NCBI RefSeq assembly: GCF_017876535.1
Contig: NZ_JAGIOF010000001.1
Location: 1,116,001-1,180,000, forward strand
DNA: 64,000 nt
Origin: Paeniglutamicibacter kerguelensis
GTDB lineage: Bacteria > Actinomycetota > Actinomycetes > Actinomycetales > Micrococcaceae
Direction: 5' to 3'
Shown here: one piece after another, positions 1 through 64,000 of the stretch
Layout of the letters: each line of letters starts with the position of its first letter
Position numbering within the stretch: the first letter of the stretch is position 1
Made by a program: the position numbers and the translations under genes
Notes under the pieces: model-generated
What the model was told of the DNA's origin: nothing
What the model saw: only the letters and a program-made list of their open reading frames with translations
Databases searched by the model: none

Positions 1-332
1 ATGACGGCGGCACACGCGGCGGCGATCAGCGCGGCCACTCCCAGGCACACAAGGACCCCGCGAGCCTTTGAGTGGTGGGTGCCGTACTTCCGCTGCGCCG
101 TGGCCAGCGACTTCCCGATCGACTTCCGCGCACGCCTGGCCATCGCGCGGTTGCCCGTCACCGTGGCGAGGACTTCCTCCGAGGCACGCGACAACCCCTG
201 GGGGTCGATCCGGTCCACGGCCCGCCGCAAGGAATCCTCCAGGTGCTGTGGGTATTCCTGTTTGGCCTTCTGCGACCAGAGTTCGAGTCGCTTCGTGACG
301 TTCTTCATCTGCTTTTCGGCATGTGTCATCAT
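1..332 (-). CDS. Hypothetical protein with a C-terminal membrane segment, cut by the window edge
   Basis: The reverse strand is open from an ATGATG pair (332/329) to the first base of the window, giving about 110 residues without a stop. A purine-rich GAAGGGG ribosome site precedes the ATG pair. The protein begins MMTHAEKQMKNVTKRLELW, has a charged, helical, Lys/Arg-rich first 85 residues, then enters a hydrophobic stretch (VLVCLGVAALIAAACAAV) that looks like one transmembrane helix. It resembles small actinobacterial membrane-associated proteins of unknown role (DUF3618-like topology), but I recognise no diagnostic motif. The end of the gene lies outside the window. Confidence 0.6.
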   Translation of the reverse strand, partial: MMTHAEKQMKNVTKRLELWSQKAKQEYPQHLEDSLRRAVDRIDPQGLSRASEEVLATVTGNRAMARRARKSIGKSLATAQRKYGTHHSKARGVLVCLGVAALIAAACAAV

Positions 333-661
333 TGCAGGCCCCTTCGCGCCTCGGCCGTTGAATTGTCCTACTGTGGCCAACCTAGACTCATCTAACGCCG
401 CAGGCAAGGACTAGCCGTGAAATCCCCTCCCACCACACACTCGAACAAATGTTCTATTCGTGGGTTGGGTGGATGGCCCCGGCGGCAGCGGAACCGCCCG
501 CGATCCCCGGGAACCGTCCCCTCGGCGCAGAAGAACGGCCATGCGTTGTGCGCACCCTTTCGCGCCCCCAGTGCATCCTCTGCCCACCACTTGCGCCGGC
601 CCGCCGGATGAGTAGGGTGACGCATAGAGGGGACTGGGAACGCCGAGCGCGGGAAAGGGGA
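333..661. other. Intergenic region between divergent genes
   Basis: About 330 bases between the reverse-strand partial gene and the forward sensor kinase. It must hold both promoters. The kinase frame stays open back to 449, but the residues encoded there are not kinase-like, so I treat them as non-coding. No repeat or RNA was recognised. Confidence 0.5.
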
Positions 662-2179
<1,518 letters not shown>

Positions 2180-2265
2180 GTTGCTTCGCCTCGGGATTCG
2201 GTAGCCGCGAAGGCCCCCGGCCATCCCGAAGACCCCGACCATCCACAAGGCCCCGACAGGCCGGG

Positions 2266-3048
2266 TCAGGTGCCCCCGTCGTTGGGCCCGGCCGGCGGGT
2301 GGGTCACAAACACCGCGGCCTGCGTCCGCGACTCGAACCCCAGCTTCGCCAACATCGACGAGACGTAGTTTTTCACGGTCTTCTCCGCGAGGCGCATGCG
2401 CTCGCCGATCTGCCGGTTGCTCATGCCCTCGCCGACAAGTTCCAGCACCCGGCGTTCCTGGGTGGTGAGCGAGCCCATGCGCGGGTCCGGGTTCTCGTGC
2501 GTGAAAAGACCCGAAACGATCCGCTGCTTGAGCCCCGGGGTGAACAGCGATTCGCCGCGGGCCGCCCGGCGCAGCGCCCCGATCAGGTCGTTGCCGGCAA
2601 TTTGCTTCAGCACGTAGCCGACGGCACCGGCAAGCACCGCGCCGCGCAACGCCTGTTCGTCGTCGTAGCTGGTGAGGATCAGGCAATTGAGCGATCCGTC
2701 GATGGAGCGCACGTCGCGGCAGACCTCGATCCCTGTGCCGTCGGGCAGCCGGGCGTCGAGCACCGAAACGTCCGGGCGCAGGGCCGGGATCTGCTTGCGC
2801 GCGTCCTTGGCGCTGCCCGAGGTGCCAACCACCTCGAAGCCCTCGCCCTCCAGCAGCTCGCGCAGCCCGCGGCGCACCAGCTCATGGTCATCGAGGATGA
2901 AAACGCGGATGGGGGGACCTTGCCCCGATCCGCCGACAGAGCCCTCCGCGACGGCGGAGACATCGGCGGTGGCGGCATCGGGGGTTGGTACGACGGCGGA
3001 AACCTCGGTGGCGGGATGGAACCCGGTCGATCCGGCAGTCTGTTCCAT
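2266..3048 (-). CDS. LuxR-family response regulator (DevR/NarL-like)
   Basis: DNA-binding response regulator of about 260 residues. After a Thr/Ala/Val-rich N-terminal extension of about 45 residues comes a receiver domain: acidic pair in FILDDHE, phospho-acceptor Asp in VSVLDARLPDG, conserved Thr/Ser region LILTSYDD and Lys in GYVLKQI. The C-terminal LuxR helix-turn-helix is typical (LTTQERRVLELVGEGMSNRQI, then KTVKNYVSSML). I use the ATG at 3048, with a GGGGTGG ribosome site; an upstream in-frame start at 3123 would add unconserved residues. It is convergent with the kinase at 662-2179, with 86 bases between the two stops, and is the natural cognate partner. The unusually long N-terminus is the only odd point. 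Confidence 0.9.
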   Translation of the reverse strand: MEQTAGSTGFHPATEVSAVVPTPDAATADVSAVAEGSVGGSGQGPPIRVFILDDHELVRRGLRELLEGEGFEVVGTSGSAKDARKQIPALRPDVSVLDARLPDGTGIEVCRDVRSIDGSLNCLILTSYDDEQALRGAVLAGAVGYVLKQIAGNDLIGALRRAARGESLFTPGLKQRIVSGLFTHENPDPRMGSLTTQERRVLELVGEGMSNRQIGERMRLAEKTVKNYVSSMLAKLGFESRTQAAVFVTHPPAGPNDGGT

Positions 3049-3167
3049 GTGGTCCACCCCAATCCCAAGGCGCAAGAAGTTGTCGATGCCTTCATTCTTC
3101 GCCGCGCACCGGGCGGTCGGCAAGGGGCCAAAGGCCCCCGTCCGGAAGCGTGTTCAGGAAGCGGCGA

Positions 3168-3641
3168 CTACTGCTTGGGGCTGGTGCTGGGGCTGTTGTC
3201 GAGGCCGAGCAAATGCCGGGTTCGGGCGTACTTGGCAGCGAGCCGTTCGCGCGTGGCCTCGGGCAGCAGCGCCGTGCGCACGGGGTCGGTGTTGTCATCG
3301 ATGTCCGCGCGCTTGACCGGCAGGGCGGTGGGGTTCGCAAGGACGCGGGCGCAGTAGTCCTCGGGCGCTTCGCCGTCCATCTTGGTCAATGCCTGGACGG
3401 CGGTGATTACGGTGTCGGGGATGCCCGCCGCGGCCAGGTCGGTGGACGACACGTCGCAATCCTCCAGCACATCGTGCAGCCATGCCGCGGCGACCGCCTC
3501 GTCGGCACCGCCCTGGCGGCGTACGCGCTCGGCGACGCGGGCGGGATGGGTGATGTAGTCGGCGCCGGACTTGTCGAATTGGCCGGCGTGGGCGCCGCGA
3601 GCCACGGTCTCGGCGATCTCCACGAATGCCTGCTGGATCAT
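3168..3641 (-). CDS. HD-domain hydrolase, SpoT/MESH1-like
   Basis: Small HD-superfamily metal-dependent phosphohydrolase of about 157 residues. The metal-binding pattern is visible: His in GAHAGQFDKSGADYITHP, the HD pair in AAAWLHDVLEDC, and a downstream Asp in VKRADIDDNTDP. The phrase YITHPARVAE with LHDVLED is characteristic of the hydrolase half of RelA/SpoT proteins and of small (p)ppGpp hydrolases, so alarmone hydrolysis is a reasonable guess, not shown. The start at 3641 is chosen because a strong GGAGGAAG site sits directly before this ATG; the longer GTG start at 3680 has none. Confidence 0.85.
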   Translation of the reverse strand: MIQQAFVEIAETVARGAHAGQFDKSGADYITHPARVAERVRRQGGADEAVAAAWLHDVLEDCDVSSTDLAAAGIPDTVITAVQALTKMDGEAPEDYCARVLANPTALPVKRADIDDNTDPVRTALLPEATRERLAAKYARTRHLLGLDNSPSTSPKQ

Positions 3642-3800
3642 TTCTTCCTCCGTAGCGGGGAATGCGTTGCCCCGTTTCACACGTTACCAAGTCCCGCAGA
3701 CTCCTTTGGCAGGCCCGGACATGCGGCGGCGTACAGGTGGGAGTCTCCATCGGTTGGGTTTCCTGCGGGTGGAGGCTGGAGGAATCCCGGTCCCCGGGTG

Positions 3801-3968
3801 TCAGCGGGGGATTCGGGGCTTCGGGCGTCCGGCGGGCCGCCCGGCGAGGTTGATTGCGTATTCGACGCCGCCTTCTGCGTTGCCGTCGATGCGCACGGGC
3901 CACTCGGCGCGGAAGTGGCGCACCAAGGTCATGCCGCATCTTTCCATCACCATCCTGGAGGAGGTGTG
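3801..3968 (-). pseudogene. Remnant of a GNAT N-acetyltransferase (C-terminal end only)
   Basis: The reverse frame ending at 3801 reads SSRMVMERCGMTLVRHF, then EWPVRIDGN and GVEYAINL. This is the typical last third of a GNAT acetyltransferase (the SxxVxEKxGM helix followed by the final strands and a W/EYA ending). Nothing upstream in any reverse frame looks like the GNAT acetyl-CoA-binding motif A, and the frame upstream of about 3970 is unconserved. I read it as a 5'-truncated remnant; an undetected frameshift is possible. Confidence 0.5.
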
Positions 3969-4166
3969 CAATGCCATGGAGGTGTACAAGCACGGCGGAT
4001 CGGTGTCGGCGCCGGAGCGAACTGCGGAAACCACCCTCGAGGCGCACAGTGCTGTTGCAAAGGTGCTCAGGCCGTTCTCCACCGGAGCACTCCAGGTCCG
4101 GATGTTGGGTAATGCAGCTCGAGTCTGGACGCCCTGGCCCGCGCCGTCACACCTTGGAGCCAATTT

Positions 4167-4514
4167 CTAGTGCAGGTGGTCCTCCCAGTCCTCCGGCACG
4201 CGCGGCGCGGGGCCCGGCACCGCCTGTTCGGGCGGGTGGTGCGTGGGCGGGAACAACGCGGGGCCCTCGAAGAAGGTGGAGGTGGCGTAGCTCCAAAACC
4301 AGTCCTCGCCGGGCTCGAAGCTGCTCAGCACCGGATGCCCGGTTGCCCGAGCATGGGCCGTTGCATGCTGCGACGGGGAGGTGTCGCAACATCCGATGTG
4401 CCCGCACTGCGCGCACCGGCGTAGGTGCAGCCACCAGCCTCCGGCGGCCTCGCATTCTGCGCAGCCGGTCCCGCTCGGTGGAACCGAAACATCGATACCC
4501 TGTACGACGTCCAT
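4167..4514 (-). CDS. UBP-type zinc-finger protein
   Basis: Protein of about 115 residues built around a ZnF_UBP domain: GCAECEAAGGWWLHLRRC, AQCGHIGCCD and SQHATAHARATGHPV supply the Cys and His zinc ligands, followed by the conserved SFEPGEDWFWSYA segment. In eukaryotes this fold binds the ubiquitin C-terminus; in actinobacteria the role of these stand-alone proteins is unknown. The start at 4514 (GGGAGATG upstream) puts the finger immediately at the N-terminus; the longer frame to 4574 adds unconserved sequence. Confidence 0.88.
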   Translation of the reverse strand: MDVVQGIDVSVPPSGTGCAECEAAGGWWLHLRRCAQCGHIGCCDTSPSQHATAHARATGHPVLSSFEPGEDWFWSYATSTFFEGPALFPPTHHPPEQAVPGPAPRVPEDWEDHLH

Positions 4515-4634
4515 GTGGTCATCTCCCGTGATCCGGCGCCCGTCACGACATGATCCGGGCGTTCTGACACCCATACTGTACGCCCGGGCCGCGGCCCGAC
4601 GGCAGGGGTCAACAGCAGGCGGGAGGCGGGGCCC

Positions 4635-5585
4635 TCAGGGCAGGAGCCCGAGCCAGCGGTCCGGATCGGTCTCAAGCCTTGCGCGGTCCCAGTTCCCGGG
4701 CCCAGCGGCCGCCGCGTAGGTTTCTTGCAGGAACCGCATCAACTCGCCGTCGGGATCTTTGGCGCCGCGCACGCACTCGTAGGGCAGCACAAACTCGCGG
4801 AGCTCTTGGCTGTAGAAGGCGCCGTCGATGGACAACCGGTGCGCGGAAAAACCCTCCGGTTCGGGATAGGCATAGGAATAGAACGCGCCCTCCTCGCCGC
4901 CGCCGGGCCAGAAACCGCAGCTGCTCACCTCGTGGGAGTATGCCTCCACCATGACCCAATCGGCGCAGTTCGGGGCGCCGCCCGGGTGCCGCGGGGCCGT
5001 GCGGCCGGAGAAGCGCGTGCACACCAGGTCCATGGCGCCCCAGAAGAAGTGAACCGGGCTGGCCTTGCCGCTGAAATGCGACCTGAACCGATTCATCACC
5101 CGATCGGCCTGCAGCAATTGGCGCCAGAAGAGCCGGGCCGCCGCGGGATCGTACGACGCGTGCTGGTGGTCCTCGGCGAAGGGCACCGCCGGCTCCACCT
5201 CCACGGGGGTCGGCCGGATCGCCGTGTCCAGGCCCAGCCGGTCGAGGGCCTCGAACACCTCGGCGTGGAAGCCGGCCGTTGGCATCGGCCGCAGTGGAAT
5301 GGTTTGCCCGGTCCCGTTGGCTGCGCGGATCCGGAGCTGGTGGTCGCAGAAGTCGAACTCGATGTCGAAGGCGCCGCGGGGGTGCGGGATGGAGGACGTC
5401 GTGAGCCCGCGCGGCGAGAGGTACAGCGGGACCTGCCACCAGTGGTTGAGCATCGGCGCGTGGGCCATGCGGATCTTGCCGACGACCTGGGTCCACAGGT
5501 GAAGCGTGTCCCTGGTCTGCGCCCATTCGTCGAGCCGGAGCAGTGGCCAACCGGCGAGCTCTGTTTCGGGTCCTGACGGTTCCAT
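4635..5585 (-). CDS. DUF5996 family protein
   Basis: Cytoplasmic protein of about 316 residues. It opens with WPLLRLDEWAQTRDTLHLWTQ and continues with KIRMAHAPMLNHWWQVPLYL, RGLTTSSIPHPRG and IEFDFCDHQLRI, the conserved signature of the DUF5996 family. Later blocks include VHFFWGAMDLVCTRFSGR and EVSSCGFWPGGG. The biochemical role of the family is not established. The start at 5585 is preceded by GGAAAGCGGAAGG; an ATG eight codons earlier (5609) is possible. Confidence 0.85.
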   Translation of the reverse strand: MEPSGPETELAGWPLLRLDEWAQTRDTLHLWTQVVGKIRMAHAPMLNHWWQVPLYLSPRGLTTSSIPHPRGAFDIEFDFCDHQLRIRAANGTGQTIPLRPMPTAGFHAEVFEALDRLGLDTAIRPTPVEVEPAVPFAEDHQHASYDPAAARLFWRQLLQADRVMNRFRSHFSGKASPVHFFWGAMDLVCTRFSGRTAPRHPGGAPNCADWVMVEAYSHEVSSCGFWPGGGEEGAFYSYAYPEPEGFSAHRLSIDGAFYSQELREFVLPYECVRGAKDPDGELMRFLQETYAAAAGPGNWDRARLETDPDRWLGLLP

Positions 5586-5752
5586 CGGATGCCCTTCCGC
5601 TTTCCGCATGCACTTTTCACCCCGTAACCGTCGGTGGAGCTGGCCGGGGCGGTTGCCGGGGCGGTGCCGTTGCAGCCGATGCTACCCCGTGGCCGGGCGG
5701 CGCGAAATGGGCCCGCCTCCCGCAGCCCGTCGAGCCGGGAGCCGCAGGCGAC

Positions 5753-6688
5753 CTACAAGTCCGACGGGTCGGTGTTGGCGCCGCAAACCAAGAGCGCCAC
5801 CCGCTCCCCGGGGGCCGGAACGTAGGCGCCGGAGCGAACCGCGGCCACCACCGTCGCGGCGCCGTGCTCGACCGCCATGCGGTAGTTCTGCCACAGCCAG
5901 GAGCGGGCCTCGAGAATCGACTGCTCGGTCACCGTCACCGTGGAAACGCCGTGCGCGGCGGCAACCTCGAACCCGATGGTGCCGATCAGCCGGGCGCCGA
6001 GCGAATCGGCGGCGATGCCCGAAACCTCGACCTCGACCGGGTGGCCGGCCGCCAGGGAATCGGTCAGCGACGGGCACAGCTCGGGCTCGACGCCGACGAT
6101 CTTGATCCTTCGGTCAACCCCGGCGGTGATGCCGCCGACCAACCCGCCCCCGCCGACCGCGACCAGCAGGGTGTCCACCCCGCCTGCAGCTTGGCCGATG
6201 ACTTCCAGGCCGATGCTTCCGGCACCCGCGACGATTTCAGCCTGGTCGTACGCATGGCAGAACAACGCGCCGCGCCGCTGGGCGAACTCGATGGCCGCCT
6301 CGTAGGCATGGCTGTACTCGGTGCCGACCAAGTGGACGACGGCTCCGTAGGCCCTGAGCTTCGCCACCTTCACCGCCGGCGCGTTCCCCGGGACAAAGAC
6401 GTTGGCGGGGACGCCCAGGGCGGCCGCCGCGTAGGCGTTTGCGAGTCCCGCGTTGCCGCCGGATGCCGCGACGATGCCTGCCTCGGCATCGAGCTCCCCG
6501 GCTTCCAGGGCAGCCAGCTGCCGGTTGAAGGCGCCGCGGGCCTTGAACGTCCCGGTGAGCTGCAGCTGTTCCAGCTTCAGGTGGGTGACACCGGGCAGGC
6601 CAGGGTCGTCGACCGGCATCAACGGCGTCGTGCGGACGCGGCCTGCGATGCGTGCGGAGGCGTCGAGGACATCGGAGAGCAGAAGCAT
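5753..6688 (-). CDS. Threonine/serine dehydratase-like PLP enzyme
   Basis: Fold-type II PLP enzyme of 311 residues related to threonine dehydratase and serine racemase. The Schiff-base lysine lies in QLTGTFKARGAFN, the substrate loop in AASGGNAG, and the phosphate-binding glycine loop in VAVGGGGLVGG. There is no C-terminal ACT regulatory domain, so it resembles catabolic or side-activity enzymes rather than the feedback-controlled biosynthetic IlvA. Probable reaction: dehydration of threonine or serine to the 2-oxoacid plus ammonia, or racemisation. It lies about 90 bases from the start of the ABC-F gene downstream but need not share its function. Confidence 0.85.
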   Translation of the reverse strand: MLLLSDVLDASARIAGRVRTTPLMPVDDPGLPGVTHLKLEQLQLTGTFKARGAFNRQLAALEAGELDAEAGIVAASGGNAGLANAYAAAALGVPANVFVPGNAPAVKVAKLRAYGAVVHLVGTEYSHAYEAAIEFAQRRGALFCHAYDQAEIVAGAGSIGLEVIGQAAGGVDTLLVAVGGGGLVGGITAGVDRRIKIVGVEPELCPSLTDSLAAGHPVEVEVSGIAADSLGARLIGTIGFEVAAAHGVSTVTVTEQSILEARSWLWQNYRMAVEHGAATVVAAVRSGAYVPAPGERVALLVCGANTDPSDL

Positions 6689-6777
6689 GTGTGGCTCTTT
6701 TCCGCCGGCGAGGGCGTTCGATCCGGGAAGCGGGGTGATGAAGCGGCCGGGTGAAGTGGCCGGGCGGCGTGCGGTCC

Positions 6778-8424
6778 CTAGGAGTTGATGCCGATGCGGA
6801 CCTTGCCGTCCTCGACCTGCCAGCGCGCATCAAGCCGGACGTTGTCCAGCAGCCGGCGGTCGTGGGTCACCAGGAGCAGCGCACCCTCGTAGGAGTCCAG
6901 GGCCTCCTCGAGCTGTTCGATGGCGGGCAGGTCCAGGTGGTTGGTCGGCTCGTCGAGGACCAGCAGGTTAACCCCGCGCGCCTGCAGCAATGCCAGGCCC
7001 GATCGCGTGCGTTCACCGGGGGATAGGTCGCGGACCAGCGACGCGGTTTGGTGTGCCTTGAGGCCGAACTTCGCCAGCAGCGTCCGCGCCTCGGCCGGGG
7101 ACATCTCCGGAACGGCGGCCTCGAAGGCCTCGCCCAGGGCGGTGTCCTCGCTCAGGTAGCTGCGCGCCTGGTCGATTTCGCCGATCGCCACCGAGGAACC
7201 CAGCGACGCGGAGCCGGTGTCCGGGGCAAGGTGCCCGAGCAGCAGGTTCAGCAGCGTGGACTTGCCGGCGCCGTTGGGGCCCGTGATGCCGATCCGGTCC
7301 CCGGCGTTGACCTGCGCCGACACCGGCCCGAACGTGAAGTCCCCGCGCGTGATCGCGGCGTCGTTGAGCGTGCTGACCACGCTGGAGGAACGCGGGGCCG
7401 CGGCGATCTCGAACTGCAGCACCCATTCCTTGCGCGGCTCGGCCACCTCGTCCAGCCGCTTGATGCGCGACTCCATCTGCCGGACCTTCTGCGCCTGCTT
7501 CTCCGAGGACTCGTTGGACGCCTTGCGGCGAAGCTTGTCGTTGTCCGGGTTCTTCTTCATGGCGTTGCGCACGCCCTGGGAGGACCACTCGCGCTGGGTG
7601 CGGGCGCGCGAGACCAGGTCCGCCTTCTTGTCGGCGAACTCGTCGTACGCCTCGCGGGCGTGCCGGCGGTTGATGGCGCGCTCCTCCAGGTAGGAGTCGT
7701 AGCCGCCGTCGTAGACCGCAACCTGGTTCTGCGCCAGGTCCAGTTCGACGATGCGGGTGACGCAGCGGGCCAGGAACTCGCGGTCGTGGGACACCAGCAC
7801 CACGCCGGTGCGCAGCGAGGAAACGAAGGACTCGAGGCGTTCAAGCCCGGCCAGGTCCAGGTCGTTGGTCGGTTCGTCGAGCAGGACCAGGTCAAAGCGG
7901 CTGAGCAGCAGGGCCGCCAGGGCCACGCGGGCCACCTGTCCGCCGGAGAGGGCGGTCATCGGGGTGTCGGTGGGCAGGTCGAAACCCAACTCGGCAAGCG
8001 TTGCCGGCGCACGGTCCTCGAGGTCCATGGCGCCGCTGGCCATCCAGTGGTCGAACGCCGCCGCGTAGGCGTCGTCGGAGCCCGGCGCGTCGGAACCCAG
8101 GGCCTCCGCGGTGGCCTCCATGTCGGCGGTGGCCTGGGCGCACCCGGTGCGGCGGGCCAGGTAGGCCTCGATGGTCTCGCCCTCGAGGCGTTCGTGTTCC
8201 TGCGGAAGCCAGCCGATGAACGCGCCGTCCGGCGCGCTGGAGACGGTGCCGCCCAGCGGTTCGTCGACGCCGGCCAGCAAACGCAGCAGCGTCGACTTTC
8301 CGGCCCCGTTGGCGCCCACCACGCCGATGACGTCCCCGGGGGAGACAGTGAAGTTCAGGTTGGAGAAAAGGGTTCGGTGGGCGTGGCCACCGGCAAGGTC
8401 CTTGGCCACGAGCGTTGCAGTCAT
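6778..8424 (-). CDS. ABC-F family ATPase (two nucleotide-binding domains)
   Basis: 548 residues with two complete ABC cassettes and no membrane helices, the layout of ribosome-associated ABC-F proteins. First cassette: Walker A GANGAGKST, signature LSGGQVARVALAALL, Walker B LVLLDEPTNDLD. Second: Walker A GPNGAGKST, signature LSPGERTRSGLALL, Walker B LLVLDEPTNHLD. The Lys/Arg/Glu-rich linker between them (around residues 235-320) is the family's tRNA-interacting arm. It may act in translation or in protection against ribosome-targeting antibiotics; the sequence does not decide. A second ABC-F gene lies at 58537-60129. Confidence 0.9.
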   Translation of the reverse strand: MTATLVAKDLAGGHAHRTLFSNLNFTVSPGDVIGVVGANGAGKSTLLRLLAGVDEPLGGTVSSAPDGAFIGWLPQEHERLEGETIEAYLARRTGCAQATADMEATAEALGSDAPGSDDAYAAAFDHWMASGAMDLEDRAPATLAELGFDLPTDTPMTALSGGQVARVALAALLLSRFDLVLLDEPTNDLDLAGLERLESFVSSLRTGVVLVSHDREFLARCVTRIVELDLAQNQVAVYDGGYDSYLEERAINRRHAREAYDEFADKKADLVSRARTQREWSSQGVRNAMKKNPDNDKLRRKASNESSEKQAQKVRQMESRIKRLDEVAEPRKEWVLQFEIAAAPRSSSVVSTLNDAAITRGDFTFGPVSAQVNAGDRIGITGPNGAGKSTLLNLLLGHLAPDTGSASLGSSVAIGEIDQARSYLSEDTALGEAFEAAVPEMSPAEARTLLAKFGLKAHQTASLVRDLSPGERTRSGLALLQARGVNLLVLDEPTNHLDLPAIEQLEEALDSYEGALLLVTHDRRLLDNVRLDARWQVEDGKVRIGINS

Positions 8425-8467
8425 GGTTCCAGTTTAGTTTCCCGCGCGCCGGACCCGGACATCCGGC

Positions 8468-8500
8468 CTGGTTCCCTGCCCGCCGGGAGCGGGGAACCAG
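8468..8500 (-). terminator. Hairpin downstream of the M15 peptidase gene
   Basis: CTGGTTCCC pairs with GGGAACCAG across a 15-base loop, just after the stop of the peptidase gene. There is no clear T-run, which is common in actinobacterial terminators. Confidence 0.5.
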
Positions 8501-8516
8501 CGCGCGGAGCCGGGAA

Positions 8517-9455
8517 TCAGCGCAGGTACTGCGAGCTCATCCAGCCGGTCCTGGTTCCGACCTTCACCTGGACCCATACCCCGGAGGCCTTGCCAGTCAG
8601 CCTGACCTTGGTGCTTTTCTTGACCACGGTCAGCGACTCGGAGGCGGTCGTGGCGCTCTTGCGCAGGTTCACGTTTTGGGTGGCGGTCTTGGTGGACGGC
8701 TTGACGGACGTCACCGGCTTGGTGGTCGTCTTCGGGGTGCTGGCCACACCGTAGTAGTGCTCGAGCGTCTTGGACTTCTTCTTGGCCATGGTGCGGGCCT
8801 GCGTGGTGCCGACGTAGCGGAAATGCCACGGCTCGTAGGAGTAACCGGTCACATTTTGCTGTCCCTTGGGGTAGCGCAGCACAAAGCCGTACTTCGGTGC
8901 GTTCTTGGCCATCCATTTGCCCACAGGCGTGTTTTCGAAGCAGTCCTGCAGGGCGCAGGCCTTGTTGAAGTTTCCGACGTCGAGGCTCAGCCCGGTCTGG
9001 TGCTCCGAGGTACCCGGCTTGGCGGCGAGGCTCAGCGCCTTCGTCGGTCCGTACCAGCGGGTGTACTGGTCAACGATCTTCTTTTGGGAGGAGTACGAGC
9101 GGTATCCGGAGGTGAGCTTGATTTTCACACCGTCCTTTTTGGCCGCCGCAGCAAGCTTCTTGTAGGCGGTTGCGGTTGTGGTTTGCAGGCGGATGCCGTT
9201 CGTTCCCGGGATCGTCGTGGTCTTCGGGGCGTACGTCTTGGGGGCCAGCGGGTAGGTCTTGTTGACCAGCACGTTGAACTTCTTCGGGTTCCGCGGCGGG
9301 GCCGGCTTCTTGGCCAGCTGCGGGGTCAGCGTCAACGACGCGGGCGCCAATGATTGTGCCGACGCCGACGCCGATGCCGGGGCGGCGGCGAAGCCCATGG
9401 TCAACGAGAGCGTGGCGGTCGCCAGCAGGGCCGGAATCTTAAGGTGTTTTCGCAT
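8517..9455 (-). CDS. Secreted M15-family D-alanyl-D-alanine carboxypeptidase with C-terminal SH3 domain
   Basis: About 312 residues. The signal peptide (MRKHLKIPALLATATLSLTM followed by an Ala/Ser-rich cleavage region) exports it. The VanY/DacB-type M15 core shows the zinc site: LTSGYRSYSSQ, then SEHQTGLSLDVGN and later YEPWHFRYVG. A Lys/Thr-rich linker leads to a bacterial SH3 domain (VNLRKSATTASESL to TGWMSSQYL), which usually binds the cell wall. The expected role is trimming of peptidoglycan stem peptides. I use the ATG at 9455 because it begins a clean signal peptide; the frame remains open to 9617 with unrelated residues. Confidence 0.9.
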   Translation of the reverse strand: MRKHLKIPALLATATLSLTMGFAAAPASASASAQSLAPASLTLTPQLAKKPAPPRNPKKFNVLVNKTYPLAPKTYAPKTTTIPGTNGIRLQTTTATAYKKLAAAAKKDGVKIKLTSGYRSYSSQKKIVDQYTRWYGPTKALSLAAKPGTSEHQTGLSLDVGNFNKACALQDCFENTPVGKWMAKNAPKYGFVLRYPKGQQNVTGYSYEPWHFRYVGTTQARTMAKKKSKTLEHYYGVASTPKTTTKPVTSVKPSTKTATQNVNLRKSATTASESLTVVKKSTKVRLTGKASGVWVQVKVGTRTGWMSSQYLR

Positions 9456-9570
9456 GGGTGTGTCCGGTTCCGTTCGCTCGATGATGCCGGCCCTCTGTTG
9501 CGCGGCGTGCCTTGCGAACCATCTTATCCACAATCGTTGGTGAAAATCCTGCAGACCGAGCCGTTCGAGC

Positions 9571-9780
9571 TTAGTGCTGGTGTTCGGCCCGGTAGACGTG
9601 GACCAGCGCGTTGGCATGCCCGTGGCCGATGCCGTGTTCGGATTTCAACCAGTTGACCTGCTCCAGGTGTTTCTTTCCGGCAACCGCATTCAAAAGGTTC
9701 ATCCAATGTTCGATCGGCTGGCCGTATTTCGACTCGATCGACGGGAAATAGGACTTGGGTCCCTTGGGTGCATCACTCAT
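9571..9780 (-). CDS. DUF4287 domain small protein
   Basis: 69 residues: YFPSIESKYGQPIEHWMNLL, then HLEQVNWLKSEHGIGHGHAN and ALVHVYRAEHQH. The pattern of an N-terminal IE..YG..I..W followed by LK.EHG.GHGHAN is that of the DUF4287 family, small cytosolic proteins of unknown function. The start at 9780 has GGGATGG upstream; an ATG three codons earlier is also possible. Confidence 0.85.
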   Translation of the reverse strand: MSDAPKGPKSYFPSIESKYGQPIEHWMNLLNAVAGKKHLEQVNWLKSEHGIGHGHANALVHVYRAEHQH

Positions 9781-10072
9781 ACGGTCCATCCCAGCATGCC
9801 TATGTCCCTCCCGCAAGGGTCGGGAAACAGTCGGGAAGGCAGGTAAACGCCAAAACCACCCGGGCGCGCTGCTGTTGGGCCCGTGACTTTGTACCCTACT
9901 CCGCACAAGGGATGCGGGAGCAGGATGAGAGTAGCCGACGGAAGAATGCAGGACTAAGGGCAAACCAAGGTCCTCATTGGGTTTCCGACGGAGCCCGATC
10001 GGGCGACCCCTCATCGCGTATCGACAAACTCGTGAATCGGGGGACGGGATGAAAGGCAAGGAGATCTAGACC

Positions 10073-10438
10073 ATGAAGCGGTTTACTGGATGGCAGAACT
10101 GGTTGGTGGTGGCATCCGGCGTATACACGCTGCTCGCCATGACGTGGACCACCGCGATGGGTTCGTCCAATGCGTACATGACTGCCGGTGGTATTGCGTT
10201 GATTGTGATCGGTGCGATCAACCTGGCATTGCCGGGCACGCCCGCAGCGGAATGGGTACAGCTCGTCGTGGCACTGTTGGTCGTTGCGTCACCGTGGATG
10301 GGTAGCTTCGCGTCCGGCATGCCGGGCGTGGCATGGAACACCTGGATCCCGGGCGTGGTGGCACTTGTCGCCACGGGCATGGCGGTCAAGCCGGCGATGC
10401 GTGAGTACCACGAGCATCACCATGCTACTTCGCACTAA
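10073..10438 (+). CDS. SPW-repeat membrane protein
   Basis: 121 residues with four predicted membrane helices. The paired WQNWLVVASGVY and NTWIPGVVALVATG segments and the SPWMGSF motif mark the SPW repeat, typical of small actinobacterial integral membrane proteins of unknown role. The tail is His-rich (EYHEHHHATSH). A good ribosome site (GGCAAGGAGAT) precedes the ATG. It stands alone, followed by a hairpin. Confidence 0.88.
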   Translation: MKRFTGWQNWLVVASGVYTLLAMTWTTAMGSSNAYMTAGGIALIVIGAINLALPGTPAAEWVQLVVALLVVASPWMGSFASGMPGVAWNTWIPGVVALVATGMAVKPAMREYHEHHHATSH

Positions 10439-10455
10439 GTGAACACAACCAATTT

Positions 10456-10486
10456 GCAGGGCCCGGCCGTAGAGGCCGGGTCCTGC
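10456..10486 (+). terminator. Hairpin after the SPW gene
   Basis: GCAGGGCCCGGCC pairs with GGCCGGGTCCTGC around a short loop, 18 bases past the stop codon. The stem is 12-13 base pairs with one G-T pair and no T-run. Confidence 0.65.
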
Positions 10487-10532
10487 TCCATGTCAGGTGC
10501 CGAGGCGGGACCCTGCACGATAGCCTTGGAGC

Positions 10533-11045
10533 ATGTTGCTGCGTACCGAAACCACCGACGACCGCTCCGCCATTCGCGAATTGACAGTTCTGGCGTTTGC
10601 CGACCCCGAGGGCCACACGGAACCCGGCGAGGCAGCGTTGCTGGATGACCTCTTTGGGTGCGAGGAATACCTTGAGGGTTTTTCGGTGGTCGCCGAGGTC
10701 GACGGAAGCATCGTCGGCCATGTGATTGCCACCCGTGGTTGGGTTGACGGTGACATCCCGCTGCTGGGTCTTGGCCCGGTCTCGGTGGCCCCCGAACACC
10801 AGGGCCGTGGCATCGGAGGGGCGCTGCTCAACGAGATCCGCGACCGGGCGACGGCCGCGGGGGAGCGCGCCATCGTCTTGCTGGGCCACACCGGCTACTA
10901 CCCGCGCTTCGGATACGTCCCGGCCATCCCCGCCGGCCTCTTGCCCTCGGACATGTCGTGGGGAGACCGCTTCATGGCGCTGGCGCTGGACGGCCACACG
11001 CTGCCGACCGGCAAATTCAGGTACGCCGCTCCGTTTGGCGTCTGA
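10533..11045 (+). CDS. GNAT family N-acetyltransferase
   Basis: 170 residues. The acetyl-CoA-binding motif A is clear: LGPVSVAPEHQGRGIGGALLNE (Q/RxxGxG/A pattern), followed by VLLGHTGYYPRFGYVPA. This block is typical of the YhbS-like putative acetyltransferases. Substrate unknown. The ribosome site TTGGAGC lies close to the ATG. The gene is monocistronic, ending in a shared hairpin with the MarR operon. Confidence 0.88.
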   Translation: MLLRTETTDDRSAIRELTVLAFADPEGHTEPGEAALLDDLFGCEEYLEGFSVVAEVDGSIVGHVIATRGWVDGDIPLLGLGPVSVAPEHQGRGIGGALLNEIRDRATAAGERAIVLLGHTGYYPRFGYVPAIPAGLLPSDMSWGDRFMALALDGHTLPTGKFRYAAPFGV

Positions 11046-11116
11046 GGCATTGCAGCCGGCCAAGCTTCCCGGTCCCCCTGGCATGCAAGGGAGCCGCCGA
11101 ATCACGAACACGAACA

Positions 11117-11155
11117 GCGGATGCCGGGGAAGATGACGCTTCGCCCGGCATCCGC
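11117..11155. terminator. Bidirectional hairpin between GNAT and MarR genes
   Basis: GCGGATGCCGGG pairs perfectly with CCCGGCATCCGC across 15 bases, between the convergent stops at 11045 and 11187. Confidence 0.7.
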
Positions 11156-11186
11156 GGTTCCTTGTCGTCGGGAAACCCGTGCCCGT

Positions 11187-11639
11187 CTAGTCCGATTCGA
11201 CGTGGTCGCGCAGCTTGGTGGTCAGCCGCTCCAGGGCGGCGAACTCCTCGGCCGTGAGCGCATCGCCGATCAGCGCGTGGATGCCCTTGACGTGTTCGCG
11301 GCCGATCTCCCGCTGCAGCTTGGCGCCGGCATCGGTCAGCGTGAACAGCACCGCCCGCTGGTCGGTGGGATCCGGCTGCCGGGCGACCAGGCCCTTGGCC
11401 TCCAACCGGTCGGCCATGCGGCTGAGGCTCGGCTGGGAAATGAGCAGGTGCTGGTTCAGGTCCGAGAGGCGGCTGGACCCCGAGGGGCAGCGGGACAGGT
11501 TGAAGAGCACGTCGTACTCCCTGGTGCTCAGCTGCTTGAACTCCGGAAGCTTCTGCAGCTTGCGCATCACCGAAACCTGCGCCCGGAAGAGCGATTCCCA
11601 GGCCGCGTTCGAATCGCGCAGCGAGGCCGGGTTAGACAT
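11187..11639 (-). CDS. MarR-family transcriptional regulator
   Basis: 150 residues with the winged helix of MarR: the recognition region LLISQPSLSRMADRLEAKGLV followed by the wing motif RQPDPTDQRAVLFTLTDAG. The ATG at 11639 overlaps the stop of the upstream oxidoreductase gene (shared ATGTCTAA), so the two are translationally coupled. It probably represses its own operon and perhaps the divergent MFS exporter, responding to a small molecule; a palindrome between these transcripts is a candidate binding site. Confidence 0.9.
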   Translation of the reverse strand: MSNPASLRDSNAAWESLFRAQVSVMRKLQKLPEFKQLSTREYDVLFNLSRCPSGSSRLSDLNQHLLISQPSLSRMADRLEAKGLVARQPDPTDQRAVLFTLTDAGAKLQREIGREHVKGIHALIGDALTAEEFAALERLTTKLRDHVESD

Positions 11640-12735
11640 TGGCGCTCCCGTCGGCCAGCTTGGCGTCCCGTGCGGCAACGCGGTTGGAGTGGGTGGGTGC
11701 CTCCGGGTGGTCGGCGGGCTTGCGCGCGTCGAGTTCCTTGCGCAGCTCCGGCAGCACGTATTCGCCGAACAGGTCCAGCTGCTCCAGCACGGTCTTGACC
11801 GGCAGGCCCGCGTGGTCGACCAAGAAGAGCTGGCGGTGGTAGTTGCCGAACGCCTCCTGGAAGGTCAGGGTCTTTTCGATCATTTCCTGCGGCGAGCCGA
11901 CGGTCAGCGGGGTCTGCTCCATGAAGTCCTCCATGGAGGGGCCGTGGCCGTAGACCGGCGCGTTGTTGAAGTACGGGCGGAACTCGTTCTTGGCGTCCTG
12001 GGAGTTCTTGCGGATGAAGAACTGGCCGCCGAGGCCGACGATCGCTTGGTCCGCGCGGCCGTGGCCGTAGTGCTCGTAGCGTTCGCGGTAGAGGCTGATC
12101 AGCTGCTGGTAGTGCTCCTTGGGCCAGAAGATGTTGTTGGCGAAGAAGCCGTCGCCGTAGTACGCGGCGATTTCGGCGACCTGCGGGGTGCGGATCGAGC
12201 CGTGCCAGACGAACGGGGCCACGCCGTCCAGCGGGCGCGGGGTGGAGGTGAAGTTCTGCAGCGGGGTGCGGTACTTGCCCTCCCAGTTCACAACGTCCTC
12301 ATCCCAGAGGCGGCGCAGCAGGTTGTAGTTTTCCACCGTGAGGTTCACCGAGTCCTGCATGTTCTTGCCGAACCACGGGTAGACGGGGGCGGTGTTGCCG
12401 CGGCCCAGCACCAGGTCGACGCGGCCGCCAGCGAGGTTCTGCAGCATCGCGAAGTCCTCGGCGATCTTCACCGGGTCGTTGGTGGTGATCAGCGTGGTGG
12501 CGGTGGAGAGGATCAGCTTTTCCGTCTGCGCCGCGATGTAGGCCAGGGTCGTGGTGGGAGAGGACGAGAAGAACGGGCGGTTGTGGTGCTCGCCGATGGC
12601 GAAGACGTCCATGCCGACCTCTTCGGTCTTCTTGGCGATGGCAACGATGTCGTCGATGCGCTGCTTCTCGGTCGGTGTGTTGCCGCTGACCGGGTTTCGG
12701 GTGATGTCGCTGACGCTGAAAATGCCGAACTGCAT
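11632..12735 (-). CDS. LLM class flavin-dependent oxidoreductase
   Basis: 367 residues of the bacterial luciferase-like fold: MQFGIFSVSDIT at the start, IGEHHNRPFFSSSPTTTLA, then LAGGRVDLVLGRGN and FVWHGSIRTPQVAEIAA. These are hallmarks of F420/FMN-dependent monooxygenase-like enzymes; substrate and cofactor are not determinable. An excellent AGGAGG site precedes the ATG at 12735. It is the first gene of an operon with the MarR regulator and is divergent from an MFS exporter, a typical xenobiotic-response layout. The frame stays open far upstream only because it runs antisense to the MFS gene. Confidence 0.92.
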   Translation of the reverse strand: MQFGIFSVSDITRNPVSGNTPTEKQRIDDIVAIAKKTEEVGMDVFAIGEHHNRPFFSSSPTTTLAYIAAQTEKLILSTATTLITTNDPVKIAEDFAMLQNLAGGRVDLVLGRGNTAPVYPWFGKNMQDSVNLTVENYNLLRRLWDEDVVNWEGKYRTPLQNFTSTPRPLDGVAPFVWHGSIRTPQVAEIAAYYGDGFFANNIFWPKEHYQQLISLYRERYEHYGHGRADQAIVGLGGQFFIRKNSQDAKNEFRPYFNNAPVYGHGPSMEDFMEQTPLTVGSPQEMIEKTLTFQEAFGNYHRQLFLVDHAGLPVKTVLEQLDLFGEYVLPELRKELDARKPADHPEAPTHSNRVAARDAKLADGSANV

Positions 12736-12780
12736 TTTTTGCCTCCTAGGCGGTGATGTGGCTGTGTCCCATTGTGCCAG

Positions 12781-12803
12781 ATTTGTATGCGTTTGCATGT
12801 AAT
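12781..12803. promoter_or_regulatory. Candidate MarR operator in the divergent promoter region
   Basis: The AT-rich run ATTTGTATGCGTTTGCATG holds ATGC and GCAT half-sites separated by GTTT, with further partial symmetry outward. It lies 46 bases upstream of the oxidoreductase start and about 83 upstream of the MFS start, inside otherwise GC-rich DNA. Assignment to the MarR protein is inferred from position. Confidence 0.4.
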
Positions 12804-12885
12804 AGCGATGGGGGCGGTGAAATAATTCCCGTTGACCCATGTGGGGAGCGTCACGCCGGCATCGGGTTCGCGATAGAGTCCCGCT

Positions 12886-14397
12886 ATGGACCATTCGCCT
12901 ATGCCGCCCGCCCGCCCCGCGGACATCTCCGCCCATGCCCCGGTGCGCTGGGGCGCCGTCGCCTCCATCGTGGGGTTCCTGGCCCTGGTGGAGATTACCA
13001 GCGGCATCCTGCAGGGCTACTACACGCCGCTGATGACCGACATCGCAAGACACCTTGGCATCCACGACGCCGACGTGAACTGGTTCGAGGCCGCCCAGCT
13101 GATGGTCTCCGCGCTGGCCGTCCCGCTGCTGGCATCGCTCGGTGACATCTTCGGGCACAAGCGCATGCTGCTGGTCTCCGCGATCGTCACTGCCGCCGCA
13201 TCCTGGGCCGTGGTCTTCGCCGGAAGTTTCACGACCTTCCTGATCGCGTGGGCGTTCCAGGGTTTCTACGCGGTGTGGCTGCCGCTGGAAATCGCTATCG
13301 TCTTCTCCCGCGCGCGCAAACTCGGTGCGCCGGGTCCCATCACGCGCCGCACGGCAGGTTTGCTGGTGGGCGCGTTGCAATTCGGGGTCATCGCCGGCGC
13401 GCTGGCCGGCGGCGCGCTGATCGGCCTCTTCGGCGGGAACCTTGCGTTGACCATGGTGGTTCCGGCGGTGGCCACGACGCTGTGCGTCTTTGCCGTGGGG
13501 TTCGGCGTGCCCGATGACGGGGCGCGCAACGGCGCGAAAATCGACGGCGGCGGGTTCGGCTATCTGGCCGTCGGCCTGCTGCTGCTGACCAGCGGGCTGA
13601 GTTTCCTGCGCATCAACGGTCCCGCCAGCCCGCTGGTCTGGGGCTGCCTGGCGCTTGGGTTGGCCGTGCTCTACGTGTTTTACCGGCATGAAAACAAGCA
13701 GGCTGACCCGCTGATCGACTTCAAGGTGCTTTTTGCCCGCTCCATGTGGCCGCTGCAGCTCACCGCGGGGCTGTTCGGCGTCTCGGTGCTAGGCGCGCAG
13801 ATCCCGATGAGCACCTTTGCCCGCACCGACCCCGCAGTCAACGGCTACGGGCTGGGCATGAGCGCCTCGGGGGTCTCGATCATCATCGGTGCGTACGTGC
13901 TCTCGCTGCTCATCGGGGCGCTGCTCTTTCCGCCGGCCGCGCGGCTGCTAGGCACCCGGGCGACCTTGGTCGCCGCGAGCACGCTGATCGGCATCGGATA
14001 CCTGATGTTCCTGCCGCTGCACGGCTCGTTGGCCCAGGTGCTCACCAACATGGTGGTTGCCGGGCTCGGTTCCGGCGCGCTGGTGGCGGCCCTTCCGGCG
14101 GCCGCCGCCGCCGCCGCGCCGTTCCACCGGACGGGCATGGCCACAGGGCTGACCAATGCCGTGAAGACGATTGGCGGGTCTTTCGCCTCGGCGATCTTCG
14201 GCTTGGCGCTGATCGGGCAGGCTGCAGGGGTGGTGGGCGAGGGCGGTGCCGAGAGCTTTGCGGCCCCGCTGGCCGGGTACATGATCGTGTGGGGGATCTG
14301 CGGCGGAACGGCGATCGTGTGCGCGCTGGCGTTGTTGGCAGTGCCGCGCGGTGCGCTTGAGGATACGCCCCTGCATGTGGATGGAACCGGCTCCTAG
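12886..14397 (+). CDS. MFS transporter, DHA2-like drug exporter
   Basis: 503 residues with about 14 hydrophobic helices. The N-terminal region shows MTDIARHLGIHDADVNWFE followed by LASLGDIFGHKRMLLVSAI, the MFS motif A between helices 2 and 3. The length and helix number match the 14-TM DHA2 family of proton-driven exporters. It is divergent from the oxidoreductase-MarR operon, so the cluster may both modify and export a toxic compound. Substrate unknown. Confidence 0.88.
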   Translation: MDHSPMPPARPADISAHAPVRWGAVASIVGFLALVEITSGILQGYYTPLMTDIARHLGIHDADVNWFEAAQLMVSALAVPLLASLGDIFGHKRMLLVSAIVTAAASWAVVFAGSFTTFLIAWAFQGFYAVWLPLEIAIVFSRARKLGAPGPITRRTAGLLVGALQFGVIAGALAGGALIGLFGGNLALTMVVPAVATTLCVFAVGFGVPDDGARNGAKIDGGGFGYLAVGLLLLTSGLSFLRINGPASPLVWGCLALGLAVLYVFYRHENKQADPLIDFKVLFARSMWPLQLTAGLFGVSVLGAQIPMSTFARTDPAVNGYGLGMSASGVSIIIGAYVLSLLIGALLFPPAARLLGTRATLVAASTLIGIGYLMFLPLHGSLAQVLTNMVVAGLGSGALVAALPAAAAAAAPFHRTGMATGLTNAVKTIGGSFASAIFGLALIGQAAGVVGEGGAESFAAPLAGYMIVWGICGGTAIVCALALLAVPRGALEDTPLHVDGTGS

Positions 14398-14481
14398 TAT
14401 TCCGACAGGGATTCACGTTGGGCACGCGGGGCACGTGGAGCACGTGGGGCAGGCCTGACCGTTGGCCGGATGGTCCGGCAG

Positions 14482-16169
14482 TCAGAACAGAGTGGGGCGC
14501 GGGCCCTGCCAGTAGGTGTTTCTACGAGGGATCTGTTCCGGGTCGAGGTAACTAGGCAGGATCAGGTGCGGCAGCCCGTCGTGGACGACAACGGAGAGTT
14601 CTCCGTTGTCGATCATGTGGTGGTGCGCGGTCCACTCGGGAATCTGCCAGTCCACGCTGGTTCCGCCGCCGTCTTTCCAGGGTTTGATGTGGTGGAACTC
14701 GCAGTGTTCGGGCGGCACGGTGCAACCGGGGTAGAGGCAGCCGCCGTCGCGCGCAAGGACCGCCCGCTTCATGTAGTCGGGGGCAAGGCGTATTTCACGG
14801 CCCACGTCGAGTATCTCGCTTTGCCCGCCGAGCACGATGGGGATCACACCCTCGGTGCACAGCCGCCTGCGGAGATCTCCGACCGGAATTTCCAAGCCGT
14901 GGACGCTCCATCCCGCGCCCTTGGCCAGGCCCAGCAGCGTTTCCAGATAGACGTAAACGACGATCTGCGCTGTCGGGAGACCGGTGGGCGCCTTTGTCGG
15001 CGGTGAATTCGGCGCCCGCATCAAGTTGAGCAAGGTTTGCAGGTGGCGTTGCGGCGGGGTGAGGCCGTCGGCATTCGAAAAGTCGCCGGGGCTGAGTGAA
15101 TTCGTGCCGGAGAACGGGGGAGCTTCGAAGGTCTCCGCGGTGGCCGGCCGGGTGAACCAGTTGGCCCGTCGCTTGGGGGAGTGTGCGCCGGCGTCGTGTC
15201 GGGATTCGCGGTGACGGGGGAATCTTGGGACGCCGGTGATCCCGGGCGGGTCGCGGCATCGGCCAATGCCTGCCGGTTGCCGGCGTTGGTCCGCGGATTG
15301 TCCGACCTGGCGAAGTGCGACAGGAAAACCTCGGCATCGAGATTGAGCATGCACGCGCTCAGGTAGGTGAAGTGGCGGGTGCGCTTGGTAATGAAGATAC
15401 CGGTCTTCGCGCGGACTTCCCCGGGGGTCGGCGTCTCGGGGGTGTCTTCGAGCTCGTCGCCGATCTGGTCGAACAACCGGTGGGTGTTCCGCGGGATGTC
15501 CTCGGCGACGGTCCTTGCGATGCTTTCTTCGATGTCCCGGGCGAGCGTGGCGCTCTCCGGCCGGGCCTGGATGCTTGGGCGGAGCCTGTCCAGCCTGCGG
15601 GCTGCTGCGGCGGTGGGCCGCACGCGGGCCTTGCCGTGGCGGATTTGGTCGGCGAGTTCCGGATACCGGGGGCCCTGTTGGATGCCGTGCTCGTCCATGT
15701 GGGGCAGCAATGCGTCGGCCGCCTGCAACCTGTCGCGGGCCTCGAAATGGCCGATGTCCAGGGTGCCCTTCAAACATTCGACGGGGTCCTTGAACTCGGG
15801 CCGGCCCGGGGGCACTGTGGCCGGGTCCGGGGGTAGCGCTGTCTCGCCGTTGATGTAGCCGGCCGGATCATCGGCAATGCCGCGCAGCAGGGTGAAGGTT
15901 TCGGCGGGAAGCTCGTGGACCAGGTTCTGCCGGGCGACCTGCGCGACCCGGATTTGGGCGAATTCGAGGAATCCGTGTGCCCGTTCGACGACCATGGCCA
16001 GAAGGACTGCCCGGGTGGGCGAATCGGCGTGCGCCACCACGTGTTCGAAAAGGTCGCGCGTGAGCCGGGTTGATTCCAGCAGTGCGCCCAACTCATCCTC
16101 CGAGGTGGGTTGGTACCCCGGATCGTCACGACGCCCCGTAAGGGTGATGATGAATCTGCCGGCCTCCAT
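14482..16169 (-). pseudogene. DUF222-HNH endonuclease gene with a single-base frameshift
   Basis: The N-terminal DUF222 part runs from the ATG at 16169 (MEAGRFIITLTGR) through LTRDLFEHVVAHADSPTRA and IFITKRTRHFTYLSACMLN. The C-terminal HNH part continues in another frame to 14482, with DGGCLYPGCTVPPEHCEF and HHIKPWKDGG (Cys zinc ligands and catalytic HH). The frames cross at a run of five G on the given strand (15175-15179); the reading must slip back by one base, so one base appears to be missing. The two halves together have the normal length of this common actinobacterial family. It may be a true disruption, a programmed -1 slip or an error in a homopolymer. Confidence 0.8.
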
Positions 16170-16240
16170 GCACCCCAGCGTGGGGGACGGACTGCCCCGC
16201 CGCGTGTGGCCGCTGCGGGAATGTGGACAACCGGGCGGGA

Positions 16241-16693
16241 TCAGCCGTGTTTCATGTGCTTCCACCAGGTCATGGGTTCGGCCACGTGGAAGCGGCGGCC
16301 GGTGACGCTGGTGGGGACGATGCGCACGAACTGGTCCTTCGGGCCGGGTTCCCACGGGAAGAGCATGAGCGAGAAGGAATCGATGAGCTCCTCGATGCCC
16401 TGGAACAGCTCCGCGGTTCCCTCGATCATGACCGACCAGGCGATGCCGGATTCCTGGTCGACGCCGTCGGCCTCGAACGCGACGTTTGGCTGCCGGCGCA
16501 GGATGTCGAGCTTGTTTCCGGGGCCGGTGCGGAACACGACCGTGCCGTGGTCGACCGTGAAATTGATCGGGAAGATCCTGGGCTGGTCGCCGTGGCTGAC
16601 GGCCACGTGCCCGAGCGAGACGCCCCGCAGCTGTTCCCAGCACTGGTGGGCTTCGAGGACCTCGGTTTCCGGGTGGCGCTGTTGTTTTTCCAT
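16241..16693 (-). CDS. Pyridoxamine 5'-phosphate oxidase-like flavoprotein
   Basis: 150 residues of the split-barrel FMN-binding fold. Typical segments are LRGVSLGHVAVSHGDQPRIF, PINFTVDHGTVVFRTGPGNK, and a C-terminal VRIVPTSVTGRRFHV. Such small actinobacterial proteins bind FMN, F420 or haem and reduce varied substrates; true PNPOx activity is unlikely. The ATG at 16693 follows GGCATGG without a strong ribosome site. Confidence 0.85.
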   Translation of the reverse strand: MEKQQRHPETEVLEAHQCWEQLRGVSLGHVAVSHGDQPRIFPINFTVDHGTVVFRTGPGNKLDILRRQPNVAFEADGVDQESGIAWSVMIEGTAELFQGIEELIDSFSLMLFPWEPGPKDQFVRIVPTSVTGRRFHVAEPMTWWKHMKHG

Positions 16694-16905
16694 GCCACGA
16701 GCGTACGTCGGGGCGTGGGCCGTGGCCAGAGTCAGGGGTGGCCCCCGCGGCCCGCCCGGGGATTAATCAGGGCAGTCTCCGGGCGGACCCCGAAGTACTT
16801 GGAGGGCGGATGGACCTAGCGTGGAAAGGGACGGAAACACACGGGAAAGGCGCCGATCCGGGAGGGTTCCGGATGGTGCGGGAACATGCAGAAGGAGGAG
16901 GAAAC

Positions 16906-17826
16906 ATGATCACGTTGGAGAACCTGGGCAAAAGCTACGGGCCGACGCGCGCCGTCGACGGGCTGAACGTCACGGTGGCGCCGGGGAAGGTGACGGGGTT
17001 CCTGGGTCCGAACGGAGCTGGGAAGACCACCACCATGCGGATGTTGCTGGGCCTGGATGCGCCCAGCATCGGGCGGGCAACCATCAACGGGCTGGGTTAC
17101 GCGCAACTTCCGGCACCGCTGCGCACCGTGGGCGCCCTCTTGGAGCCGCGCACCGGGCACCGCGGACAGCGCGCGGATTCGCACCTTGTCGGCCTCGCGC
17201 GCAGCAACAGGATCCCGGTGTCCCGGGTGGGGCAGGTGCTGGAGGAGGTCGGACTGGCCTCCGCCGGGCACCGGCGCATCGGCACGTATTCGCTGGGCAT
17301 GCGCCAGCGGCTGGGCATCGCAGCGGCGCTGCTGGGGGAACCCGAGGTGCTGGTGTTCGACGAGCCGGTCAACGGGCTGGACGCCGACGGCGTCGCCTGG
17401 ATCCGCGGGCTCATGCGCACCAAGGCTGCGGCCGGGGCGACGGTCTTCGTCTCCAGCCACCTGATGAGCGAGATGCAGTCCACCGCCGACCACCTGGTGG
17501 TCATCGGGCGCGGGAAGCTGCTGGCCGACGAATCGATGGAGGCCGTGCTGGCCGCGAGCGCGCGAAACCTGGTGCTGGTCGGTTCCCCCCAGGCCGCCGA
17601 ACTCGCCGCGGGGCTGGAACGCGCGGGGTACGCGGTGATGCTGGCCGGACCCGAATCGCTGCGCGTCACCGGGGCGAGCCCGGAAGAGATCGGCGGCATT
17701 GCACACGCGATGGGCGTGCGCGTGAACGAACTGGGCCTGCAGCGGGCATCGCTCGAGCAGGCCTACACGGAGCTTACGGCGCAGAGCCTTGACTACATGC
17801 CAACACGGATCGGGGAGGAATCATGA
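16906..17826 (+). CDS. ABC transporter ATP-binding protein (export type)
   Basis: 306 residues. Walker A GPNGAGKTT, signature YSLGMRQRLGIAAALLG, Walker B VLVFDEPVNGLD and the switch His in VFVSSHLMSEM are all intact. The C-terminal domain resembles bacitracin/lantibiotic-immunity type ATPases (BcrA/CcmA-like). It is the first gene of a pair; the downstream permease starts inside its stop codon (ATGA). A strong GAAGGAGGAGG site precedes the ATG at 16906, so this start is preferred over longer frames. The pair probably exports a peptide, an antibiotic or a lipid-like substrate. Confidence 0.92.
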   Translation: MITLENLGKSYGPTRAVDGLNVTVAPGKVTGFLGPNGAGKTTTMRMLLGLDAPSIGRATINGLGYAQLPAPLRTVGALLEPRTGHRGQRADSHLVGLARSNRIPVSRVGQVLEEVGLASAGHRRIGTYSLGMRQRLGIAAALLGEPEVLVFDEPVNGLDADGVAWIRGLMRTKAAAGATVFVSSHLMSEMQSTADHLVVIGRGKLLADESMEAVLAASARNLVLVGSPQAAELAAGLERAGYAVMLAGPESLRVTGASPEEIGGIAHAMGVRVNELGLQRASLEQAYTELTAQSLDYMPTRIGEES

Positions 17827-18617
17827 GCGGGACGACGATGGTGCGTGGGGCCGTCGCCGGGCCAAAACCCGGGTTCGGGGCGGCCGTTTCATTCGAGGCC
17901 ACCAAGCTGTGGGCCGTGCGCTCCACGCGGGTGGCATTGGCTGCGGCGTTCATCGTGCACCTGGCCCTGACCTGGCTGCTGGCCTTCTCTGCGAAGGCCA
18001 GCGGGGACAACGGCTACGAGTCTGAAATGCCGGCGCCGTTCATGTCGCTGGCATCCCTGCAGCTGACGCAGTTGTTCATCGCGGCGATCGCGGCGCTGGC
18101 CATCACCTCCGAATACGCCAACGGGACGATCATTTCCTCCCTGCAGGCGGTCCCGGTGCGCCGCCGACTGCTGGGGGCCAAGGCCGCGGTGCTCGGCATG
18201 TTCGGGTTTGGCTCCGGCCTGGCGATGGTGGGTGTCGGGACGCTGGTCGCGGCACCCGCCGCGGCCGACTACGGGAGGTTCACGGCCGCGGACTTGTTCA
18301 CGGCGTTGGCCGGCGGTGCGGTGTACCTGGGTCTGCTCTCGCTGGTGACGCTGGGCATCGGGGCGCTGCTGCGCAGCACCGCCGGGGCCATCACCAGTGC
18401 GTTCGTCCTGATTTTCGGGCTGCCGCAGATCCTTCCGCTGTTCAATGTGGAATGGGTCCGGAATGCGGCTGCGTATCTGCCGACGACCGCCGGGCAGGTC
18501 CTCGGCACAGGGCTGGTTGAACCCTACGGTGCCGGAACGGCACTGGTGGTGCTGGTCGCCTGGGCGGGTGTCCTGCTGGGCGCCGGGCTGTGGGTGTTCA
18601 AGCGCCGGGACGCCTGA
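17823..18617 (+). CDS. ABC transporter permease
   Basis: 264 residues with six predicted helices, typical of ABC-2/BcrB-like export permeases: FEATKLWAVRSTRVALAAAF at the N-terminus, then TSEYANGTIISSLQAVPVRR, the conserved segment of this family. It starts four bases inside the ATPase gene, so the two are translationally coupled and should form one transporter. Confidence 0.9.
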   Translation: MSGTTMVRGAVAGPKPGFGAAVSFEATKLWAVRSTRVALAAAFIVHLALTWLLAFSAKASGDNGYESEMPAPFMSLASLQLTQLFIAAIAALAITSEYANGTIISSLQAVPVRRRLLGAKAAVLGMFGFGSGLAMVGVGTLVAAPAAADYGRFTAADLFTALAGGAVYLGLLSLVTLGIGALLRSTAGAITSAFVLIFGLPQILPLFNVEWVRNAAAYLPTTAGQVLGTGLVEPYGAGTALVVLVAWAGVLLGAGLWVFKRRDA

Positions 18618-18659
18618 GCCTTCACGACGCGGGGACCCGGAGGCAGAGTTCCTGAAGCC

Positions 18660-18701
18660 GGCAATGGCCAGCGGATCCGGATGGATCCGCCGGCCATTGC
18701 C
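18660..18701. terminator. Strong bidirectional terminator
   Basis: GGCAATGGCC-A-GCGGATCC pairs with GGATCCGC-C-GGCCATTGCC around a four-base loop: an 18-base-pair stem with one internal mismatch, between the convergent permease and RND genes. Confidence 0.8.
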
Positions 18702-18716
18702 GTGGTGCCCGGCGGG

Positions 18717-21700
18717 CTACTGGGCCGGCTTCTGCTTCGACTTCGGGCCTGGCTTCGCGGCCGGCTTCTGGTCGTGCATGCCCTCTTCGACTTCCTTGCG
18801 TTCCCGGCGGGTCAGCGGGATCGAGCCCGTCGCGGGGTTGATCAGCGTGCCCGGCGGGTAGGTCCAGGTGGCGCTGACCGGCGGCGGAACCATGCCCATG
18901 CTGTTGGTCTCGGCCGCGGTGGCGGACGAGCCGTAGACGGGGACCTTGCCGGCGTCGTCCATGGCCTTGATCAGCTCGCTGGTCGAGGTGGCGGGGCCGC
19001 CGGGCTTGCGGCGCTTGTCGGAGCGGCGCTTGGCGCCGCGTTCCTTGGCGCCCTCCACCAGGTGGTAGAGCACGGGGACCAGGACCAGGGTCAGCGCGGT
19101 CGAGGAGACCAGGCCGCCGATGACCACCACGGCCAGCGGCTGGGAGATGAATCCTCCGCCGCCGGTCAGGCCCATGGCCATCGGGACCAGCGCGAAGATC
19201 GTGGCCATCGCGGTCATCAAGATCGGGCGCAGGCGCTGGCGGGCGCCGTGGTAGATGGCGTCCGGCAGGTTCATCGCCGGCCGGTCGACGCCGGCGTGCC
19301 GGTACTGGTTGATCAGGTCGATCAGCACGATCGCGTTGGTGACGACGATGCCCACCAGCATCAGCATGCCGATCAGCGAGGGCAGCCCCAGCGGCACGCC
19401 GGTGAGCAGCAGCAGGCCGATCGCGCCGGTGGCGGCGAACGGGATGGAGACCAGCAGGATCAGCGGCTGCACCAGCGACTTGAACGTGGCCACCATGACC
19501 ACGTAGACGATCGCGATGGCCGCCAGCAGCGCCAGGTAGAGCTGGGAGAAGGACTCGGCCTGCTCGGTGGCGGCGCCGCCGAGCTCCGCGGTGGCCCCGG
19601 CCGGCAGGGCCAGGTTGTCAAGCCGCTTGGCGACCTCCGCGGAGACCGCACCGAGGTCGTTTTCGCCCGGGGTGATGGACACGGTGGCGATGCGGTCGCC
19701 GTTGGAGGAGGTGATGGTGGCGGGGGACTCGGTGCGTTCCACCGTCGCCACGTCGCCCAGCTTGACCGGGCCGCCGGGGGTCGGCAGCGCCAGGTCCCGC
19801 AGCTGGTTCAGGGACGTCAGGTCGGTGCCCTCGCCGATGCTCACCGGGTAGTCGGTGTAGCCCACGCGCACGGTGCCGGCGGGGACCGGGGAGATGTTGC
19901 CGGCGGCCAGCGCGCCGATCTGCGTCTCGCTCAGGCCGGCCTTGGCCGCCTTGACCCGGTCCACCTTGATGGAAACCTGCGGGCGCGCCTCGGAGAGGTT
20001 GTCGCTGACATCCGTGGCGCCGGGGATCCCGGCCATCGCCTTGGCGGTGGCGGCCGTGGCCTCGGCGAGGATCTGCGGGGTGGGGGCGCCAACCTGCACG
20101 GTGACGGCGCTCGAGCCGCCCATGCCGCCCTCGGACCCGGACAGGGAGATCGTCGAGCCCTTGGCCAGCGGTTCGACCGCCACCCGGGCGGCATCCATGA
20201 TGGTTTGCTGGTCGGCCTTGGCATCGGTCATCACGGTGAAGCTCGCGGTGTCCGACCCGCCGGCCATGAAGGAGGCGAAGCCGCCCGACGGCGTCCCGAC
20301 GGTCATCTGCACGTCCTGCACGCCGGGGACGGCGCGCAGGACCTTTTCCACGGGTTTGGCGGCCTTGAGCGTGGTGTCCAGCGAGGACCCGGCCGGCATG
20401 GCCTGGGTGACGGAGAAGGAGTTCTGCCCGGTGCCGCCGAGCAGGTTGGTGGGCACCAGCGGAACCATGAGCACGGTGCCGGCCAGGATCGCGACGGAGG
20501 CCAGCAGCGTGATGACCGGGTGCCGCTGGGTGCCGCGCAGCACCGGCGCGTAGCCGCGCTGCAGCCAGGAGTTGCGCTCCTTGGCCTCCGCCTTGGTCCG
20601 GGCGGCGGCCGGGTCGGCGGCGCCGGGCTGGGTGTGCCCTAGGAACCAGTAGGCAAGCACCGGCACGATGGTCAGCGAGACCAGCAGCGAGGCCAGCAGC
20701 GCGATCGTCACGGTGAGCGCAAACGGGCGGAAGAGTTCCCCGGCCATGCCGCCGACCAGCGCCACCGGCAGGAACACTGCCACGGTGGTCAGCGTCGCGG
20801 CGGTGACGGCGGTGGCGACCTCGCGCACCGCGGTGGTGATCGCGGTCTTCTTGTCCTCGCCGTAGGCCAGGTGCCGCTTGATGTTTTCGATGACGACGAT
20901 GGAGTCGTCGACCACGCGGCCGATCGAGATGGTCAGCGCGCCCAGGGTCAGCATGTTCAGCGAGTAGCCGCCCATGCGCAGCCCGATGAAGGTGACCAGC
21001 AGGGAGAGCGGGATGGAGATCGCGGTGACAAGCGTGGAGCGCACCGAGAGCAGGAAGATGAGGATGACGATCACGGCGAAGCCCAGGCCCAGCAGGCCCT
21101 CGACGGTGAGGTCGTGGATCGACTGTTCGATGAAGGGTGCCTGGTCGAACACCGTGGTGAACTTCGCGCCGTCGCCCAGCTGCGCGGCCAGCTCCGGGAC
21201 CATCGCGGTGACGGCGTGGGAGATGCCGACGGTGTCCCCGTCGGGCTTCTTGGTCACGGAGACCGCAAGGGTTTCCACGCCGTTGGTGCGGGTGATGGAG
21301 GTGGCGGGATCGTCCTGCATCTGGACGGTGGCAAGGTCGGAGAGCTTCAGCACGCCGGTGGAGCCCTTGACCGGCAGGGCCTTGACCGCGTTCAGCGAGT
21401 CGACGAGCGATCCGCTGGTGACGGGCAGGTCCAGGCCGTCGGCCTCCATGCGGCCCACCGGCATCAGCCCGGAGCCGTCCTCAATGGTCTTCTTGAGGTC
21501 GTTGACGCCGAGCTTCTCGGCGGCGAGCCTTGCGTTGTTGGGCAGCACGGCGATGTGCTGCGAGGTGCCGCCGGAGACGTCGGCCGTGCGCACCCCGTCG
21601 ATCTTGGAGAGCTTGGGCAGTACCAGGCGTTCGACGTCCGAGCGCAGCGCGTTCAGGTCCTCGCCGCCGGAGACCGCCATGTAGACGATCGGGAAGTCGG

Positions 21701-22100
21701 AGATGGACCCGGCGAAGGCGGAAGGTTCCACGTCCGCGGGCAGCGTGGCCTTGGCGTTGGAGATGGCCTTGTCCACCTGGGCGCGGGCGCGGTCAAGGTC
21801 GGTTCCGTAGACGAACGACAGCGAGACGGTGGTGAATCCGGTCTGCGAGGTGGAGGAGGAGGACTCGAGCCCCTCGACGGCCTGCAAGGCGCCCTCCAGC
21901 GGCTGGGCGACCTGCTTGTCGATGACTTCCGGGGAGGCGCCGGGCTGGGCTGCGACCACCGAGATCCGCGGGAATTCCAGCGAGGGAATGAGTTCCTGCT
22001 TGAGTTGCCCCATCGTGATCACGCCGAAGACCGCGACAAACACGGTAATCAATGCGATCAGGGCCCGGTTGCCCAGTGAGAGTACGGCCAGCCGATGCAT
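18717..22100 (-). CDS. RND-family efflux transporter (AcrB/SwrC-like)
   Basis: 1127 residues with the two-fold repeated RND plan. The first helix is followed by ELIPSLEFPRISVVAAQPGA and the periplasmic-type loop domain. Two sets of helices are seen, the first with FIGLRMGGYSLNMLTLGALT and VVDDSIVVIENIKRHLA (the proton-relay Asp pair of HAE1 pumps), the second with PSLIGMLMLVGIVVTNAIVL. The family in Gram-positives includes SwrC/YerP for surfactants and hydrophobic compounds. The C-terminal cytoplasmic tail of about 100 residues is Lys/Pro-rich (KRRSDKRRKPGG, KPAAKPGPKSKQKPAQ) and is longer than usual. No adaptor gene is adjacent. Confidence 0.92.
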   Translation of the reverse strand: MHRLAVLSLGNRALIALITVFVAVFGVITMGQLKQELIPSLEFPRISVVAAQPGASPEVIDKQVAQPLEGALQAVEGLESSSSTSQTGFTTVSLSFVYGTDLDRARAQVDKAISNAKATLPADVEPSAFAGSISDFPIVYMAVSGGEDLNALRSDVERLVLPKLSKIDGVRTADVSGGTSQHIAVLPNNARLAAEKLGVNDLKKTIEDGSGLMPVGRMEADGLDLPVTSGSLVDSLNAVKALPVKGSTGVLKLSDLATVQMQDDPATSITRTNGVETLAVSVTKKPDGDTVGISHAVTAMVPELAAQLGDGAKFTTVFDQAPFIEQSIHDLTVEGLLGLGFAVIVILIFLLSVRSTLVTAISIPLSLLVTFIGLRMGGYSLNMLTLGALTISIGRVVDDSIVVIENIKRHLAYGEDKKTAITTAVREVATAVTAATLTTVAVFLPVALVGGMAGELFRPFALTVTIALLASLLVSLTIVPVLAYWFLGHTQPGAADPAAARTKAEAKERNSWLQRGYAPVLRGTQRHPVITLLASVAILAGTVLMVPLVPTNLLGGTGQNSFSVTQAMPAGSSLDTTLKAAKPVEKVLRAVPGVQDVQMTVGTPSGGFASFMAGGSDTASFTVMTDAKADQQTIMDAARVAVEPLAKGSTISLSGSEGGMGGSSAVTVQVGAPTPQILAEATAATAKAMAGIPGATDVSDNLSEARPQVSIKVDRVKAAKAGLSETQIGALAAGNISPVPAGTVRVGYTDYPVSIGEGTDLTSLNQLRDLALPTPGGPVKLGDVATVERTESPATITSSNGDRIATVSITPGENDLGAVSAEVAKRLDNLALPAGATAELGGAATEQAESFSQLYLALLAAIAIVYVVMVATFKSLVQPLILLVSIPFAATGAIGLLLLTGVPLGLPSLIGMLMLVGIVVTNAIVLIDLINQYRHAGVDRPAMNLPDAIYHGARQRLRPILMTAMATIFALVPMAMGLTGGGGFISQPLAVVVIGGLVSSTALTLVLVPVLYHLVEGAKERGAKRRSDKRRKPGGPATSTSELIKAMDDAGKVPVYGSSATAAETNSMGMVPPPVSATWTYPPGTLINPATGSIPLTRRERKEVEEGMHDQKPAAKPGPKSKQKPAQ

Positions 22101-22545
22101 CTGCCATCCTTGAGATTTTGTGGTGTGTGATTTTGCGCTTCTACCACTCTAGCCACCCGGGCGCACCCAAGCATGAACCGAAAGGACGACCTTGGCCACA
22201 GCGTGGCGCGGTGCCGGGGTCGTTCCCGGACGGTGTCCGGCGGATCTTCGGCGGGACCCGCCCCGCGGGCTTCGCGTTTGGGCGGCTGCAGGGCCCGTCG
22301 GCGGGGCACGACGGAATGATCCCGGGAGTGTGGATCCGTGGGACTTTTGGGGGTTGGAACGCCGTCCCGGGCACAGTAGCTTGGCAGTAGCGCGGCGGTT
22401 GGCGGATCCGTTCCCGGGTTGCGAACCGATCGCGCAAAGGCCGGGGCACGGGGTCGGCGTCCGGCACGGGAATCGACTCGGCGAAAGAATCCTGGCACAA
22501 CCGGGGTGAACCCGGAGCAAGCGTTGCATGGGCGGGAGAAGAGAA
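22101..22545. other. Intergenic region between divergent genes
   Basis: About 445 bases upstream of the RND gene. Reverse frames stay open here because of the high GC content, but their translations are Arg/Pro-rich and contain no recognisable domain. It should hold the promoters of both neighbours; no clear operator was seen. Confidence 0.4.
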
Positions 22546-22755
22546 ATGACCACGAACAGCCCGGAGTTTGAACCGAGACGCGGGGAAGCAATCAATGGAC
22601 CGCGTGAAGACCTTGACCCGTTGCGGGAGGCGGAGCTGGTCGCGGACGATGGCGCGGCGCATCTGGGCCTCGGCGCGACGCTGCAACACAGCAACGCCGG
22701 CCCGACCTCCGACGCGGACGCAGACGAAGACGGGGAACGTTTGGATGCCGGATGA
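22546..22755 (+). CDS. Small acidic hypothetical protein
   Basis: 69 residues, strongly acidic and without hydrophobic segments: MTTNSPEFEPRRGEA, then REDLDPLREAELVADDGAAH and a tail rich in Asp/Glu (SDADADEDGERLD). A GGGAGAAGAG ribosome site precedes the ATG at 22546. It is convergent with the PRC-barrel gene. The composition suggests a real soluble, perhaps stress-related, protein, but I recognise no family. Confidence 0.55.
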   Translation: MTTNSPEFEPRRGEAINGPREDLDPLREAELVADDGAAHLGLGATLQHSNAGPTSDADADEDGERLDAG

Positions 22756-22796
22756 CAGACACGGCGCAGCACGCGGGGCCGGGGCCCCCTTCGGGA

Positions 22797-23351
22797 TCAG
22801 CGTTCCGGCGGTGCCGCGTGCCTGCCGGGCTGCCCCGTTGCCCTGGGAGACTTCGTGGCCTCCGTTTCGCTGGCCGTCACCACGTACTTGCGCAGGAGCG
22901 GACGCCCCTGGTCGTCGTCCACGGCGATGACCCGCTCGTCCATCTCGAAGCCCGAGGCGCGTGTCGCGTGTGCCGCATTGGCGGCGGCGGGATCCGCGGC
23001 GTGGGCGCCGTGGGATCTGCCGGCGGCGTCCCGCGGTGCCAGTCCGTAGTAATCGAAGAGCCTGTCCTCGTCCGCGAGACTCAGCTCGGCCAGGGGATCG
23101 ATGTTCGGCGCGTGCCGCACCACGTCCTTGCCAAAGGCGACGTGGAGGATGCCCCGGGAGATTGCGGCATCGTTGAGCGGGACAATGCTTTCGGCTGTTC
23201 CAAAAAAGCCGGTGTGGACGGTGGCGAATCCGGGCTCCCCGGTTCTGGCGTCAAGCAGCAGGTGGCCAAGCCTGCCGATCCTTTCACCGACCGGGCCAAC
23301 AACGGTGGTTTCGGTTTCAAGTAGTTTGTGGAGTTCCTCGCGCCCAAGCAT
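22797..23351 (-). CDS. PRC-barrel domain protein
   Basis: 184 residues. The N-terminal half is a PRC barrel: VVGPVGERIGRLGHLLLDA, then GFATVHTGFFGTAESIVPL and HVAFGKDVVRHAPNID. This is followed by an Ala/His-rich linker (HGAHAADPAAANAAHATRA) and a C-terminal segment ending in YVVTASETEATKSP. PRC barrels bind RNA, quinones or polypeptides; in actinobacteria they are common stress-associated small proteins. It is paralogous to the product of 23571-23915, and both genes carry the same upstream element about 110 bases before the start. Confidence 0.85.
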   Translation of the reverse strand: MLGREELHKLLETETTVVGPVGERIGRLGHLLLDARTGEPGFATVHTGFFGTAESIVPLNDAAISRGILHVAFGKDVVRHAPNIDPLAELSLADEDRLFDYYGLAPRDAAGRSHGAHAADPAAANAAHATRASGFEMDERVIAVDDDQGRPLLRKYVVTASETEATKSPRATGQPGRHAAPPER

Positions 23352-23459
23352 GGCTGTGTCCTAACCGGATGTTTCTCCCGGCGCGGCCAGACGGGCCGTC
23401 CGGCGGAGTCCTTGAACCGGGCGAATCGGGCACGGCCGGAAATTTGCGGCCAACGTTGC

Positions 23460-23504
23460 CGGGCATCCATGGCAAGCAAAGCACCATGCACGTTCCCGTT
23501 CAAG
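23460..23504 (-). repeat. Upstream element, copy 1 (before PRC-barrel gene at 22797-23351)
   Basis: Read on the reverse strand: CTTGAACGGGAACGTGCATG followed by GTGCTTTGCTTG and GGATGCCCG. It matches copy 2 at 24025-24070 over about 45 bases with a few gaps and substitutions, at the same distance from the start codon. GGGAAC resembles the -35 of a sigma-R/sigma-H-type promoter, though the matching -10 is weak in this copy. Confidence 0.6.
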
Positions 23505-23570
23505 AGGGAGGGAACCTCCGTCGTATTCCTTCGCGACGCGGGCCGCGGGTCGACGCGGCCGGCCCGCATC

Positions 23571-23915
23571 CTACGGGCCGGCGCTCCCGGCACCTGGAGC
23601 GCCCCGCGAGTAGTACTGGTCAAGCAGGTGCTTGTCTTCGTCGGTCAGCGTGCCGGCGGGGTCTAGGGGCGGGGCGTGCCTGATTTTCTCCTTGCCGAAA
23701 GCCACATGCAGGTGGCCGTGGGCGATCTCGGCGCCGTCGAGGGAGACAAAGCACTCCTCGGCGCCGAAGAGCCCAAGATGCACGGTGACGAAGTCTGCGT
23801 CCCCGGTGCCGACGTCCATGAAGATGTTGCCCAGCGTGCCGATCTTTTCCCCCTCGGGGCCGTAGACGCTGCTTTTGGCCTGTTTCAATGCGTTCACGTA
23901 GCCGTGGCCGAGCAT
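23571..23915 (-). CDS. PRC-barrel domain protein
   Basis: 114 residues: SVYGPEGEKIGTLGNIFMDV, DFVTVHLGLFGAEECFVSL, HVAFGKEKIRHAPPLDPAG and DEDKHLLDQYYSRGA. It is a compact version of its neighbour at 22797-23351, lacking the long linker and C-terminal part. The start at 23915 begins MLGHGYVNALKQA; the longer frame upstream is the conserved leader DNA read in frame, not protein. It lies just downstream of the multicopper oxidase operon on the same strand. Confidence 0.85.
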   Translation of the reverse strand: MLGHGYVNALKQAKSSVYGPEGEKIGTLGNIFMDVGTGDADFVTVHLGLFGAEECFVSLDGAEIAHGHLHVAFGKEKIRHAPPLDPAGTLTDEDKHLLDQYYSRGAPGAGSAGP

Positions 23916-24024
23916 TGCGGTGTCCTTGCCGAATGGTCCTCCCCGGCCCGTCGATGAAACCGCGCGAGGCGGTTCCGCGGACGTGGCAAATGGCCGTCGG
24001 CAACGACTGCGCCGCGACATGTTT

Positions 24025-24070
24025 CGGGCATCCAAACCAAGCAAACCACCCACCCGGTTCCCGTTCAAGG
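24025..24070 (-). repeat. Upstream element, copy 2 (before PRC-barrel gene at 23571-23915)
   Basis: Read on the reverse strand: CTTGAACGGGAACCGGGTGG then GTGGTTTGCTTG and GGATGCCCG, 110 bases before the start codon. In this copy GGGAAC is followed 19 bases later by GTTT, close to a sigma-R/H-type spacing. Function inferred only from conservation and position. Confidence 0.6.
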
Positions 24071-24104
24071 CGGGGCGGATGGTGCGCCGCCCCGCGCCGG
24101 CGGC

Positions 24105-25664
24105 TTAGTAGGCTTTGAGCTTCAGCTCCCGTGTGGCCAGGGTCTTGCCGGTGATCCAGTTGTTCCAGGCGATCTTCAGCGTGTAATCCCCGGCCTTTGG
24201 CGGGTGCAGCAGCACGTCGTAGCGTTCCGCCGCACCCATCGCCACAATGTGGGTGAATAGGTGTGCCTCCGGGTCCTCGTGCATGCTCGTCGGGATCGCC
24301 GGCGCCCCCTTGACCGCGGTGTGCCGGTAGGGGCGCCCGTCGTGGGCGATGAGTTCGGCGATGCGTGCGGGGTTGCCGTACTTGTCATGGAACGTGATTA
24401 CGTTGGGCAGGTAGTTGCCGTCCAGCAACCGCATGAGGCTCGGGGCCTGCTCCTTGCCGGGTACCCTGATGGGCAGCTCGGTGGGCGCCCATACGGCACC
24501 CTCGCGTTCCCTGCGCGAGTTCAGCAGGCCGCCGGTGATGTAGAAGTGCTGGGGTTCAAAGCGGTTGAGCCCCACGTCCTCACCGGACAGGCCGGCCGCG
24601 TGCCCCAGGTCGTGCCAGCGCGCGTCGACCGAATACATCATGATGAGCGACTCGGTCTCGATGTCGTACTCGGGTCCATCGCCGAAGGCCCTGCGGTTTT
24701 TGGGGGATGAGACCTCGTAGCCGGGCAAAACCATGGGATCGACGATCAGCGGGCCCAGCAACCCCATTTGCGCATGCAGCACCGTGTTGACGTGGCAGTG
24801 GTAGAAGTAGGTTCCCGCAGCGCCGTAGTTCGGGTCGTGCACTCGCCCGGGTTCGGGCTGCCACTGATAGGTGTAGTGGTCATCGATCTCGAACGAGGTG
24901 TGCCCCACCCCGTCGTTGCGCGGATCCGGTTCCATGCCGTGCCAGTGGATGGTATGCGGACCCATGCTGGGTTCGACCCGGGAATGGAAGATTTCCCCTT
25001 CCTTGGGCCGCAGCGTGGGCCCGGGGAAGCCGCGGCCGGAGGTCGGGGAGTGGAAAACCCACGTCTCGAACTCCGCCCCGTCGGGGAACGTCAGCTTTTT
25101 GTTTGCAACGTCCAGGTTGACGGACAGCTGCGGAGTCTGCCGGAACTGTGTTTCCGGGGTGTCCTGCTGCATTTGGTGCGAGGCGAAGTCGGCCTGGGAG
25201 TCATAGTCCCGGGGCTCGCCGTCGTCATCGTCGTCGGATGATGGCGGGGCGACGGTCGGCCGTGGCGACGGGGAGGTCGGCGCCGTGGACTGGGTTGGAC
25301 CTGTCGACGGCGCCGGATCGGTCGGGCTCGGTGCTGCCGTCGCGGTTGGCGACGGTGTCTTTGTTGGAGTAGGAGACGGCGACGGTGGCTTTGTCGCAGA
25401 CGGCGACGTAGTCGGTTTGGGAGTCGGCTTCGGCGTTGGTTTTGGGCTCGGCTTCGGCTTCTTGGCCGGCGCCTTGATGGACTTCTTCTTGGCGACCTTC
25501 TTCTTTGTCGTCGGCCCCGGCTCCTTGGCGCCTTTCACTTTTGCCTTTGCCTTGGTGTCTTTCGGTTTTGGCCGGCGCTTTTTCTTGGGCTTTTTCTTCG
25601 CCGTGTCGCGGCTGCCGCCGATCGCCACAGCGGTACCGAGCGACCCCCAGAATGTCGTACTCAT
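24105..25664 (-). CDS. Multicopper oxidase-like protein carrying only the N-terminal copper motifs
   Basis: 519 residues. The first 150 are a Lys/Pro-rich then Ser/Thr/Pro-rich low-complexity region (KKKPKKKRRPKPKDTKAKAK, later PKPTPKPTPKPTTSP) ending in an acidic SSDDDDDGE patch. Cupredoxin domain 1 follows with HTIHWHGME and GTYFYHCHVNTVLHAQMGL, equivalent to the HWHG and HSH copper motifs of multicopper oxidases. A second domain ends with AAERYDVLLHPPKAGDYTL. There is no third domain and no HxxHxH or C-terminal HCH motif; those are in the upstream gene. The stop of that gene is 4 bases from this ATG, so co-expression is certain. No obvious signal peptide. Probably one half of a heteromeric enzyme. 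Confidence 0.85.
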   Translation of the reverse strand: MSTTFWGSLGTAVAIGGSRDTAKKKPKKKRRPKPKDTKAKAKVKGAKEPGPTTKKKVAKKKSIKAPAKKPKPSPKPTPKPTPKPTTSPSATKPPSPSPTPTKTPSPTATAAPSPTDPAPSTGPTQSTAPTSPSPRPTVAPPSSDDDDDGEPRDYDSQADFASHQMQQDTPETQFRQTPQLSVNLDVANKKLTFPDGAEFETWVFHSPTSGRGFPGPTLRPKEGEIFHSRVEPSMGPHTIHWHGMEPDPRNDGVGHTSFEIDDHYTYQWQPEPGRVHDPNYGAAGTYFYHCHVNTVLHAQMGLLGPLIVDPMVLPGYEVSSPKNRRAFGDGPEYDIETESLIMMYSVDARWHDLGHAAGLSGEDVGLNRFEPQHFYITGGLLNSRREREGAVWAPTELPIRVPGKEQAPSLMRLLDGNYLPNVITFHDKYGNPARIAELIAHDGRPYRHTAVKGAPAIPTSMHEDPEAHLFTHIVAMGAAERYDVLLHPPKAGDYTLKIAWNNWITGKTLATRELKLKAY

Positions 25665-25668
25665 GGTC

Positions 25669-27114
25669 CTAGCCTCCACTCACCGGTGATTTGAGTTCCC
25701 AATGGGCGACAAGCCCGCCGGGGTACATGCCGCCGGCCGCGGTTTGCGACATCTCGGCGTGGCAGTGCATGGGGTACTTCCAGTCCTCGGTCCGGTTGTT
25801 CCAGACTTGGTCGGTGGCGTCAGGCGGCCGCTTCAAAGGGATGATGCAATCCTTGCGGTCCATCGGTTGGAGTTCCACGACGTCCTCCCACTGTTGGAGC
25901 ACCACGTGCCCCTCGTCATCCACGTGCCCATTTTTGCGCGGCCATTCGACGTTGTTACGTCGAACCGTCCAGAGATGGTTGCCGTGGAAATGGATCTGGT
26001 GGAAGGCAATCCCTGGATTGACCATCCGGACCGCCTGCCCGCCCCGGAGGGTGCCCAGCTCCACGTCCTCGCCAAAATCGCGGACGTCGACTTGCCGCGG
26101 GTAGCCGGACACCAGTGACTCCTCATGCGCCGCCCGGTTGATCGCAGGGTTCGGCGAATGGCCGAGGGCCTCGAAGCCGCTGCGGTCGTTGAGCAGGAAA
26201 TAGCGGGGCACTGCGGGGTCCGCCTCCGGATCGACGGTTCCGCCGGCCGCCTCGATGTTTGCCCACTTGGTGTCGACCGCATGAGTGACCCACAGCCACT
26301 GCCGTTCGAAGGCCATCTGATGCGGCGCCACCCGCCAGGCGTCCTCGGGGTCCAGCACAACCAGGGATCCGAAGAGTCCGAGCGCGCGCTGCACGGGGGA
26401 ATTCGTCGGATCATAGTAGATGTAGGTGCCTGCGCCAGGTGCGGCGAATTCCAGATATCCTTCCCCGCCCGGAGGAATCGGCCACGTGGTCTCGTCTTGG
26501 CCACCGGGCCCCGCCTGGGCAACGGTTAGCTGGTGTGTTCCGGAAAGCCCGTTGAACACGCGAAGCCGCACCGTCGATCCGGTTTCCGCGATGATGGTGC
26601 GTTGCGGGAAGTAGCTGGCCCAGTGGTTGCGCATGATCATGAACTGGCCGGAGTTAGCACCGTCCGGTCCGGCCGGCGTCGGCGTCCCGTTTGGGGGAAG
26701 CGCCGCCCCCAGTGGATACGTCCGTGATTGGACGACTTTCCCGTTTCTTGTAAAGATCTTCGGAACGATGCGCAATGACGGTTTGGCGTCCCGAAGTGCG
26801 GTTGGCTTGTCGCCGAAACCGCGCTGGTAGACCAGCGAATCGTCGACCATTTTTGCGTAGCCCTCATTGATGTAGAGGTCCAACACCCCGGGCAGCGGCA
26901 CTGCGGCTGCGCTCACCCGCCCACGGGCCCTGGCGGGAACTGCAGCGACGGCGGGGCGGTTGACGGCGGCCACGGCCGCGAGAACCCCGATACCCGCGGC
27001 CGCACCGAATTTCAGCGCGCCGGCCCGGTCGAGCGTTCCTTCATTTCCGTCGGGCCCGGTGGTGGAAGGACAGGGATTGTTGCCTTCTGTTGGAGAAACG
27101 TTTTCCTCAGGCAT
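25669..27114 (-). CDS. Multicopper oxidase-like protein carrying only the C-terminal copper motifs
   Basis: 481 residues. A hydrophobic N-terminal segment (LKFGAAAGIGVLAAVAAV) looks like an export signal or anchor. The first cupredoxin-like domain has lost its copper ligands: GTHQLTVAQAG stands where HWHG is expected, and GTYIYYDPTNSPVQRALGL where the HSH motif belongs. The last domain keeps FHQIHFHGNHLW (HxxHxH) and PMHCHAEMSQTAAGGM (HCH), but the second type-1 histidine (HCHxxxH) is Ser. Its stop lies 4 bases before the partner gene, and its start overlaps the stop of the gene upstream (ATGCCTGA). It probably forms a copper oxidase together with the product of 24105-25664. Confidence 0.85.
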   Translation of the reverse strand: MPEENVSPTEGNNPCPSTTGPDGNEGTLDRAGALKFGAAAGIGVLAAVAAVNRPAVAAVPARARGRVSAAAVPLPGVLDLYINEGYAKMVDDSLVYQRGFGDKPTALRDAKPSLRIVPKIFTRNGKVVQSRTYPLGAALPPNGTPTPAGPDGANSGQFMIMRNHWASYFPQRTIIAETGSTVRLRVFNGLSGTHQLTVAQAGPGGQDETTWPIPPGGEGYLEFAAPGAGTYIYYDPTNSPVQRALGLFGSLVVLDPEDAWRVAPHQMAFERQWLWVTHAVDTKWANIEAAGGTVDPEADPAVPRYFLLNDRSGFEALGHSPNPAINRAAHEESLVSGYPRQVDVRDFGEDVELGTLRGGQAVRMVNPGIAFHQIHFHGNHLWTVRRNNVEWPRKNGHVDDEGHVVLQQWEDVVELQPMDRKDCIIPLKRPPDATDQVWNNRTEDWKYPMHCHAEMSQTAAGGMYPGGLVAHWELKSPVSGG

Positions 27115-27763
27115 GACCGGCCTCCAGGAATCCGGTGCGCCAGGCCACGGCGGGCAATGGCAAGTCGATGGGTGCGCCGCCCGGGTTCGAGATGTCGTCA
27201 AAAAGGGCGGTGAAGGCCGTGGCATCGGAGGGGACCAGGAAACTGATGTTGGTTCGGAGCTCGGATCCCGGGGCCAACAGCCCGGGGACCAGGTCGTTCC
27301 ACCGGTTGACAACCAGCCAGGGCTGGCTGTTTCCCCGCAAGCGAAGCTGCCCGGGTGAAAACATTTGGTCCTCGTCGCTTTCATTGAAGACGTCGAGTTG
27401 GACAAGCACGTGGTCCCCGTAGGTCATGTTCACCGGTTGAAGCGACCTGCCGCCGGTCATCGGGTGGCCGGCATGGCCGCTCGCCGTGGCCGCATCGGCC
27501 GAGAGCCTGGACTGGCGTTCCGCCCTCGAGATCCGGGCCCTGCCGAAGCTGGTTTTCACGGTGGTGGTTCCGGGAGGGCCGTTGGCCGCGAATGCCACGG
27601 CCAATGCCGTGATCCCGCCCGCCCCTAGAACCAGCGAGGTTCCAAGGGTGATGCCAAGGGACCGCCGCGACAACAACGGCCGTTCCTCGGGGCCTTGTGG
27701 GGCCGGATCGGTCCCGTGGATTCGATGGCGGGCAGGACTGTGTTTTCCCCAAGCTGCGAGCAT
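27107..27763 (-). CDS. Membrane-anchored protein of the multicopper oxidase operon
   Basis: 218 residues. A basic N-terminus (RRSLGITLGTSLVLGAGG) leads into a single hydrophobic helix, so the rest should be outside the membrane. The exposed part contains MTYGDHVLVQLDVFNESDED, then SPGQLRLRGNSQPW and TNISFLVPSDATAFTALFDD, which reads like a beta-sandwich domain. I do not recognise the family. The gene is first in the operon and overlaps the next start by 8 bases, so it is probably an anchor, chaperone or copper-handling partner of the two oxidase subunits. Several His and Met residues (GHAGHPMTGG) could bind copper, which is a guess. Confidence 0.7.
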   Translation of the reverse strand: MLAAWGKHSPARHRIHGTDPAPQGPEERPLLSRRSLGITLGTSLVLGAGGITALAVAFAANGPPGTTTVKTSFGRARISRAERQSRLSADAATASGHAGHPMTGGRSLQPVNMTYGDHVLVQLDVFNESDEDQMFSPGQLRLRGNSQPWLVVNRWNDLVPGLLAPGSELRTNISFLVPSDATAFTALFDDISNPGGAPIDLPLPAVAWRTGFLEAGHA

Positions 27764-27998
27764 GGTTCGGCCTCCTCTGATACCGAGAGTTCCCCAGCGG
27801 CGGTTGGGATCCCGGGGCTTCCCTTTCCCCGAATTGATTGATCCCGCCTCCGCAGTGAGGCTCAGTATGCTATGGCGCCAAACAGGGTGTAAAGGCGCGA
27901 TGGAGCATCTTGACCCTAGTCACAAGGTTTTTACAAGGTTTTCGGAATCTGGGTCGCGTGAGGTCGGGGCCGAAAACGGCAAAAGCCCGGCCCGCAGC

Positions 27999-28019
27999 CC
28001 CCGCCCGCACGAGGCGGGG
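27999..28019 (-). terminator. Weak hairpin downstream of mqo
   Basis: CCCCGCC pairs with GGCGGGG around a seven-base loop, about 70 bases past the mqo stop; on the reverse strand a TTTT follows some 14 bases later. The rest of 27764-28088 (325 bases) holds the promoter of the oxidase operon and nothing else recognisable. Confidence 0.4.
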
Positions 28020-28088
28020 AAGGACATGCGAACCGGACTTGTGCCGGAGTTGTGCGCTCAATGGCCGGAATCCAACCGGCCGTGAAAA

Positions 28089-29570
28089 CTAGGCCAGCTT
28101 CAGGACCTTGTCGGTCTCGGCGCGAACCTCGGCGTAAAGCGACGGGTTCTCGTTCAGCTTCACGCCGTAGGACGGAATGATTTCCTTGAGCTTGGACTCC
28201 CAGCCGGAGAACTGCTTCGGGAAGCAGCGGCCCAGCAGCCCGATCATGATCGGGGTTGCCGTCGAGGCACCCGGGGAAGCGCCGAGCAGGCCGGAGATGG
28301 TGCCATCGGCGGAGGTGATGACCTCGGTGCCGAACTGCAGTGCGCCGCCCTTCTTGGCGTCCTTCTTGATGACCTGGACACGCTGGCCCGCCGTGATCAG
28401 TTCCCACTTCTCGCCGGTGGCCTCCGGGAAGTACTCGCGCAGTGCATCGTCCTTCTTCGCACGCGACTTGAGCACCTCCTTGATCAGGTAGGCGGTCAAT
28501 GACATGTTGTCCTTGCCCACGGCCAGCATCGGGATGATGTTGTGCGGGCGGATGGACAGCGGAAGGTCCCACAACGAGGAGGTCTTCAGGAAGTTCGTGG
28601 AGAAGCCGGCGTACGGGCCGAACATCAGCGAGCGCTTGCCGTTGACGAAGCGGGTGTCGAGGTGCGGAACGCTCATGGGCGGGGCGCCGACCGAAGCCTG
28701 GCCGTAAACCTTGGCATGGTGCTGGTCGATGACGGTTTCGTCGGTGCAGCGCAGGAACTGGCCGGAGACGGGGAAGCCGCCGAAGCCCTTGATTTCCTCG
28801 ATGCCGGCCTTCTGCAGCAGGCCCAGGGCGCCGCCGCCGGCGCCCACGAAGACGAACTTGGCGTTCACGGTGCGCTTGGCCTTGGTGGCGTTGTTCTTGA
28901 CCGTCAGGGTCCAGCCGGCACCGTCGCGCTTGATGCCCTTGACCTTGTGGCCGAAGTTGACCTCGACGCCGGTGGCTGCAAGGTTCTCGGTCATCTGGCG
29001 GGTCAGCGAACCGAAGTCGACGTCGGTGCCGGAGGCGACGCGGGACGCTGCAACGCGCTGCGAGCCGTCGCGGCCGTTGGCAACCAGCGGGGTCCAGGAC
29101 TTGATGGTGTCCAGGTCCTCGGTGTGTTCGATCTCGTTGAACAGCGCATGGGGCTTGAGCGCCTCGTAGCGGGTCTTGAGGTAGTCCGCGTGCTCGTCGC
29201 CGATGACAAAGCTCATGTGCGGCAGCGGGTTGATGAAGGTCGAAGCGTCACCGACCTGCTTGTTCTGTACAAGGTGGGAGTAGAACTGGCGCGTGACCTG
29301 GAACTGCTCGTTGATGCCGATGGCCTTGGCCGGATCAACCGAACCGTCGGCCGCCGCTGCGGTGTAGTTCAGCTCGCACAATGCCGAGTGGCCGGTGCCG
29401 GCGTTGTTCCAGGGCGATGACGACTCGAGGCCTGCCTGATCCAGGTTTTCAAAAAGTCCAATGCTCCACCCCGGCTCCAATTGCTTGATCAGGGTTCCGA
29501 GCGTTGCGCTCATGACACCGGCGCCGATTAGAACGACGTCAAATGATTGACTGGTGGCTTCAGAAGGCAC
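28089..29570 (-). CDS. mqo: Malate:quinone oxidoreductase
   Basis: 493 residues. Oxidises L-malate to oxaloacetate and passes electrons to the quinone pool at the membrane. The FAD-binding Rossmann motif is at the N-terminus ([20 protein letters not shown]), followed by the family blocks [39 protein letters not shown] and [11 protein letters not shown]. Length equals the family norm. The start is GTG with GGAG a few bases upstream. The gene is monocistronic; expression signals were not recognised. Confidence 0.96.
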
Positions 29571-29659
29571 AGGCTATCTCCGTTGAAAGTTCTTCTAGAC
29601 TCCAGCCAAGAATAGCGCGGGGGCTCCGACTCCAAGAAATTGGGGTCTTGACTGCTTAA

Positions 29660-31507
29660 TCACTTGGTGTTCAGTTTCACATCGGAGAAAACTTCGTCTA
29701 GCACCGGGGACGAAGGATAGTTCCTGACCGTGTCGTTGAACGCCAGCCCGGAAATCGGGAAGGCCAGCGGCAATGCCGGCAGGTCCACGGCCAGGGTGCG
29801 CGAAATGTCCTGGTAGGCGTTGACCCGCTCCTCGCCGCCGGGAATCGACCGGGCCAAGAGGATTTGCGCCTGCAAGATGGGCGAGTTGTACCCGAATTGC
29901 TTGTTCGTATCGGAGAAGATCCCCCCAAGGAAATCATCGGGGTCGCGGTACCCGCCGTTGAAGCCCAGCAGGTGCAACCCGGGCGTGGAGCCCGAATGCA
30001 CTCGGCTGACATAGCCGTCGGTCCAGTCCACCGGAATCGGTTCGATGTTGATGCCCGCGGTGGCGAGCTGGCGGGAGATTTCCGCATAGATGAGTTCGGG
30101 CAGCGGCAGATAGGCGCGCGAGATGTTCAGCGGGTACAGGAACGGGACGGGGGAACCGTCGTAGCCCGCCTCCGCCAGCAGCGCCTTGGACCGTTGCAGG
30201 TCTGGCCCGTAGTAGGTGTCGGAGGGCTTGATGCCGAGGGAAGGGGGCAGGAAGCCGCGCGCTTCCTTGGTTCCGGAAATGTAGTAGGCATCGATGATCT
30301 TTTGCCTGTCGATGCTGTGCGCGATCGCTTGGCGGAATTCTGGCTTGGCAAGCCACTTGTTCTTCTGGTTCATGCCCAGGTAGGCCACGGAGAACGGGTC
30401 CCGCTGCACAATCAGTTTGCCCTCGCGGACAAGTTCGCGCAGGCCCGTGACGGTGACCATGTCAAAGCCGTCGATGTCGCCGCGGCGCAATTCGCCAAGA
30501 CGCATTGCCGGGGTGCTTGTTTCGCGGAAAGAAACTAGGGTCGGTGCCTCGGGATTGTTGGCAAAGGCCGTTGCGTCCCAGTAGTCGGCAAAGCGGGCCA
30601 CTTCGACGGTGTTGCCTTTCCACGAGGCAAAGGCGTAAGGGCCGGTGCCCACAGGGTGCGTGGACAGGGCGGAGGGGTGGCCCGGTTCGGCCGGCGCCGC
30701 GGCAAGGGCCGTGGGGGAGGCGATCACCAGCCCGGGCAGTGTCAGGGCCTCGATCAACCCCGTGATGGGGCGGCGCAGCGTCAGGACGACGGTGTGGGTT
30801 CCGGCCGTCTTGATGGAACCGAAGTAGCTGGCGCTTGCCCCGGTGCTGGCTCCGATGAATGGGTTGGACTTCAGCTGTTCGCGCAGGTTTTCAAGGCGTT
30901 GCACCTCGGCTTGGTGTTCGGCCTCCAGTTGTGGATCCACGGTTTCCTGGCCGTCCGGACCCTCGACGGGTTTCGGGGCCGGGATGGAATCGGGCAACTT
31001 GGGCAGCGAGTCGCTGTACCTGAAGACCTGGGTGAAGCCCTGGTCGGAGTCGGCCTTGGCGTCCTTCGGCAGCGCCGCCCAGCGTCGGAAGTTGAGGACC
31101 ACGGCTTCGGCGTTGAAGTCGGTGCCGTCGTGGAATTTCACGTCCCGGCGCAGGATGAAGGTGTACTGCAAACGGTCTGGGCTGGAGATCCAGTCGGTGG
31201 CAAGCAACGGGATGGGTGCGCCCGTTTCGCGGTCGACGCCGATGAGGCCCTCGAAGATTTGCCGGGTGATGCGGAATGTTTCGTTGTCGCCGGAGACCGC
31301 CGGATCCAGCGTCACGGGGTTGGCTGCTGTGCCGAGGCGGAATTTTTGCACGGCCGGGGCGGTATCGCCGGTGGGGGTGGCGGACGGGCCGGGGGTCTTC
31401 TGGGGTATGCAGCCGGTTAGCGCCAGGGCTGCGACGCCGAGTCCTCCGGCCAGGAATGCGCGGCGCGAGGCGGCTGCCGAAACTGGGGATGACGGCGGCG
31501 TGGGCAC
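29660..31507 (-). CDS. Family 5 ABC transporter substrate-binding lipoprotein (peptide-like)
   Basis: 615 residues. The N-terminus SRRAFLAGGLGVAALALTGC combines a twin-Arg signal and a lipobox, so it should be tethered outside the membrane. The SBP_bac_5 fold follows: LDPAVSGDNETFRITRQIFE, RDVKFHDGTDFNAEAVVLNF, and the central RPITGLIEALTLPG region. Ligands of this family are oligopeptides, nickel or other small solutes. No permease or ATPase gene is adjacent, so it must work with an unlinked transporter. The GTG start at 31507 is chosen because GAAGGAGT lies just upstream and it begins a proper signal peptide. Confidence 0.92.
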   Translation of the reverse strand: MPTPPSSPVSAAASRRAFLAGGLGVAALALTGCIPQKTPGPSATPTGDTAPAVQKFRLGTAANPVTLDPAVSGDNETFRITRQIFEGLIGVDRETGAPIPLLATDWISSPDRLQYTFILRRDVKFHDGTDFNAEAVVLNFRRWAALPKDAKADSDQGFTQVFRYSDSLPKLPDSIPAPKPVEGPDGQETVDPQLEAEHQAEVQRLENLREQLKSNPFIGASTGASASYFGSIKTAGTHTVVLTLRRPITGLIEALTLPGLVIASPTALAAAPAEPGHPSALSTHPVGTGPYAFASWKGNTVEVARFADYWDATAFANNPEAPTLVSFRETSTPAMRLGELRRGDIDGFDMVTVTGLRELVREGKLIVQRDPFSVAYLGMNQKNKWLAKPEFRQAIAHSIDRQKIIDAYYISGTKEARGFLPPSLGIKPSDTYYGPDLQRSKALLAEAGYDGSPVPFLYPLNISRAYLPLPELIYAEISRQLATAGINIEPIPVDWTDGYVSRVHSGSTPGLHLLGFNGGYRDPDDFLGGIFSDTNKQFGYNSPILQAQILLARSIPGGEERVNAYQDISRTLAVDLPALPLAFPISGLAFNDTVRNYPSSPVLDEVFSDVKLNTK

Positions 31508-31570
31508 CAAGGACTCCTTCAAGTGTTTTGGGCACCGACATCGTTTCGGTCCCCTGCACGGTACTAACGA

Positions 31571-31602
31571 GCAAGGCCCCCGGAAATATCCGGGGGCCTT
31601 GC
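31571..31602 (-). terminator. Terminator of the tRNA-Leu gene
   Basis: GCAAGGCCCCCGGA pairs perfectly with TCCGGGGGCCTTGC around AATA, 40 bases past the tRNA. Confidence 0.8.
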
Positions 31603-31641
31603 ATGGGTGCCTGAGGGGATGAATTGCCCTTCGGCGATTTG

Positions 31642-31723
31642 TGCGAGCGGGGGGACTTGAACCCCCACGTCCGAAGACACTGGAACCTAAATCCAGCGCG
31701 TCTGCCAATTTCGCCACGCTCGC
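31642..31723 (-). tRNA. tRNA-Leu (anticodon UAG)
   Basis: Cloverleaf of 82 bases on the reverse strand: acceptor GCGAGCG pairs with CGCTCGC, anticodon stem CTGGA/TCCAG encloses TTTAGGT with TAG as anticodon, a long variable arm typical of class II tRNAs is present, and the T arm reads GGGGGTTCAAGTCCCCC. CCA is not encoded. Confidence 0.95.
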
Positions 31724-31811
31724 AAGGCCGCAACCACTCATGTGGTTCAGCATGAATCAGTGTAGCGGATTCCGGCGGCCGTTTTTTCCACTTTTGGGCT
31801 GTGGGCGAAAC

Positions 31812-32309
31812 TTACTTCGGATCGAGTCCCAGATCACGACGGAGTTTGGCAACGTGTCCCGTGGCACGAACGTTGTACTGCGCGAGCTCCACCAGGCCGG
31901 CCTCGTCGATGACGAAGGTCGAGCGGATCAGGCCCTCGTAAATGCGGCCGTAGTTCTTCTTTTCGCCCCAGGCGCCGTAGGCGGCCGCGGCCGCGTGGTC
32001 CTCGTCGGACAGCAGCGGGAAGCTGAGCTCTTCCTTGGCCGCGAACTTGGCAAGCTTTGCCGGTGTGTCGGGGGAGATGCCGACCACCTGGTAGCCGGCA
32101 CCCTGGAGCGATCCAAGCGAATCGCGGAAGTCGCAGGCCTGCTTGGTGCACCCCGGGGTGGATGCGGCCGGGTAGAAGTACAGGATGGTCTTCTTGCCGC
32201 GCAGCGATGCCAGCGCCAGTTCCTCGCCGTTGGCATCGATGAGGGTGAAGTCCGGCGCCGGGTCCCCGGGTACCAGGCGGACTGCTTCGGTCGTGGCGTT
32301 CTCGCTCAT
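31812..32309 (-). CDS. bcp: Thiol peroxidase of the Bcp/PrxQ family
   Basis: 165 residues. Reduces hydrogen peroxide and organic hydroperoxides with thiols. The peroxidatic and resolving cysteines are in YFYPAASTPGCTKQACDF, the PrxQ arrangement of two Cys five residues apart. Further family blocks are GDPAPDFTLIDANGE, VVGISPDTPAKLAKFA and STFVIDEAGLV. The ATG at 32309 has GGGAG upstream. Single gene next to tRNA-Leu. Confidence 0.95.
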   Translation of the reverse strand: MSENATTEAVRLVPGDPAPDFTLIDANGEELALASLRGKKTILYFYPAASTPGCTKQACDFRDSLGSLQGAGYQVVGISPDTPAKLAKFAAKEELSFPLLSDEDHAAAAAYGAWGEKKNYGRIYEGLIRSTFVIDEAGLVELAQYNVRATGHVAKLRRDLGLDPK

Positions 32310-32537
32310 GAGTTTGCTGCTCCCTGTGTTGTTGTTCGGCGCACGGAAGTCGCACCCCGATAAGTGGTTGGTCTTGCCCACGAGCCTATCTCCAATGGGC
32401 GGTGGTCCGCGCGGCCGTGAACGTGCCGGCGCCGCAGGGGGCAAGCGCTCGGCAGACAAGGAAGCGGTGGTTCCCATGGCTTGGGGGTGTCCATGGGAGG
32501 CACCGCGGCATGGTGGGGGGCGATGAAGCGCCGGGGC

Positions 32538-32920
32538 CTAGCTCTGCTTGTACACCCGGCGAACCACGACCAGGCTGCTCAGGGACACTGCGGCGATCGC
32601 CAGCAGGTAGAAGCTTGGCGCCAGCAACGATCCGGTGCCGGCGATGAGCCAGGTGAGGATGAACGGGGCAAAGCCGCCGAAGACCGTCACGGCAATGTTG
32701 TAGCCCAGCGACATTCCGGTGGTTCGGATCTGCGGCGGGAAGATCGCCGCACGCAATGCGGGCAGCGGTGCAAAGTACGCGGTGGCCAGGAAGCCGAAGA
32801 CCAGCTCGATGCCGATCATGGTTCCGATGGTCGAGACGTTGACCAGCAGGATGAACAGCGGCAGGGCCGTGACCAGGGTGCCGACGGCCGCGAAGGTCAT
32901 GATGCGCGCAGCGCCGATGC
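32538..32920 (-). pseudogene. C-terminal remnant of an MHS-family MFS transporter
   Basis: The reverse frame from about 32920 to the stop at 32538 reads IGAARIMTFAAVGTLVTALP, then AAIFPPQIRTTGMSLGYNIA and VFGGFAPFILTWLI. This is the second half of a metabolite:H+ symporter (proline/betaine/alpha-ketoglutarate type) of about 430 residues. Everything before the middle loop is missing; upstream the frame turns unrelated and runs into the perfect inverted repeat at 32981-33026. A deletion therefore removed the 5' two-thirds of the gene. Confidence 0.75.
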
Positions 32921-32980
32921 CCGCGCGGAACTCTTCGCATAGGCCCCATCCCCGGACGGCTTGGCCGATGGTGCCCGCTG

Positions 32981-33026
32981 ACCCTACTATTAGTGATTGA
33001 TAGAACTCAATCACTAATAGTAGGGT
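32981..33026. repeat. Perfect 20-bp inverted repeat
   Basis: ACCCTACTATTAGTGATTGA, six-base spacer TAGAAC, then its exact reverse complement. It is AT-rich in a GC-rich region and lies at the broken end of the MFS remnant. It may be an operator left over from the deleted promoter region or a recombination scar. No T-run favours termination in either direction. Confidence 0.8.
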
Positions 33027-33280
33027 CGTTTTCATGTCCAAGAACAAGCCGGGGGCCTCGTCGGGATTCGCGCTGCCCGAGGCACTGGTTTCCCAACGTG
33101 TCGCCTTTGCGGGATCGGGCGCTTCGGGCACCCATGAGGACCAAAAGGCGCGTGCGCACCGAACCGGATCGACAAACCGCATAGGATCGCGGTCCGCGCG
33201 GGTGCGCGCCGCCATCCGCAACGACGGCTGGTAAGGCTAACCCAGAACAAACGGGACAAACGGGACTGGCCGGAGTTCCG

Positions 33281-34909
33281 TCAATGGATAGCGATCACGA
33301 TGGCGGCTTGCAGGGCCAGTCCGTCAGGCACGCCGAGACCGGTGCAGGCATCCCAACCGGCGGTTGCCCGGTACGTCCCGTTGTTTCCCCGTTTGATGTC
33401 GCGGAACCCGCTTGCCGCGAGGCCGGCCTCCACCCGTGCGTAGATGGCCGGTTGCAGCAATCCGAACCCGTGCCCCTGCTGCTGGGCCAGCCTGGCAAGC
33501 AACGCGGCCCACAAGGGGGAAACGGCGCTGGTGCCGCCAAATACCACGTCCTTGCCGTCGACCCTGACCCTGTAGCCCGTTCGGGGGTCGGCGACTGCCG
33601 CGACATCAGGCACGCCCCGCCCTCCGGGGACGGCGGACGGCTCGGCGCCGGAACTGACGGTGACCTGTTGTTGCCATGGCGGGAGCGGAAATGCGTCGCT
33701 GACCCCGCCGCCGGTGGCGGATTTCGCGGAATGGTTCCACACGGTTTCGGAGCGGACCTTGCCCGTTGCCGGATCGGCCATCAGGCGGGTGCCGCCGCAG
33801 GCCAAGGCGTGCGGGCTGGAGGCCGGGAAGTCTGCATGGTTCTTGCCGTCGGAGGCGGCGTCGGCGCTGCCGTTGTCGCCTGCCGCGGCAGTGGCCGTCG
33901 CCCCGAGCAGCGTGGCGTCAACAAAGGCATTGTCCATCTCCGCGCGTGCTTGGGCCGTCCATTCGTCCTCGTTTTGGCCCCAGCTGATGCTGATCGAGGC
34001 GGGCGTCGGAGTGTCATGGGCGGCCCGGGCGACTGCGTCGACGAACCCGGCGTCGGTGTTGGGTGCGAAATAGACCTTGAGTGCGGCCCGGGGCGCCAGC
34101 GCACCGGCCACCTCGATGTCCAGCATGACCTCGCCGTCGGCCCCCTTCGGATCGGAGCCGGGCGCATTGGCCGCCCCGTCGACACCGATGGCGATCACCG
34201 TGGGACCCTCGATGCCCAGATCCGCGAAGTACACGTCGAGATCGGCCTGGACGAAGCCGCCGCCTAGTTCGATGATGGCAATGACCTGGCCGGTTCCATC
34301 GGTGTCGGCGGGGAACTTGTAGATTCGGGCCAGATCCAAGGGCGTGTAGCTTACGCCGGCGGCGGCTTTGGGTGCGACGTGAAAGTGGGGCCGCGCGGCC
34401 GGCCTGTCATCCAGGCCCAGCACGGCCGTGACCACCCCGTCCAGGGCCGCCGGCACGCTCAACCCGCCCGTGCGCTGGCGGTGCGTGACGGCTTCCCGGT
34501 TGGGTGCCACGCTTGTCACCCGTTCGAGCCGGGTTCCGAAGATCTCGGCCAGCAGCCCCGCGGTTCCGGCGACCCGCAGGCACCGTGTTGCCGGATTGGC
34601 GTCGACGACGACGGCACCGAGCTCGGTGAGGGTCGTGGTGACAAGGTCGATGTCCTTGGCGCTGGCGCCGTGGGACGCCGGCCGGGCCCCCTTCTGCGGT
34701 CCGCCGGGAAGCTTGTCCTCCGGCACTGGGCGGCTGCGGCGCAGGTAGACACTGATTTCCACCTGTTCCTCATCGATCGTGCGGACCCCGGGCCTGGCGG
34801 CCGCGGACCTGTCCGGGGCGGGTCCACGCTCGCTGCCGGGCAGCGGAACGCGGTCCGGGGGATCCCCGGCAGGACTGGCGTGGCTTGAATGGCTGGAATG
34901 GCTGTTCAT
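33281..34909 (-). CDS. Sedolisin (S53 family) peptidase
   Basis: About 542 residues: an N-terminal pro-domain (PVPEDKLPGGPQKGARPASH, LAEIFGTRLERVT) followed by the catalytic domain. The Glu/Asp pair is in ADGEVMLDIEVAGALAP, the oxyanion Asp in TAAAGDNGSAD, and the nucleophile Ser in VVFGGTSAVSPLWAALLA, with the calcium-site region near the C-terminus (GFRDIKRGNNGTY). This is the kumamolisin-type arrangement, acid-active and usually secreted, but no classical signal peptide is seen. Start choice is uncertain: ATG 34909 is used, with TTG 34921 and GTG 34918 as alternatives. It lies 12 bases after the MFS gene, in one operon. Confidence 0.9.
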   Translation of the reverse strand: MNSHSSHSSHASPAGDPPDRVPLPGSERGPAPDRSAAARPGVRTIDEEQVEISVYLRRSRPVPEDKLPGGPQKGARPASHGASAKDIDLVTTTLTELGAVVVDANPATRCLRVAGTAGLLAEIFGTRLERVTSVAPNREAVTHRQRTGGLSVPAALDGVVTAVLGLDDRPAARPHFHVAPKAAAGVSYTPLDLARIYKFPADTDGTGQVIAIIELGGGFVQADLDVYFADLGIEGPTVIAIGVDGAANAPGSDPKGADGEVMLDIEVAGALAPRAALKVYFAPNTDAGFVDAVARAAHDTPTPASISISWGQNEDEWTAQARAEMDNAFVDATLLGATATAAAGDNGSADAASDGKNHADFPASSPHALACGGTRLMADPATGKVRSETVWNHSAKSATGGGVSDAFPLPPWQQQVTVSSGAEPSAVPGGRGVPDVAAVADPRTGYRVRVDGKDVVFGGTSAVSPLWAALLARLAQQQGHGFGLLQPAIYARVEAGLAASGFRDIKRGNNGTYRATAGWDACTGLGVPDGLALQAAIVIAIH

Positions 34910-34921
34910 GGTGTGCACCAA

Positions 34922-36883
34922 TCACGATGGGCGGGGTAGCTGGATGCTGCAACGGTTCGGCGGCCGGAACCATGACGGCTCCGCACGGTGGTGCGACCTT
35001 TTCTTCAAGGCCGCCCGCCGGCATGGGGCGGGGCCGCCCGTGTCCATTTCAGGACCATCCGTTCCACGGGTCAAGGGGTCCGAGGCCTGTGCCGTCGTGT
35101 GGGGCATCGGCGTTGCGGTGTCATCCGCGCCCGAAGCGTCCTCTTCCGGAAGGCCTCCGCCGGAAGTGCCTTCGTCGTAGACGTACTTGCCGCCGCGCAG
35201 TGCCGAGGCCACGGCTGCCACCAGGCTGGCGACGATCGCAAAGCCGAAGGCCACGGTGAGTCCGTCGGCGAACGGGCCCGAGATCAGGGCGGGGAAGAAT
35301 CCCCGGCCGGTGAGGTAGGCGGCGTCGGCGGGTGAAAGGTGCGCCAGGGCGGCGGGCCCCAAGAGCGTCTGCACCGGGTTGTAGCCCAGCAGGGACGCGA
35401 ACAGGACGGACACCGGCGGCAGGCCGGCAACCCTTCCGGCGTCCACGGCGCCGACACCGTGGGTGACGAGCCCCTCGGTCAGCGTGGACGGGAGGGAGCG
35501 GGCCAGTCCCGTGATCATGAGGGAAAAGAAGATGCCGATGAACAGGACCATGGCGGAGTTCTGGAAAGTCGTGCTCATGCCCCCGCCCACGCCGCGGCGG
35601 TTGGGCGGCAGGCTGTTCATGATGCCGGCGCGGTTCGGCGCGGCGAACAGACCCATGCCGATACCGTTGGCCAGCAGGGCCAGCACAAAGCTCCAGTACT
35701 CGAATTCCACCGGCAGCAGGAGCAGCCACCAGAAGCTCAGGGCCGCGACAACCATGCCGCCGGTGGCCAGCAGCCTGGCCCCGCGCCGGTCGGAGATCGC
35801 ACCGGAGACCGGCCCCGCCACCAGGAAGCCAGCAGTCAGCGGCAGCATGTAGATGCCGGCCCACAAGGGCGTCTCGGCAAAGCCGTAGCCGTGCCGGGGG
35901 AGCCAGATGCCCTGCAGCCAGATGATCAGGATGAACATCAGCCCGCCCCGGCCGATGCCGGAGAGCAGGCTGGCCAGGTTTCCGGCCGTGAACGCGCGGA
36001 TGCGGAACAGGGAGATCTCGAACATCAGCTCGGCAACCCGGTTTTCCACGATGATGAAGATGCCCAGCACGATCACGCCGCCGACCAGCGCCGTCAGCAC
36101 CCAGGGGTCGGTCCACCCCATGGTGTGGACGCCATATGGCTGGATGCCGTAGGTGATGCCGACCAAGACCGCGATCAGTCCCGCCGCAAACGTGATGTTT
36201 CCCCACCAGTCGAGCTTCGCCGGCTGCCGGATGCCGTTGTCATGCAGCCTCAGGTAGGCCCAGATCGTGCCGAAAAGCCCCACGGGCACCGAGACCAGGA
36301 ACACGAGCCGCCAATCGACCGGGCCCAGCAGCCCGCCGATGATCAGTCCCAGGAACGATCCGGCGATGCCGGCCACTTGGTTCAGTCCAAGGGCCAGGCC
36401 CCGCTGGTCGACGTCGAACGCGTCGGTGATGATGGCATTGGAATTGGCCATCAGCAGGGCACCGCCCACTCCCTGGAGGACTCGCATGATGATCATCCAG
36501 TACACGGCCGGGACGCCCTGCATCCACGTCACCGCAAGCAGGATTGAAAACAGCGTGAAAATGGCAAAGCCGGCGTTGTACATCTTCACCCGGCCGTATA
36601 TGTCGCCCAGCCGGCCAAAGCTGACCACCAGCACGGCCGTGACAACCATGTAGCCCATGATCAGCCACAGCAACAGGCTGGTGTTTCGCGGGGCCAAGGG
36701 ATTGATGCCCACGCCGCGGAAGATGTCGGGCAGGGCGATCAGCAGGATCGATGCGTTGATCGTGGCCATGAGCATGCCCAGGGTGGTGTTTGACAGAACG
36801 ATCCACTTGTAGCGGGGATTGGCCAGGTCGCGGGACCGCCGGATTGCCACGTTGCCGCCAAGCTGGAACTTTTCCTGAAGCAT
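34922..36883 (-). CDS. MFS transporter of the DHA2 family (14 TM)
   Basis: 653 residues with about 14 helices. Motif A appears in VVSFGRLGDIYGRVKMYNAG, and motif C-like GLNQVAGIAGSFLGLIIGGL in helix 5 marks an exporter. The last 100 residues are a cytoplasmic tail rich in Gly, Asp and Arg without known domain (DEGTSGGGLPEEDASGAD). I use the ATG at 36883 because GGAGGGG is positioned correctly; earlier in-frame starts exist to 36937. It is cotranscribed with the sedolisin gene, an unusual partner for a drug exporter. Confidence 0.88.
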   Translation of the reverse strand: MLQEKFQLGGNVAIRRSRDLANPRYKWIVLSNTTLGMLMATINASILLIALPDIFRGVGINPLAPRNTSLLLWLIMGYMVVTAVLVVSFGRLGDIYGRVKMYNAGFAIFTLFSILLAVTWMQGVPAVYWMIIMRVLQGVGGALLMANSNAIITDAFDVDQRGLALGLNQVAGIAGSFLGLIIGGLLGPVDWRLVFLVSVPVGLFGTIWAYLRLHDNGIRQPAKLDWWGNITFAAGLIAVLVGITYGIQPYGVHTMGWTDPWVLTALVGGVIVLGIFIIVENRVAELMFEISLFRIRAFTAGNLASLLSGIGRGGLMFILIIWLQGIWLPRHGYGFAETPLWAGIYMLPLTAGFLVAGPVSGAISDRRGARLLATGGMVVAALSFWWLLLLPVEFEYWSFVLALLANGIGMGLFAAPNRAGIMNSLPPNRRGVGGGMSTTFQNSAMVLFIGIFFSLMITGLARSLPSTLTEGLVTHGVGAVDAGRVAGLPPVSVLFASLLGYNPVQTLLGPAALAHLSPADAAYLTGRGFFPALISGPFADGLTVAFGFAIVASLVAAVASALRGGKYVYDEGTSGGGLPEEDASGADDTATPMPHTTAQASDPLTRGTDGPEMDTGGPAPCRRAALKKRSHHRAEPSWFRPPNRCSIQLPRPS

Positions 36884-37187
36884 TTTTGTCAGCCCCTCCA
36901 TGGACCACGGGGCAGGGGAATTGTTTACCTCTGTCAACTATCCATGTTAGTCCCGTGGCTGCGTCGGGAACCTGAGCATTTGCCCCGAGTGACTATCAGG
37001 GACTGTCCAGCAATCCGCAGACATCGTCGGCAATGAACTTTGGGGACGACGTGCGGTTTGGGACCGGGAGCGACAGCTCCTTGCGCGCTTCAAGCGGGCG
37101 AAGCTTGGATCGAATTCCCTACCGGCAGAGGCCCGGATCCCGTCCTCCGAAGATGAAGTGTCGGAATGCGGGCTCCGGGGGAAAACG
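36884..37187. other. Intergenic region upstream of the MFS-sedolisin operon
   Basis: About 300 bases. On the reverse strand a TTGACA lies near 36937 and could be the -35 of the operon promoter. No RNA gene or further repeat seen. Confidence 0.35.
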
Positions 37188-37221
37188 AAAGGCTCGATCT
37201 GTCTAAACAGATCGAGCCTTT
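37188..37221 (-). terminator. Terminator of the first tRNA-Lys gene
   Basis: AAAGGCTCGATCTGT pairs perfectly with ACAGATCGAGCCTTT around CTAA, and a CGTTTTC follows on the reverse strand. It lies 8 bases past the tRNA. Confidence 0.85.
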
Positions 37222-37229
37222 CTTACCGT

Positions 37230-37302
<73 letters not shown>

Positions 37303-37962
37303 TTATGTCGTTTCGGTCAGCGCTCCGTGCGGAACCCGTCCTTGCGACGCAGATAATCATAACCAGAAAGTGGTCCAGAACTAAAATCGGGGGTTGGGGT
37401 TCGATCGGTCCGCCAAATTCCTTGTAAATACGCGGTTTTTCCCGCGATTTCGGAGGGTTCGCCCATGATTTTCGGGCGCTTCCCGCGAAAGTCGTTCTGT
37501 GACGGTGCGCACAGTTGGTTTCGGTGGCAAAGCGTATTCGCCTTAAAGGGTGAAACCTATGCATCGTTCAATGTTGGGGCGGCAGTTGTTGTCACTGGAC
37601 CCCGCCGCTCAGTGTGCTCTTGGAAGGAATGTGTTTGTGTAGCGGTCAATGTCGGATGAGAGTGGTTCACGTGCCGCAAAAGCTGTGCAGCCAATGGCGG
37701 TCGACTAACGGTGACTGAGCTGTCCATGGCTTGGCTGGCGGGACTTCCTCAATTCCGCCGTGCCAACAGCGGTCGAACAAGACCGATGTGCAGCGATTCC
37801 ATCTCGTACAAGACGGCGTGGTTAATTGGTTCAGCAGATCACCGTTCTTCAAGAGCGCGGCCGGATTGCGAAAACGCACGCTGTCCTCGACACACCCAAG
37901 GATCACTGCTCTACTCGAAAAGCGTGACGAATCAGGTGTTCTTGAAGATCAAGGGGGCCGGG
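37303..37962. other. Gene-free, lower-GC stretch between tRNA-Lys and the next ORF
   Basis: 660 bases with no frame that looks coding; short overlapping ORFs in several frames have no recognisable composition. The GC content is lower than in neighbouring genes. It should include the tRNA promoter (upstream of 37302 on the reverse strand). The frame of the downstream ORF is open from 37711, but the only sensible ribosome site lies before 37963. Confidence 0.45.
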
Positions 37963-38517
37963 ATGAAGAAACGGCGATTCATCACATTCCACGGTTTTGC
38001 TGCGATCGCCACGGCTTCGTCGTTCACTTCTATTCGCCGGCAACCACAGCCAACACCGCAAAACGCCGCGGGCAATTTTTCATGCCCGGCCTTCGCGGTG
38101 ACGCACCTCGCAACAGTGTCCAGCTCTCAAGTGAGCGGGATCGAGACTCCTGGCGAACCGGCAGCCTTGACGGTGGAACCATGTCCCGGAGTACCTTTTC
38201 CCGACGTCAATGGCTGCGACTCCGGCGGCAATGGAGGTTTCCAGGGCGACACCGGGACGTGGTGCCCCAGCAACCGTGGCGATCCCTGGATCGAGAAACT
38301 TAGGCCGCTGCATCGGCAAGGAAACGACCGGGAAGTTCTCCTGTCGCAACAAATAGACCTCCCCACCGGGCCATATGTTGGCTGCGGTTCCGGCGGGGTA
38401 GAAGCGACTGAAGGGATGCTCCTCTCGGCAATTCTTGTCAGGGATGTCGAGGGAGGGCCACCGTCCGGCTCGAACCTTTTCAACTCTCGGGAACTAGGGA
38501 ACCGGGTGAGCTCATGA
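37963..38517 (+). CDS. Unrecognised ORF coupled to the serine hydrolase
   Basis: 184 residues, starting MKKRRFITFHGFAAIATASS, which could be a weak export signal. The rest is rich in Gly, Pro and Ser with six Cys (for example VEPCPGVPFPDVNGCDSGGN, GPYVGCGSGG). I recognise no domain. Support is an AAGGGGGCCGGG ribosome site and an ATGA overlap of its stop with the start of the hydrolase at 38514. The composition is unlike neighbouring genes, so it may be a foreign or decayed gene. Confidence 0.4.
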   Translation: MKKRRFITFHGFAAIATASSFTSIRRQPQPTPQNAAGNFSCPAFAVTHLATVSSSQVSGIETPGEPAALTVEPCPGVPFPDVNGCDSGGNGGFQGDTGTWCPSNRGDPWIEKLRPLHRQGNDREVLLSQQIDLPTGPYVGCGSGGVEATEGMLLSAILVRDVEGGPPSGSNLFNSRELGNRVSS

Positions 38518-39815
38518 AGGATTCAGTGGTTTTCAGGGGGGAAGTTGGCAATTGGTGCGGTTCTTGCCCTGGTTTTGACTGGGTGCGGGTCTGGCGTCGT
38601 ACCGCCACCGAGTCCGTCCAGTGTGGAACAGGGAAGCCCGACATCAAGCCCGGGCACCACTGCGGGGCAGTGTGTGGCCGATCCGGCCAACGTGGTCAAG
38701 GCCGCACCTGGAGCCTCGGGCACCCTGCCGAAATCCGTGGTTGCGACTCTCGACTCGGGCGCGAAGGCTGCCTTTGAGACGGCTGCGGCACCGGGGGCCA
38801 TAGTGGGCGTGCGCACGCCTCAAGGCATCTGGACGGCGGCTTATGGGCTGGCCGACCCGACGACCAAGGCGCCTATGACCACAGACATGCATGCCCGAAT
38901 TGGCTCCGTCGCCAAGACGTTCACCGGAACATTGCTGCTCCAATTGGCCGAAGAGGGCAAGCTCGGCCTCGATGATCCGATCGGCAATACCATCCCGGCA
39001 TTCCCAATGGCGAGCGGATCACCCTGCGCATGCTGGCCAATATGACAAGCGGCGTGTCCAGCTTTTACACCGAGGATTTCTTGAAGCGCTACTTCGGCGA
39101 CCCCTCCAGCAAGTTCACCACGGATGAGCTCATTGCCTACGGCGTTTCGGCCTCGCCGCTATTTGCCCCGGGGGAGAAGTTCAACTATTCCAACACCAAT
39201 ACCATCTTGCTGGGGACGGTGATTGAAAAGGTGACCGGACAGCCATTCCTGGAGGTGCTGAAGCAGCAAATCCTGGTGCCGTTGGGCATGGCGAACACCA
39301 GCTGGCCGGGTGATTCGGACGCGGTTCCGAGCCCTCATCCGCGCGGGTTTACGCTCCAGGGCTTGGAACCGCTGAACGAGCCCGTCGACGCCACGAACTG
39401 GACGCCGACTTTCGCCGGTGCCGCCGGCGCCTTGATCTCCACCGTTGAGGATTTGTTGACATACGACCGGGCGCTGGCCACGGGGCAGGGGCTGCTCTCG
39501 CCGGAGGCCCAAATAGCGCGGCTGAAGTCGTTCCCAACTCCGGCAGGCTATGGGCTGGCCTTGGGCTGCATTGGCGGGTGGGTGGGGCACACGGGGGAGC
39601 TGCCCGGTTTCAACACGGCCTTGTACTACGACACCACCACCGACACGTCGGTGGTGGTCATGGTCAACAGCGACATCTCCTCGGGTGGATGCGCCGAATC
39701 GCCCACGTTGAGTGACAATCCTGGCGAGCTGCCGTGCGCGGCCCCGGCCACACGCATTTTTGTGGGGGTTTCCAAGGCGTTGGGGCATGAGTTTGCGCCC
39801 GTGCCTTCACGATGA
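38514..39815 (+). pseudogene. Serine hydrolase (beta-lactamase family) lipoprotein gene with two compensating frameshifts
   Basis: The encoded protein would be a class C beta-lactamase-like serine hydrolase of about 430 residues with the three active-site motifs: SVAK in RIGSVAKTFTG, YSN in EKFNYSNTNTILLG and HTG in GWVGHTGELPGF. Starting at ATG 38514 (MKDSVVFRG), the frame breaks at a run of six G (38536-38541). Dropping one G gives a perfect lipoprotein signal, KLAIGAVLALVLTGCGSG. The middle frame ends at 39045, and the rest (GERITLRMLANMTSGVSSF onward) continues in the first frame after a missing base near 39000-39008. So there is one extra and one lost base. Inactivated gene, phase-variable tract or assembly error are all possible. 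The ATG overlaps the stop of the upstream ORF. Confidence 0.75.
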
Positions 39816-39895
39816 GGAAGTCCTGGCAGCCGTAGCGCTTCGAGGCCCGTTGTCGCGACCCATCCCGTGAGTCCGGGAGGTTTCCAGGGAAAAGC

Positions 39896-39931
39896 AGAAG
39901 GTCCGATTCGCAACTGCGAATCGGACCTTCT
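39896..39931 (-). terminator. Terminator of tRNA-Lys copy 2
   Basis: AGAAGGTCCGATTCGCA pairs perfectly with TGCGAATCGGACCTTCT around AC. Confidence 0.85.
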
Positions 39932-39937
39932 TTGCTG

Positions 39938-40010
<73 letters not shown>

Positions 40011-40235
40011 GGCTGTTGTTTTGCCGGAGTTCGTAACTCCTGCGCTCTGCAACGACATGAAACTATACCAGCTTCTCAGGCTTGCGCGCGACGCTTCCGA
40101 CGTGCGCCAGCGATCGTGTGAGCCTTGGCGATGAACTCTGGGTTTGGGCGGCCCGATCGGGCGGGCGCGGGCCGGGCCCAGGCGTGTCCAGTGCGGTTGC
40201 GGGGCCGCTTTGGAGCCGTTGCATCCGGGAAAAGC

Positions 40236-40271
40236 AGAAGGTCCGATTCGCAACTGCGAATCGGACCTTCT
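40236..40271 (-). terminator. Terminator of tRNA-Lys copy 3
   Basis: Same 17-base-pair hairpin as at 39896-39931. Confidence 0.85.
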
Positions 40272-40277
40272 TTGCTG

Positions 40278-40350
<73 letters not shown>

Positions 40351-40583
40351 GGCTGTTGTTTTGCCGGAGTTCGTAACTCCCGCGCTCTGCAACGACATGA
40401 AACTTTACCAGCTTGACGGGGGAATGCAAATCGAAATGGCCTTTTGCGAGCGAGGTCACAATAATCGTCCTGATTTGGGTTGTTGTGGCGGCAATAGCAG
40501 GACTTTAGCTACGTGAAAGATTGTTTCGTTGCCGGGGCATGTTCCTTTAGGGCAGGTGCCCTGATCGACCTAGGCTCAAGAGC

Positions 40584-41537
40584 ATGAAGCAGAACACCGT
40601 TGTTACTTTTCCCAGTGAAGAACTCCTCGCTGCTGTAGGCCCTTTGCCAGAAGGTCTCGAAGCCGGCATTTGGGACTTCACGAGCGATCCCGTGGGCGTG
40701 GCCCTTGAGGCCATCGAAATTGCAGTTTTCCCCTACATGGCCAAGTTCTCCGAGCTGGAAGATGTCAAAAAGGCGCCGAACCTCAAGTTGGTGCAGACCC
40801 AAACCACTGGGTTCGACGGAATCCGTGAACTTGTTGGTCCGGATGTGTCAGTGGCTACTGCGCACGGCGTTCATGCCGCTTCCACGGCCGAGTTGGCCGT
40901 CGGGATGGCAATCGCCTCGCTGCGAGGCATCGGGGAGTCGGTGCGGGACCAGGCCGCCGGCCATTGGAATCCACGGCGTTGGCCGGGATTGGCCGACCGC
41001 AAGGTGGCGATTGTTGGTGTTGGCGGCATCGGCGAAGAAATTCGCAAGCGGTTGGTTCCGTTTGAAGTTGAGCTCAGCCGTTTTGGCACACGTGCACGCA
41101 CCGACGAGCACGGTGAAATCCTGGCCATTGATGACCTGCACTCGCGCGCCTCGTCGATTGAGGTCTTGATCCTCATAGTTCCGCACAACGCATCGACCCA
41201 CCACCTGGTGGATGCGCAGCTGCTCTCCACGCTGCCCGACGATGCGGTCATCGTCAACGTGGCCCGCGGCGCGGTGGTTGACACCGACGCTCTGGTGGCG
41301 GAGCTGGCGACCGGGCGCCTGCGCTGCGCCTCGGACGTTTTTGACCCGGAACCGCTTCCGGAGGATCATCCGATTTGGAAGCTGCCCAATGCACTGATCG
41401 TCCCGCACAATGGCGGAAACACCGAGGCGTTTCTGCCGCGCATGACGGCTCTGCTGAAGCGCCAGGTTGTGGCTTGGGCCGAAGGCCGGGATTCGGAGAA
41501 CCTCGTTTACAGCGCCGAAGCCGCCAACCGACACTAG
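40584..41537 (+). CDS. D-isomer-specific 2-hydroxyacid dehydrogenase
   Basis: 317 residues. NAD(P)-dependent reduction of a 2-oxoacid or the reverse. The dinucleotide motif is VAIVGVGGIGEEIRKRL (GxGxxG), with catalytic Arg in VNVARGAVVDTDALV, Glu in DVFDPEPLPEDHPIW and His in VPHNGGNTEAF. The substrate side (FPYMAKFSELEDVKKAPNLK) is of the short glyoxylate/hydroxypyruvate reductase type; the exact substrate is not visible. It is convergent with the MFS gene at 41651-42877. Confidence 0.92.
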   Translation: MKQNTVVTFPSEELLAAVGPLPEGLEAGIWDFTSDPVGVALEAIEIAVFPYMAKFSELEDVKKAPNLKLVQTQTTGFDGIRELVGPDVSVATAHGVHAASTAELAVGMAIASLRGIGESVRDQAAGHWNPRRWPGLADRKVAIVGVGGIGEEIRKRLVPFEVELSRFGTRARTDEHGEILAIDDLHSRASSIEVLILIVPHNASTHHLVDAQLLSTLPDDAVIVNVARGAVVDTDALVAELATGRLRCASDVFDPEPLPEDHPIWKLPNALIVPHNGGNTEAFLPRMTALLKRQVVAWAEGRDSENLVYSAEAANRH

Positions 41538-41607
41538 CTGGATTCGTGGCCGGCAAGGCGTCGAGGGCGGCGTGAATCGCCTGCCTGCACAGCAACGGAT
41601 CGAGGGT

Positions 41608-41640
41608 GGTTGGCCTTCCGGAATGCCCGGGAGGCCAACC
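41608..41640. terminator. Bidirectional terminator
   Basis: GGTTGGCCT-T-CCGG pairs with CCGG-G-AGGCCAACC around five bases, between the convergent dehydrogenase and MFS genes. Confidence 0.75.
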
Positions 41641-41650
41641 ATCCTTGTGC

Positions 41651-42877
41651 TCACTGCACAGGGTTTCGGGTGCTGTTCCGGTCCACGATTGAGCATGCCG
41701 CGATGAAGGCCGTCAGGACGAGGGCTGCATGCAAGGGGAGTGGCGCCGGGCCCGCAATGACGGCTCCCGCGAGAGCTGTTCCGGCGGACCCCGCGGTGAT
41801 CTTCAGTGCGCCGACCCAGACGAAGACCTGGCCTCGCGAGTTTTGCGGCGCATACTCGCTGCGCGCGGCAAGGGTCGCGGCAAAGAAGTACGAGTTGATG
41901 ATTCCAGCGAGTCCATAGGCGGCGATCGCCGCGCTGAAAACGGTGGAGAGCGTCACGCAGAGCAGTGCTCCGGCAACCGTGAAGGCAAGCCAGGTCATGA
42001 GTCTGTCGGCGTCCCCTTTCAGCGGACGGATCATCACGCCGATCGATCCGGCCAGATTGCCCAAGCCGTATGCGGCAGTGAGGATTCCTGCAGCGGCCCC
42101 ATCGACCTTGAAATGACCTGTCGATGCCACGGCCGTTATGGGAAGCACGGCTACCGACAGGGCCACGGTCATTGTCATGTACAAGGTCCGGCGCAGCGGG
42201 CCGGTGGTCAGCATCAGCAAAAGCGTTTGCCCGGGCTTGGGCACCTCGGTTTGATTTGCGGCCCGGCTTCCGTGCGGCAGGAGTTTCACCAGGATGGCTG
42301 CAAGCATGGTTCCGGCAGCAAGCATGAGGGCCGCAACGGCGGCTCCCGACCAGGCCGAGACTGCCGCGACGATTCCCGGGCCAAGGGTCCCGCCAATGCC
42401 ATAGGTCGCGACGTCCCAGCCCTGGGCTCGGCGTTGGCTTTCCCGGCTGTCCCCGGCGATCTCGGGGAGCCGGGAGCTGATGCCGCCGGTCAGCAGTGGC
42501 CCAAACAGCCCCGAGACGATCAAAAGCAGTGCCGGCACAATGGGCAAGGTCACAGGATAGAGCAGTACCGCCGCGGCGAGCGTTCCACCGTGTGCAATAC
42601 AGGCAAAGGCAATGACGTTGCGTGCATCGCGCGCGGTGTCCAGGCTGCGGGCAACGAATGGCCCCAGCAGGTGCGGCGCCGTGATGCTGGCGCCTAGGAG
42701 CCCTGCAAGCCATCCCGGACCACCGCTGGTGGTGACCAGCAGGACGACGGCGACCACTGCGCCGCCGTCCGCTGTCCGCGCCAACGTTGCAGCGGCCACG
42801 TACCTGGCCAGGCCTCCGGCACCCGCAGGTCGGTCCCCGGGCAGGGCCTTGGTGATTTCTTTGTTTGGAGTTCTCAC
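41651..42877 (-). CDS. MFS transporter
   Basis: 408 residues with about 12 helices, beginning KALPGDRPAGAGGLARYVAA. MFS-like features are LLGASITAPHLLGPFVARSL and SGLFGPLLTGGISSRLPEI. Motif A is poorly conserved, so it belongs to a divergent family. It follows the DapA-like gene by 39 bases on the same strand and is probably cotranscribed, so it may carry the substrate or product of that enzyme. Confidence 0.85.
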   Translation of the reverse strand: MRTPNKEITKALPGDRPAGAGGLARYVAAATLARTADGGAVVAVVLLVTTSGGPGWLAGLLGASITAPHLLGPFVARSLDTARDARNVIAFACIAHGGTLAAAVLLYPVTLPIVPALLLIVSGLFGPLLTGGISSRLPEIAGDSRESQRRAQGWDVATYGIGGTLGPGIVAAVSAWSGAAVAALMLAAGTMLAAILVKLLPHGSRAANQTEVPKPGQTLLLMLTTGPLRRTLYMTMTVALSVAVLPITAVASTGHFKVDGAAAGILTAAYGLGNLAGSIGVMIRPLKGDADRLMTWLAFTVAGALLCVTLSTVFSAAIAAYGLAGIINSYFFAATLAARSEYAPQNSRGQVFVWVGALKITAGSAGTALAGAVIAGPAPLPLHAALVLTAFIAACSIVDRNSTRNPVQ

Positions 42878-42916
42878 GGTGTTGTCGATCCACGTCCGCG
42901 GGCGGCAGCCTGCGGG

Positions 42917-43804
42917 CTAGCCGTCCAGGCCGGTGAGCTTCAGGGAATCCCTGATCTCCGAACGGGTCTGGTCTTCGAGGCCCTTCAGCGGGCTCGGGAG
43001 GCTGTGGGGGTTGGTGAGTCCCAGTTCCTCGGCGATGGCCGCAACCACGCGCAGGCTCCCGTGAGATTTGAACAACGCCCAGATGGGATCGAATTTCCGG
43101 GAGATTTCCCGTGCGGTGCCGGCGTTTCCGGCCAGTGCGGCGTCGGCCAGTTCCATGGCGTGGCGGGGGAAGATTCCTGCAATGACAGAATGCCAAACGT
43201 CATAGCCGGCCAGCAATGCGTCGGCGGCTTCCCAATCCCCGCTGAGGCCGATCGAGTGTTCGGGGGAGAAGATCCCTCGGAGTTCGGCAAGGCGCGATGC
43301 CGTGGCTCCGGCCGGGGGCGGGGGAATCTTGATGCCGCCGATCCGGGGGAGTCGGGCGATGCGTTCGAGCAATTCGTCGGAGAAGACAAACCCGGTGGTA
43401 CCCGGGCTGTCGTACACAAAGACCGGCACGGAGGAAGCCGAGACGACGTCGCGGTACAGGCCGAACACCTCGTTTGCTGTGAGCCGGTGATAGGAGACGG
43501 GTGTAAGGAGCAGGGCGGAAGCCCCGGCGAGCTGCGCATCCTCGGCGTTGGCGATCACTTCCCGTGTGCGCATGGCACCGATCCCGCTCATGACCGAGGC
43601 ATCGCCGGCGGAACCGACAGCAACTTGCAGCGCTTCTCGGCGTTCGTCGCGGGACAGGTAGGGGTAGACGCCGGTGGACCCCAGGACACCGATTGATTTC
43701 ACGCCGGCGTCGGTGATGCGACCGACGAGTCGGGCAAGGGCGGTTTGGTCGACGCCGTCTTCCGAGAGCGGTGTTAGCGGGAAGGCGCACAGTCCGTCAA
43801 ACAT
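42917..43804 (-). CDS. Dihydrodipicolinate synthase (DapA)-family lyase/aldolase
   Basis: 295 residues with a TIM barrel of the DapA/NanA family. The Schiff-base lysine is in RIGGIKIPPPPAG, the catalytic Tyr in VFVYDSPGTTGFV, and the substrate loop in GVLGSTGVYPYLSRDER, where the usual GTTGE is GSTGV. The altered loop argues against true DHDPS, which should also lie in a lysine context. It more likely cleaves or forms a hydroxy-oxoacid. It is transcribed away from the MocR regulator. Confidence 0.88.
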   Translation of the reverse strand: MFDGLCAFPLTPLSEDGVDQTALARLVGRITDAGVKSIGVLGSTGVYPYLSRDERREALQVAVGSAGDASVMSGIGAMRTREVIANAEDAQLAGASALLLTPVSYHRLTANEVFGLYRDVVSASSVPVFVYDSPGTTGFVFSDELLERIARLPRIGGIKIPPPPAGATASRLAELRGIFSPEHSIGLSGDWEAADALLAGYDVWHSVIAGIFPRHAMELADAALAGNAGTAREISRKFDPIWALFKSHGSLRVVAAIAEELGLTNPHSLPSPLKGLEDQTRSEIRDSLKLTGLDG

Positions 43805-43867
43805 GATGTGGATCCTCGATCTTCTATGGTCCCCCGCGGTCGGTCGCGGGAGATCCAGGACCTATAC

Positions 43868-43907
43868 TGGCAATCATCTTGGACCCAACCTAGATCCAAG
43901 ATTGCCA
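43868..43907. promoter_or_regulatory. Inverted repeat in the MocR/DapA-like divergent promoter
   Basis: TGGCAATC-ATC-TTGGA faces TCCAAGATTGCCA across CCCAACCTAGA. On the reverse strand TTGGGT and TATAGG are spaced by 16 bases, a plausible promoter of the lyase gene lying inside the repeat, so binding of the MocR protein would control it. Confidence 0.55.
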
Positions 43908-43924
43908 ATAACGATAGGACCAAG

Positions 43925-45349
43925 ATGGCGACGGCCGAACTTCCCATTACCTTGGACCCCGGCAGCAAATCGCCGCTGACGGTCCAGCTGGCAGCGCGCC
44001 TCCGGACTGCCATCCTTGATGGAACGCTACGGGCGGAGGACTCGCTGCCTTCCTCGCGCGCGCTGGCCACCGAGCTCGGCGTCTCACGGGGCGTGGTCGT
44101 CAGGGCGTTCGAGCAACTATCGGGGGAGGGCTATCTCGATAGCCGCGGTGCCGGAGGGACCCGTGTTGCCGTTCGCCCCGACATCCGGGGCTTCGCCCGG
44201 GTGGCCGCTGCCGCAAAGCAATCGGAAGCGGCCAAACCGATTCTGGACCTGAGTCCGGGGCGCCCCTCGGGCGTGCCCTTCCTGGACAACGAATGGCGCT
44301 CCGCCTGGCGCAAGGCAGCTGCCGAACCGGTGAGTTCACAGATCCCGCCCGCGCTGGGTATCGACACCCTGCGCGCCGCCATCCAAGGGCACCTAGGGAC
44401 ATCACGGGGGCTCAATGTCAATGCCGAGGACGTGATCGTTTCGGCGGGGACCAGCGATGCGCTGCAACTGATAGTCACCGCCCTTCGCAGTCGCTCCGAC
44501 CGTCCACGTGTCCTCGTCGAAGACCCGGGGTATCCAACGGCCCGGCGAGTGCTTGCCGCGGCGGGGGCCGCGGTTGAGACTCTGCCGGTTACCGTCGATG
44601 GACTGAGGGTCGAACAACTCGCCAGCTTGGAGACGCCGCCCGACGCAGTGCTCGTCACCCCGAGCCACCAATACCCGCTGGGAGGGCGCATGCCGATCCA
44701 GGAACGATTGACTTTGCTGTCGTGGGCCTCGGCCAATAACGTCTTGATTCTCGAAGATGACTACGACAGCGAATTCCGGCATAGCCGGAGGCCCCTGCCC
44801 ACACTTGCGTCGCTTCCGTCGCAAGCCGACGTGATCCTGGTGGGAACGTTCTCGAAATCGCTCAGTCCGTGGTTGCGCTGCGGGTACCTCATTGCCCGGG
44901 GCGCTTCCGCCGAAGGGCTCAAGGGCACGCGTCGCGCCCTTGGCACCCCGGTATCCGGGATGCTCCAGCTGGCTCTTGGGAGCTACATCGACGGCGGTGG
45001 CCTTGCCCGACACATTGCCCGCGCCCGCCGGGAGTACGCCCACCGCCGTGACATCATTCTCGAACGACTCGGTGCACGCAAGGATGTAGCGGTCTCCGCC
45101 CTCGACGGAGGCCTGCATGCGGTCCTGGAACTGGCACCCGGAATCGATGCCAGCGACCTCGCGAGGCATGCACTGGTATGTGGGGTATTGCTTCCGGCGC
45201 TCGCCGACTACTACGCCGACGGGGCGCGGAAAAATGGCTTGGTGCTCGGATACGGCGCGGTGACGGATACGGAGCTGACCCGGGCGCTCGGTGTCCTGGT
45301 TTCACTCATCGAGCGTGCCGCGGCAGGGGAGTCGCCTTCCGCGAACTGA
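43925..45349 (+). CDS. MocR/PdxR-type transcriptional regulator (GntR helix fused to aminotransferase fold)
   Basis: 474 residues. The N-terminal winged helix of the GntR family (SPLTVQLAARLRTAILDGTL, then SLPSSRALATELGVSRGVVV) is joined by a short linker to a fold-type I aminotransferase domain. The PLP lysine is in LVGTFSKSLSPWLRCGYLI, and the substrate region in VTPSHQYPLGGRMP. These regulators sense PLP or an amino-acid ligand. It is divergent from the DapA-like gene and the MFS carrier, which it probably controls. Start ATG 43925 is chosen because the domain begins there; the frame is open to 43808. Confidence 0.92.
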   Translation: MATAELPITLDPGSKSPLTVQLAARLRTAILDGTLRAEDSLPSSRALATELGVSRGVVVRAFEQLSGEGYLDSRGAGGTRVAVRPDIRGFARVAAAAKQSEAAKPILDLSPGRPSGVPFLDNEWRSAWRKAAAEPVSSQIPPALGIDTLRAAIQGHLGTSRGLNVNAEDVIVSAGTSDALQLIVTALRSRSDRPRVLVEDPGYPTARRVLAAAGAAVETLPVTVDGLRVEQLASLETPPDAVLVTPSHQYPLGGRMPIQERLTLLSWASANNVLILEDDYDSEFRHSRRPLPTLASLPSQADVILVGTFSKSLSPWLRCGYLIARGASAEGLKGTRRALGTPVSGMLQLALGSYIDGGGLARHIARARREYAHRRDIILERLGARKDVAVSALDGGLHAVLELAPGIDASDLARHALVCGVLLPALADYYADGARKNGLVLGYGAVTDTELTRALGVLVSLIERAAAGESPSAN

Positions 45350-45363
45350 TGTGCTCTTGCGGT

Positions 45364-45714
45364 TCAGCTGCTCTTGCGGTCCTGGCGTTTGCCCGAGGTT
45401 CGGGCCCGGCTGCGTAGCTGGATGATGCGAACTGCGCCGGCGATTGCCACCACGGTAGCGCCCGCAACCGCAGCTATGAGCATGGCAACCCCGAGCGCCA
45501 GCTGTCCATGGAATCCCAGGAAATACACGGTGACACGATCCTGATTTTGCACCATGAACACTACCAGGAACACCAATACGATGAGGGCGACGATGGTGAA
45601 AGTCCAAACGACGCCGGCACGGGTGCCGACGGCGGGTCGAGCGGGTGCCGCTTCCGGCTTGTTTGGGGGAACCTCGGGTTCCTGACCTTGCGGAGTGAGC
45701 GGGTCGTCGGTCAT
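45364..45714 (-). CDS. LapA-domain small membrane protein
   Basis: 116 residues. A Pro/Glu-rich N-terminus precedes two helices: VVWTFTIVALIVLVFLVVFM with the conserved QNQDRVTVYFLGFHGQLALG, then AMLIAAVAGATVVAIAGAV, and a basic tail. This is the LapA (DUF1049) pattern. In actinobacteria the role is not known. GAGGAAACC precedes ATG 45714. Confidence 0.85.
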   Translation of the reverse strand: MTDDPLTPQGQEPEVPPNKPEAAPARPAVGTRAGVVWTFTIVALIVLVFLVVFMVQNQDRVTVYFLGFHGQLALGVAMLIAAVAGATVVAIAGAVRIIQLRSRARTSGKRQDRKSS

Positions 45715-45855
45715 GGTTTCCTCGCTTCCCATCCAGCGGTGAAGACCTTTGGCAAGTTGCCGTGTGGCCAACATAAGCGCTTGGTCCGGGGGAGGCAAGG
45801 GGGAATGCCGGGGACAGGCTCGTGTTCCCCGGCACGGGGTCACCGCACAGGGTCG

Positions 45856-46140
45856 TTACACGCTCTTGGTGTAGATGAGTGCAGGGGCCGCCGTCTCGAG
45901 CATTTCGAGTTGCGCGATGGCTTCGACGAAGTGCGGTGTCCGGGTGTGGGCGTCCAGGTGTTCCTGGGAGAGCCAACATTCAAGCAACATCAAGTCACAG
46001 GGATCTTCGCGCAACTGGAGTAGTTCGTAGCTCACGCAACCGGGTTCATTTCGCGTCCGGGCAACCAGCTCGCGATAGATCTCCAGAACCGCTTCGAGGT
46101 TCCCAGGCAGGACCGTGCTGCCAACCAAAACGTTGATCAT
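45856..46140 (-). CDS. Antibiotic biosynthesis monooxygenase (ABM)-domain protein
   Basis: 94 residues, one ferredoxin-like ABM domain: VLEIYRELVARTRNEPGCVS and YELLQLREDPCDLMLLECW, then EHLDAHTRTPHFVE. Typical of small quinol monooxygenases (YgiN-like) and related dimeric proteins. Substrate unknown. Confidence 0.88.
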   Translation of the reverse strand: MINVLVGSTVLPGNLEAVLEIYRELVARTRNEPGCVSYELLQLREDPCDLMLLECWLSQEHLDAHTRTPHFVEAIAQLEMLETAAPALIYTKSV

Positions 46141-46209
46141 CGATCTCCTTGCTGCGGGCTCGGGGCGGGAGGGCGACCCGAGGGGTTTCGTTTCCGGGAA
46201 CGAAGGCCT

Positions 46210-46686
46210 TTAGTCGGTGTCGGAGGCCACGCGCTCGAGCACGTCCATGAAGATGTCCATGAATTCGGCGAAATCGGCGGCGTCCTCGCCCTGGTCGATG
46301 CGGCCGCGTTGGCTGGCGGAGCCTTCGTTTGCTGGGATGTCGAGCGTTGGATGTGCCGGGATATTGAAGCGGTAAACGCGGCCGGTGCTGGTCCCCACTT
46401 CGTAGCTGCCGTCGCTGATCAGCGCCACGTGGGAAACATTGGTGTTGTTGACCGATACGGCACGGTCGGACGCGGTCATCGTCTTGGGGTTTAGGGGGCA
46501 GATGATGAGCTCGGCGGGTTCGCGCCGGTAGCCGATCACCTTCAGCCCCGAGGATCCCGAGGTGCCGGAGGCCGCAACAAGGTTGTAGCTTCCGTAATTG
46601 GGGATCTGACCATCGAACGCCTCATGCAGCAGGCGCTTAAGGGTGTCGTCGGCGTCATCGGTGGAATCAACTTGGGGTCTCTCCAT
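46210..46686 (-). CDS. Conserved hypothetical protein
   Basis: 158 residues (MERPQVDSTDDADDTLKRL) with alternating strands: YNLVAASGTSGSSGLKVIGY, AELIICPLNPKTMTASDRAV, HVALISDGSYEVGTSTGRVY, and an acidic C-terminus (FAEFMDIFMDVLERVASDTD). Soluble, function unknown. The start may instead be the ATG at 46704, which would put it inside the 76-bp repeat. Confidence 0.65.
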   Translation of the reverse strand: MERPQVDSTDDADDTLKRLLHEAFDGQIPNYGSYNLVAASGTSGSSGLKVIGYRREPAELIICPLNPKTMTASDRAVSVNNTNVSHVALISDGSYEVGTSTGRVYRFNIPAHPTLDIPANEGSASQRGRIDQGEDAADFAEFMDIFMDVLERVASDTD

Positions 46687-46696
46687 ACCTGCCACT

Positions 46697-46772
46697 CTAG
46701 CCATCTCATGTTTCGAACACATGTCCTGTAAGCGGTTGAGTGAAAAATGTCGCCGTGTCGTTATGGTTTGCC
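46697..46772. repeat. 76-bp direct repeat, copy A
   Basis: Starts CTAGCCATCTCATGTTTCGA and contains ACACATG and GTGAAAAATGTCGCC. Copy B at 47556-47631 matches along the whole length without gaps at roughly three-quarters identity (for example GAACACATG and ATGTCGC). Confidence 0.7.
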
Positions 46773-46850
46773 GATCTTGCACAGCCGCGTATTCCGACAA
46801 AATTCCAGTCTCAATGAATCTACTAGAAGCATTGAGACTTGGAGATATCG

Positions 46851-47363
46851 GTGATAGACGGGAATTGGGTTGCAACGATGGGGACCTGGAGTGGGTCAGT
46901 TGCTTCCGTGGCAGCATTCTTCCGTGTCGATCACCGACTGAAATTGCAGCGGAAAAGCTTTGAACTGGAACGGGATGAAATTACGGAAAATGCCCGCAAG
47001 AATCGCGAGGATAAAACAGCACGCGCTGCGCTTGATCCGTCAACCAAGCCTTCAACCGACCTGAAGTCTGCAAGGAATGCAAAACGACGATGGGCAGTTG
47101 GTGTTGGGTCTCGAGATTCGGCAGCATTCACGGGGGTGCCTTGGGTTGCAAACGCCGACGTCATGAACGGTTCATGCCATCCGGTTACGGATGTGCATGT
47201 CATCTTCGCGGGGGAGCTGCTTCGAGATGAAGTAGGAGATCAAGACGACTCTGAGCCAATCAATTCTGACCCATCTGGAATTTTTCATGGCACCGAGGAG
47301 AGCACGCGGACATTCCATCGAGACGCTCTCATGTCGGGCGAAAATGTGCATCTAAGACTTTGA
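46851..47363 (+). CDS. Hypothetical protein between two repeat copies
   Basis: 170 residues of atypical composition. After a short hydrophobic N-terminus (WSGSVASVAAFFRVDHRLKL) comes a strongly charged stretch (KSFELERDEITENARKNRED), which resembles a membrane-anchored coiled coil, and then a Ser/Asp-rich end. GC content is visibly lower than in neighbours. The GTG at 46851 has GGAG upstream; ATG 46878 is an alternative. No family recognised; probably horizontally acquired. Confidence 0.55.
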   Translation: MIDGNWVATMGTWSGSVASVAAFFRVDHRLKLQRKSFELERDEITENARKNREDKTARAALDPSTKPSTDLKSARNAKRRWAVGVGSRDSAAFTGVPWVANADVMNGSCHPVTDVHVIFAGELLRDEVGDQDDSEPINSDPSGIFHGTEESTRTFHRDALMSGENVHLRL

Positions 47364-47555
47364 TGGTTGCTCGGAGTGAATTGAGTGCAGGTGTTGATGC
47401 AACGTCCAGGTTTGATTTTGCCGATCTCGAATTCACCGCTGCTTCCGATGCGACGTGGAGGTGCACGCCGGGGGCATTCTCAAGCTGGCCGATCCAATGA
47501 GAATACATTCATCAATGTCGTCATATTCAGGGGGAATTGGCTGTCCGGAGCATGT

Positions 47556-47631
47556 CTAGTCATCCCACGTTTTGAACACATGCTTTGTATGCGTTGGGTG
47601 AAATATGTCGCGGTGCCGTCACGGGTTCGGC
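47556..47631. repeat. 76-bp direct repeat, copy B
   Basis: Starts CTAGTCATCCCACGTTTTGA and ends about 30 bases before ilvD. Same orientation as copy A, 859 bases away. In copy A this DNA is the upstream region of the reverse gene at 46210; in copy B it is upstream of ilvD. Confidence 0.7.
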
Positions 47632-47662
47632 GGCACCGCTTGACAGGCCTAGTATTTAGGGC

Positions 47663-49366
47663 ATGAGCCAGGACACAACTCCAGATATTAAACCTCGTAG
47701 CCGCGTAGTCACGGACGGCATCCACGCCGCTCCGGCACGCGGCATGTTCCGCGCCGTGGGCATGGGCGATGACGACTTCGCCAAGCCGCAAATCGGTGTT
47801 GCGAGCTCGTGGAACGAAATTACCCCTTGCAACCTTTCGCTGAACCGCTTGGCCGCCGGTGCCAAGGAAGGCGTTCACGCCGGCGGGGGATTCCCCATGC
47901 AGTTCGGCACCATTTCCGTTTCCGATGGCATTTCCATGGGTCACGAAGGCATGCACTTCTCGCTGGTGTCCCGCGAGGTTATTGCCGACTCCGTCGAGGT
48001 TGTCATGCAGGCCGAGCGCATCGACGGCTCCGTGCTCCTTGCAGGTTGCGACAAGTCGCTGCCGGGCATGCTGATGGCTGCCGCCCGCCTGGACCTTGCC
48101 TCGGTGTTTCTCTACGCCGGTTCCATCATGCCCGGCTGGGTCAAGCTGGAGGACGGTTCCGAAAAGGAAGTCACCCTGATTGACGCCTTCGAAGCCGTTG
48201 GCGCCTGCGCCGCCGGCAAGATGAGCCTCGAGGACCTGACCCGCATCGAAAAGGCGATCTGCCCCGGTGAGGGCGCCTGCGGCGGCATGTACACCGCCAA
48301 CACCATGGCCTGCATCGGCGAGGCACTGGGCATGAGCCTTCCCGGTTCCGCCGCCCCACCCTCGGCCGACCGCCGCCGCGACATGTTCGCACGCGCCTCC
48401 GGCGAGGCAGTGGTGAACCTGCTGCGCAAGGGCATCACCGCCCGCGACATCATGACCAAGAAGGCCTTCGAGAACGCCATTGCGGTGACCATGGCCTTCG
48501 GCGGTTCCACCAACGCCGTGCTGCACCTGCTGGCCATCGCCCGCGAGGCCGAGGTCGACCTGACGCTGGCGGACTTCAACCGCATCGGCGACAAGATCCC
48601 GCACCTGGGTGACCTGAAGCCGTTCGGCCGCTACGTCATGACCGACGTGGACAAGATCGGCGGCGTCCCGGTGATCATGAAGGCCCTGCTGGACGCCGGC
48701 CTGCTGCACGGCGACTGCCTCACCGTGACCGGCAAGACCGTTGCGGAGAACCTCGCGGAGATCAACCCGCCGGACGTAGACGGCAAGATCCTGCGCGCGC
48801 TGGACAACCCGATCCACAAGACCGGCGGCATCACCGTGCTGCACGGTTCGATGGCTCCAGAGGGCGCGGTCGTCAAGTCCGCTGGCTTCGATGCAGATGT
48901 CTTCGAGGGAACCGCCCGCGTCTTCGAACGCGAACAGGGTGCCCTGGAGGCGCTGGACAACGGCGACATCCACGCCGGCGACGTTGTGGTTATCCGCTAC
49001 GAGGGTCCCAAGGGCGGACCGGGCATGCGCGAAATGCTTGCCATCACCGGCGCCATCAAGGGTGCGGGTCTGGGGAAGGATGTCCTGCTGCTCACCGACG
49101 GCCGCTTCTCCGGCGGCACCACCGGCCTGTGCATCGGCCACGTTGCCCCAGAGGCTGTCGACGGCGGTCCGATCGCCTTCGTCAAGGACGGCGACAAGAT
49201 CCGCGTCGACATTGCTGCCCGTTCATTCGACCTGCTGGTCGATCCGGAAGAGCTCGAGGCTCGCAAGATCGGCTGGGAGCCGTTGCCGGCCAAGTTCACC
49301 ACCGGTGTCCTGGGCAAGTACGTCAAGCTGGTCAATTCGGCCTCGACGGGCGCATACTGCGGCTAG
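47663..49366 (+). CDS. ilvD: Dihydroxy-acid dehydratase
   Basis: 567 residues. Converts 2,3-dihydroxyisovalerate to 2-ketoisovalerate (valine, leucine, pantothenate) and the analogous isoleucine intermediate. Family blocks are [28 protein letters not shown] and [17 protein letters not shown], with the Fe-S cysteines, and [19 protein letters not shown] near the C-terminus. Length equals the family. It lies upstream of ilvBNC but is separated by a terminator and a regulated leader. Confidence 0.97.
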
Positions 49367-49377
49367 GTAAAAGCGCA

Positions 49378-49418
49378 TCCGATGGGTGGGCGCGCGATGA
49401 ACGCGTCCACCCATCGGA
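49378..49418 (+). terminator. ilvD terminator
   Basis: TCCGATGGGTGG pairs perfectly with CCACCCATCGGA; inside, GCGCG and ACGCGT can pair further. Confidence 0.8.
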
Positions 49419-49420
49419 CA

Positions 49421-49443
49421 CTCATCTCATATAATGAGATGAG
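49421..49443 (+). promoter_or_regulatory. Palindrome containing a TATAAT -10 element of ilvBNC
   Basis: CTCATCTCAT-ATA-ATGAGATGAG is a perfect 10-bp inverted repeat, and TATAAT (49430-49435) is exactly in its middle. The start of transcription would be near 49442, 50 bases before the leader peptide. No good -35 is seen. A repressor bound here would block the promoter. Confidence 0.55.
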
Positions 49444-49490
49444 TCGTGTGATTGTTTGACTCCAGAAGCGGCGGCGACCAAACTGGAAAC

Positions 49491-49532
49491 ATGCAGATCC
49501 GCACCGAAGTACTACTAGTTATCAAGCGCTGA
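49491..49532 (+). CDS. ilvBNC leader peptide (attenuator)
   Basis: 13-residue ORF MQIRTEVLLVIKR. Seven of its codons specify Ile, Val or Leu (Ile, Val, Leu, Leu, Val, Ile among them), five of them consecutive. It precedes the attenuator hairpin by about 40 bases. This is the arrangement known for ilvB leaders in actinobacteria such as Corynebacterium; ribosome stalling on scarce charged Val/Leu/Ile-tRNA would allow read-through. The peptide has CTGGAAAC before its start as a weak ribosome site. Confidence 0.8.
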   Translation: MQIRTEVLLVIKR

Positions 49533-49574
49533 GCTTGAGTCCCTCCCACACCACGGAGGGCTTCGGTGACGCGC

Positions 49575-49612
49575 AAACCCCATTCGCCGCCAGGCGCCAT
49601 TGGGGTTTTTTT
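49575..49612 (+). terminator. ilvBNC attenuator terminator
   Basis: ACCCCA pairs with TGGGGT, and the inner GCGCC/GGCGG part can pair further; seven T follow directly. A competing upstream stem (CCCTCC with GGAGGG, 49540-49560) may form the antiterminator. The terminator lies between leader peptide and ilvB. Confidence 0.8.
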
Positions 49613-49650
49613 ATGTGCAGAGTAGAAGAGATAGAGAAGGAATAATCCCC

Positions 49651-51528
49651 ATGAGTAACGGAACTCCCGCCAGCGGTCCGCTGGCGGCAAAACCCGCCAA
49701 CCGAAGCAAGGATGCCACTGTCTCTTCCGTCGTGGAAGCGTCGAGCCCCGTACAGGGCCCGAACAACATCGTTGCTCCCACCGAGATGCTTGGCTCACAA
49801 GCCATCATCCGCACACTGGAAGAACTGGGCGTCAAGGACGTCTTTGGGTTGCCAGGCGGCGCAATCATGCCGACCTACGACTCGCTCATGGATTCGACCA
49901 AGATCAACCACATCTTGGTCCGCCACGAACAGGGCTCAGGCCACGCGGCACAGGGTTACGCGATGGTCACCGGAGAGGTCGGCGTCTGCATTGCCACCTC
50001 GGGCCCCGGCGCCACCAACCTTGTCACCGCCATTGCCGACGCGCACATGGACTCGGTCCCGATGGTTGCCATCACCGGCCAGGTCCACAGCGCCTTCATC
50101 GGCTCGGACGCCTTCCAGGAGGCGGACATCGTGGGCATCACCATGCCCATCACCAAGCACTCGTTCCTTGTCACCAAGGCCGAGGACATCCCGCGGATGC
50201 TGGCAAGCGCCTTCTACATCGCTTCCACCGGACGCCCGGGCCCGGTCCTCGTCGACATCACCAAGGACGCACAGCAGTCCAAGATGATGTTCTCCTGGCC
50301 GCCGAAGATCGACCTGCCGGGCTACAAGACCGTGGTCCGCGGACACAACAAGCAGGTCCGCGAGGCCGCAAAGCTCATCGCCGTTTCCAAGCGCCCGGTG
50401 TTCTACGTCGGCGGCGGCGTCATCAAGGGCCACGCCTCGGCGGAGCTCAAGGAATTCGCCGAGCTGGTCGGCGCCCCGGTGGTCACCACCCTGCAGGCCC
50501 GCGGCGCATTCCCGGACTCCCACGAACTCCACGTGGGCATGCCCGGCATGCACGGCTCGGTTTCCGCCGTCACCGCGCTGCAGCAGTCGGATTTGCTGAT
50601 CACCCTGGGTGCCCGCTTCGATGACCGCGTCACCGGCGTGCTGCACACCTTCGCGCCCAACGCCAAGGTCATCCACGCGGACATCGACCCGGCCGAAATC
50701 TCCAAGAACCGCACGGCGGACATCCCGATCGTGGGTTCGGTCAAGGAGATCATCCCCGAACTCACCGAGGCCTGCCGCGCACGCTTCGCCGACGAGGGCG
50801 CACCGGACCTGACCGACTGGTGGTCCACCATCGGACGCCTGCGCGAAACCTACCCGATCGGGTTCACCGAAACCCAGGACGGGCTTTCGGCCCCGCAGCA
50901 CGTGATCCAGCGCATCGGCGAGCTCACCGGCCCGGAGGCCGTGTACGTCGCAGGCGTTGGCCAGCACCAGATGTGGGCGGCGCAGTTCATCAAGTACGAG
51001 CGCCCGCACTCCTGGCTGAACTCGGGCGGGCTGGGCACCATGGGCTACTCGGTCCCGGCGGCCATGGGCGCGAAGGTCGGCAACCCCGACCGCGTCGTCT
51101 GGGCCATCGACGGCGACGGCTGCTTCCAGATGACCAACCAGGAACTGGCAACCTGCGTCATCAACAACATCCCGATCAAGGTGGCGATCATCAACAACTC
51201 GTCGCTCGGCATGGTGCGCCAGTGGCAGACGCTGTTCTACGATTCCCGCTACTCAAACACCGATTTGAACACGGGCCACGGAACCGCGCGCGTCCCGGAC
51301 TTCGTGAAGCTCGCCGACGCATATGGTTGTGTGGGCCTGCGCTGCGAACGCGACGAGGACATCGACGCAACCATCAAGCAGGCGCTGGAAATCAACGACC
51401 GCCCGGTGATCATCGACTTCGTGGTTTCCCGCGACTCGATGGTCTGGCCGATGGTCCCCTCCGGCGTGAGCAACGACCAGATCCAGATTGCTCGCGGCAT
51501 GACGCCCGAGTGGGAAGAAGAGGACTAG
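49651..51528 (+). CDS. ilvB: Acetolactate synthase, large subunit
   Basis: 625 residues. ThDP-dependent condensation of two pyruvates, or pyruvate and 2-ketobutyrate, the first common step of branched-chain amino acid synthesis. The ThDP/FAD motifs are present: [16 protein letters not shown] with the catalytic Glu in [16 protein letters not shown], and the C-terminal [15 protein letters not shown] with [12 protein letters not shown]. It begins an operon with ilvN and ilvC. The ATG at 49651 has AGAAGGAA upstream. Confidence 0.97.
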
Positions 51529-51534
51529 AAAGTT

Positions 51535-53111
<1,577 letters not shown>

Positions 53112-53156
53112 GGCCGACAAGCCATAGCGAGTGACTGCCGCCAGGTAGTTTCACAT

Positions 53157-53194
53157 GTTTGCCCCGACCAGCCGAAAGGCCGGTTGGGGCAAAC
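53157..53194 (+). terminator. ilvBNC terminator
   Basis: GTTTGCCCCGACCAGCC pairs with GGCCGGTTGGGGCAAAC around GAAA, with two G-T type mismatches. Confidence 0.8.
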
Positions 53195-53928
53195 TGCGTC
53201 AGGAGGCCGGCACCGGGGCATGACAGGGTTCCCGGACGAGCCGGTCTTCACCACCCAGCCCGAGCGCGCGGGTGTTGTTCGGATACACGATAGAAACCCC
53301 AATCATGCTGTGCTCTTTATTGAATGTACCGGGACAGTGGAAGGAACATACGAAGCCAGTGCAGGCTCCTCTCCATACACCGATAACAACTGGATACTGG
53401 GCAGCAGCATGCTCTGGGGCGAGTTGTTCCCGGAAGAGCCGAACATCCGCCCGATCCATGGATCTCGCTCCACCGCCAACGTCCACCCATTGGCGCAAGA
53501 TGCACAAGACGACCGCGACCAAGCAGTAGGCCACCACCAAGGCTGCTCGAAGAAGCCGACGAAGACCGTGAAGAAATAGCGTTGCCTTCCTGTTGGCATG
53601 GAAACACGTGGCAGCGAGAATCCCTGTCGAGGGTCTCCAACGCCCGGCCTGAAATCACGACGATCCTCGCCAGCAACAATGCGGAACCTCACGTGCTTGC
53701 CATTCGAATAAGCAGTCGTCAATGCGGTACGCACGGAGGCGGTGCTTCCGGGCAGCATCGCGGCAGATGGTGAAATGGTCGTCGTCGACCGCTCTGTGGC
53801 TCCAGCTGGCATGGAAAGATCCTCGTCGCCCGCACTTGCTGCGCCCAGATGTTCCCCTAGTGGAAGTTAGGGCGGAACATGTAAATCACGGAGTAGTTTT
53901 CGTGTTTTTGTGAAGCGAGGAGCGCATC
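53195..53928. other. Gene-free region between ilvC and the universal stress gene
   Basis: 730 bases. ORFs of 110-170 codons exist on both strands (for example 53303-53812 reverse), but their translations are not protein-like and none has a ribosome site. The last 50 bases are AT-rich and should hold the stress gene promoter. Confidence 0.5.
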
Positions 53929-54426
53929 ATGAGCAAGGAACCACCACATGTCGGGGGAGCGGGGCCCATTCTTGCCGGCGCGATGCCGAAACAGCCTCGG
54001 CGAGTGGTCCTCGAGGCCCGCGCCTTGGCCGAATCGCTAGGTACCGCCCTGGTTTTTGCCTACGTGGAACCCAACAGCTACCGTGCCGATTGGGAGCTGA
54101 AGGAAGACATCCAAGGCAATTCATTGAACCCCAAGCAAATCGACGAGGAGATGACTTCGGATGTCGCCGACATCATGCGGGTGCTCGAAAGCTGCATGGC
54201 CGGCAGCCAGACAACATGGTCGCTGAAGGTCCTGGCCGGGGATGCCGGCAATACCTTGGCCCACTTGGCCGATGAACTGCATGCCCGAATGATCGTGGTG
54301 GGCACCCGCCACAAGGGTGTTGGCGCGCGGCTGACCGAACTTCTCAGCGGCTCGACGGCTTCGCACGTGATTGCGCACCAAAGCCTGCCGGTGGTGGTCG
54401 TTCCCGTGCATCATGAGGACCACTAG
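53929..54426 (+). CDS. Universal stress protein (UspA family)
   Basis: 165 residues, one Usp domain with the nucleotide-binding C-terminal pattern MIVVGTRHKGVGARLTELL followed by GSTASHVIAHQSLPVVVVP (GxxGx9GS). The N-terminal strand is partly unusual (GGAGPILAGAMPKQPRRVVL), but the acid-rich ADWELKEDIQ segment and the helix order fit. GAGGAGCG precedes the ATG. Single gene. Confidence 0.9.
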   Translation: MSKEPPHVGGAGPILAGAMPKQPRRVVLEARALAESLGTALVFAYVEPNSYRADWELKEDIQGNSLNPKQIDEEMTSDVADIMRVLESCMAGSQTTWSLKVLAGDAGNTLAHLADELHARMIVVGTRHKGVGARLTELLSGSTASHVIAHQSLPVVVVPVHHEDH

Positions 54427-54449
54427 ACGCGGGGATAGTGCAGCGCTGT

Positions 54450-55889
54450 TCAGCTGCGCTGGTCCAGGCTGAGGTTGCCTTGGACGGTGGCGTAGAGCTT
54501 ATTGCCACCGATTTCCGCAGGAAGACCGTCCTCGGGGGCCAACAGGCGCCGCGGGCGGCCCTCTATGCCGTCAAGCCGCAGTTGCACGTAGAGATCCACG
54601 ACAACCTTGCCCAAAGTGGCCAGTTCGGATGTGGGCAAGTGAATCACGTAGTCCAGACCATCCGGGCGCAGTTCGAACTGGATCTCCGTGTCCTTGCCGC
54701 GGGCCCGAGCCAGTATATGGGCCGACTCGTATTTCGCTGCCGGCTCGAGCCGGACCCGCATTTCCGTGCCGCCTGGCTGTGGCAGCGCCGCACGGCAGTC
54801 GGGCTTTAATGCCTCCTCGGTGGCGGCCAGCCGGAGCAGTCCTTCCACGTCTTGTTTGCGGACCAGCTGTGAACGTTGGCGGAACGGGAATCCCAGCTGC
54901 TCTTCCAAATGTCGGGGTATGTGCTGGCCCACGAAGCCCGCATGGGCCTTGACCCAGCGATTTCTGACGCGGGGTGGCATGGCCATAAAGCGGGCCGGCG
55001 CATAGGAACGCAGCAACTTGCGCTGGTACAAATCCAGCACCAAGATCTCGGCGTGCTCGGCATTCGGGTGATTTTCCTTGATGATCCGGGCAATCTCCAA
55101 GACCGAACCGGTGTATTTTTCGGGAACGGTTCCCTGCGAGCTGATGTTCGTGCCGTTGTCCCGAGTGCGGATGAAGTAGTAGTCGTAGTCGGCCAGGATG
55201 GATATCCGCCTGGCCGACAAGTAACAACGGACTAGCATCATGCCGTCTTCGAGACGGATCTTGCCCTGCGGAAACCTAATGCCGTGTGCATCGAGCAGCT
55301 CTCGGCGGACGAGTTTCTGAGGAGTCAGCGTGCCCAGGATCGTACGGAGTGGTGCGTCCACCAAGGTCTTTGCGAATAGTATGGAATTCACTCCCCGCCC
55401 GCCAATGCCGACCACTCGCGGTGCCAGTACGTCGACCTGATTCTCATCGGCGAAGTCGACCATTCTGCGTAAGGCTTCGGGGCCCAGGATATCGTCCGCG
55501 TCGCAAAAGAAAATGTAATCAGAGGCGCTCGACTCTATGCCGACGTTGCGTGGTTTTCCGGGCCATCCGCTGTTTCGCTGACGGACCACTCGCCAGTTGG
55601 CGTGACGCGCGGCAAAGGTGTCCAGCAACTTGCCGCCGCCGTCGGTGGAGCCGTCGTCGACGGCAATTACCTCGAACAAAGCGGGGTCCAAGTCCTGCGC
55701 AGCTATGGACTCAAGCAATACCTGGAGATAGGGCATTGCATTGAACACTGGTACGACAACAGCAACCCTGGAGGTATGTGCGCTGGACGTTGGTCCGGAA
55801 TCCGAAGCACGTATCCGCACTTGCCCAACCTGTGCAGCGAATTGATTCAGTTTTCGCTGCACCGAACCCAACTTGTCGGTGATGTTCAA
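54450..55889 (-). CDS. Family 2 glycosyltransferase
   Basis: 479 residues. GT-A fold: nucleotide-binding region VAVVVPVFNAMPYLQVLLES, VIAVDDGSTDGGGKLLDTF, the acceptor and metal site in DYIFFCDADDILGPEALRRM (DxD). The C-terminal half has no membrane helix and carries an additional beta-rich domain (VRLEPAAKYESAHILARARG). It is like the enzymes that build teichoic-acid or capsule chains in Gram-positives. The start is TTG 55889 because AGGAG lies exactly upstream; the longer reading to 55976 is antisense-like. Confidence 0.88.
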   Translation of the reverse strand: MNITDKLGSVQRKLNQFAAQVGQVRIRASDSGPTSSAHTSRVAVVVPVFNAMPYLQVLLESIAAQDLDPALFEVIAVDDGSTDGGGKLLDTFAARHANWRVVRQRNSGWPGKPRNVGIESSASDYIFFCDADDILGPEALRRMVDFADENQVDVLAPRVVGIGGRGVNSILFAKTLVDAPLRTILGTLTPQKLVRRELLDAHGIRFPQGKIRLEDGMMLVRCYLSARRISILADYDYYFIRTRDNGTNISSQGTVPEKYTGSVLEIARIIKENHPNAEHAEILVLDLYQRKLLRSYAPARFMAMPPRVRNRWVKAHAGFVGQHIPRHLEEQLGFPFRQRSQLVRKQDVEGLLRLAATEEALKPDCRAALPQPGGTEMRVRLEPAAKYESAHILARARGKDTEIQFELRPDGLDYVIHLPTSELATLGKVVVDLYVQLRLDGIEGRPRRLLAPEDGLPAEIGGNKLYATVQGNLSLDQRS

Positions 55890-56362
55890 GCGGACTCCTA
55901 ATCTGTGATTAGTATTCGGGCATTTGGCATGGTGAATCGGTGGAACCACACGATGAACAGTAGTTTCTGCGTTCAATGGCTGTGTCGTACGTTACCAGCG
56001 ATCACCTTTTTTGCATCTTGGTGATTGGCAAATTGCGCGTCTTAGGAAGCCTCCAGCCAGTGAGGTAGTTGCCGTAGCTGAGCAGGGCGCGGGTTAGGAG
56101 ACTGCAATTTCCCCCTGACGGATGGCGCCGACGGTGGTTTGATCCTGCGGGAAGGCGTCTAAAAATCGACTATCAGGACCTTGCCCGGCTGAATCCCTTC
56201 GTGCGGTTCCCGGGCCGGGTCAAGCGTTGCCTTTTGCAACCAATGAGGGAATTTTTTCGATGGTGAAGAGAATGTTTCACGAATTCCAACCACGAACAAA
56301 AGTTATTCGATACTCTAAGGATCTGTCCGCTCGCCATAAACACCTTGTCAGGAGCTCCCTGA
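55890..56362. other. Divergent intergenic region
   Basis: About 470 bases of lower GC content between the glycosyltransferase and the SH3 protein. No coding frame or repeat recognised. It must hold both promoters. Confidence 0.45.
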
Positions 56363-57937
56363 ATGAAGCGTAAGCACCTCGGAGTAGTGCTAGTCCTCGC
56401 CGTTTCACTAATTGGTGGACCTACAGTGGTAGCTGCGGCGCAACTGCCGGCCCCGGTTCTTTCGACAAGTGCGAACGCCAAACTGGCACCCGCTAAGGCG
56501 GTCAAAAGGACTACCGCGAAGCTGAATTTGCGAAAGAGCGCCAGAATATCCTCGGCGTCGTTGGTGTTGGTTCCGAAAAACACCACACTTACGATCCTGA
56601 AAGTCAGCGGAAAATGGCACCAGGTGAAGTACAAGTCGAAAACCGGCTGGGTCTCGGGTGACTACCTGACGAAACATTCGACGGACAAGGCCAAGGTCTA
56701 CAACTACACCAAGGGCTACACCACGCTGAGGGCCAGGGCCTCACCTTCCTCAAGCGCCATCATCTCGGTGCATCGTCGGTCGAAGGTCGAGGTAATTAGC
56801 AAGAGCGGATCGTGGGTCAAGGTCAAAGCCTCCGGCAAGACCGGTTTCGTTCCAAGCAGCGCGTTGGTCCGCCTAAATCCTTCGGTAGTTAACCGCTGGG
56901 TCAACGGCAAGCGGAAAGTGTATGTGAAGGCGAGCTCGTCGAGCAAGAGCCTTGGCACATTATCATCCAGCACCAAGGTCGAATGGTTTCGAACCTCTGG
57001 CTCCTGGCAACAGGTCAAAACTGCTACCGGCGTTGGATGGGTGCCGTCGAAGTACCTTTCAACCAAGGCCATCAAGCCATCCGTACCCGACATCAAGCCC
57101 GCATCACCTAAACCGCCCACAGTACGTCCACCGGAATTGAACTACAGCACTCCTAGGTGGACTACCAATTCGGTCAATGTTCGCATCGACGCGGGCACAA
57201 ACTTCAAGAGCCACGGCGTCATCCCCGCAGGCGAAAAGGTCCTTCAGGCGCGCTCTGCTGGCGGCTGGGCAAATGTCAAAACCAGCAAGGGCGCCGGCTG
57301 GGTGACGGAACAGTACCTTTCGGAGGTTGAGTACAAGCCTGTTGAAGTCCAATACCGCTGGGCCAGCGGGAACATCAACCTGCGCGCCGGGAACTCGACC
57401 GCGTACAAGGTGCTCGGCGTTGTGCCTTCGGGAGAAAAAGTCACCATTCTTGAATCCAACAATGGCTGGGCGCGGGTAATCTCCAGCAAGGGCATCGGGT
57501 GGATGAGTGAAACATTGCTCTCGAAGAACATGATTGCCAGGCTCCAACCCGACACGCTGGCCGTGATGGACGCAGTTCGGGCGCGTTTCCAAACCCTCAT
57601 TTCGTCAATTGGTGGTATCCGCTCCGGCTCGGTGGGACACAGCGCCGGCAAAGCCGCCGACATCATGATCAAGGACTACCGGAATCCGATCAATGTCGCC
57701 AAGGGAAATGAGGTGGCCCAATTCCTGATCAATAACCGTTCGTCACTTGGCGTTTCCTATTTGATCTGGCAGGACAAGATTTGGCTCGGTCCCGCCAAGG
57801 GGTGGGAAGAATACTCAAAGTCCGGCAGGTACGGGCAGCAATTTTCCGGCAATTGGAACGACACCACGTTGCACATGGACCATATCCATGTGGAGACCTA
57901 CGGAGATTCCGGAAACCGGGCGCCGTTGTTCAATTAG
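56363..57937 (+). CDS. Secreted multi-SH3 cell-wall protein with a C-terminal M15-like domain
   Basis: 524 residues. The signal peptide (MKRKHLGVVLVLAVSLIGGP) is followed by five SH3-like repeats at about residues 50-105, 115-165, 180-235, 265-320 and 340-395. Each runs from a leading LNLRKSA- or NVRIDAG-like segment to a GWV or GWM motif with a following YL or LL. A Pro-rich linker (KPASPKPPTVRPPELNY) splits them 3+2. The C-terminal domain has GHSAGKAADIMIKDY and TTLHMDHIHVETYG, the zinc-site layout of the ARB_07466/M15-like family. It is probably a peptidoglycan-binding hydrolase; the complement of the M15-SH3 protein at 8517-9455. Confidence 0.88.
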   Translation: MKRKHLGVVLVLAVSLIGGPTVVAAAQLPAPVLSTSANAKLAPAKAVKRTTAKLNLRKSARISSASLVLVPKNTTLTILKVSGKWHQVKYKSKTGWVSGDYLTKHSTDKAKVYNYTKGYTTLRARASPSSSAIISVHRRSKVEVISKSGSWVKVKASGKTGFVPSSALVRLNPSVVNRWVNGKRKVYVKASSSSKSLGTLSSSTKVEWFRTSGSWQQVKTATGVGWVPSKYLSTKAIKPSVPDIKPASPKPPTVRPPELNYSTPRWTTNSVNVRIDAGTNFKSHGVIPAGEKVLQARSAGGWANVKTSKGAGWVTEQYLSEVEYKPVEVQYRWASGNINLRAGNSTAYKVLGVVPSGEKVTILESNNGWARVISSKGIGWMSETLLSKNMIARLQPDTLAVMDAVRARFQTLISSIGGIRSGSVGHSAGKAADIMIKDYRNPINVAKGNEVAQFLINNRSSLGVSYLIWQDKIWLGPAKGWEEYSKSGRYGQQFSGNWNDTTLHMDHIHVETYGDSGNRAPLFN

Positions 57938-57946
57938 ATCCAGCCG

Positions 57947-58183
57947 CTAACTGGCCCGAAGATTTATTTCGCGCAAAATAGCGCTCTGAACCAGCCGATT
58001 GCGAACTTCCGTGGCGATGGGGCGGCCAACCAGTAACCGGCCGTGGGCGATGCTCTCAACCTTGGTTTCGGCGTGAACCATGATCGACAGGATCTCCTGA
58101 TCCGACATGTTTTCTACATATCTCCACACGAGCACATCGTGCTCGGAGCTATCACGTGAGCTGGTGAAATCGCTGCTGGCCAC
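57947..58183 (-). CDS. Small hypothetical protein
   Basis: 78 residues (SSRDSSEHDVLVWRYVENMS, then ATEVRNRLVQSAILREINLR), soluble and helical. The GTG start follows a strong CAGGAGGCG site. It is convergent with the SH3 gene with 9 bases between. I recognise no family. Confidence 0.6.
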   Translation of the reverse strand: MASSDFTSSRDSSEHDVLVWRYVENMSDQEILSIMVHAETKVESIAHGRLLVGRPIATEVRNRLVQSAILREINLRAS

Positions 58184-58536
58184 GGCACGCCTCCTGATTC
58201 AAGTGTGGCATCGTGGCCCAAACCTCGCCAAGACCTGGGGCGCAAAGGTACCGGACGTCGGTCGCGTCGAGTTGCGGTTCGGCGCCGGAGTCGTCCCCCG
58301 TACAGCACGAGCCGCTGAACCATTGGAGGCCACACTGCAGAACCCGTGGGCGGGCCAATGGAAAGTCGTTGTCGGGCGGGTGGCGATCTGCGTGTGGTGC
58401 GGCGGCTAGTAGAATCGATGGTGGTGATTGGGCTCCCTGATTTGTCATCCAAACACCGGACGGACTCCTACGGGAACGTGCACTCTTCAAAGCAGCCTTG
58501 TGTGTTGCCAACGACCTTCTCGATAGGACCCAGCCC
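58184..58536. other. Upstream region of the second ABC-F gene
   Basis: 350 bases. Short frames on both strands show no domain. An uncharacterised leader that senses translation, as in some ABC-F antibiotic genes, is possible, but I see no clear leader peptide. Confidence 0.4.
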
Positions 58537-60129
58537 ATGAGCCTGATCCGGCTAAACGATGTCAGCGTGCGATTTGAAAACAACCAGATCCTGCGTGAGG
58601 CCTTCTTCAAACTTGAGGCGGGGGATCGTGTCGGCCTCATTGGCAAGAACGGCTCGGGCAAATCGACTTTGCTGAAGCTCATCCTGGATCAGGTTGAACC
58701 GGATACCGGAACAGTTGCCATGGAGCTGGGAACCAAGATTGGCTACTTCTCGCAGTTCTCCGAGCTCAACGGGGCATCAACCATTTCCGAGGTGCTCGAC
58801 GAATTGTTCGTCGAGGTCAAAGACATCGAAGCCGAGTTGGCGTCCATTGACGTGGCCATTGCAGAAAATCCCAATGCCGATGAAATGGACCGACTGATCC
58901 ACCGCCAGTCCGAGCTCTTTGAATCCATGGATCGTCTGGACGGCTGGGACTACCAACGTTCCATCGACACCGTGCTCACGACCTTGGGGTTTGACGAAGC
59001 CCACCGTGTGTGTTCCATTGATTCGCTCTCCGGCGGTTGGCGCAACCGCGCGGCATTGGCCAAGATCCTGCTCGAGGATCCGGACGTGTTGCTGCTCGAT
59101 GAGCCAACCAACTACCTGGATGTTGCCGGCGTTGAATGGCTGGAGAACTGGTTCAAGTCCTTCAAGGGCGCAGCGATCATCGTCTCGCACGACCGCAAGT
59201 TCCTTGACTCGGTGGTGACCCGGATCATCGAGGTGGAGAACTTCCACCTGCACGAGTACCCCGGAAACTTCGCCGAATACGTGGTCGCCAAACAGTTCAA
59301 GCTCAAGACCCTCGAATCCCAGTTTGTTCACGAGTCCGAGCTTCTGGCGTTCGAAGCCGAAGGCATCTCCGACCGCCGCGAAGCGGCCAAGGCCGCAAGC
59401 AAGGGACTGGACAACAAGCTGTCCAAGATCAAGAAGTCCAGAGCCCCGCGCCCGGTGGACAAGATCATCACCGAAATCTATGGTGGTCTGCACATCAAGG
59501 ACACCCTGTGCCGTGTTGAGGGACTGAGCAAGTCCTATGGTGAGAAGACGCTGTTCAACGACCTCAGCTTCGAAGTTCGCCGTGGTAACCGTCTGGTCAT
59601 CCTCGGGTCCAACGGCAGCGGCAAGTCGACATTGCTGCGCGTCCTGACCGAACAGGAAAAGCAGGATGCCGGCTACATCACCTGGACTAAGGGCGCCGCG
59701 GTTGTCTCCTACAACCAGGTCCTCGAAGAGCTGGACCCGGAAGACACCGTGACCCACGCGGTCAACGCCATGCCCAATTCGCTTGCATTCACTGCAACCA
59801 AGAAATCCGTGAACCGGTTCCTGTCCATGTTCCAGTTCTCCGAGGCAGACCTGAAGAACCGCATCGGCAACCTTTCTGGCGGCCAGCGCTCCCGCGTGGC
59901 GATGGCCATGTGCCTGCTTTCGGGTGCCTCGGTGCTGATACTCGATGAGCCGACCAACCACCTGGACATGTCCAGCACCCAGGTGATGGAACGTGCGCTG
60001 CTGCATTTCCCTGGCGCGGTCGTAGTGGTCAGCCACGACAGGTTCTTCACCGAAAAGATCGCGACCCGTCACTTGATCTTCGGTGCCGAGGGCGCTCGGC
60101 CCGGGGAAATTGCGGTTCGCGGGGCGTAG
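58537..60129 (+). CDS. ABC-F family ATPase (second copy type)
   Basis: 530 residues with two ABC cassettes and no membrane segment. First: GLIGKNGSGKSTLLKLIL, signature LSGGWRNRAALAKILLE, Walker B VLLLDEPTNYLD. Second: GSNGSGKSTLLRVL, LSGGQRSRVAMAMCLLS, VLILDEPTNHLD. The linker is Lys-rich (KAASKGLDNKLSKIKKSRA), of the Uup/EttA type. It is distinct from the gene at 6778-8424. The ATG at 58537 fits the domain start; ribosome site is weak. Confidence 0.92.
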   Translation: MSLIRLNDVSVRFENNQILREAFFKLEAGDRVGLIGKNGSGKSTLLKLILDQVEPDTGTVAMELGTKIGYFSQFSELNGASTISEVLDELFVEVKDIEAELASIDVAIAENPNADEMDRLIHRQSELFESMDRLDGWDYQRSIDTVLTTLGFDEAHRVCSIDSLSGGWRNRAALAKILLEDPDVLLLDEPTNYLDVAGVEWLENWFKSFKGAAIIVSHDRKFLDSVVTRIIEVENFHLHEYPGNFAEYVVAKQFKLKTLESQFVHESELLAFEAEGISDRREAAKAASKGLDNKLSKIKKSRAPRPVDKIITEIYGGLHIKDTLCRVEGLSKSYGEKTLFNDLSFEVRRGNRLVILGSNGSGKSTLLRVLTEQEKQDAGYITWTKGAAVVSYNQVLEELDPEDTVTHAVNAMPNSLAFTATKKSVNRFLSMFQFSEADLKNRIGNLSGGQRSRVAMAMCLLSGASVLILDEPTNHLDMSSTQVMERALLHFPGAVVVVSHDRFFTEKIATRHLIFGAEGARPGEIAVRGA

Positions 60130-61566
60130 TAAAACCCGGATCCGCGATTGTGCGGACGTCGTGTGTACTGCCTGTGATTCCATGTTGGCGGTACCGCGCG
60201 GTTCGAAGCTGACACAAGCCTTCGCCAACATTAGATGGGGGAGCCCGGGCCGGGGCGGCTTGATGGAATTCGGTAATCCTGGCTGCCCTGTCTTGGAACG
60301 ACTGTGCGAATCTTAAGACAGCCGTTTTCGCAGCAGCGTTTGAGTTGGTGGTTGGTGAGCTCGAAGCATTCGTCCGAGTCAAAGTCGATGGCACGGCATG
60401 GAAAGACGCCTGTGGCTCGTTTTGGGGCTTCAGAACCCGTCTCTTGGCCTTGATCTTCCTCGAACGGTTTGCCCTCCACTTGACGAAAATGTAGGTTCCG
60501 GCGAAGCAGTGCTGCCAGCTGCTGTTCCAGCAGCTCGAACCCACCAATCGACTTCCACGGAACCGGGTAGCGTATCGTCAAGTCGCGCCCTGGCCCACAT
60601 GCGCAGGTCTGAAGCCGGGGCAGTCATGGGCTTGGTATATGACCGGCCGAGCAAACGCCTGCTGGCCCGCTCACGGGCCAGCAGGCGTTTGATGTTTAGG
60701 TGCTCATCTGCAGCAACAGCCCGGCATGGTTGTCGAAGGTGTCCAAGGACCTTCGACGTGCAGAATTGGCGCCAGATGGCATGAACGCTACTAATAGCTA
60801 TGAAGCAGGAGCCCCTGGGTCCGGCCTGCACCGAATCAGGTTTGGTGCAAGTTTTAAGATACGTTGGTCTGCGGTTGGCTGGCACCGTACGAGGAACAGC
60901 ATTGGGCGCAAATCCGCACTGGCGTAGTCCCGCTTCCAGTGCGATCACTCGATCTGCTCATCGATCCGCCCGATCTTAGGCTTCGGGGTGCCGCAGGGAC
61001 TGTTGCCTGCTCAATGCCTTGTGAGAGATCAGATTCAGTCCCATGCCCACGGAGCAAACACGCAAAAAATCGGGAAACAGCAACGGAAACGAACGATTCA
61101 CTTGGCGCCATGTAGCTGGCCAGGCGGAGGTCTTCATATGACCTGCTGCCTGCTCCGTGCGGCCGATTGCTTGCGTCCGGCGCTCTCCAGTTGACTCATG
61201 CAGTGCGCTTCCAAACCTCAAGTACTGGTGGCATTGTTCCAGGATTCGGGCAACCGTGATTCTGCACGATCGCCGGCTTACCCCGATCAATGTCGGTGAC
61301 CTTAGGGCCGGAGGAAGCAACTCGAAGGAGTGAACAGATCCAAGCGTCGTCAATCCTTCGTCGGTTTGAGAAGTTTACTCAGGGATCTTGATGCCCTTTT
61401 GCCCCGCGAATCCAGTGTTCATATCTTCTGTCCATAATGTTTCGTCGATAAATCTGTTGTTGCCGCTCATTGGTGCGTGTTAAGTGCGACGTTAGTCTGG
61501 TTGAGCTTGGGGTCTTAATACCTTGGGGCCCTCTTCGGTTCGGTATTTCTCTTGGGGAGAAGACTG
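60130..61566. other. 1.4-kb region without a convincing gene
   Basis: The longest frames (for example 60231-60581 and 60976-61353 on the reverse strand) use poor start codons, lack ribosome sites and have no recognisable domain. Apart from the hairpin at 60653-60690 I see no repeats. It could hold decayed genes or an unknown RNA. Confidence 0.5.
60653..60690. terminator. Orphan strong hairpin
   Basis: AAACGCCTGCTGGCCCG pairs perfectly over 17 bases with CGGGCCAGCAGGCGTTT around CTCA; a GATGTTT follows. It looks like a terminator but no gene ends nearby (the ABC-F stop is 524 bases away). Confidence 0.7.
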
Positions 61567-62586
61567 ATGAAAAAGTTGAGAATGAGGGTCGCTTCTACGA
61601 TCTTGGTGCTTTTGTTCGTAGCGGCGAGCGTGCCTGGTTTTGCGGTAAGTCCCGTGTTATCTCGTACATTGACGCCTGATAGGTCCCTTCGGTTCGGTCC
61701 ACCTGTTTCAGACAGGGTTATTCAATCGTTCGACTTTGGATCGGGTACGGATGTCTTTTTCGTACAGCCAGCCGGCGCCGACACTTTGCTGTCCAGATGT
61801 TCGCGCACTGCTTCGGGAAATTGCACGCAGCGCGACAGCGTGAGGCTGCCGGGATACGGACACGGCGAATCGCTTGAGGTGTATACGGAAAATGGCCGCA
61901 CCTATGCGTGGTTAGGGAGCGGGTCCGGGGAGACACCGCCTTTTTATCATTCGACGACGGTTTCGCTTGTCGAGTACATCAAGGCACCGGCGGGTTCCAC
62001 GAAAGCGAGCTATCGCCGAGTTGGCACACTGACGAACCTGGCGGCCGTCGCCCCGGGGAAGTCAGGTCCCGCGGTTCGAAGTGCGGTGGCGTTGGCCGAT
62101 GGAAGCAATCGGTTGGCGATTCGGGTTCAGCTCGGGGGATTGCGTTCGACCACCTACTACGGCATCTACAATACGGCGAAGCTTAAGGCACTCATGAAAA
62201 AGGCGCCGGGGCAGAAGCTGTCGATTGAAAAAGCCAAGAACCTTCTTGTGACGCAATTCGTGGAACCGGTTACCCCGAACAATTCCTTTCAAGGCTTTGA
62301 CATCAACGGTGTGGGAACCAACTCAAAGAACCTTTATGTTTTTGGAGGCTATTCGGGCCAGCCGCCCACCATCTACCGATATACCTGGACTAACACCGGA
62401 CTCGTCGCGCATGTTCGAACCTATGTCTTGACGGGCCCCTCCATCAGCGGCGTCGAAGCCGAGGGCATCAAAGTCGAAGCCGATCCAACGAGCGGAGGAA
62501 GCATACGCGTTGAAGTCGGACTCTTGCCGACTGAACGTGACAGTGCCGGCCGAAGGATTTTTCGACTGTATCGATTCGCCGAATGA
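61567..62586 (+). CDS. Secreted helveticin-J-like protein
   Basis: 339 residues. A signal peptide (MRVASTILVLLFVAASVPGF) precedes one large domain: VIQSFDFGSGTDVFFVQPAG, SVRLPGYGHGESLEVYTENG, TYAWLGSGSGET, KNLYVFGGYSGQPPTIYRYT, and the closing RIFRLYRFAE. The GHGESLEVY block and the order of strands resemble helveticin J, a class III bacteriocin family of five-bladed propeller type. Whether it is a toxin or a house-keeping secreted protein is not known. GGGGAG precedes ATG 61567. No immunity gene or transporter is adjacent. Confidence 0.65.
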   Translation: MKKLRMRVASTILVLLFVAASVPGFAVSPVLSRTLTPDRSLRFGPPVSDRVIQSFDFGSGTDVFFVQPAGADTLLSRCSRTASGNCTQRDSVRLPGYGHGESLEVYTENGRTYAWLGSGSGETPPFYHSTTVSLVEYIKAPAGSTKASYRRVGTLTNLAAVAPGKSGPAVRSAVALADGSNRLAIRVQLGGLRSTTYYGIYNTAKLKALMKKAPGQKLSIEKAKNLLVTQFVEPVTPNNSFQGFDINGVGTNSKNLYVFGGYSGQPPTIYRYTWTNTGLVAHVRTYVLTGPSISGVEAEGIKVEADPTSGGSIRVEVGLLPTERDSAGRRIFRLYRFAE

Positions 62587-63432
62587 GAAACCCAAGATTC
62601 GATCTATGGATGCGGTAGGAGCCGCACCTGCAGCACCGTAGCTCCAGTGGTGGGACCCACGCGAGGTTCAAGGTGGAGGAAGCAACCCCGTATCGAGTCC
62701 GCAGAACTTGATTTCAAAACATGGCGCGAGAATAGGTGAGCCCATTGCGTGCGTCCAGAGCAATTCCATGGGTGCGTGCAATGTTTTTCAATCGTCGAAT
62801 TCGAACGAGCCCGAGCCTTTCTCAACTGACCCTAGTGATGCATTCAGGATCATGAAAACCTGTATCGGAAGGAATGACGCTTTGCCCGGAGTCCCGTTCT
62901 CGAGCTGTCCGCTGGCCAAATAGGTTCAGCACACCAACGGCGATTGCTAGGTGGCTTCCGCCCGCGCAGTTCATTCGCAGGGATCGGCCGACATCTAGAT
63001 ACATCGACTTTACACTGGGACCCATGAGGATGGAGGATGCCATTCTTGTACAGGACTGAAGGGCTTTTCACCAAGATCTAGTGACTAATACTTTCCTGCC
63101 TAAGACACGGAAATGCCCCGGAACCCGCAAAGGTTTCGGGGCATTTCCCAGAGATAGCGTCAGTCCAACAAATCGGTGGACGTGGACAGAGAACAAGCCT
63201 AGACATAGTTACTGAGTCCGTTAAAGCTGGGGAGTTGGGTCCTAGAAGCATACATTCTCAGTCAGGTGCGCCTTCATTCGTTACTCATGGTTCGGCGTTG
63301 AGAAACGGGTAAATCCCTACGCCAAATATTCTAACAATGGTAGTCTGACCAAAAATGTGCTATCAACTCACTTTCCTAGATTCCTATTGGTATCAGTCTT
63401 GTGCTGCGGCACAGCTACCAATACGAATCTAC
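62587..63432. other. Gene-free region with one terminator
   Basis: 850 bases of falling GC content (clearly AT-richer after 63050). Frames are short and unconvincing. A terminator-like hairpin lies at 63109-63148. Confidence 0.5.
63109..63148. terminator. Terminator-like hairpin
   Basis: GGAAATGCCCCGGAACC pairs with GGTTTCGGGGCATTTCC around six bases with a single G-T pair. Confidence 0.7.
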
Positions 63433-64000
63433 TCACTTTGAAGCAATCTCTGAAACGTGATTTTCTGCGAATTCCCCAGCTTGAAATGATCGCTTAGAGG
63501 CCAAGAATCGATCCGCAACAATCAATGTGATCGCCATACTTGTGGCCACTGCCGCCCAATAGGAGTACCGATAGTCAGAAGCCGGGACTATCGGGAAGTA
63601 ACCGACCAGGTACAACGTAGCCGAGCTTGCAAGCGCCACAATTTGAACGCGGAGATACTTAGCGCGCCAACCGACAGCGATGGTAGCAATCGAGGCAACA
63701 AACCAGAACCATGCAGAGAAGAGCCAAGGGAACGTCTTGTAGCCGAACTTGAGAACGTAGTCGGTAAGGACACTGTCAGCTTTGCCAGCGTTTACTTGAT
63801 ATTCGGCAGGTACAGATTCGATGTTTTGGGAAGGTCGATACACGCTTCCCGTGTCAAAGAGGAACCGAGCAAAAGTCTGTGTACGGTATGCAACATAATT
63901 CACCGGATTTGTTACGACCTCTTGGATCCAAAGGTTCCTCAGCTCGGTTTGCATGGCAATTGGTTCGAATGGTTTCCCGGTCGCACCCCTCCCGTAGCAT
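63433..64000 (-). CDS. C-terminal part of a polytopic membrane protein, cut by the window edge
   Basis: The reverse frame is open to the window edge, about 188 residues. Three helices are visible: FPWLFSAWFWFVASIATIAV, IVALASSATLYLVGYFPIV and SYWAAVATSMAITLIVADRF, with an external loop before them (FDTGSVYRPSQNIESVPAEY). The end is a short basic-acidic tail. The pattern fits GT-C-type or related polysaccharide-synthesis membrane proteins, which often end with the phrase DYRYSYW, but the catalytic part lies outside. GC content here is lower than in the rest of the window. Confidence 0.6.
   Translation of the reverse strand, partial: CYGRGATGKPFEPIAMQTELRNLWIQEVVTNPVNYVAYRTQTFARFLFDTGSVYRPSQNIESVPAEYQVNAGKADSVLTDYVLKFGYKTFPWLFSAWFWFVASIATIAVGWRAKYLRVQIVALASSATLYLVGYFPIVPASDYRYSYWAAVATSMAITLIVADRFLASKRSFQAGEFAENHVSEIASK

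Follow-up and report, generated by a model that had tools for sequence, protein, structure and literature searches.

Can two neighbouring genes, each with only part of the copper ligands of a multicopper oxidase, together encode one enzyme? This question is raised by a three-gene locus in the window, a stretch of 64,000 nucleotides of Paeniglutamicibacter kerguelensis DNA, for which an earlier note, made from the letters, had proposed an oxidase built from two different chains.

Gene layout and division of the copper motifs

All three open reading frames were recovered where the earlier note had placed them, on the minus strand and in the order C-B-A. Gene C (27107..27763, 218 aa) combines a Tat-like signal or anchor (SRRSLG) with a probable DUF4352-type beta sandwich, which is also PCuAC-like; gene B (25669..27114, 481 aa) has a degenerate Tat-like N-terminus, a ligand-free cupredoxin domain (B1) and a half-site domain (B2); and gene A (24105..25664, 519 aa) has a low-complexity N-terminus, a cupredoxin domain (A1) and a second domain (A2). 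Pfam assigns Cu-oxidase_3 to both A and B. The junctions, given previously as overlapping or of 4 bases, measure 8 bases of overlap between C and B and 4 bases from the B stop to the A ATG. A GGAGG lies 6 bases from the start of B (27121..27125, minus strand, within the 3' end of C) and another lies 8 bases from the start of A (25673..25677, minus strand); as the latter falls within the 3' end of B, translation of A may be coupled to that of B.

The ligand motifs are divided between A and B as had been described. In A, HTIHWHG begins at residue 237 and YHCHVNTVLHAQM holds HCH at residue 289; in B, HQIHFHG begins at 372 and HCHAEMS at 450, and other HxH motifs are absent from both proteins. The first A1 motif, HTIHWH (A residues 237-242; 24939..24956, minus strand), keeps its three His in 85/85 A rows, and by analogy with solved oxidases these are presumably a type-1 (T1) His followed by two His of the trinuclear site. 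The second, HCHVNTVLHAQM (A residues 289-300; 24765..24800, minus strand), provides two T3 His, the T1 Cys, the T1 His and the axial Met; its H, C, H and H ligands are kept in all 85 rows, and the axial position 300 is M in 69, L in 9, Y in 4, F in 2 and I in 1. A1 holds a complete T1 set, with H237, C290 and H297 in 85/85 rows and a variable axial residue, as well as half of the trinuclear site; A2 is without HxH motifs.

In B2, the last two His of HQIHFH (B residues 372-377; 25984..26001, minus strand) are trinuclear-site ligands conserved in 89/89 and 88/89 B rows, and its first His, which occupies a decayed T1 position, is H in 82/89. HCHAEMS (B residues 450-456; 25747..25767, minus strand) contains two T3 His, each present in 88/89 rows with one gap, a Cys in 68/89, and Ser at the place of the T1 His, a position that is S in 86, A in 2 and D in 1 of the 89 rows. 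The decay of the B T1 positions is family-wide and includes the fused forms. The first cupredoxin domain, B1, has no ligand motifs, in keeping with the earlier note, in which its ligands are replaced.

The computed conservation covers eight trinuclear-site His in all, four in A1 (85/85 rows) and four in B2 (88-89/89 rows); judged by sequence, the eight His expected of a multicopper oxidase would be supplied by the pair and by neither protein singly. As the T1 set is complete in A and decayed in B, A would be the electron-entry half with half of the cluster and B would be the other half, and the T1 copper can be placed in A with high confidence. The earlier note was right that the T1 His is lost in B but overlooked the full set in A, and its proposal of altered electron entry through a damaged B site is rejected, the A set being complete in 85/85 rows and the B T1 His being replaced by S, A or D in 89/89. 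With A2 and B1 lacking HxH motifs, no second cluster is expected.

Distribution and comparison with known oxidases

Distant B homologues were used to gather loci, of which the best 80 of 191 are considered here as far loci; they come from Pseudomonadota, Nitrospirota, Thermodesulfobacteriota, Planctomycetota, Chloroflexota, Actinomycetota and Bacillota. A separate A lies directly downstream of B in 77 of these best 80 of 191, the remainder being 1 fused form and 2 loci in which the contig breaks off after B. The split is therefore not a matter of chance, and it is both real and old. The search in Micrococcaceae suggested previously did find the pair there but was too narrow in scope, as the pair spans many phyla. 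Within that family, where places were kept down to E 8e-27 for B and 1e-23 for A and where weak matches and second pieces of one gene were excluded, 23/61 B matches are fused, 6/61 (in five genomes, all with A elsewhere) have no adjoining A, and 4/58 A matches have no adjoining B; homologues commonly found alone, which the earlier note had named as counter-evidence, are thus not seen. On plasmid pTC1, B and C are present and no A adjoins them, and one fused plasmid copy is apparently frame-broken. In the same genus a close homologue occurs in 5/15 genomes and is split in all five.

Natural single-chain relatives have B before A in 66/66, that is, motifs III/IV before I/II, the reverse of ordinary multicopper oxidases. 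The three-domain laccases, CueO and CotA are single chains of three domains with the motif order opposite to that of fused B-A, and the canonical one-chain oxidase, with I/II before III/IV, differs from the present system both in this order and in being encoded by one gene instead of two. In the two-domain oxidases (3g5w, 2zwn), one gene yields a homotrimer with both half-sites on each chain, and the cluster arises between domains of different chains. Their first domain aligns with A1 across both motifs and, like A1, contains T1; they differ in that each gene here has a single half-site, A2 and B1 being without an HxH motif. Six-domain oxidases of the MnxG type are described in the consulted parts of PMC3600357 as single-chain proteins whose T1 is in domain 2 and whose cluster falls between the second and third domains by chain order, whereas the A-B system has four domains, two chains and T1 in domain 3 (B1-B2-A1-A2), the second domain, B2, having S, A or D for the T1 His in 89/89 rows. 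An MnxG-like protein at one locus (L124) has III/IV before I/II, the same order as the fused forms. A further likeness, dependence of an oxidase on more than one subunit, is seen with the Mnx complex MnxGE3F3, in which, by the consulted parts of PMC5622069, MnxG is the sole multicopper oxidase and the accessory MnxE and MnxF are required.

Structure was predicted for P0040, a natural fused relative, in place of the window's own two chains. The four domains of the model pack like four consecutive domains of ceruloplasmin, and four consecutive domains of ceruloplasmin and of factors V/VIII superpose on it; such packing would put the second domain of B and the first of A at a ceruloplasmin-type interface. 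Judged from this packing, a complex in which the eight trinuclear-site His cannot meet, the other counter-evidence named in the earlier note, did not appear. Ceruloplasmin differs in the place of its cluster, which is between domains 1 and 6 in the part of PMC3600357 consulted. These eukaryotic proteins also differ in being single chains of six domains, whereas the fused form has about four cupredoxin domains by its length, its model and the ceruloplasmin span matched. Six-domain matches to the fused model in Foldseek, where MnxG (9bxa) is sixth in the list, have a TM (query) of about 0.40-0.48 and an rmsd of 8.6-16 Å over the whole chain, so that the packing is drawn mainly from the VIA alignment.

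The proposed enzyme, its export and its substrate

Pairing across phyla, B-A fusions, four His per partner and the ceruloplasmin-like fused model strongly support the heteromeric oxidase first proposed: A and B very likely form a heteromer with a shared cluster, and as an overall explanation each is quite probably one half of a single secreted multicopper oxidase. In such an enzyme, A1 would accept an electron at the T1 copper (His237, Cys290, His297 and axial Met300 of A), the electron would then move along a Cys-His path to the trinuclear copper cluster, and A1 and B2 would each contribute four of the eight His of the cluster, a division that would confine the reduction of O2 to water to the A-B interface. 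The ligand-free domains, B1 and A2, would be structural. The pair likely originated by duplication of a two-domain enzyme, each copy retaining one half-site.

For export, the Tat-like signal of B may carry a signal-less A out as a folded complex through the Tat system, a route that is somewhat favoured. The Lys/Pro/Thr-rich low-complexity N-terminal region of A (25215..25601, minus strand) has no hydrophobic signal, and by a crude test a hydrophobic stretch is found in 0/87 A-only database proteins; among far A rows 22/77 carry RRx[FLIVMA] close to the N-terminus and 7/77 a hydrophobic stretch, so A may not always be signal-less. A crude regex finds a Tat motif in 73/81 far B rows, 5 of the 8 negative rows having a test window left empty by the cut applied; far ORFs were taken from stop to stop. 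The N-terminal motif of B in the window, LDRAGALKFG, has a single Arg only, and RR is present in 16/16 C rows. In Micrococcaceae, gene C may encode a Tat-signal-anchored beta-sandwich protein that aids in loading copper or in anchoring. The helper role suggested for it earlier is plausible there, as C adjoins B in 18/20 other Micrococcaceae loci and has a Tat-like signal and a DUF4352/PCuAC-like fold, but a search with a C model gave no match in the 80 far loci (best 80 of 191), placing C outside the core. Two PRC-barrel genes that follow A are found again in 4/20 other loci of Micrococcaceae, each of them from the same genus. Flanking genes seen in one other genus, among them isocitrate lyase, malate synthase, DsbA-type, VapB-like and LytR_C, were judged unrelated. 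Secretin genes are found near 17/80 far loci (best 80 of 191).

As to substrate, Mn(II), acted on beside a MopA-type haem peroxidase, is a tentative candidate for the main one, its chance falling a little short of even. In the manganese oxidiser Erythrobacter SD-21, whose MopA is a haem and not a copper enzyme according to the parts consulted of PMC6247904, the sole MopA-type peroxidase gene is about 2 kb away from A-B. Across Micrococcaceae, a long MopA-like gene is present in 35/39 genomes that have either the split or the fused oxidase and in 27/356 that have neither. These counts set aside seven genomes whose frames are short (357-677 aa) and take the frame-broken G392 as long, and the Fisher test on them ignores kinship among genomes. 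Twenty-seven genomes of this family have the long peroxidase and lack the oxidase. A MopA homologue is also present in the genome of the window. The same heteromer could instead oxidise cuprous or ferrous ions for metal tolerance, or act as a laccase-like phenol oxidase, and just share gene islands with the peroxidase, a reading with nearly even prospects. It is in agreement with the far loci, where a peroxidase was not found in 69/80 flanks (best 80 of 191; at most 6 kb, often contig-cut) and a MauG-type di-haem protein occurs in 9/80 (best 80 of 191), with flanking genes that vary from group to group, and with the conserved neighbours in the window, which besides C are the two PRC-barrel genes and housekeeping-type genes. 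It is opposed by the computed association, in which oxidase and MopA-type peroxidase strongly co-occur and adjoin in two phyla, by an MnxG-like gene adjoining the oxidase in 2/3 Bacillota loci, and by mntH/Nramp transporters near the oxidase on two plasmids.

Other readings of the pair and its meaning

A ring of six domains is formed by both the two-domain and the six-domain relatives; A-B gives four, and C has another beta sandwich. The pair could belong to a larger ring, such as one of six cupredoxin-like domains completed by one more A, B or C chain. This is unlikely, since the absence of HxH from A2 and B1 leaves no second cluster to be expected and the C model has no match in the 80 far loci (best 80 of 191). 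That A and B work separately and share no cluster, A transferring electrons through its T1 site and B binding copper, is highly improbable: the full T1 set of A and the lone Micrococcaceae matches (6/61 for B, 4/58 for A) are consistent with it, but it leaves the near-invariant trinuclear-site His of both partners without a use, and the computed order is conserved with natural fusions. Breakage of a single oxidase gene in this genome, through a mutation or a faulty assembly, to which the common fused form (23/61 Micrococcaceae B matches) and the frame-broken plasmid copy could point, is rejected as next to impossible, since A and B each have their own start and Shine-Dalgarno-like motif and the split is conserved in all five same-genus holders (of 15) and 77/80 far loci (best 80 of 191).

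The literature searched, mostly as titles and abstract openings and with few subscription papers, holds no description of the A-B pair, nor was a split, permuted, heteromeric or four-domain multicopper oxidase found in it; the pair is not mentioned in the parts of PMC6247904 examined. Multicopper blue proteins are classed as two-, three- or six-domain in the consulted parts of PMC3600357, and an enzyme of four domains encoded by two genes, conserved and reversed in motif order, occupies an empty place in this scheme. If the shared-cluster heteromer is correct, A-B would be a natural example of an active site shared out between duplicated subunits. The pair also bears on which enzyme oxidises Mn(II) in MopA-carrying bacteria: it is possible, though as a whole somewhat less likely than not, that this ancient and widespread two-gene, four-domain oxidase, with a cluster formed at its interface after division of the half-sites, would be the copper enzyme so far missing beside MopA when bacteria oxidise Mn(II), Erythrobacter SD-21 and soil Micrococcaceae among them.

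Copper ligands of the two chains

The window carries three coupled genes on its minus strand: C (27763-27107, 218 aa) is first, a beta-sandwich gene in which DUF4352 (Pfam) falls below threshold, followed by B (27114-25669, 481 aa) and A (25664-24105, 519 aa). C and B share 8 bases and a gap of 4 bases separates B from A, with GGAGG standing 6 bases 5' of the B start and 8 bases 5' of the A start. Cu-oxidase_3 (Pfam) matches A with 39.3 bits and B with 34.5 bits. The division of copper motifs between the two genes proposed in the earlier note holds: HTIHWHG and YHCHVNTVLHAQM are in A, HQIHFHG and HCHAEMS are in B, and the rest of each protein has no HxH. Two small PRC-barrel genes come after A (23571-24068 and 22797-23351, minus strand); this gene pair is also found at 4 of 20 other Micrococcaceae loci, every one in the same genus.

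Among solved structures, A is best matched by two-domain oxidases; PHTIHWHG and YHCHVN run through the alignment of their first domain with the first cupredoxin domain of A. H297 and M300 of A line up with the next His and Met of 3g5w, and H297 also with the His of 2zwn; in these enzymes such residues are type-1 (T1) copper ligands. The A alignment has 85 rows, 77 of them from distant loci and 8 for reference (the window, the Indioceanicola locus L009 and six database proteins). Every row keeps H237, C290 and H297; at position 300, M occurs in 69, L in 9, Y in 4, F in 2 and I in 1. Such variation is expected of the axial position of T1, which is described as variable in PMC3600357. HTIHHH replaces HTIHWH as the A motif in 41 of the 85 rows.

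Among 89 B rows, S stands in place of the second T1 His in 86, A in 2 and D in 1; the T1 Cys position is C in 68, D in 15, S in 3 and G in 2 with one gap, and the first T1 His position is H in 82. The four His of the trinuclear site are kept in 89, 88, 88 and 88 rows. An invariant T1 set in A and changed T1 positions in B place the T1 copper, as judged from sequence, in A, with B predicted to contribute just its half of the trinuclear cluster. The second T1 His is missing from the window's B, as had been claimed, and from all 89 rows, but electron entry in B does not follow, since the T1 set is intact in A.

Distribution of split and fused forms

Distant B homologues were reached via an alphaproteobacterial plasmid pair, and a scan of species genomes with the B alignment gave 191 confirmed stretches, many of them in MAGs. 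Of the best 80 of the 191, 77 have B followed by a separate A-type ORF in the same orientation (A of L062 being cut by the contig end). At one locus (L091) the two are fused in a single ORF, and L052 and L100 are without A, their contigs ending 20 and 114 bases past B. The Skermanella aerolata draft genome holds seven B-A pairs on seven contigs (L045-L051).

In 395 Micrococcaceae genomes, 61 B matches were strong. For 32 of these, A is a separate ORF at most 5 kb downstream (2 of the 32 are fragments of one gene; the frame at G115:C270 is broken), 23 share one ORF with A, and 6, spread over five genomes, are without A. Of 58 strong A matches, 4 lack an adjoining B, and A is present in all 39 genomes with B. 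A 40th genome, of the window's genus and without the pair, has only an A remnant in a 73-aa frame (G003:C2:381094-381279), a sign of loss. Plasmid pTC1 of Paenarthrobacter aurescens TC1 carries C and B with no adjacent A (L007:6980-9221), and lone B matches in frames of 536-538 aa also occur in G131, G169 and G181. The split pair is old.

Database proteins of at least 740 aa with both motif sets (n = 66) have the order B then A in every case. On a quick 99-row B tree, rooted by outgroup choice and with 22 of 95 inner branches drawn open, the distant rows are split apart from L091, and at least seven changes between fused and split forms are needed, indicating that fusion or fission is recurrent. 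The fused form on the plasmid NZ_CP084562.1 has been annotated as a pair of overlapping ORFs, and its frame looks broken (L008:7998-10345).

Haem peroxidases and a possible manganese link

Long peroxidases occur in 35 of the 39 Micrococcaceae genomes that hold a split or fused oxidase, versus 27 of 356 without one (Fisher 1e-28, a value that ignores relatedness of the genomes); with short forms included the counts are 37/39 and 32/356. Within the window's genus they are 5/5 and 1/10 (p 0.002). Oxidase and peroxidase lie at most 120 kb apart in 9 of 16 genomes measurable on one contig, six of the 9 being of one genus. The window genome's own peroxidase (L155:6712-12699, contig C4) is encoded by a 1996-aa frame that combines a MopA-like haem peroxidase with RTX repeats, a CopC domain and five Big_5 Ig-like stretches; over 929 columns it shares 44% identity with the peroxidase of Erythrobacter sp. 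SD-21.

At 11 of the 80 distant loci, a gene for an animal-type haem peroxidase is found downstream of the pair in the same orientation. One of these loci is in SD-21 (L069), a strain in which Mn(II) is oxidised by the haem peroxidase MopA (PMC6247904). The SD-21 gene, a single 2151-aa frame opening about 2 kb past A, is taken as mopA because it is the sole such gene in that genome. The family is present in 14/14 distant genomes, hand-picked so that 7 had the gene in the flank examined and 7 lacked it there, versus 0/14 controls; the gap from pair to peroxidase domain, computed for 10 of the 14, is 1.4-2.7 kb in 7, and 13, 23 and 89 kb in the remaining 3, provided that the contigs are the same. 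Counting against a manganese link, no peroxidase was found in the flank examined at 69 of the 80 loci, and 9 of the 80 show a MauG-type di-haem gene near the pair (L050, L051, L092, L096, L101, L106, L107, L108 and L117).

Further hints exist. A neighbouring oxidase which, from its domains, we take to be MnxG-like is present at 2 of 3 Bacillota loci, downstream of the split pair in L123 (Bacillus sp. EB01) and L124 (Paenibacillus sp. BSR1-1); in L124 its motifs III/IV precede I/II. An Nramp transporter is close by on two plasmids, and Mn-oxidising Arthrobacter isolates are reported in PMC8533519.

A probable two-chain oxidase

A literature search, with most subscription papers outside its scope, found no description of the two-gene pair. 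Much the best reading is that A and B form a heteromeric oxidase with a shared cluster, which would work like a multicopper oxidase. The pair fits none of the one-chain multicopper oxidase classes compared, from which it differs in its numbers of chains and domains, the order of its motifs and the place of T1.
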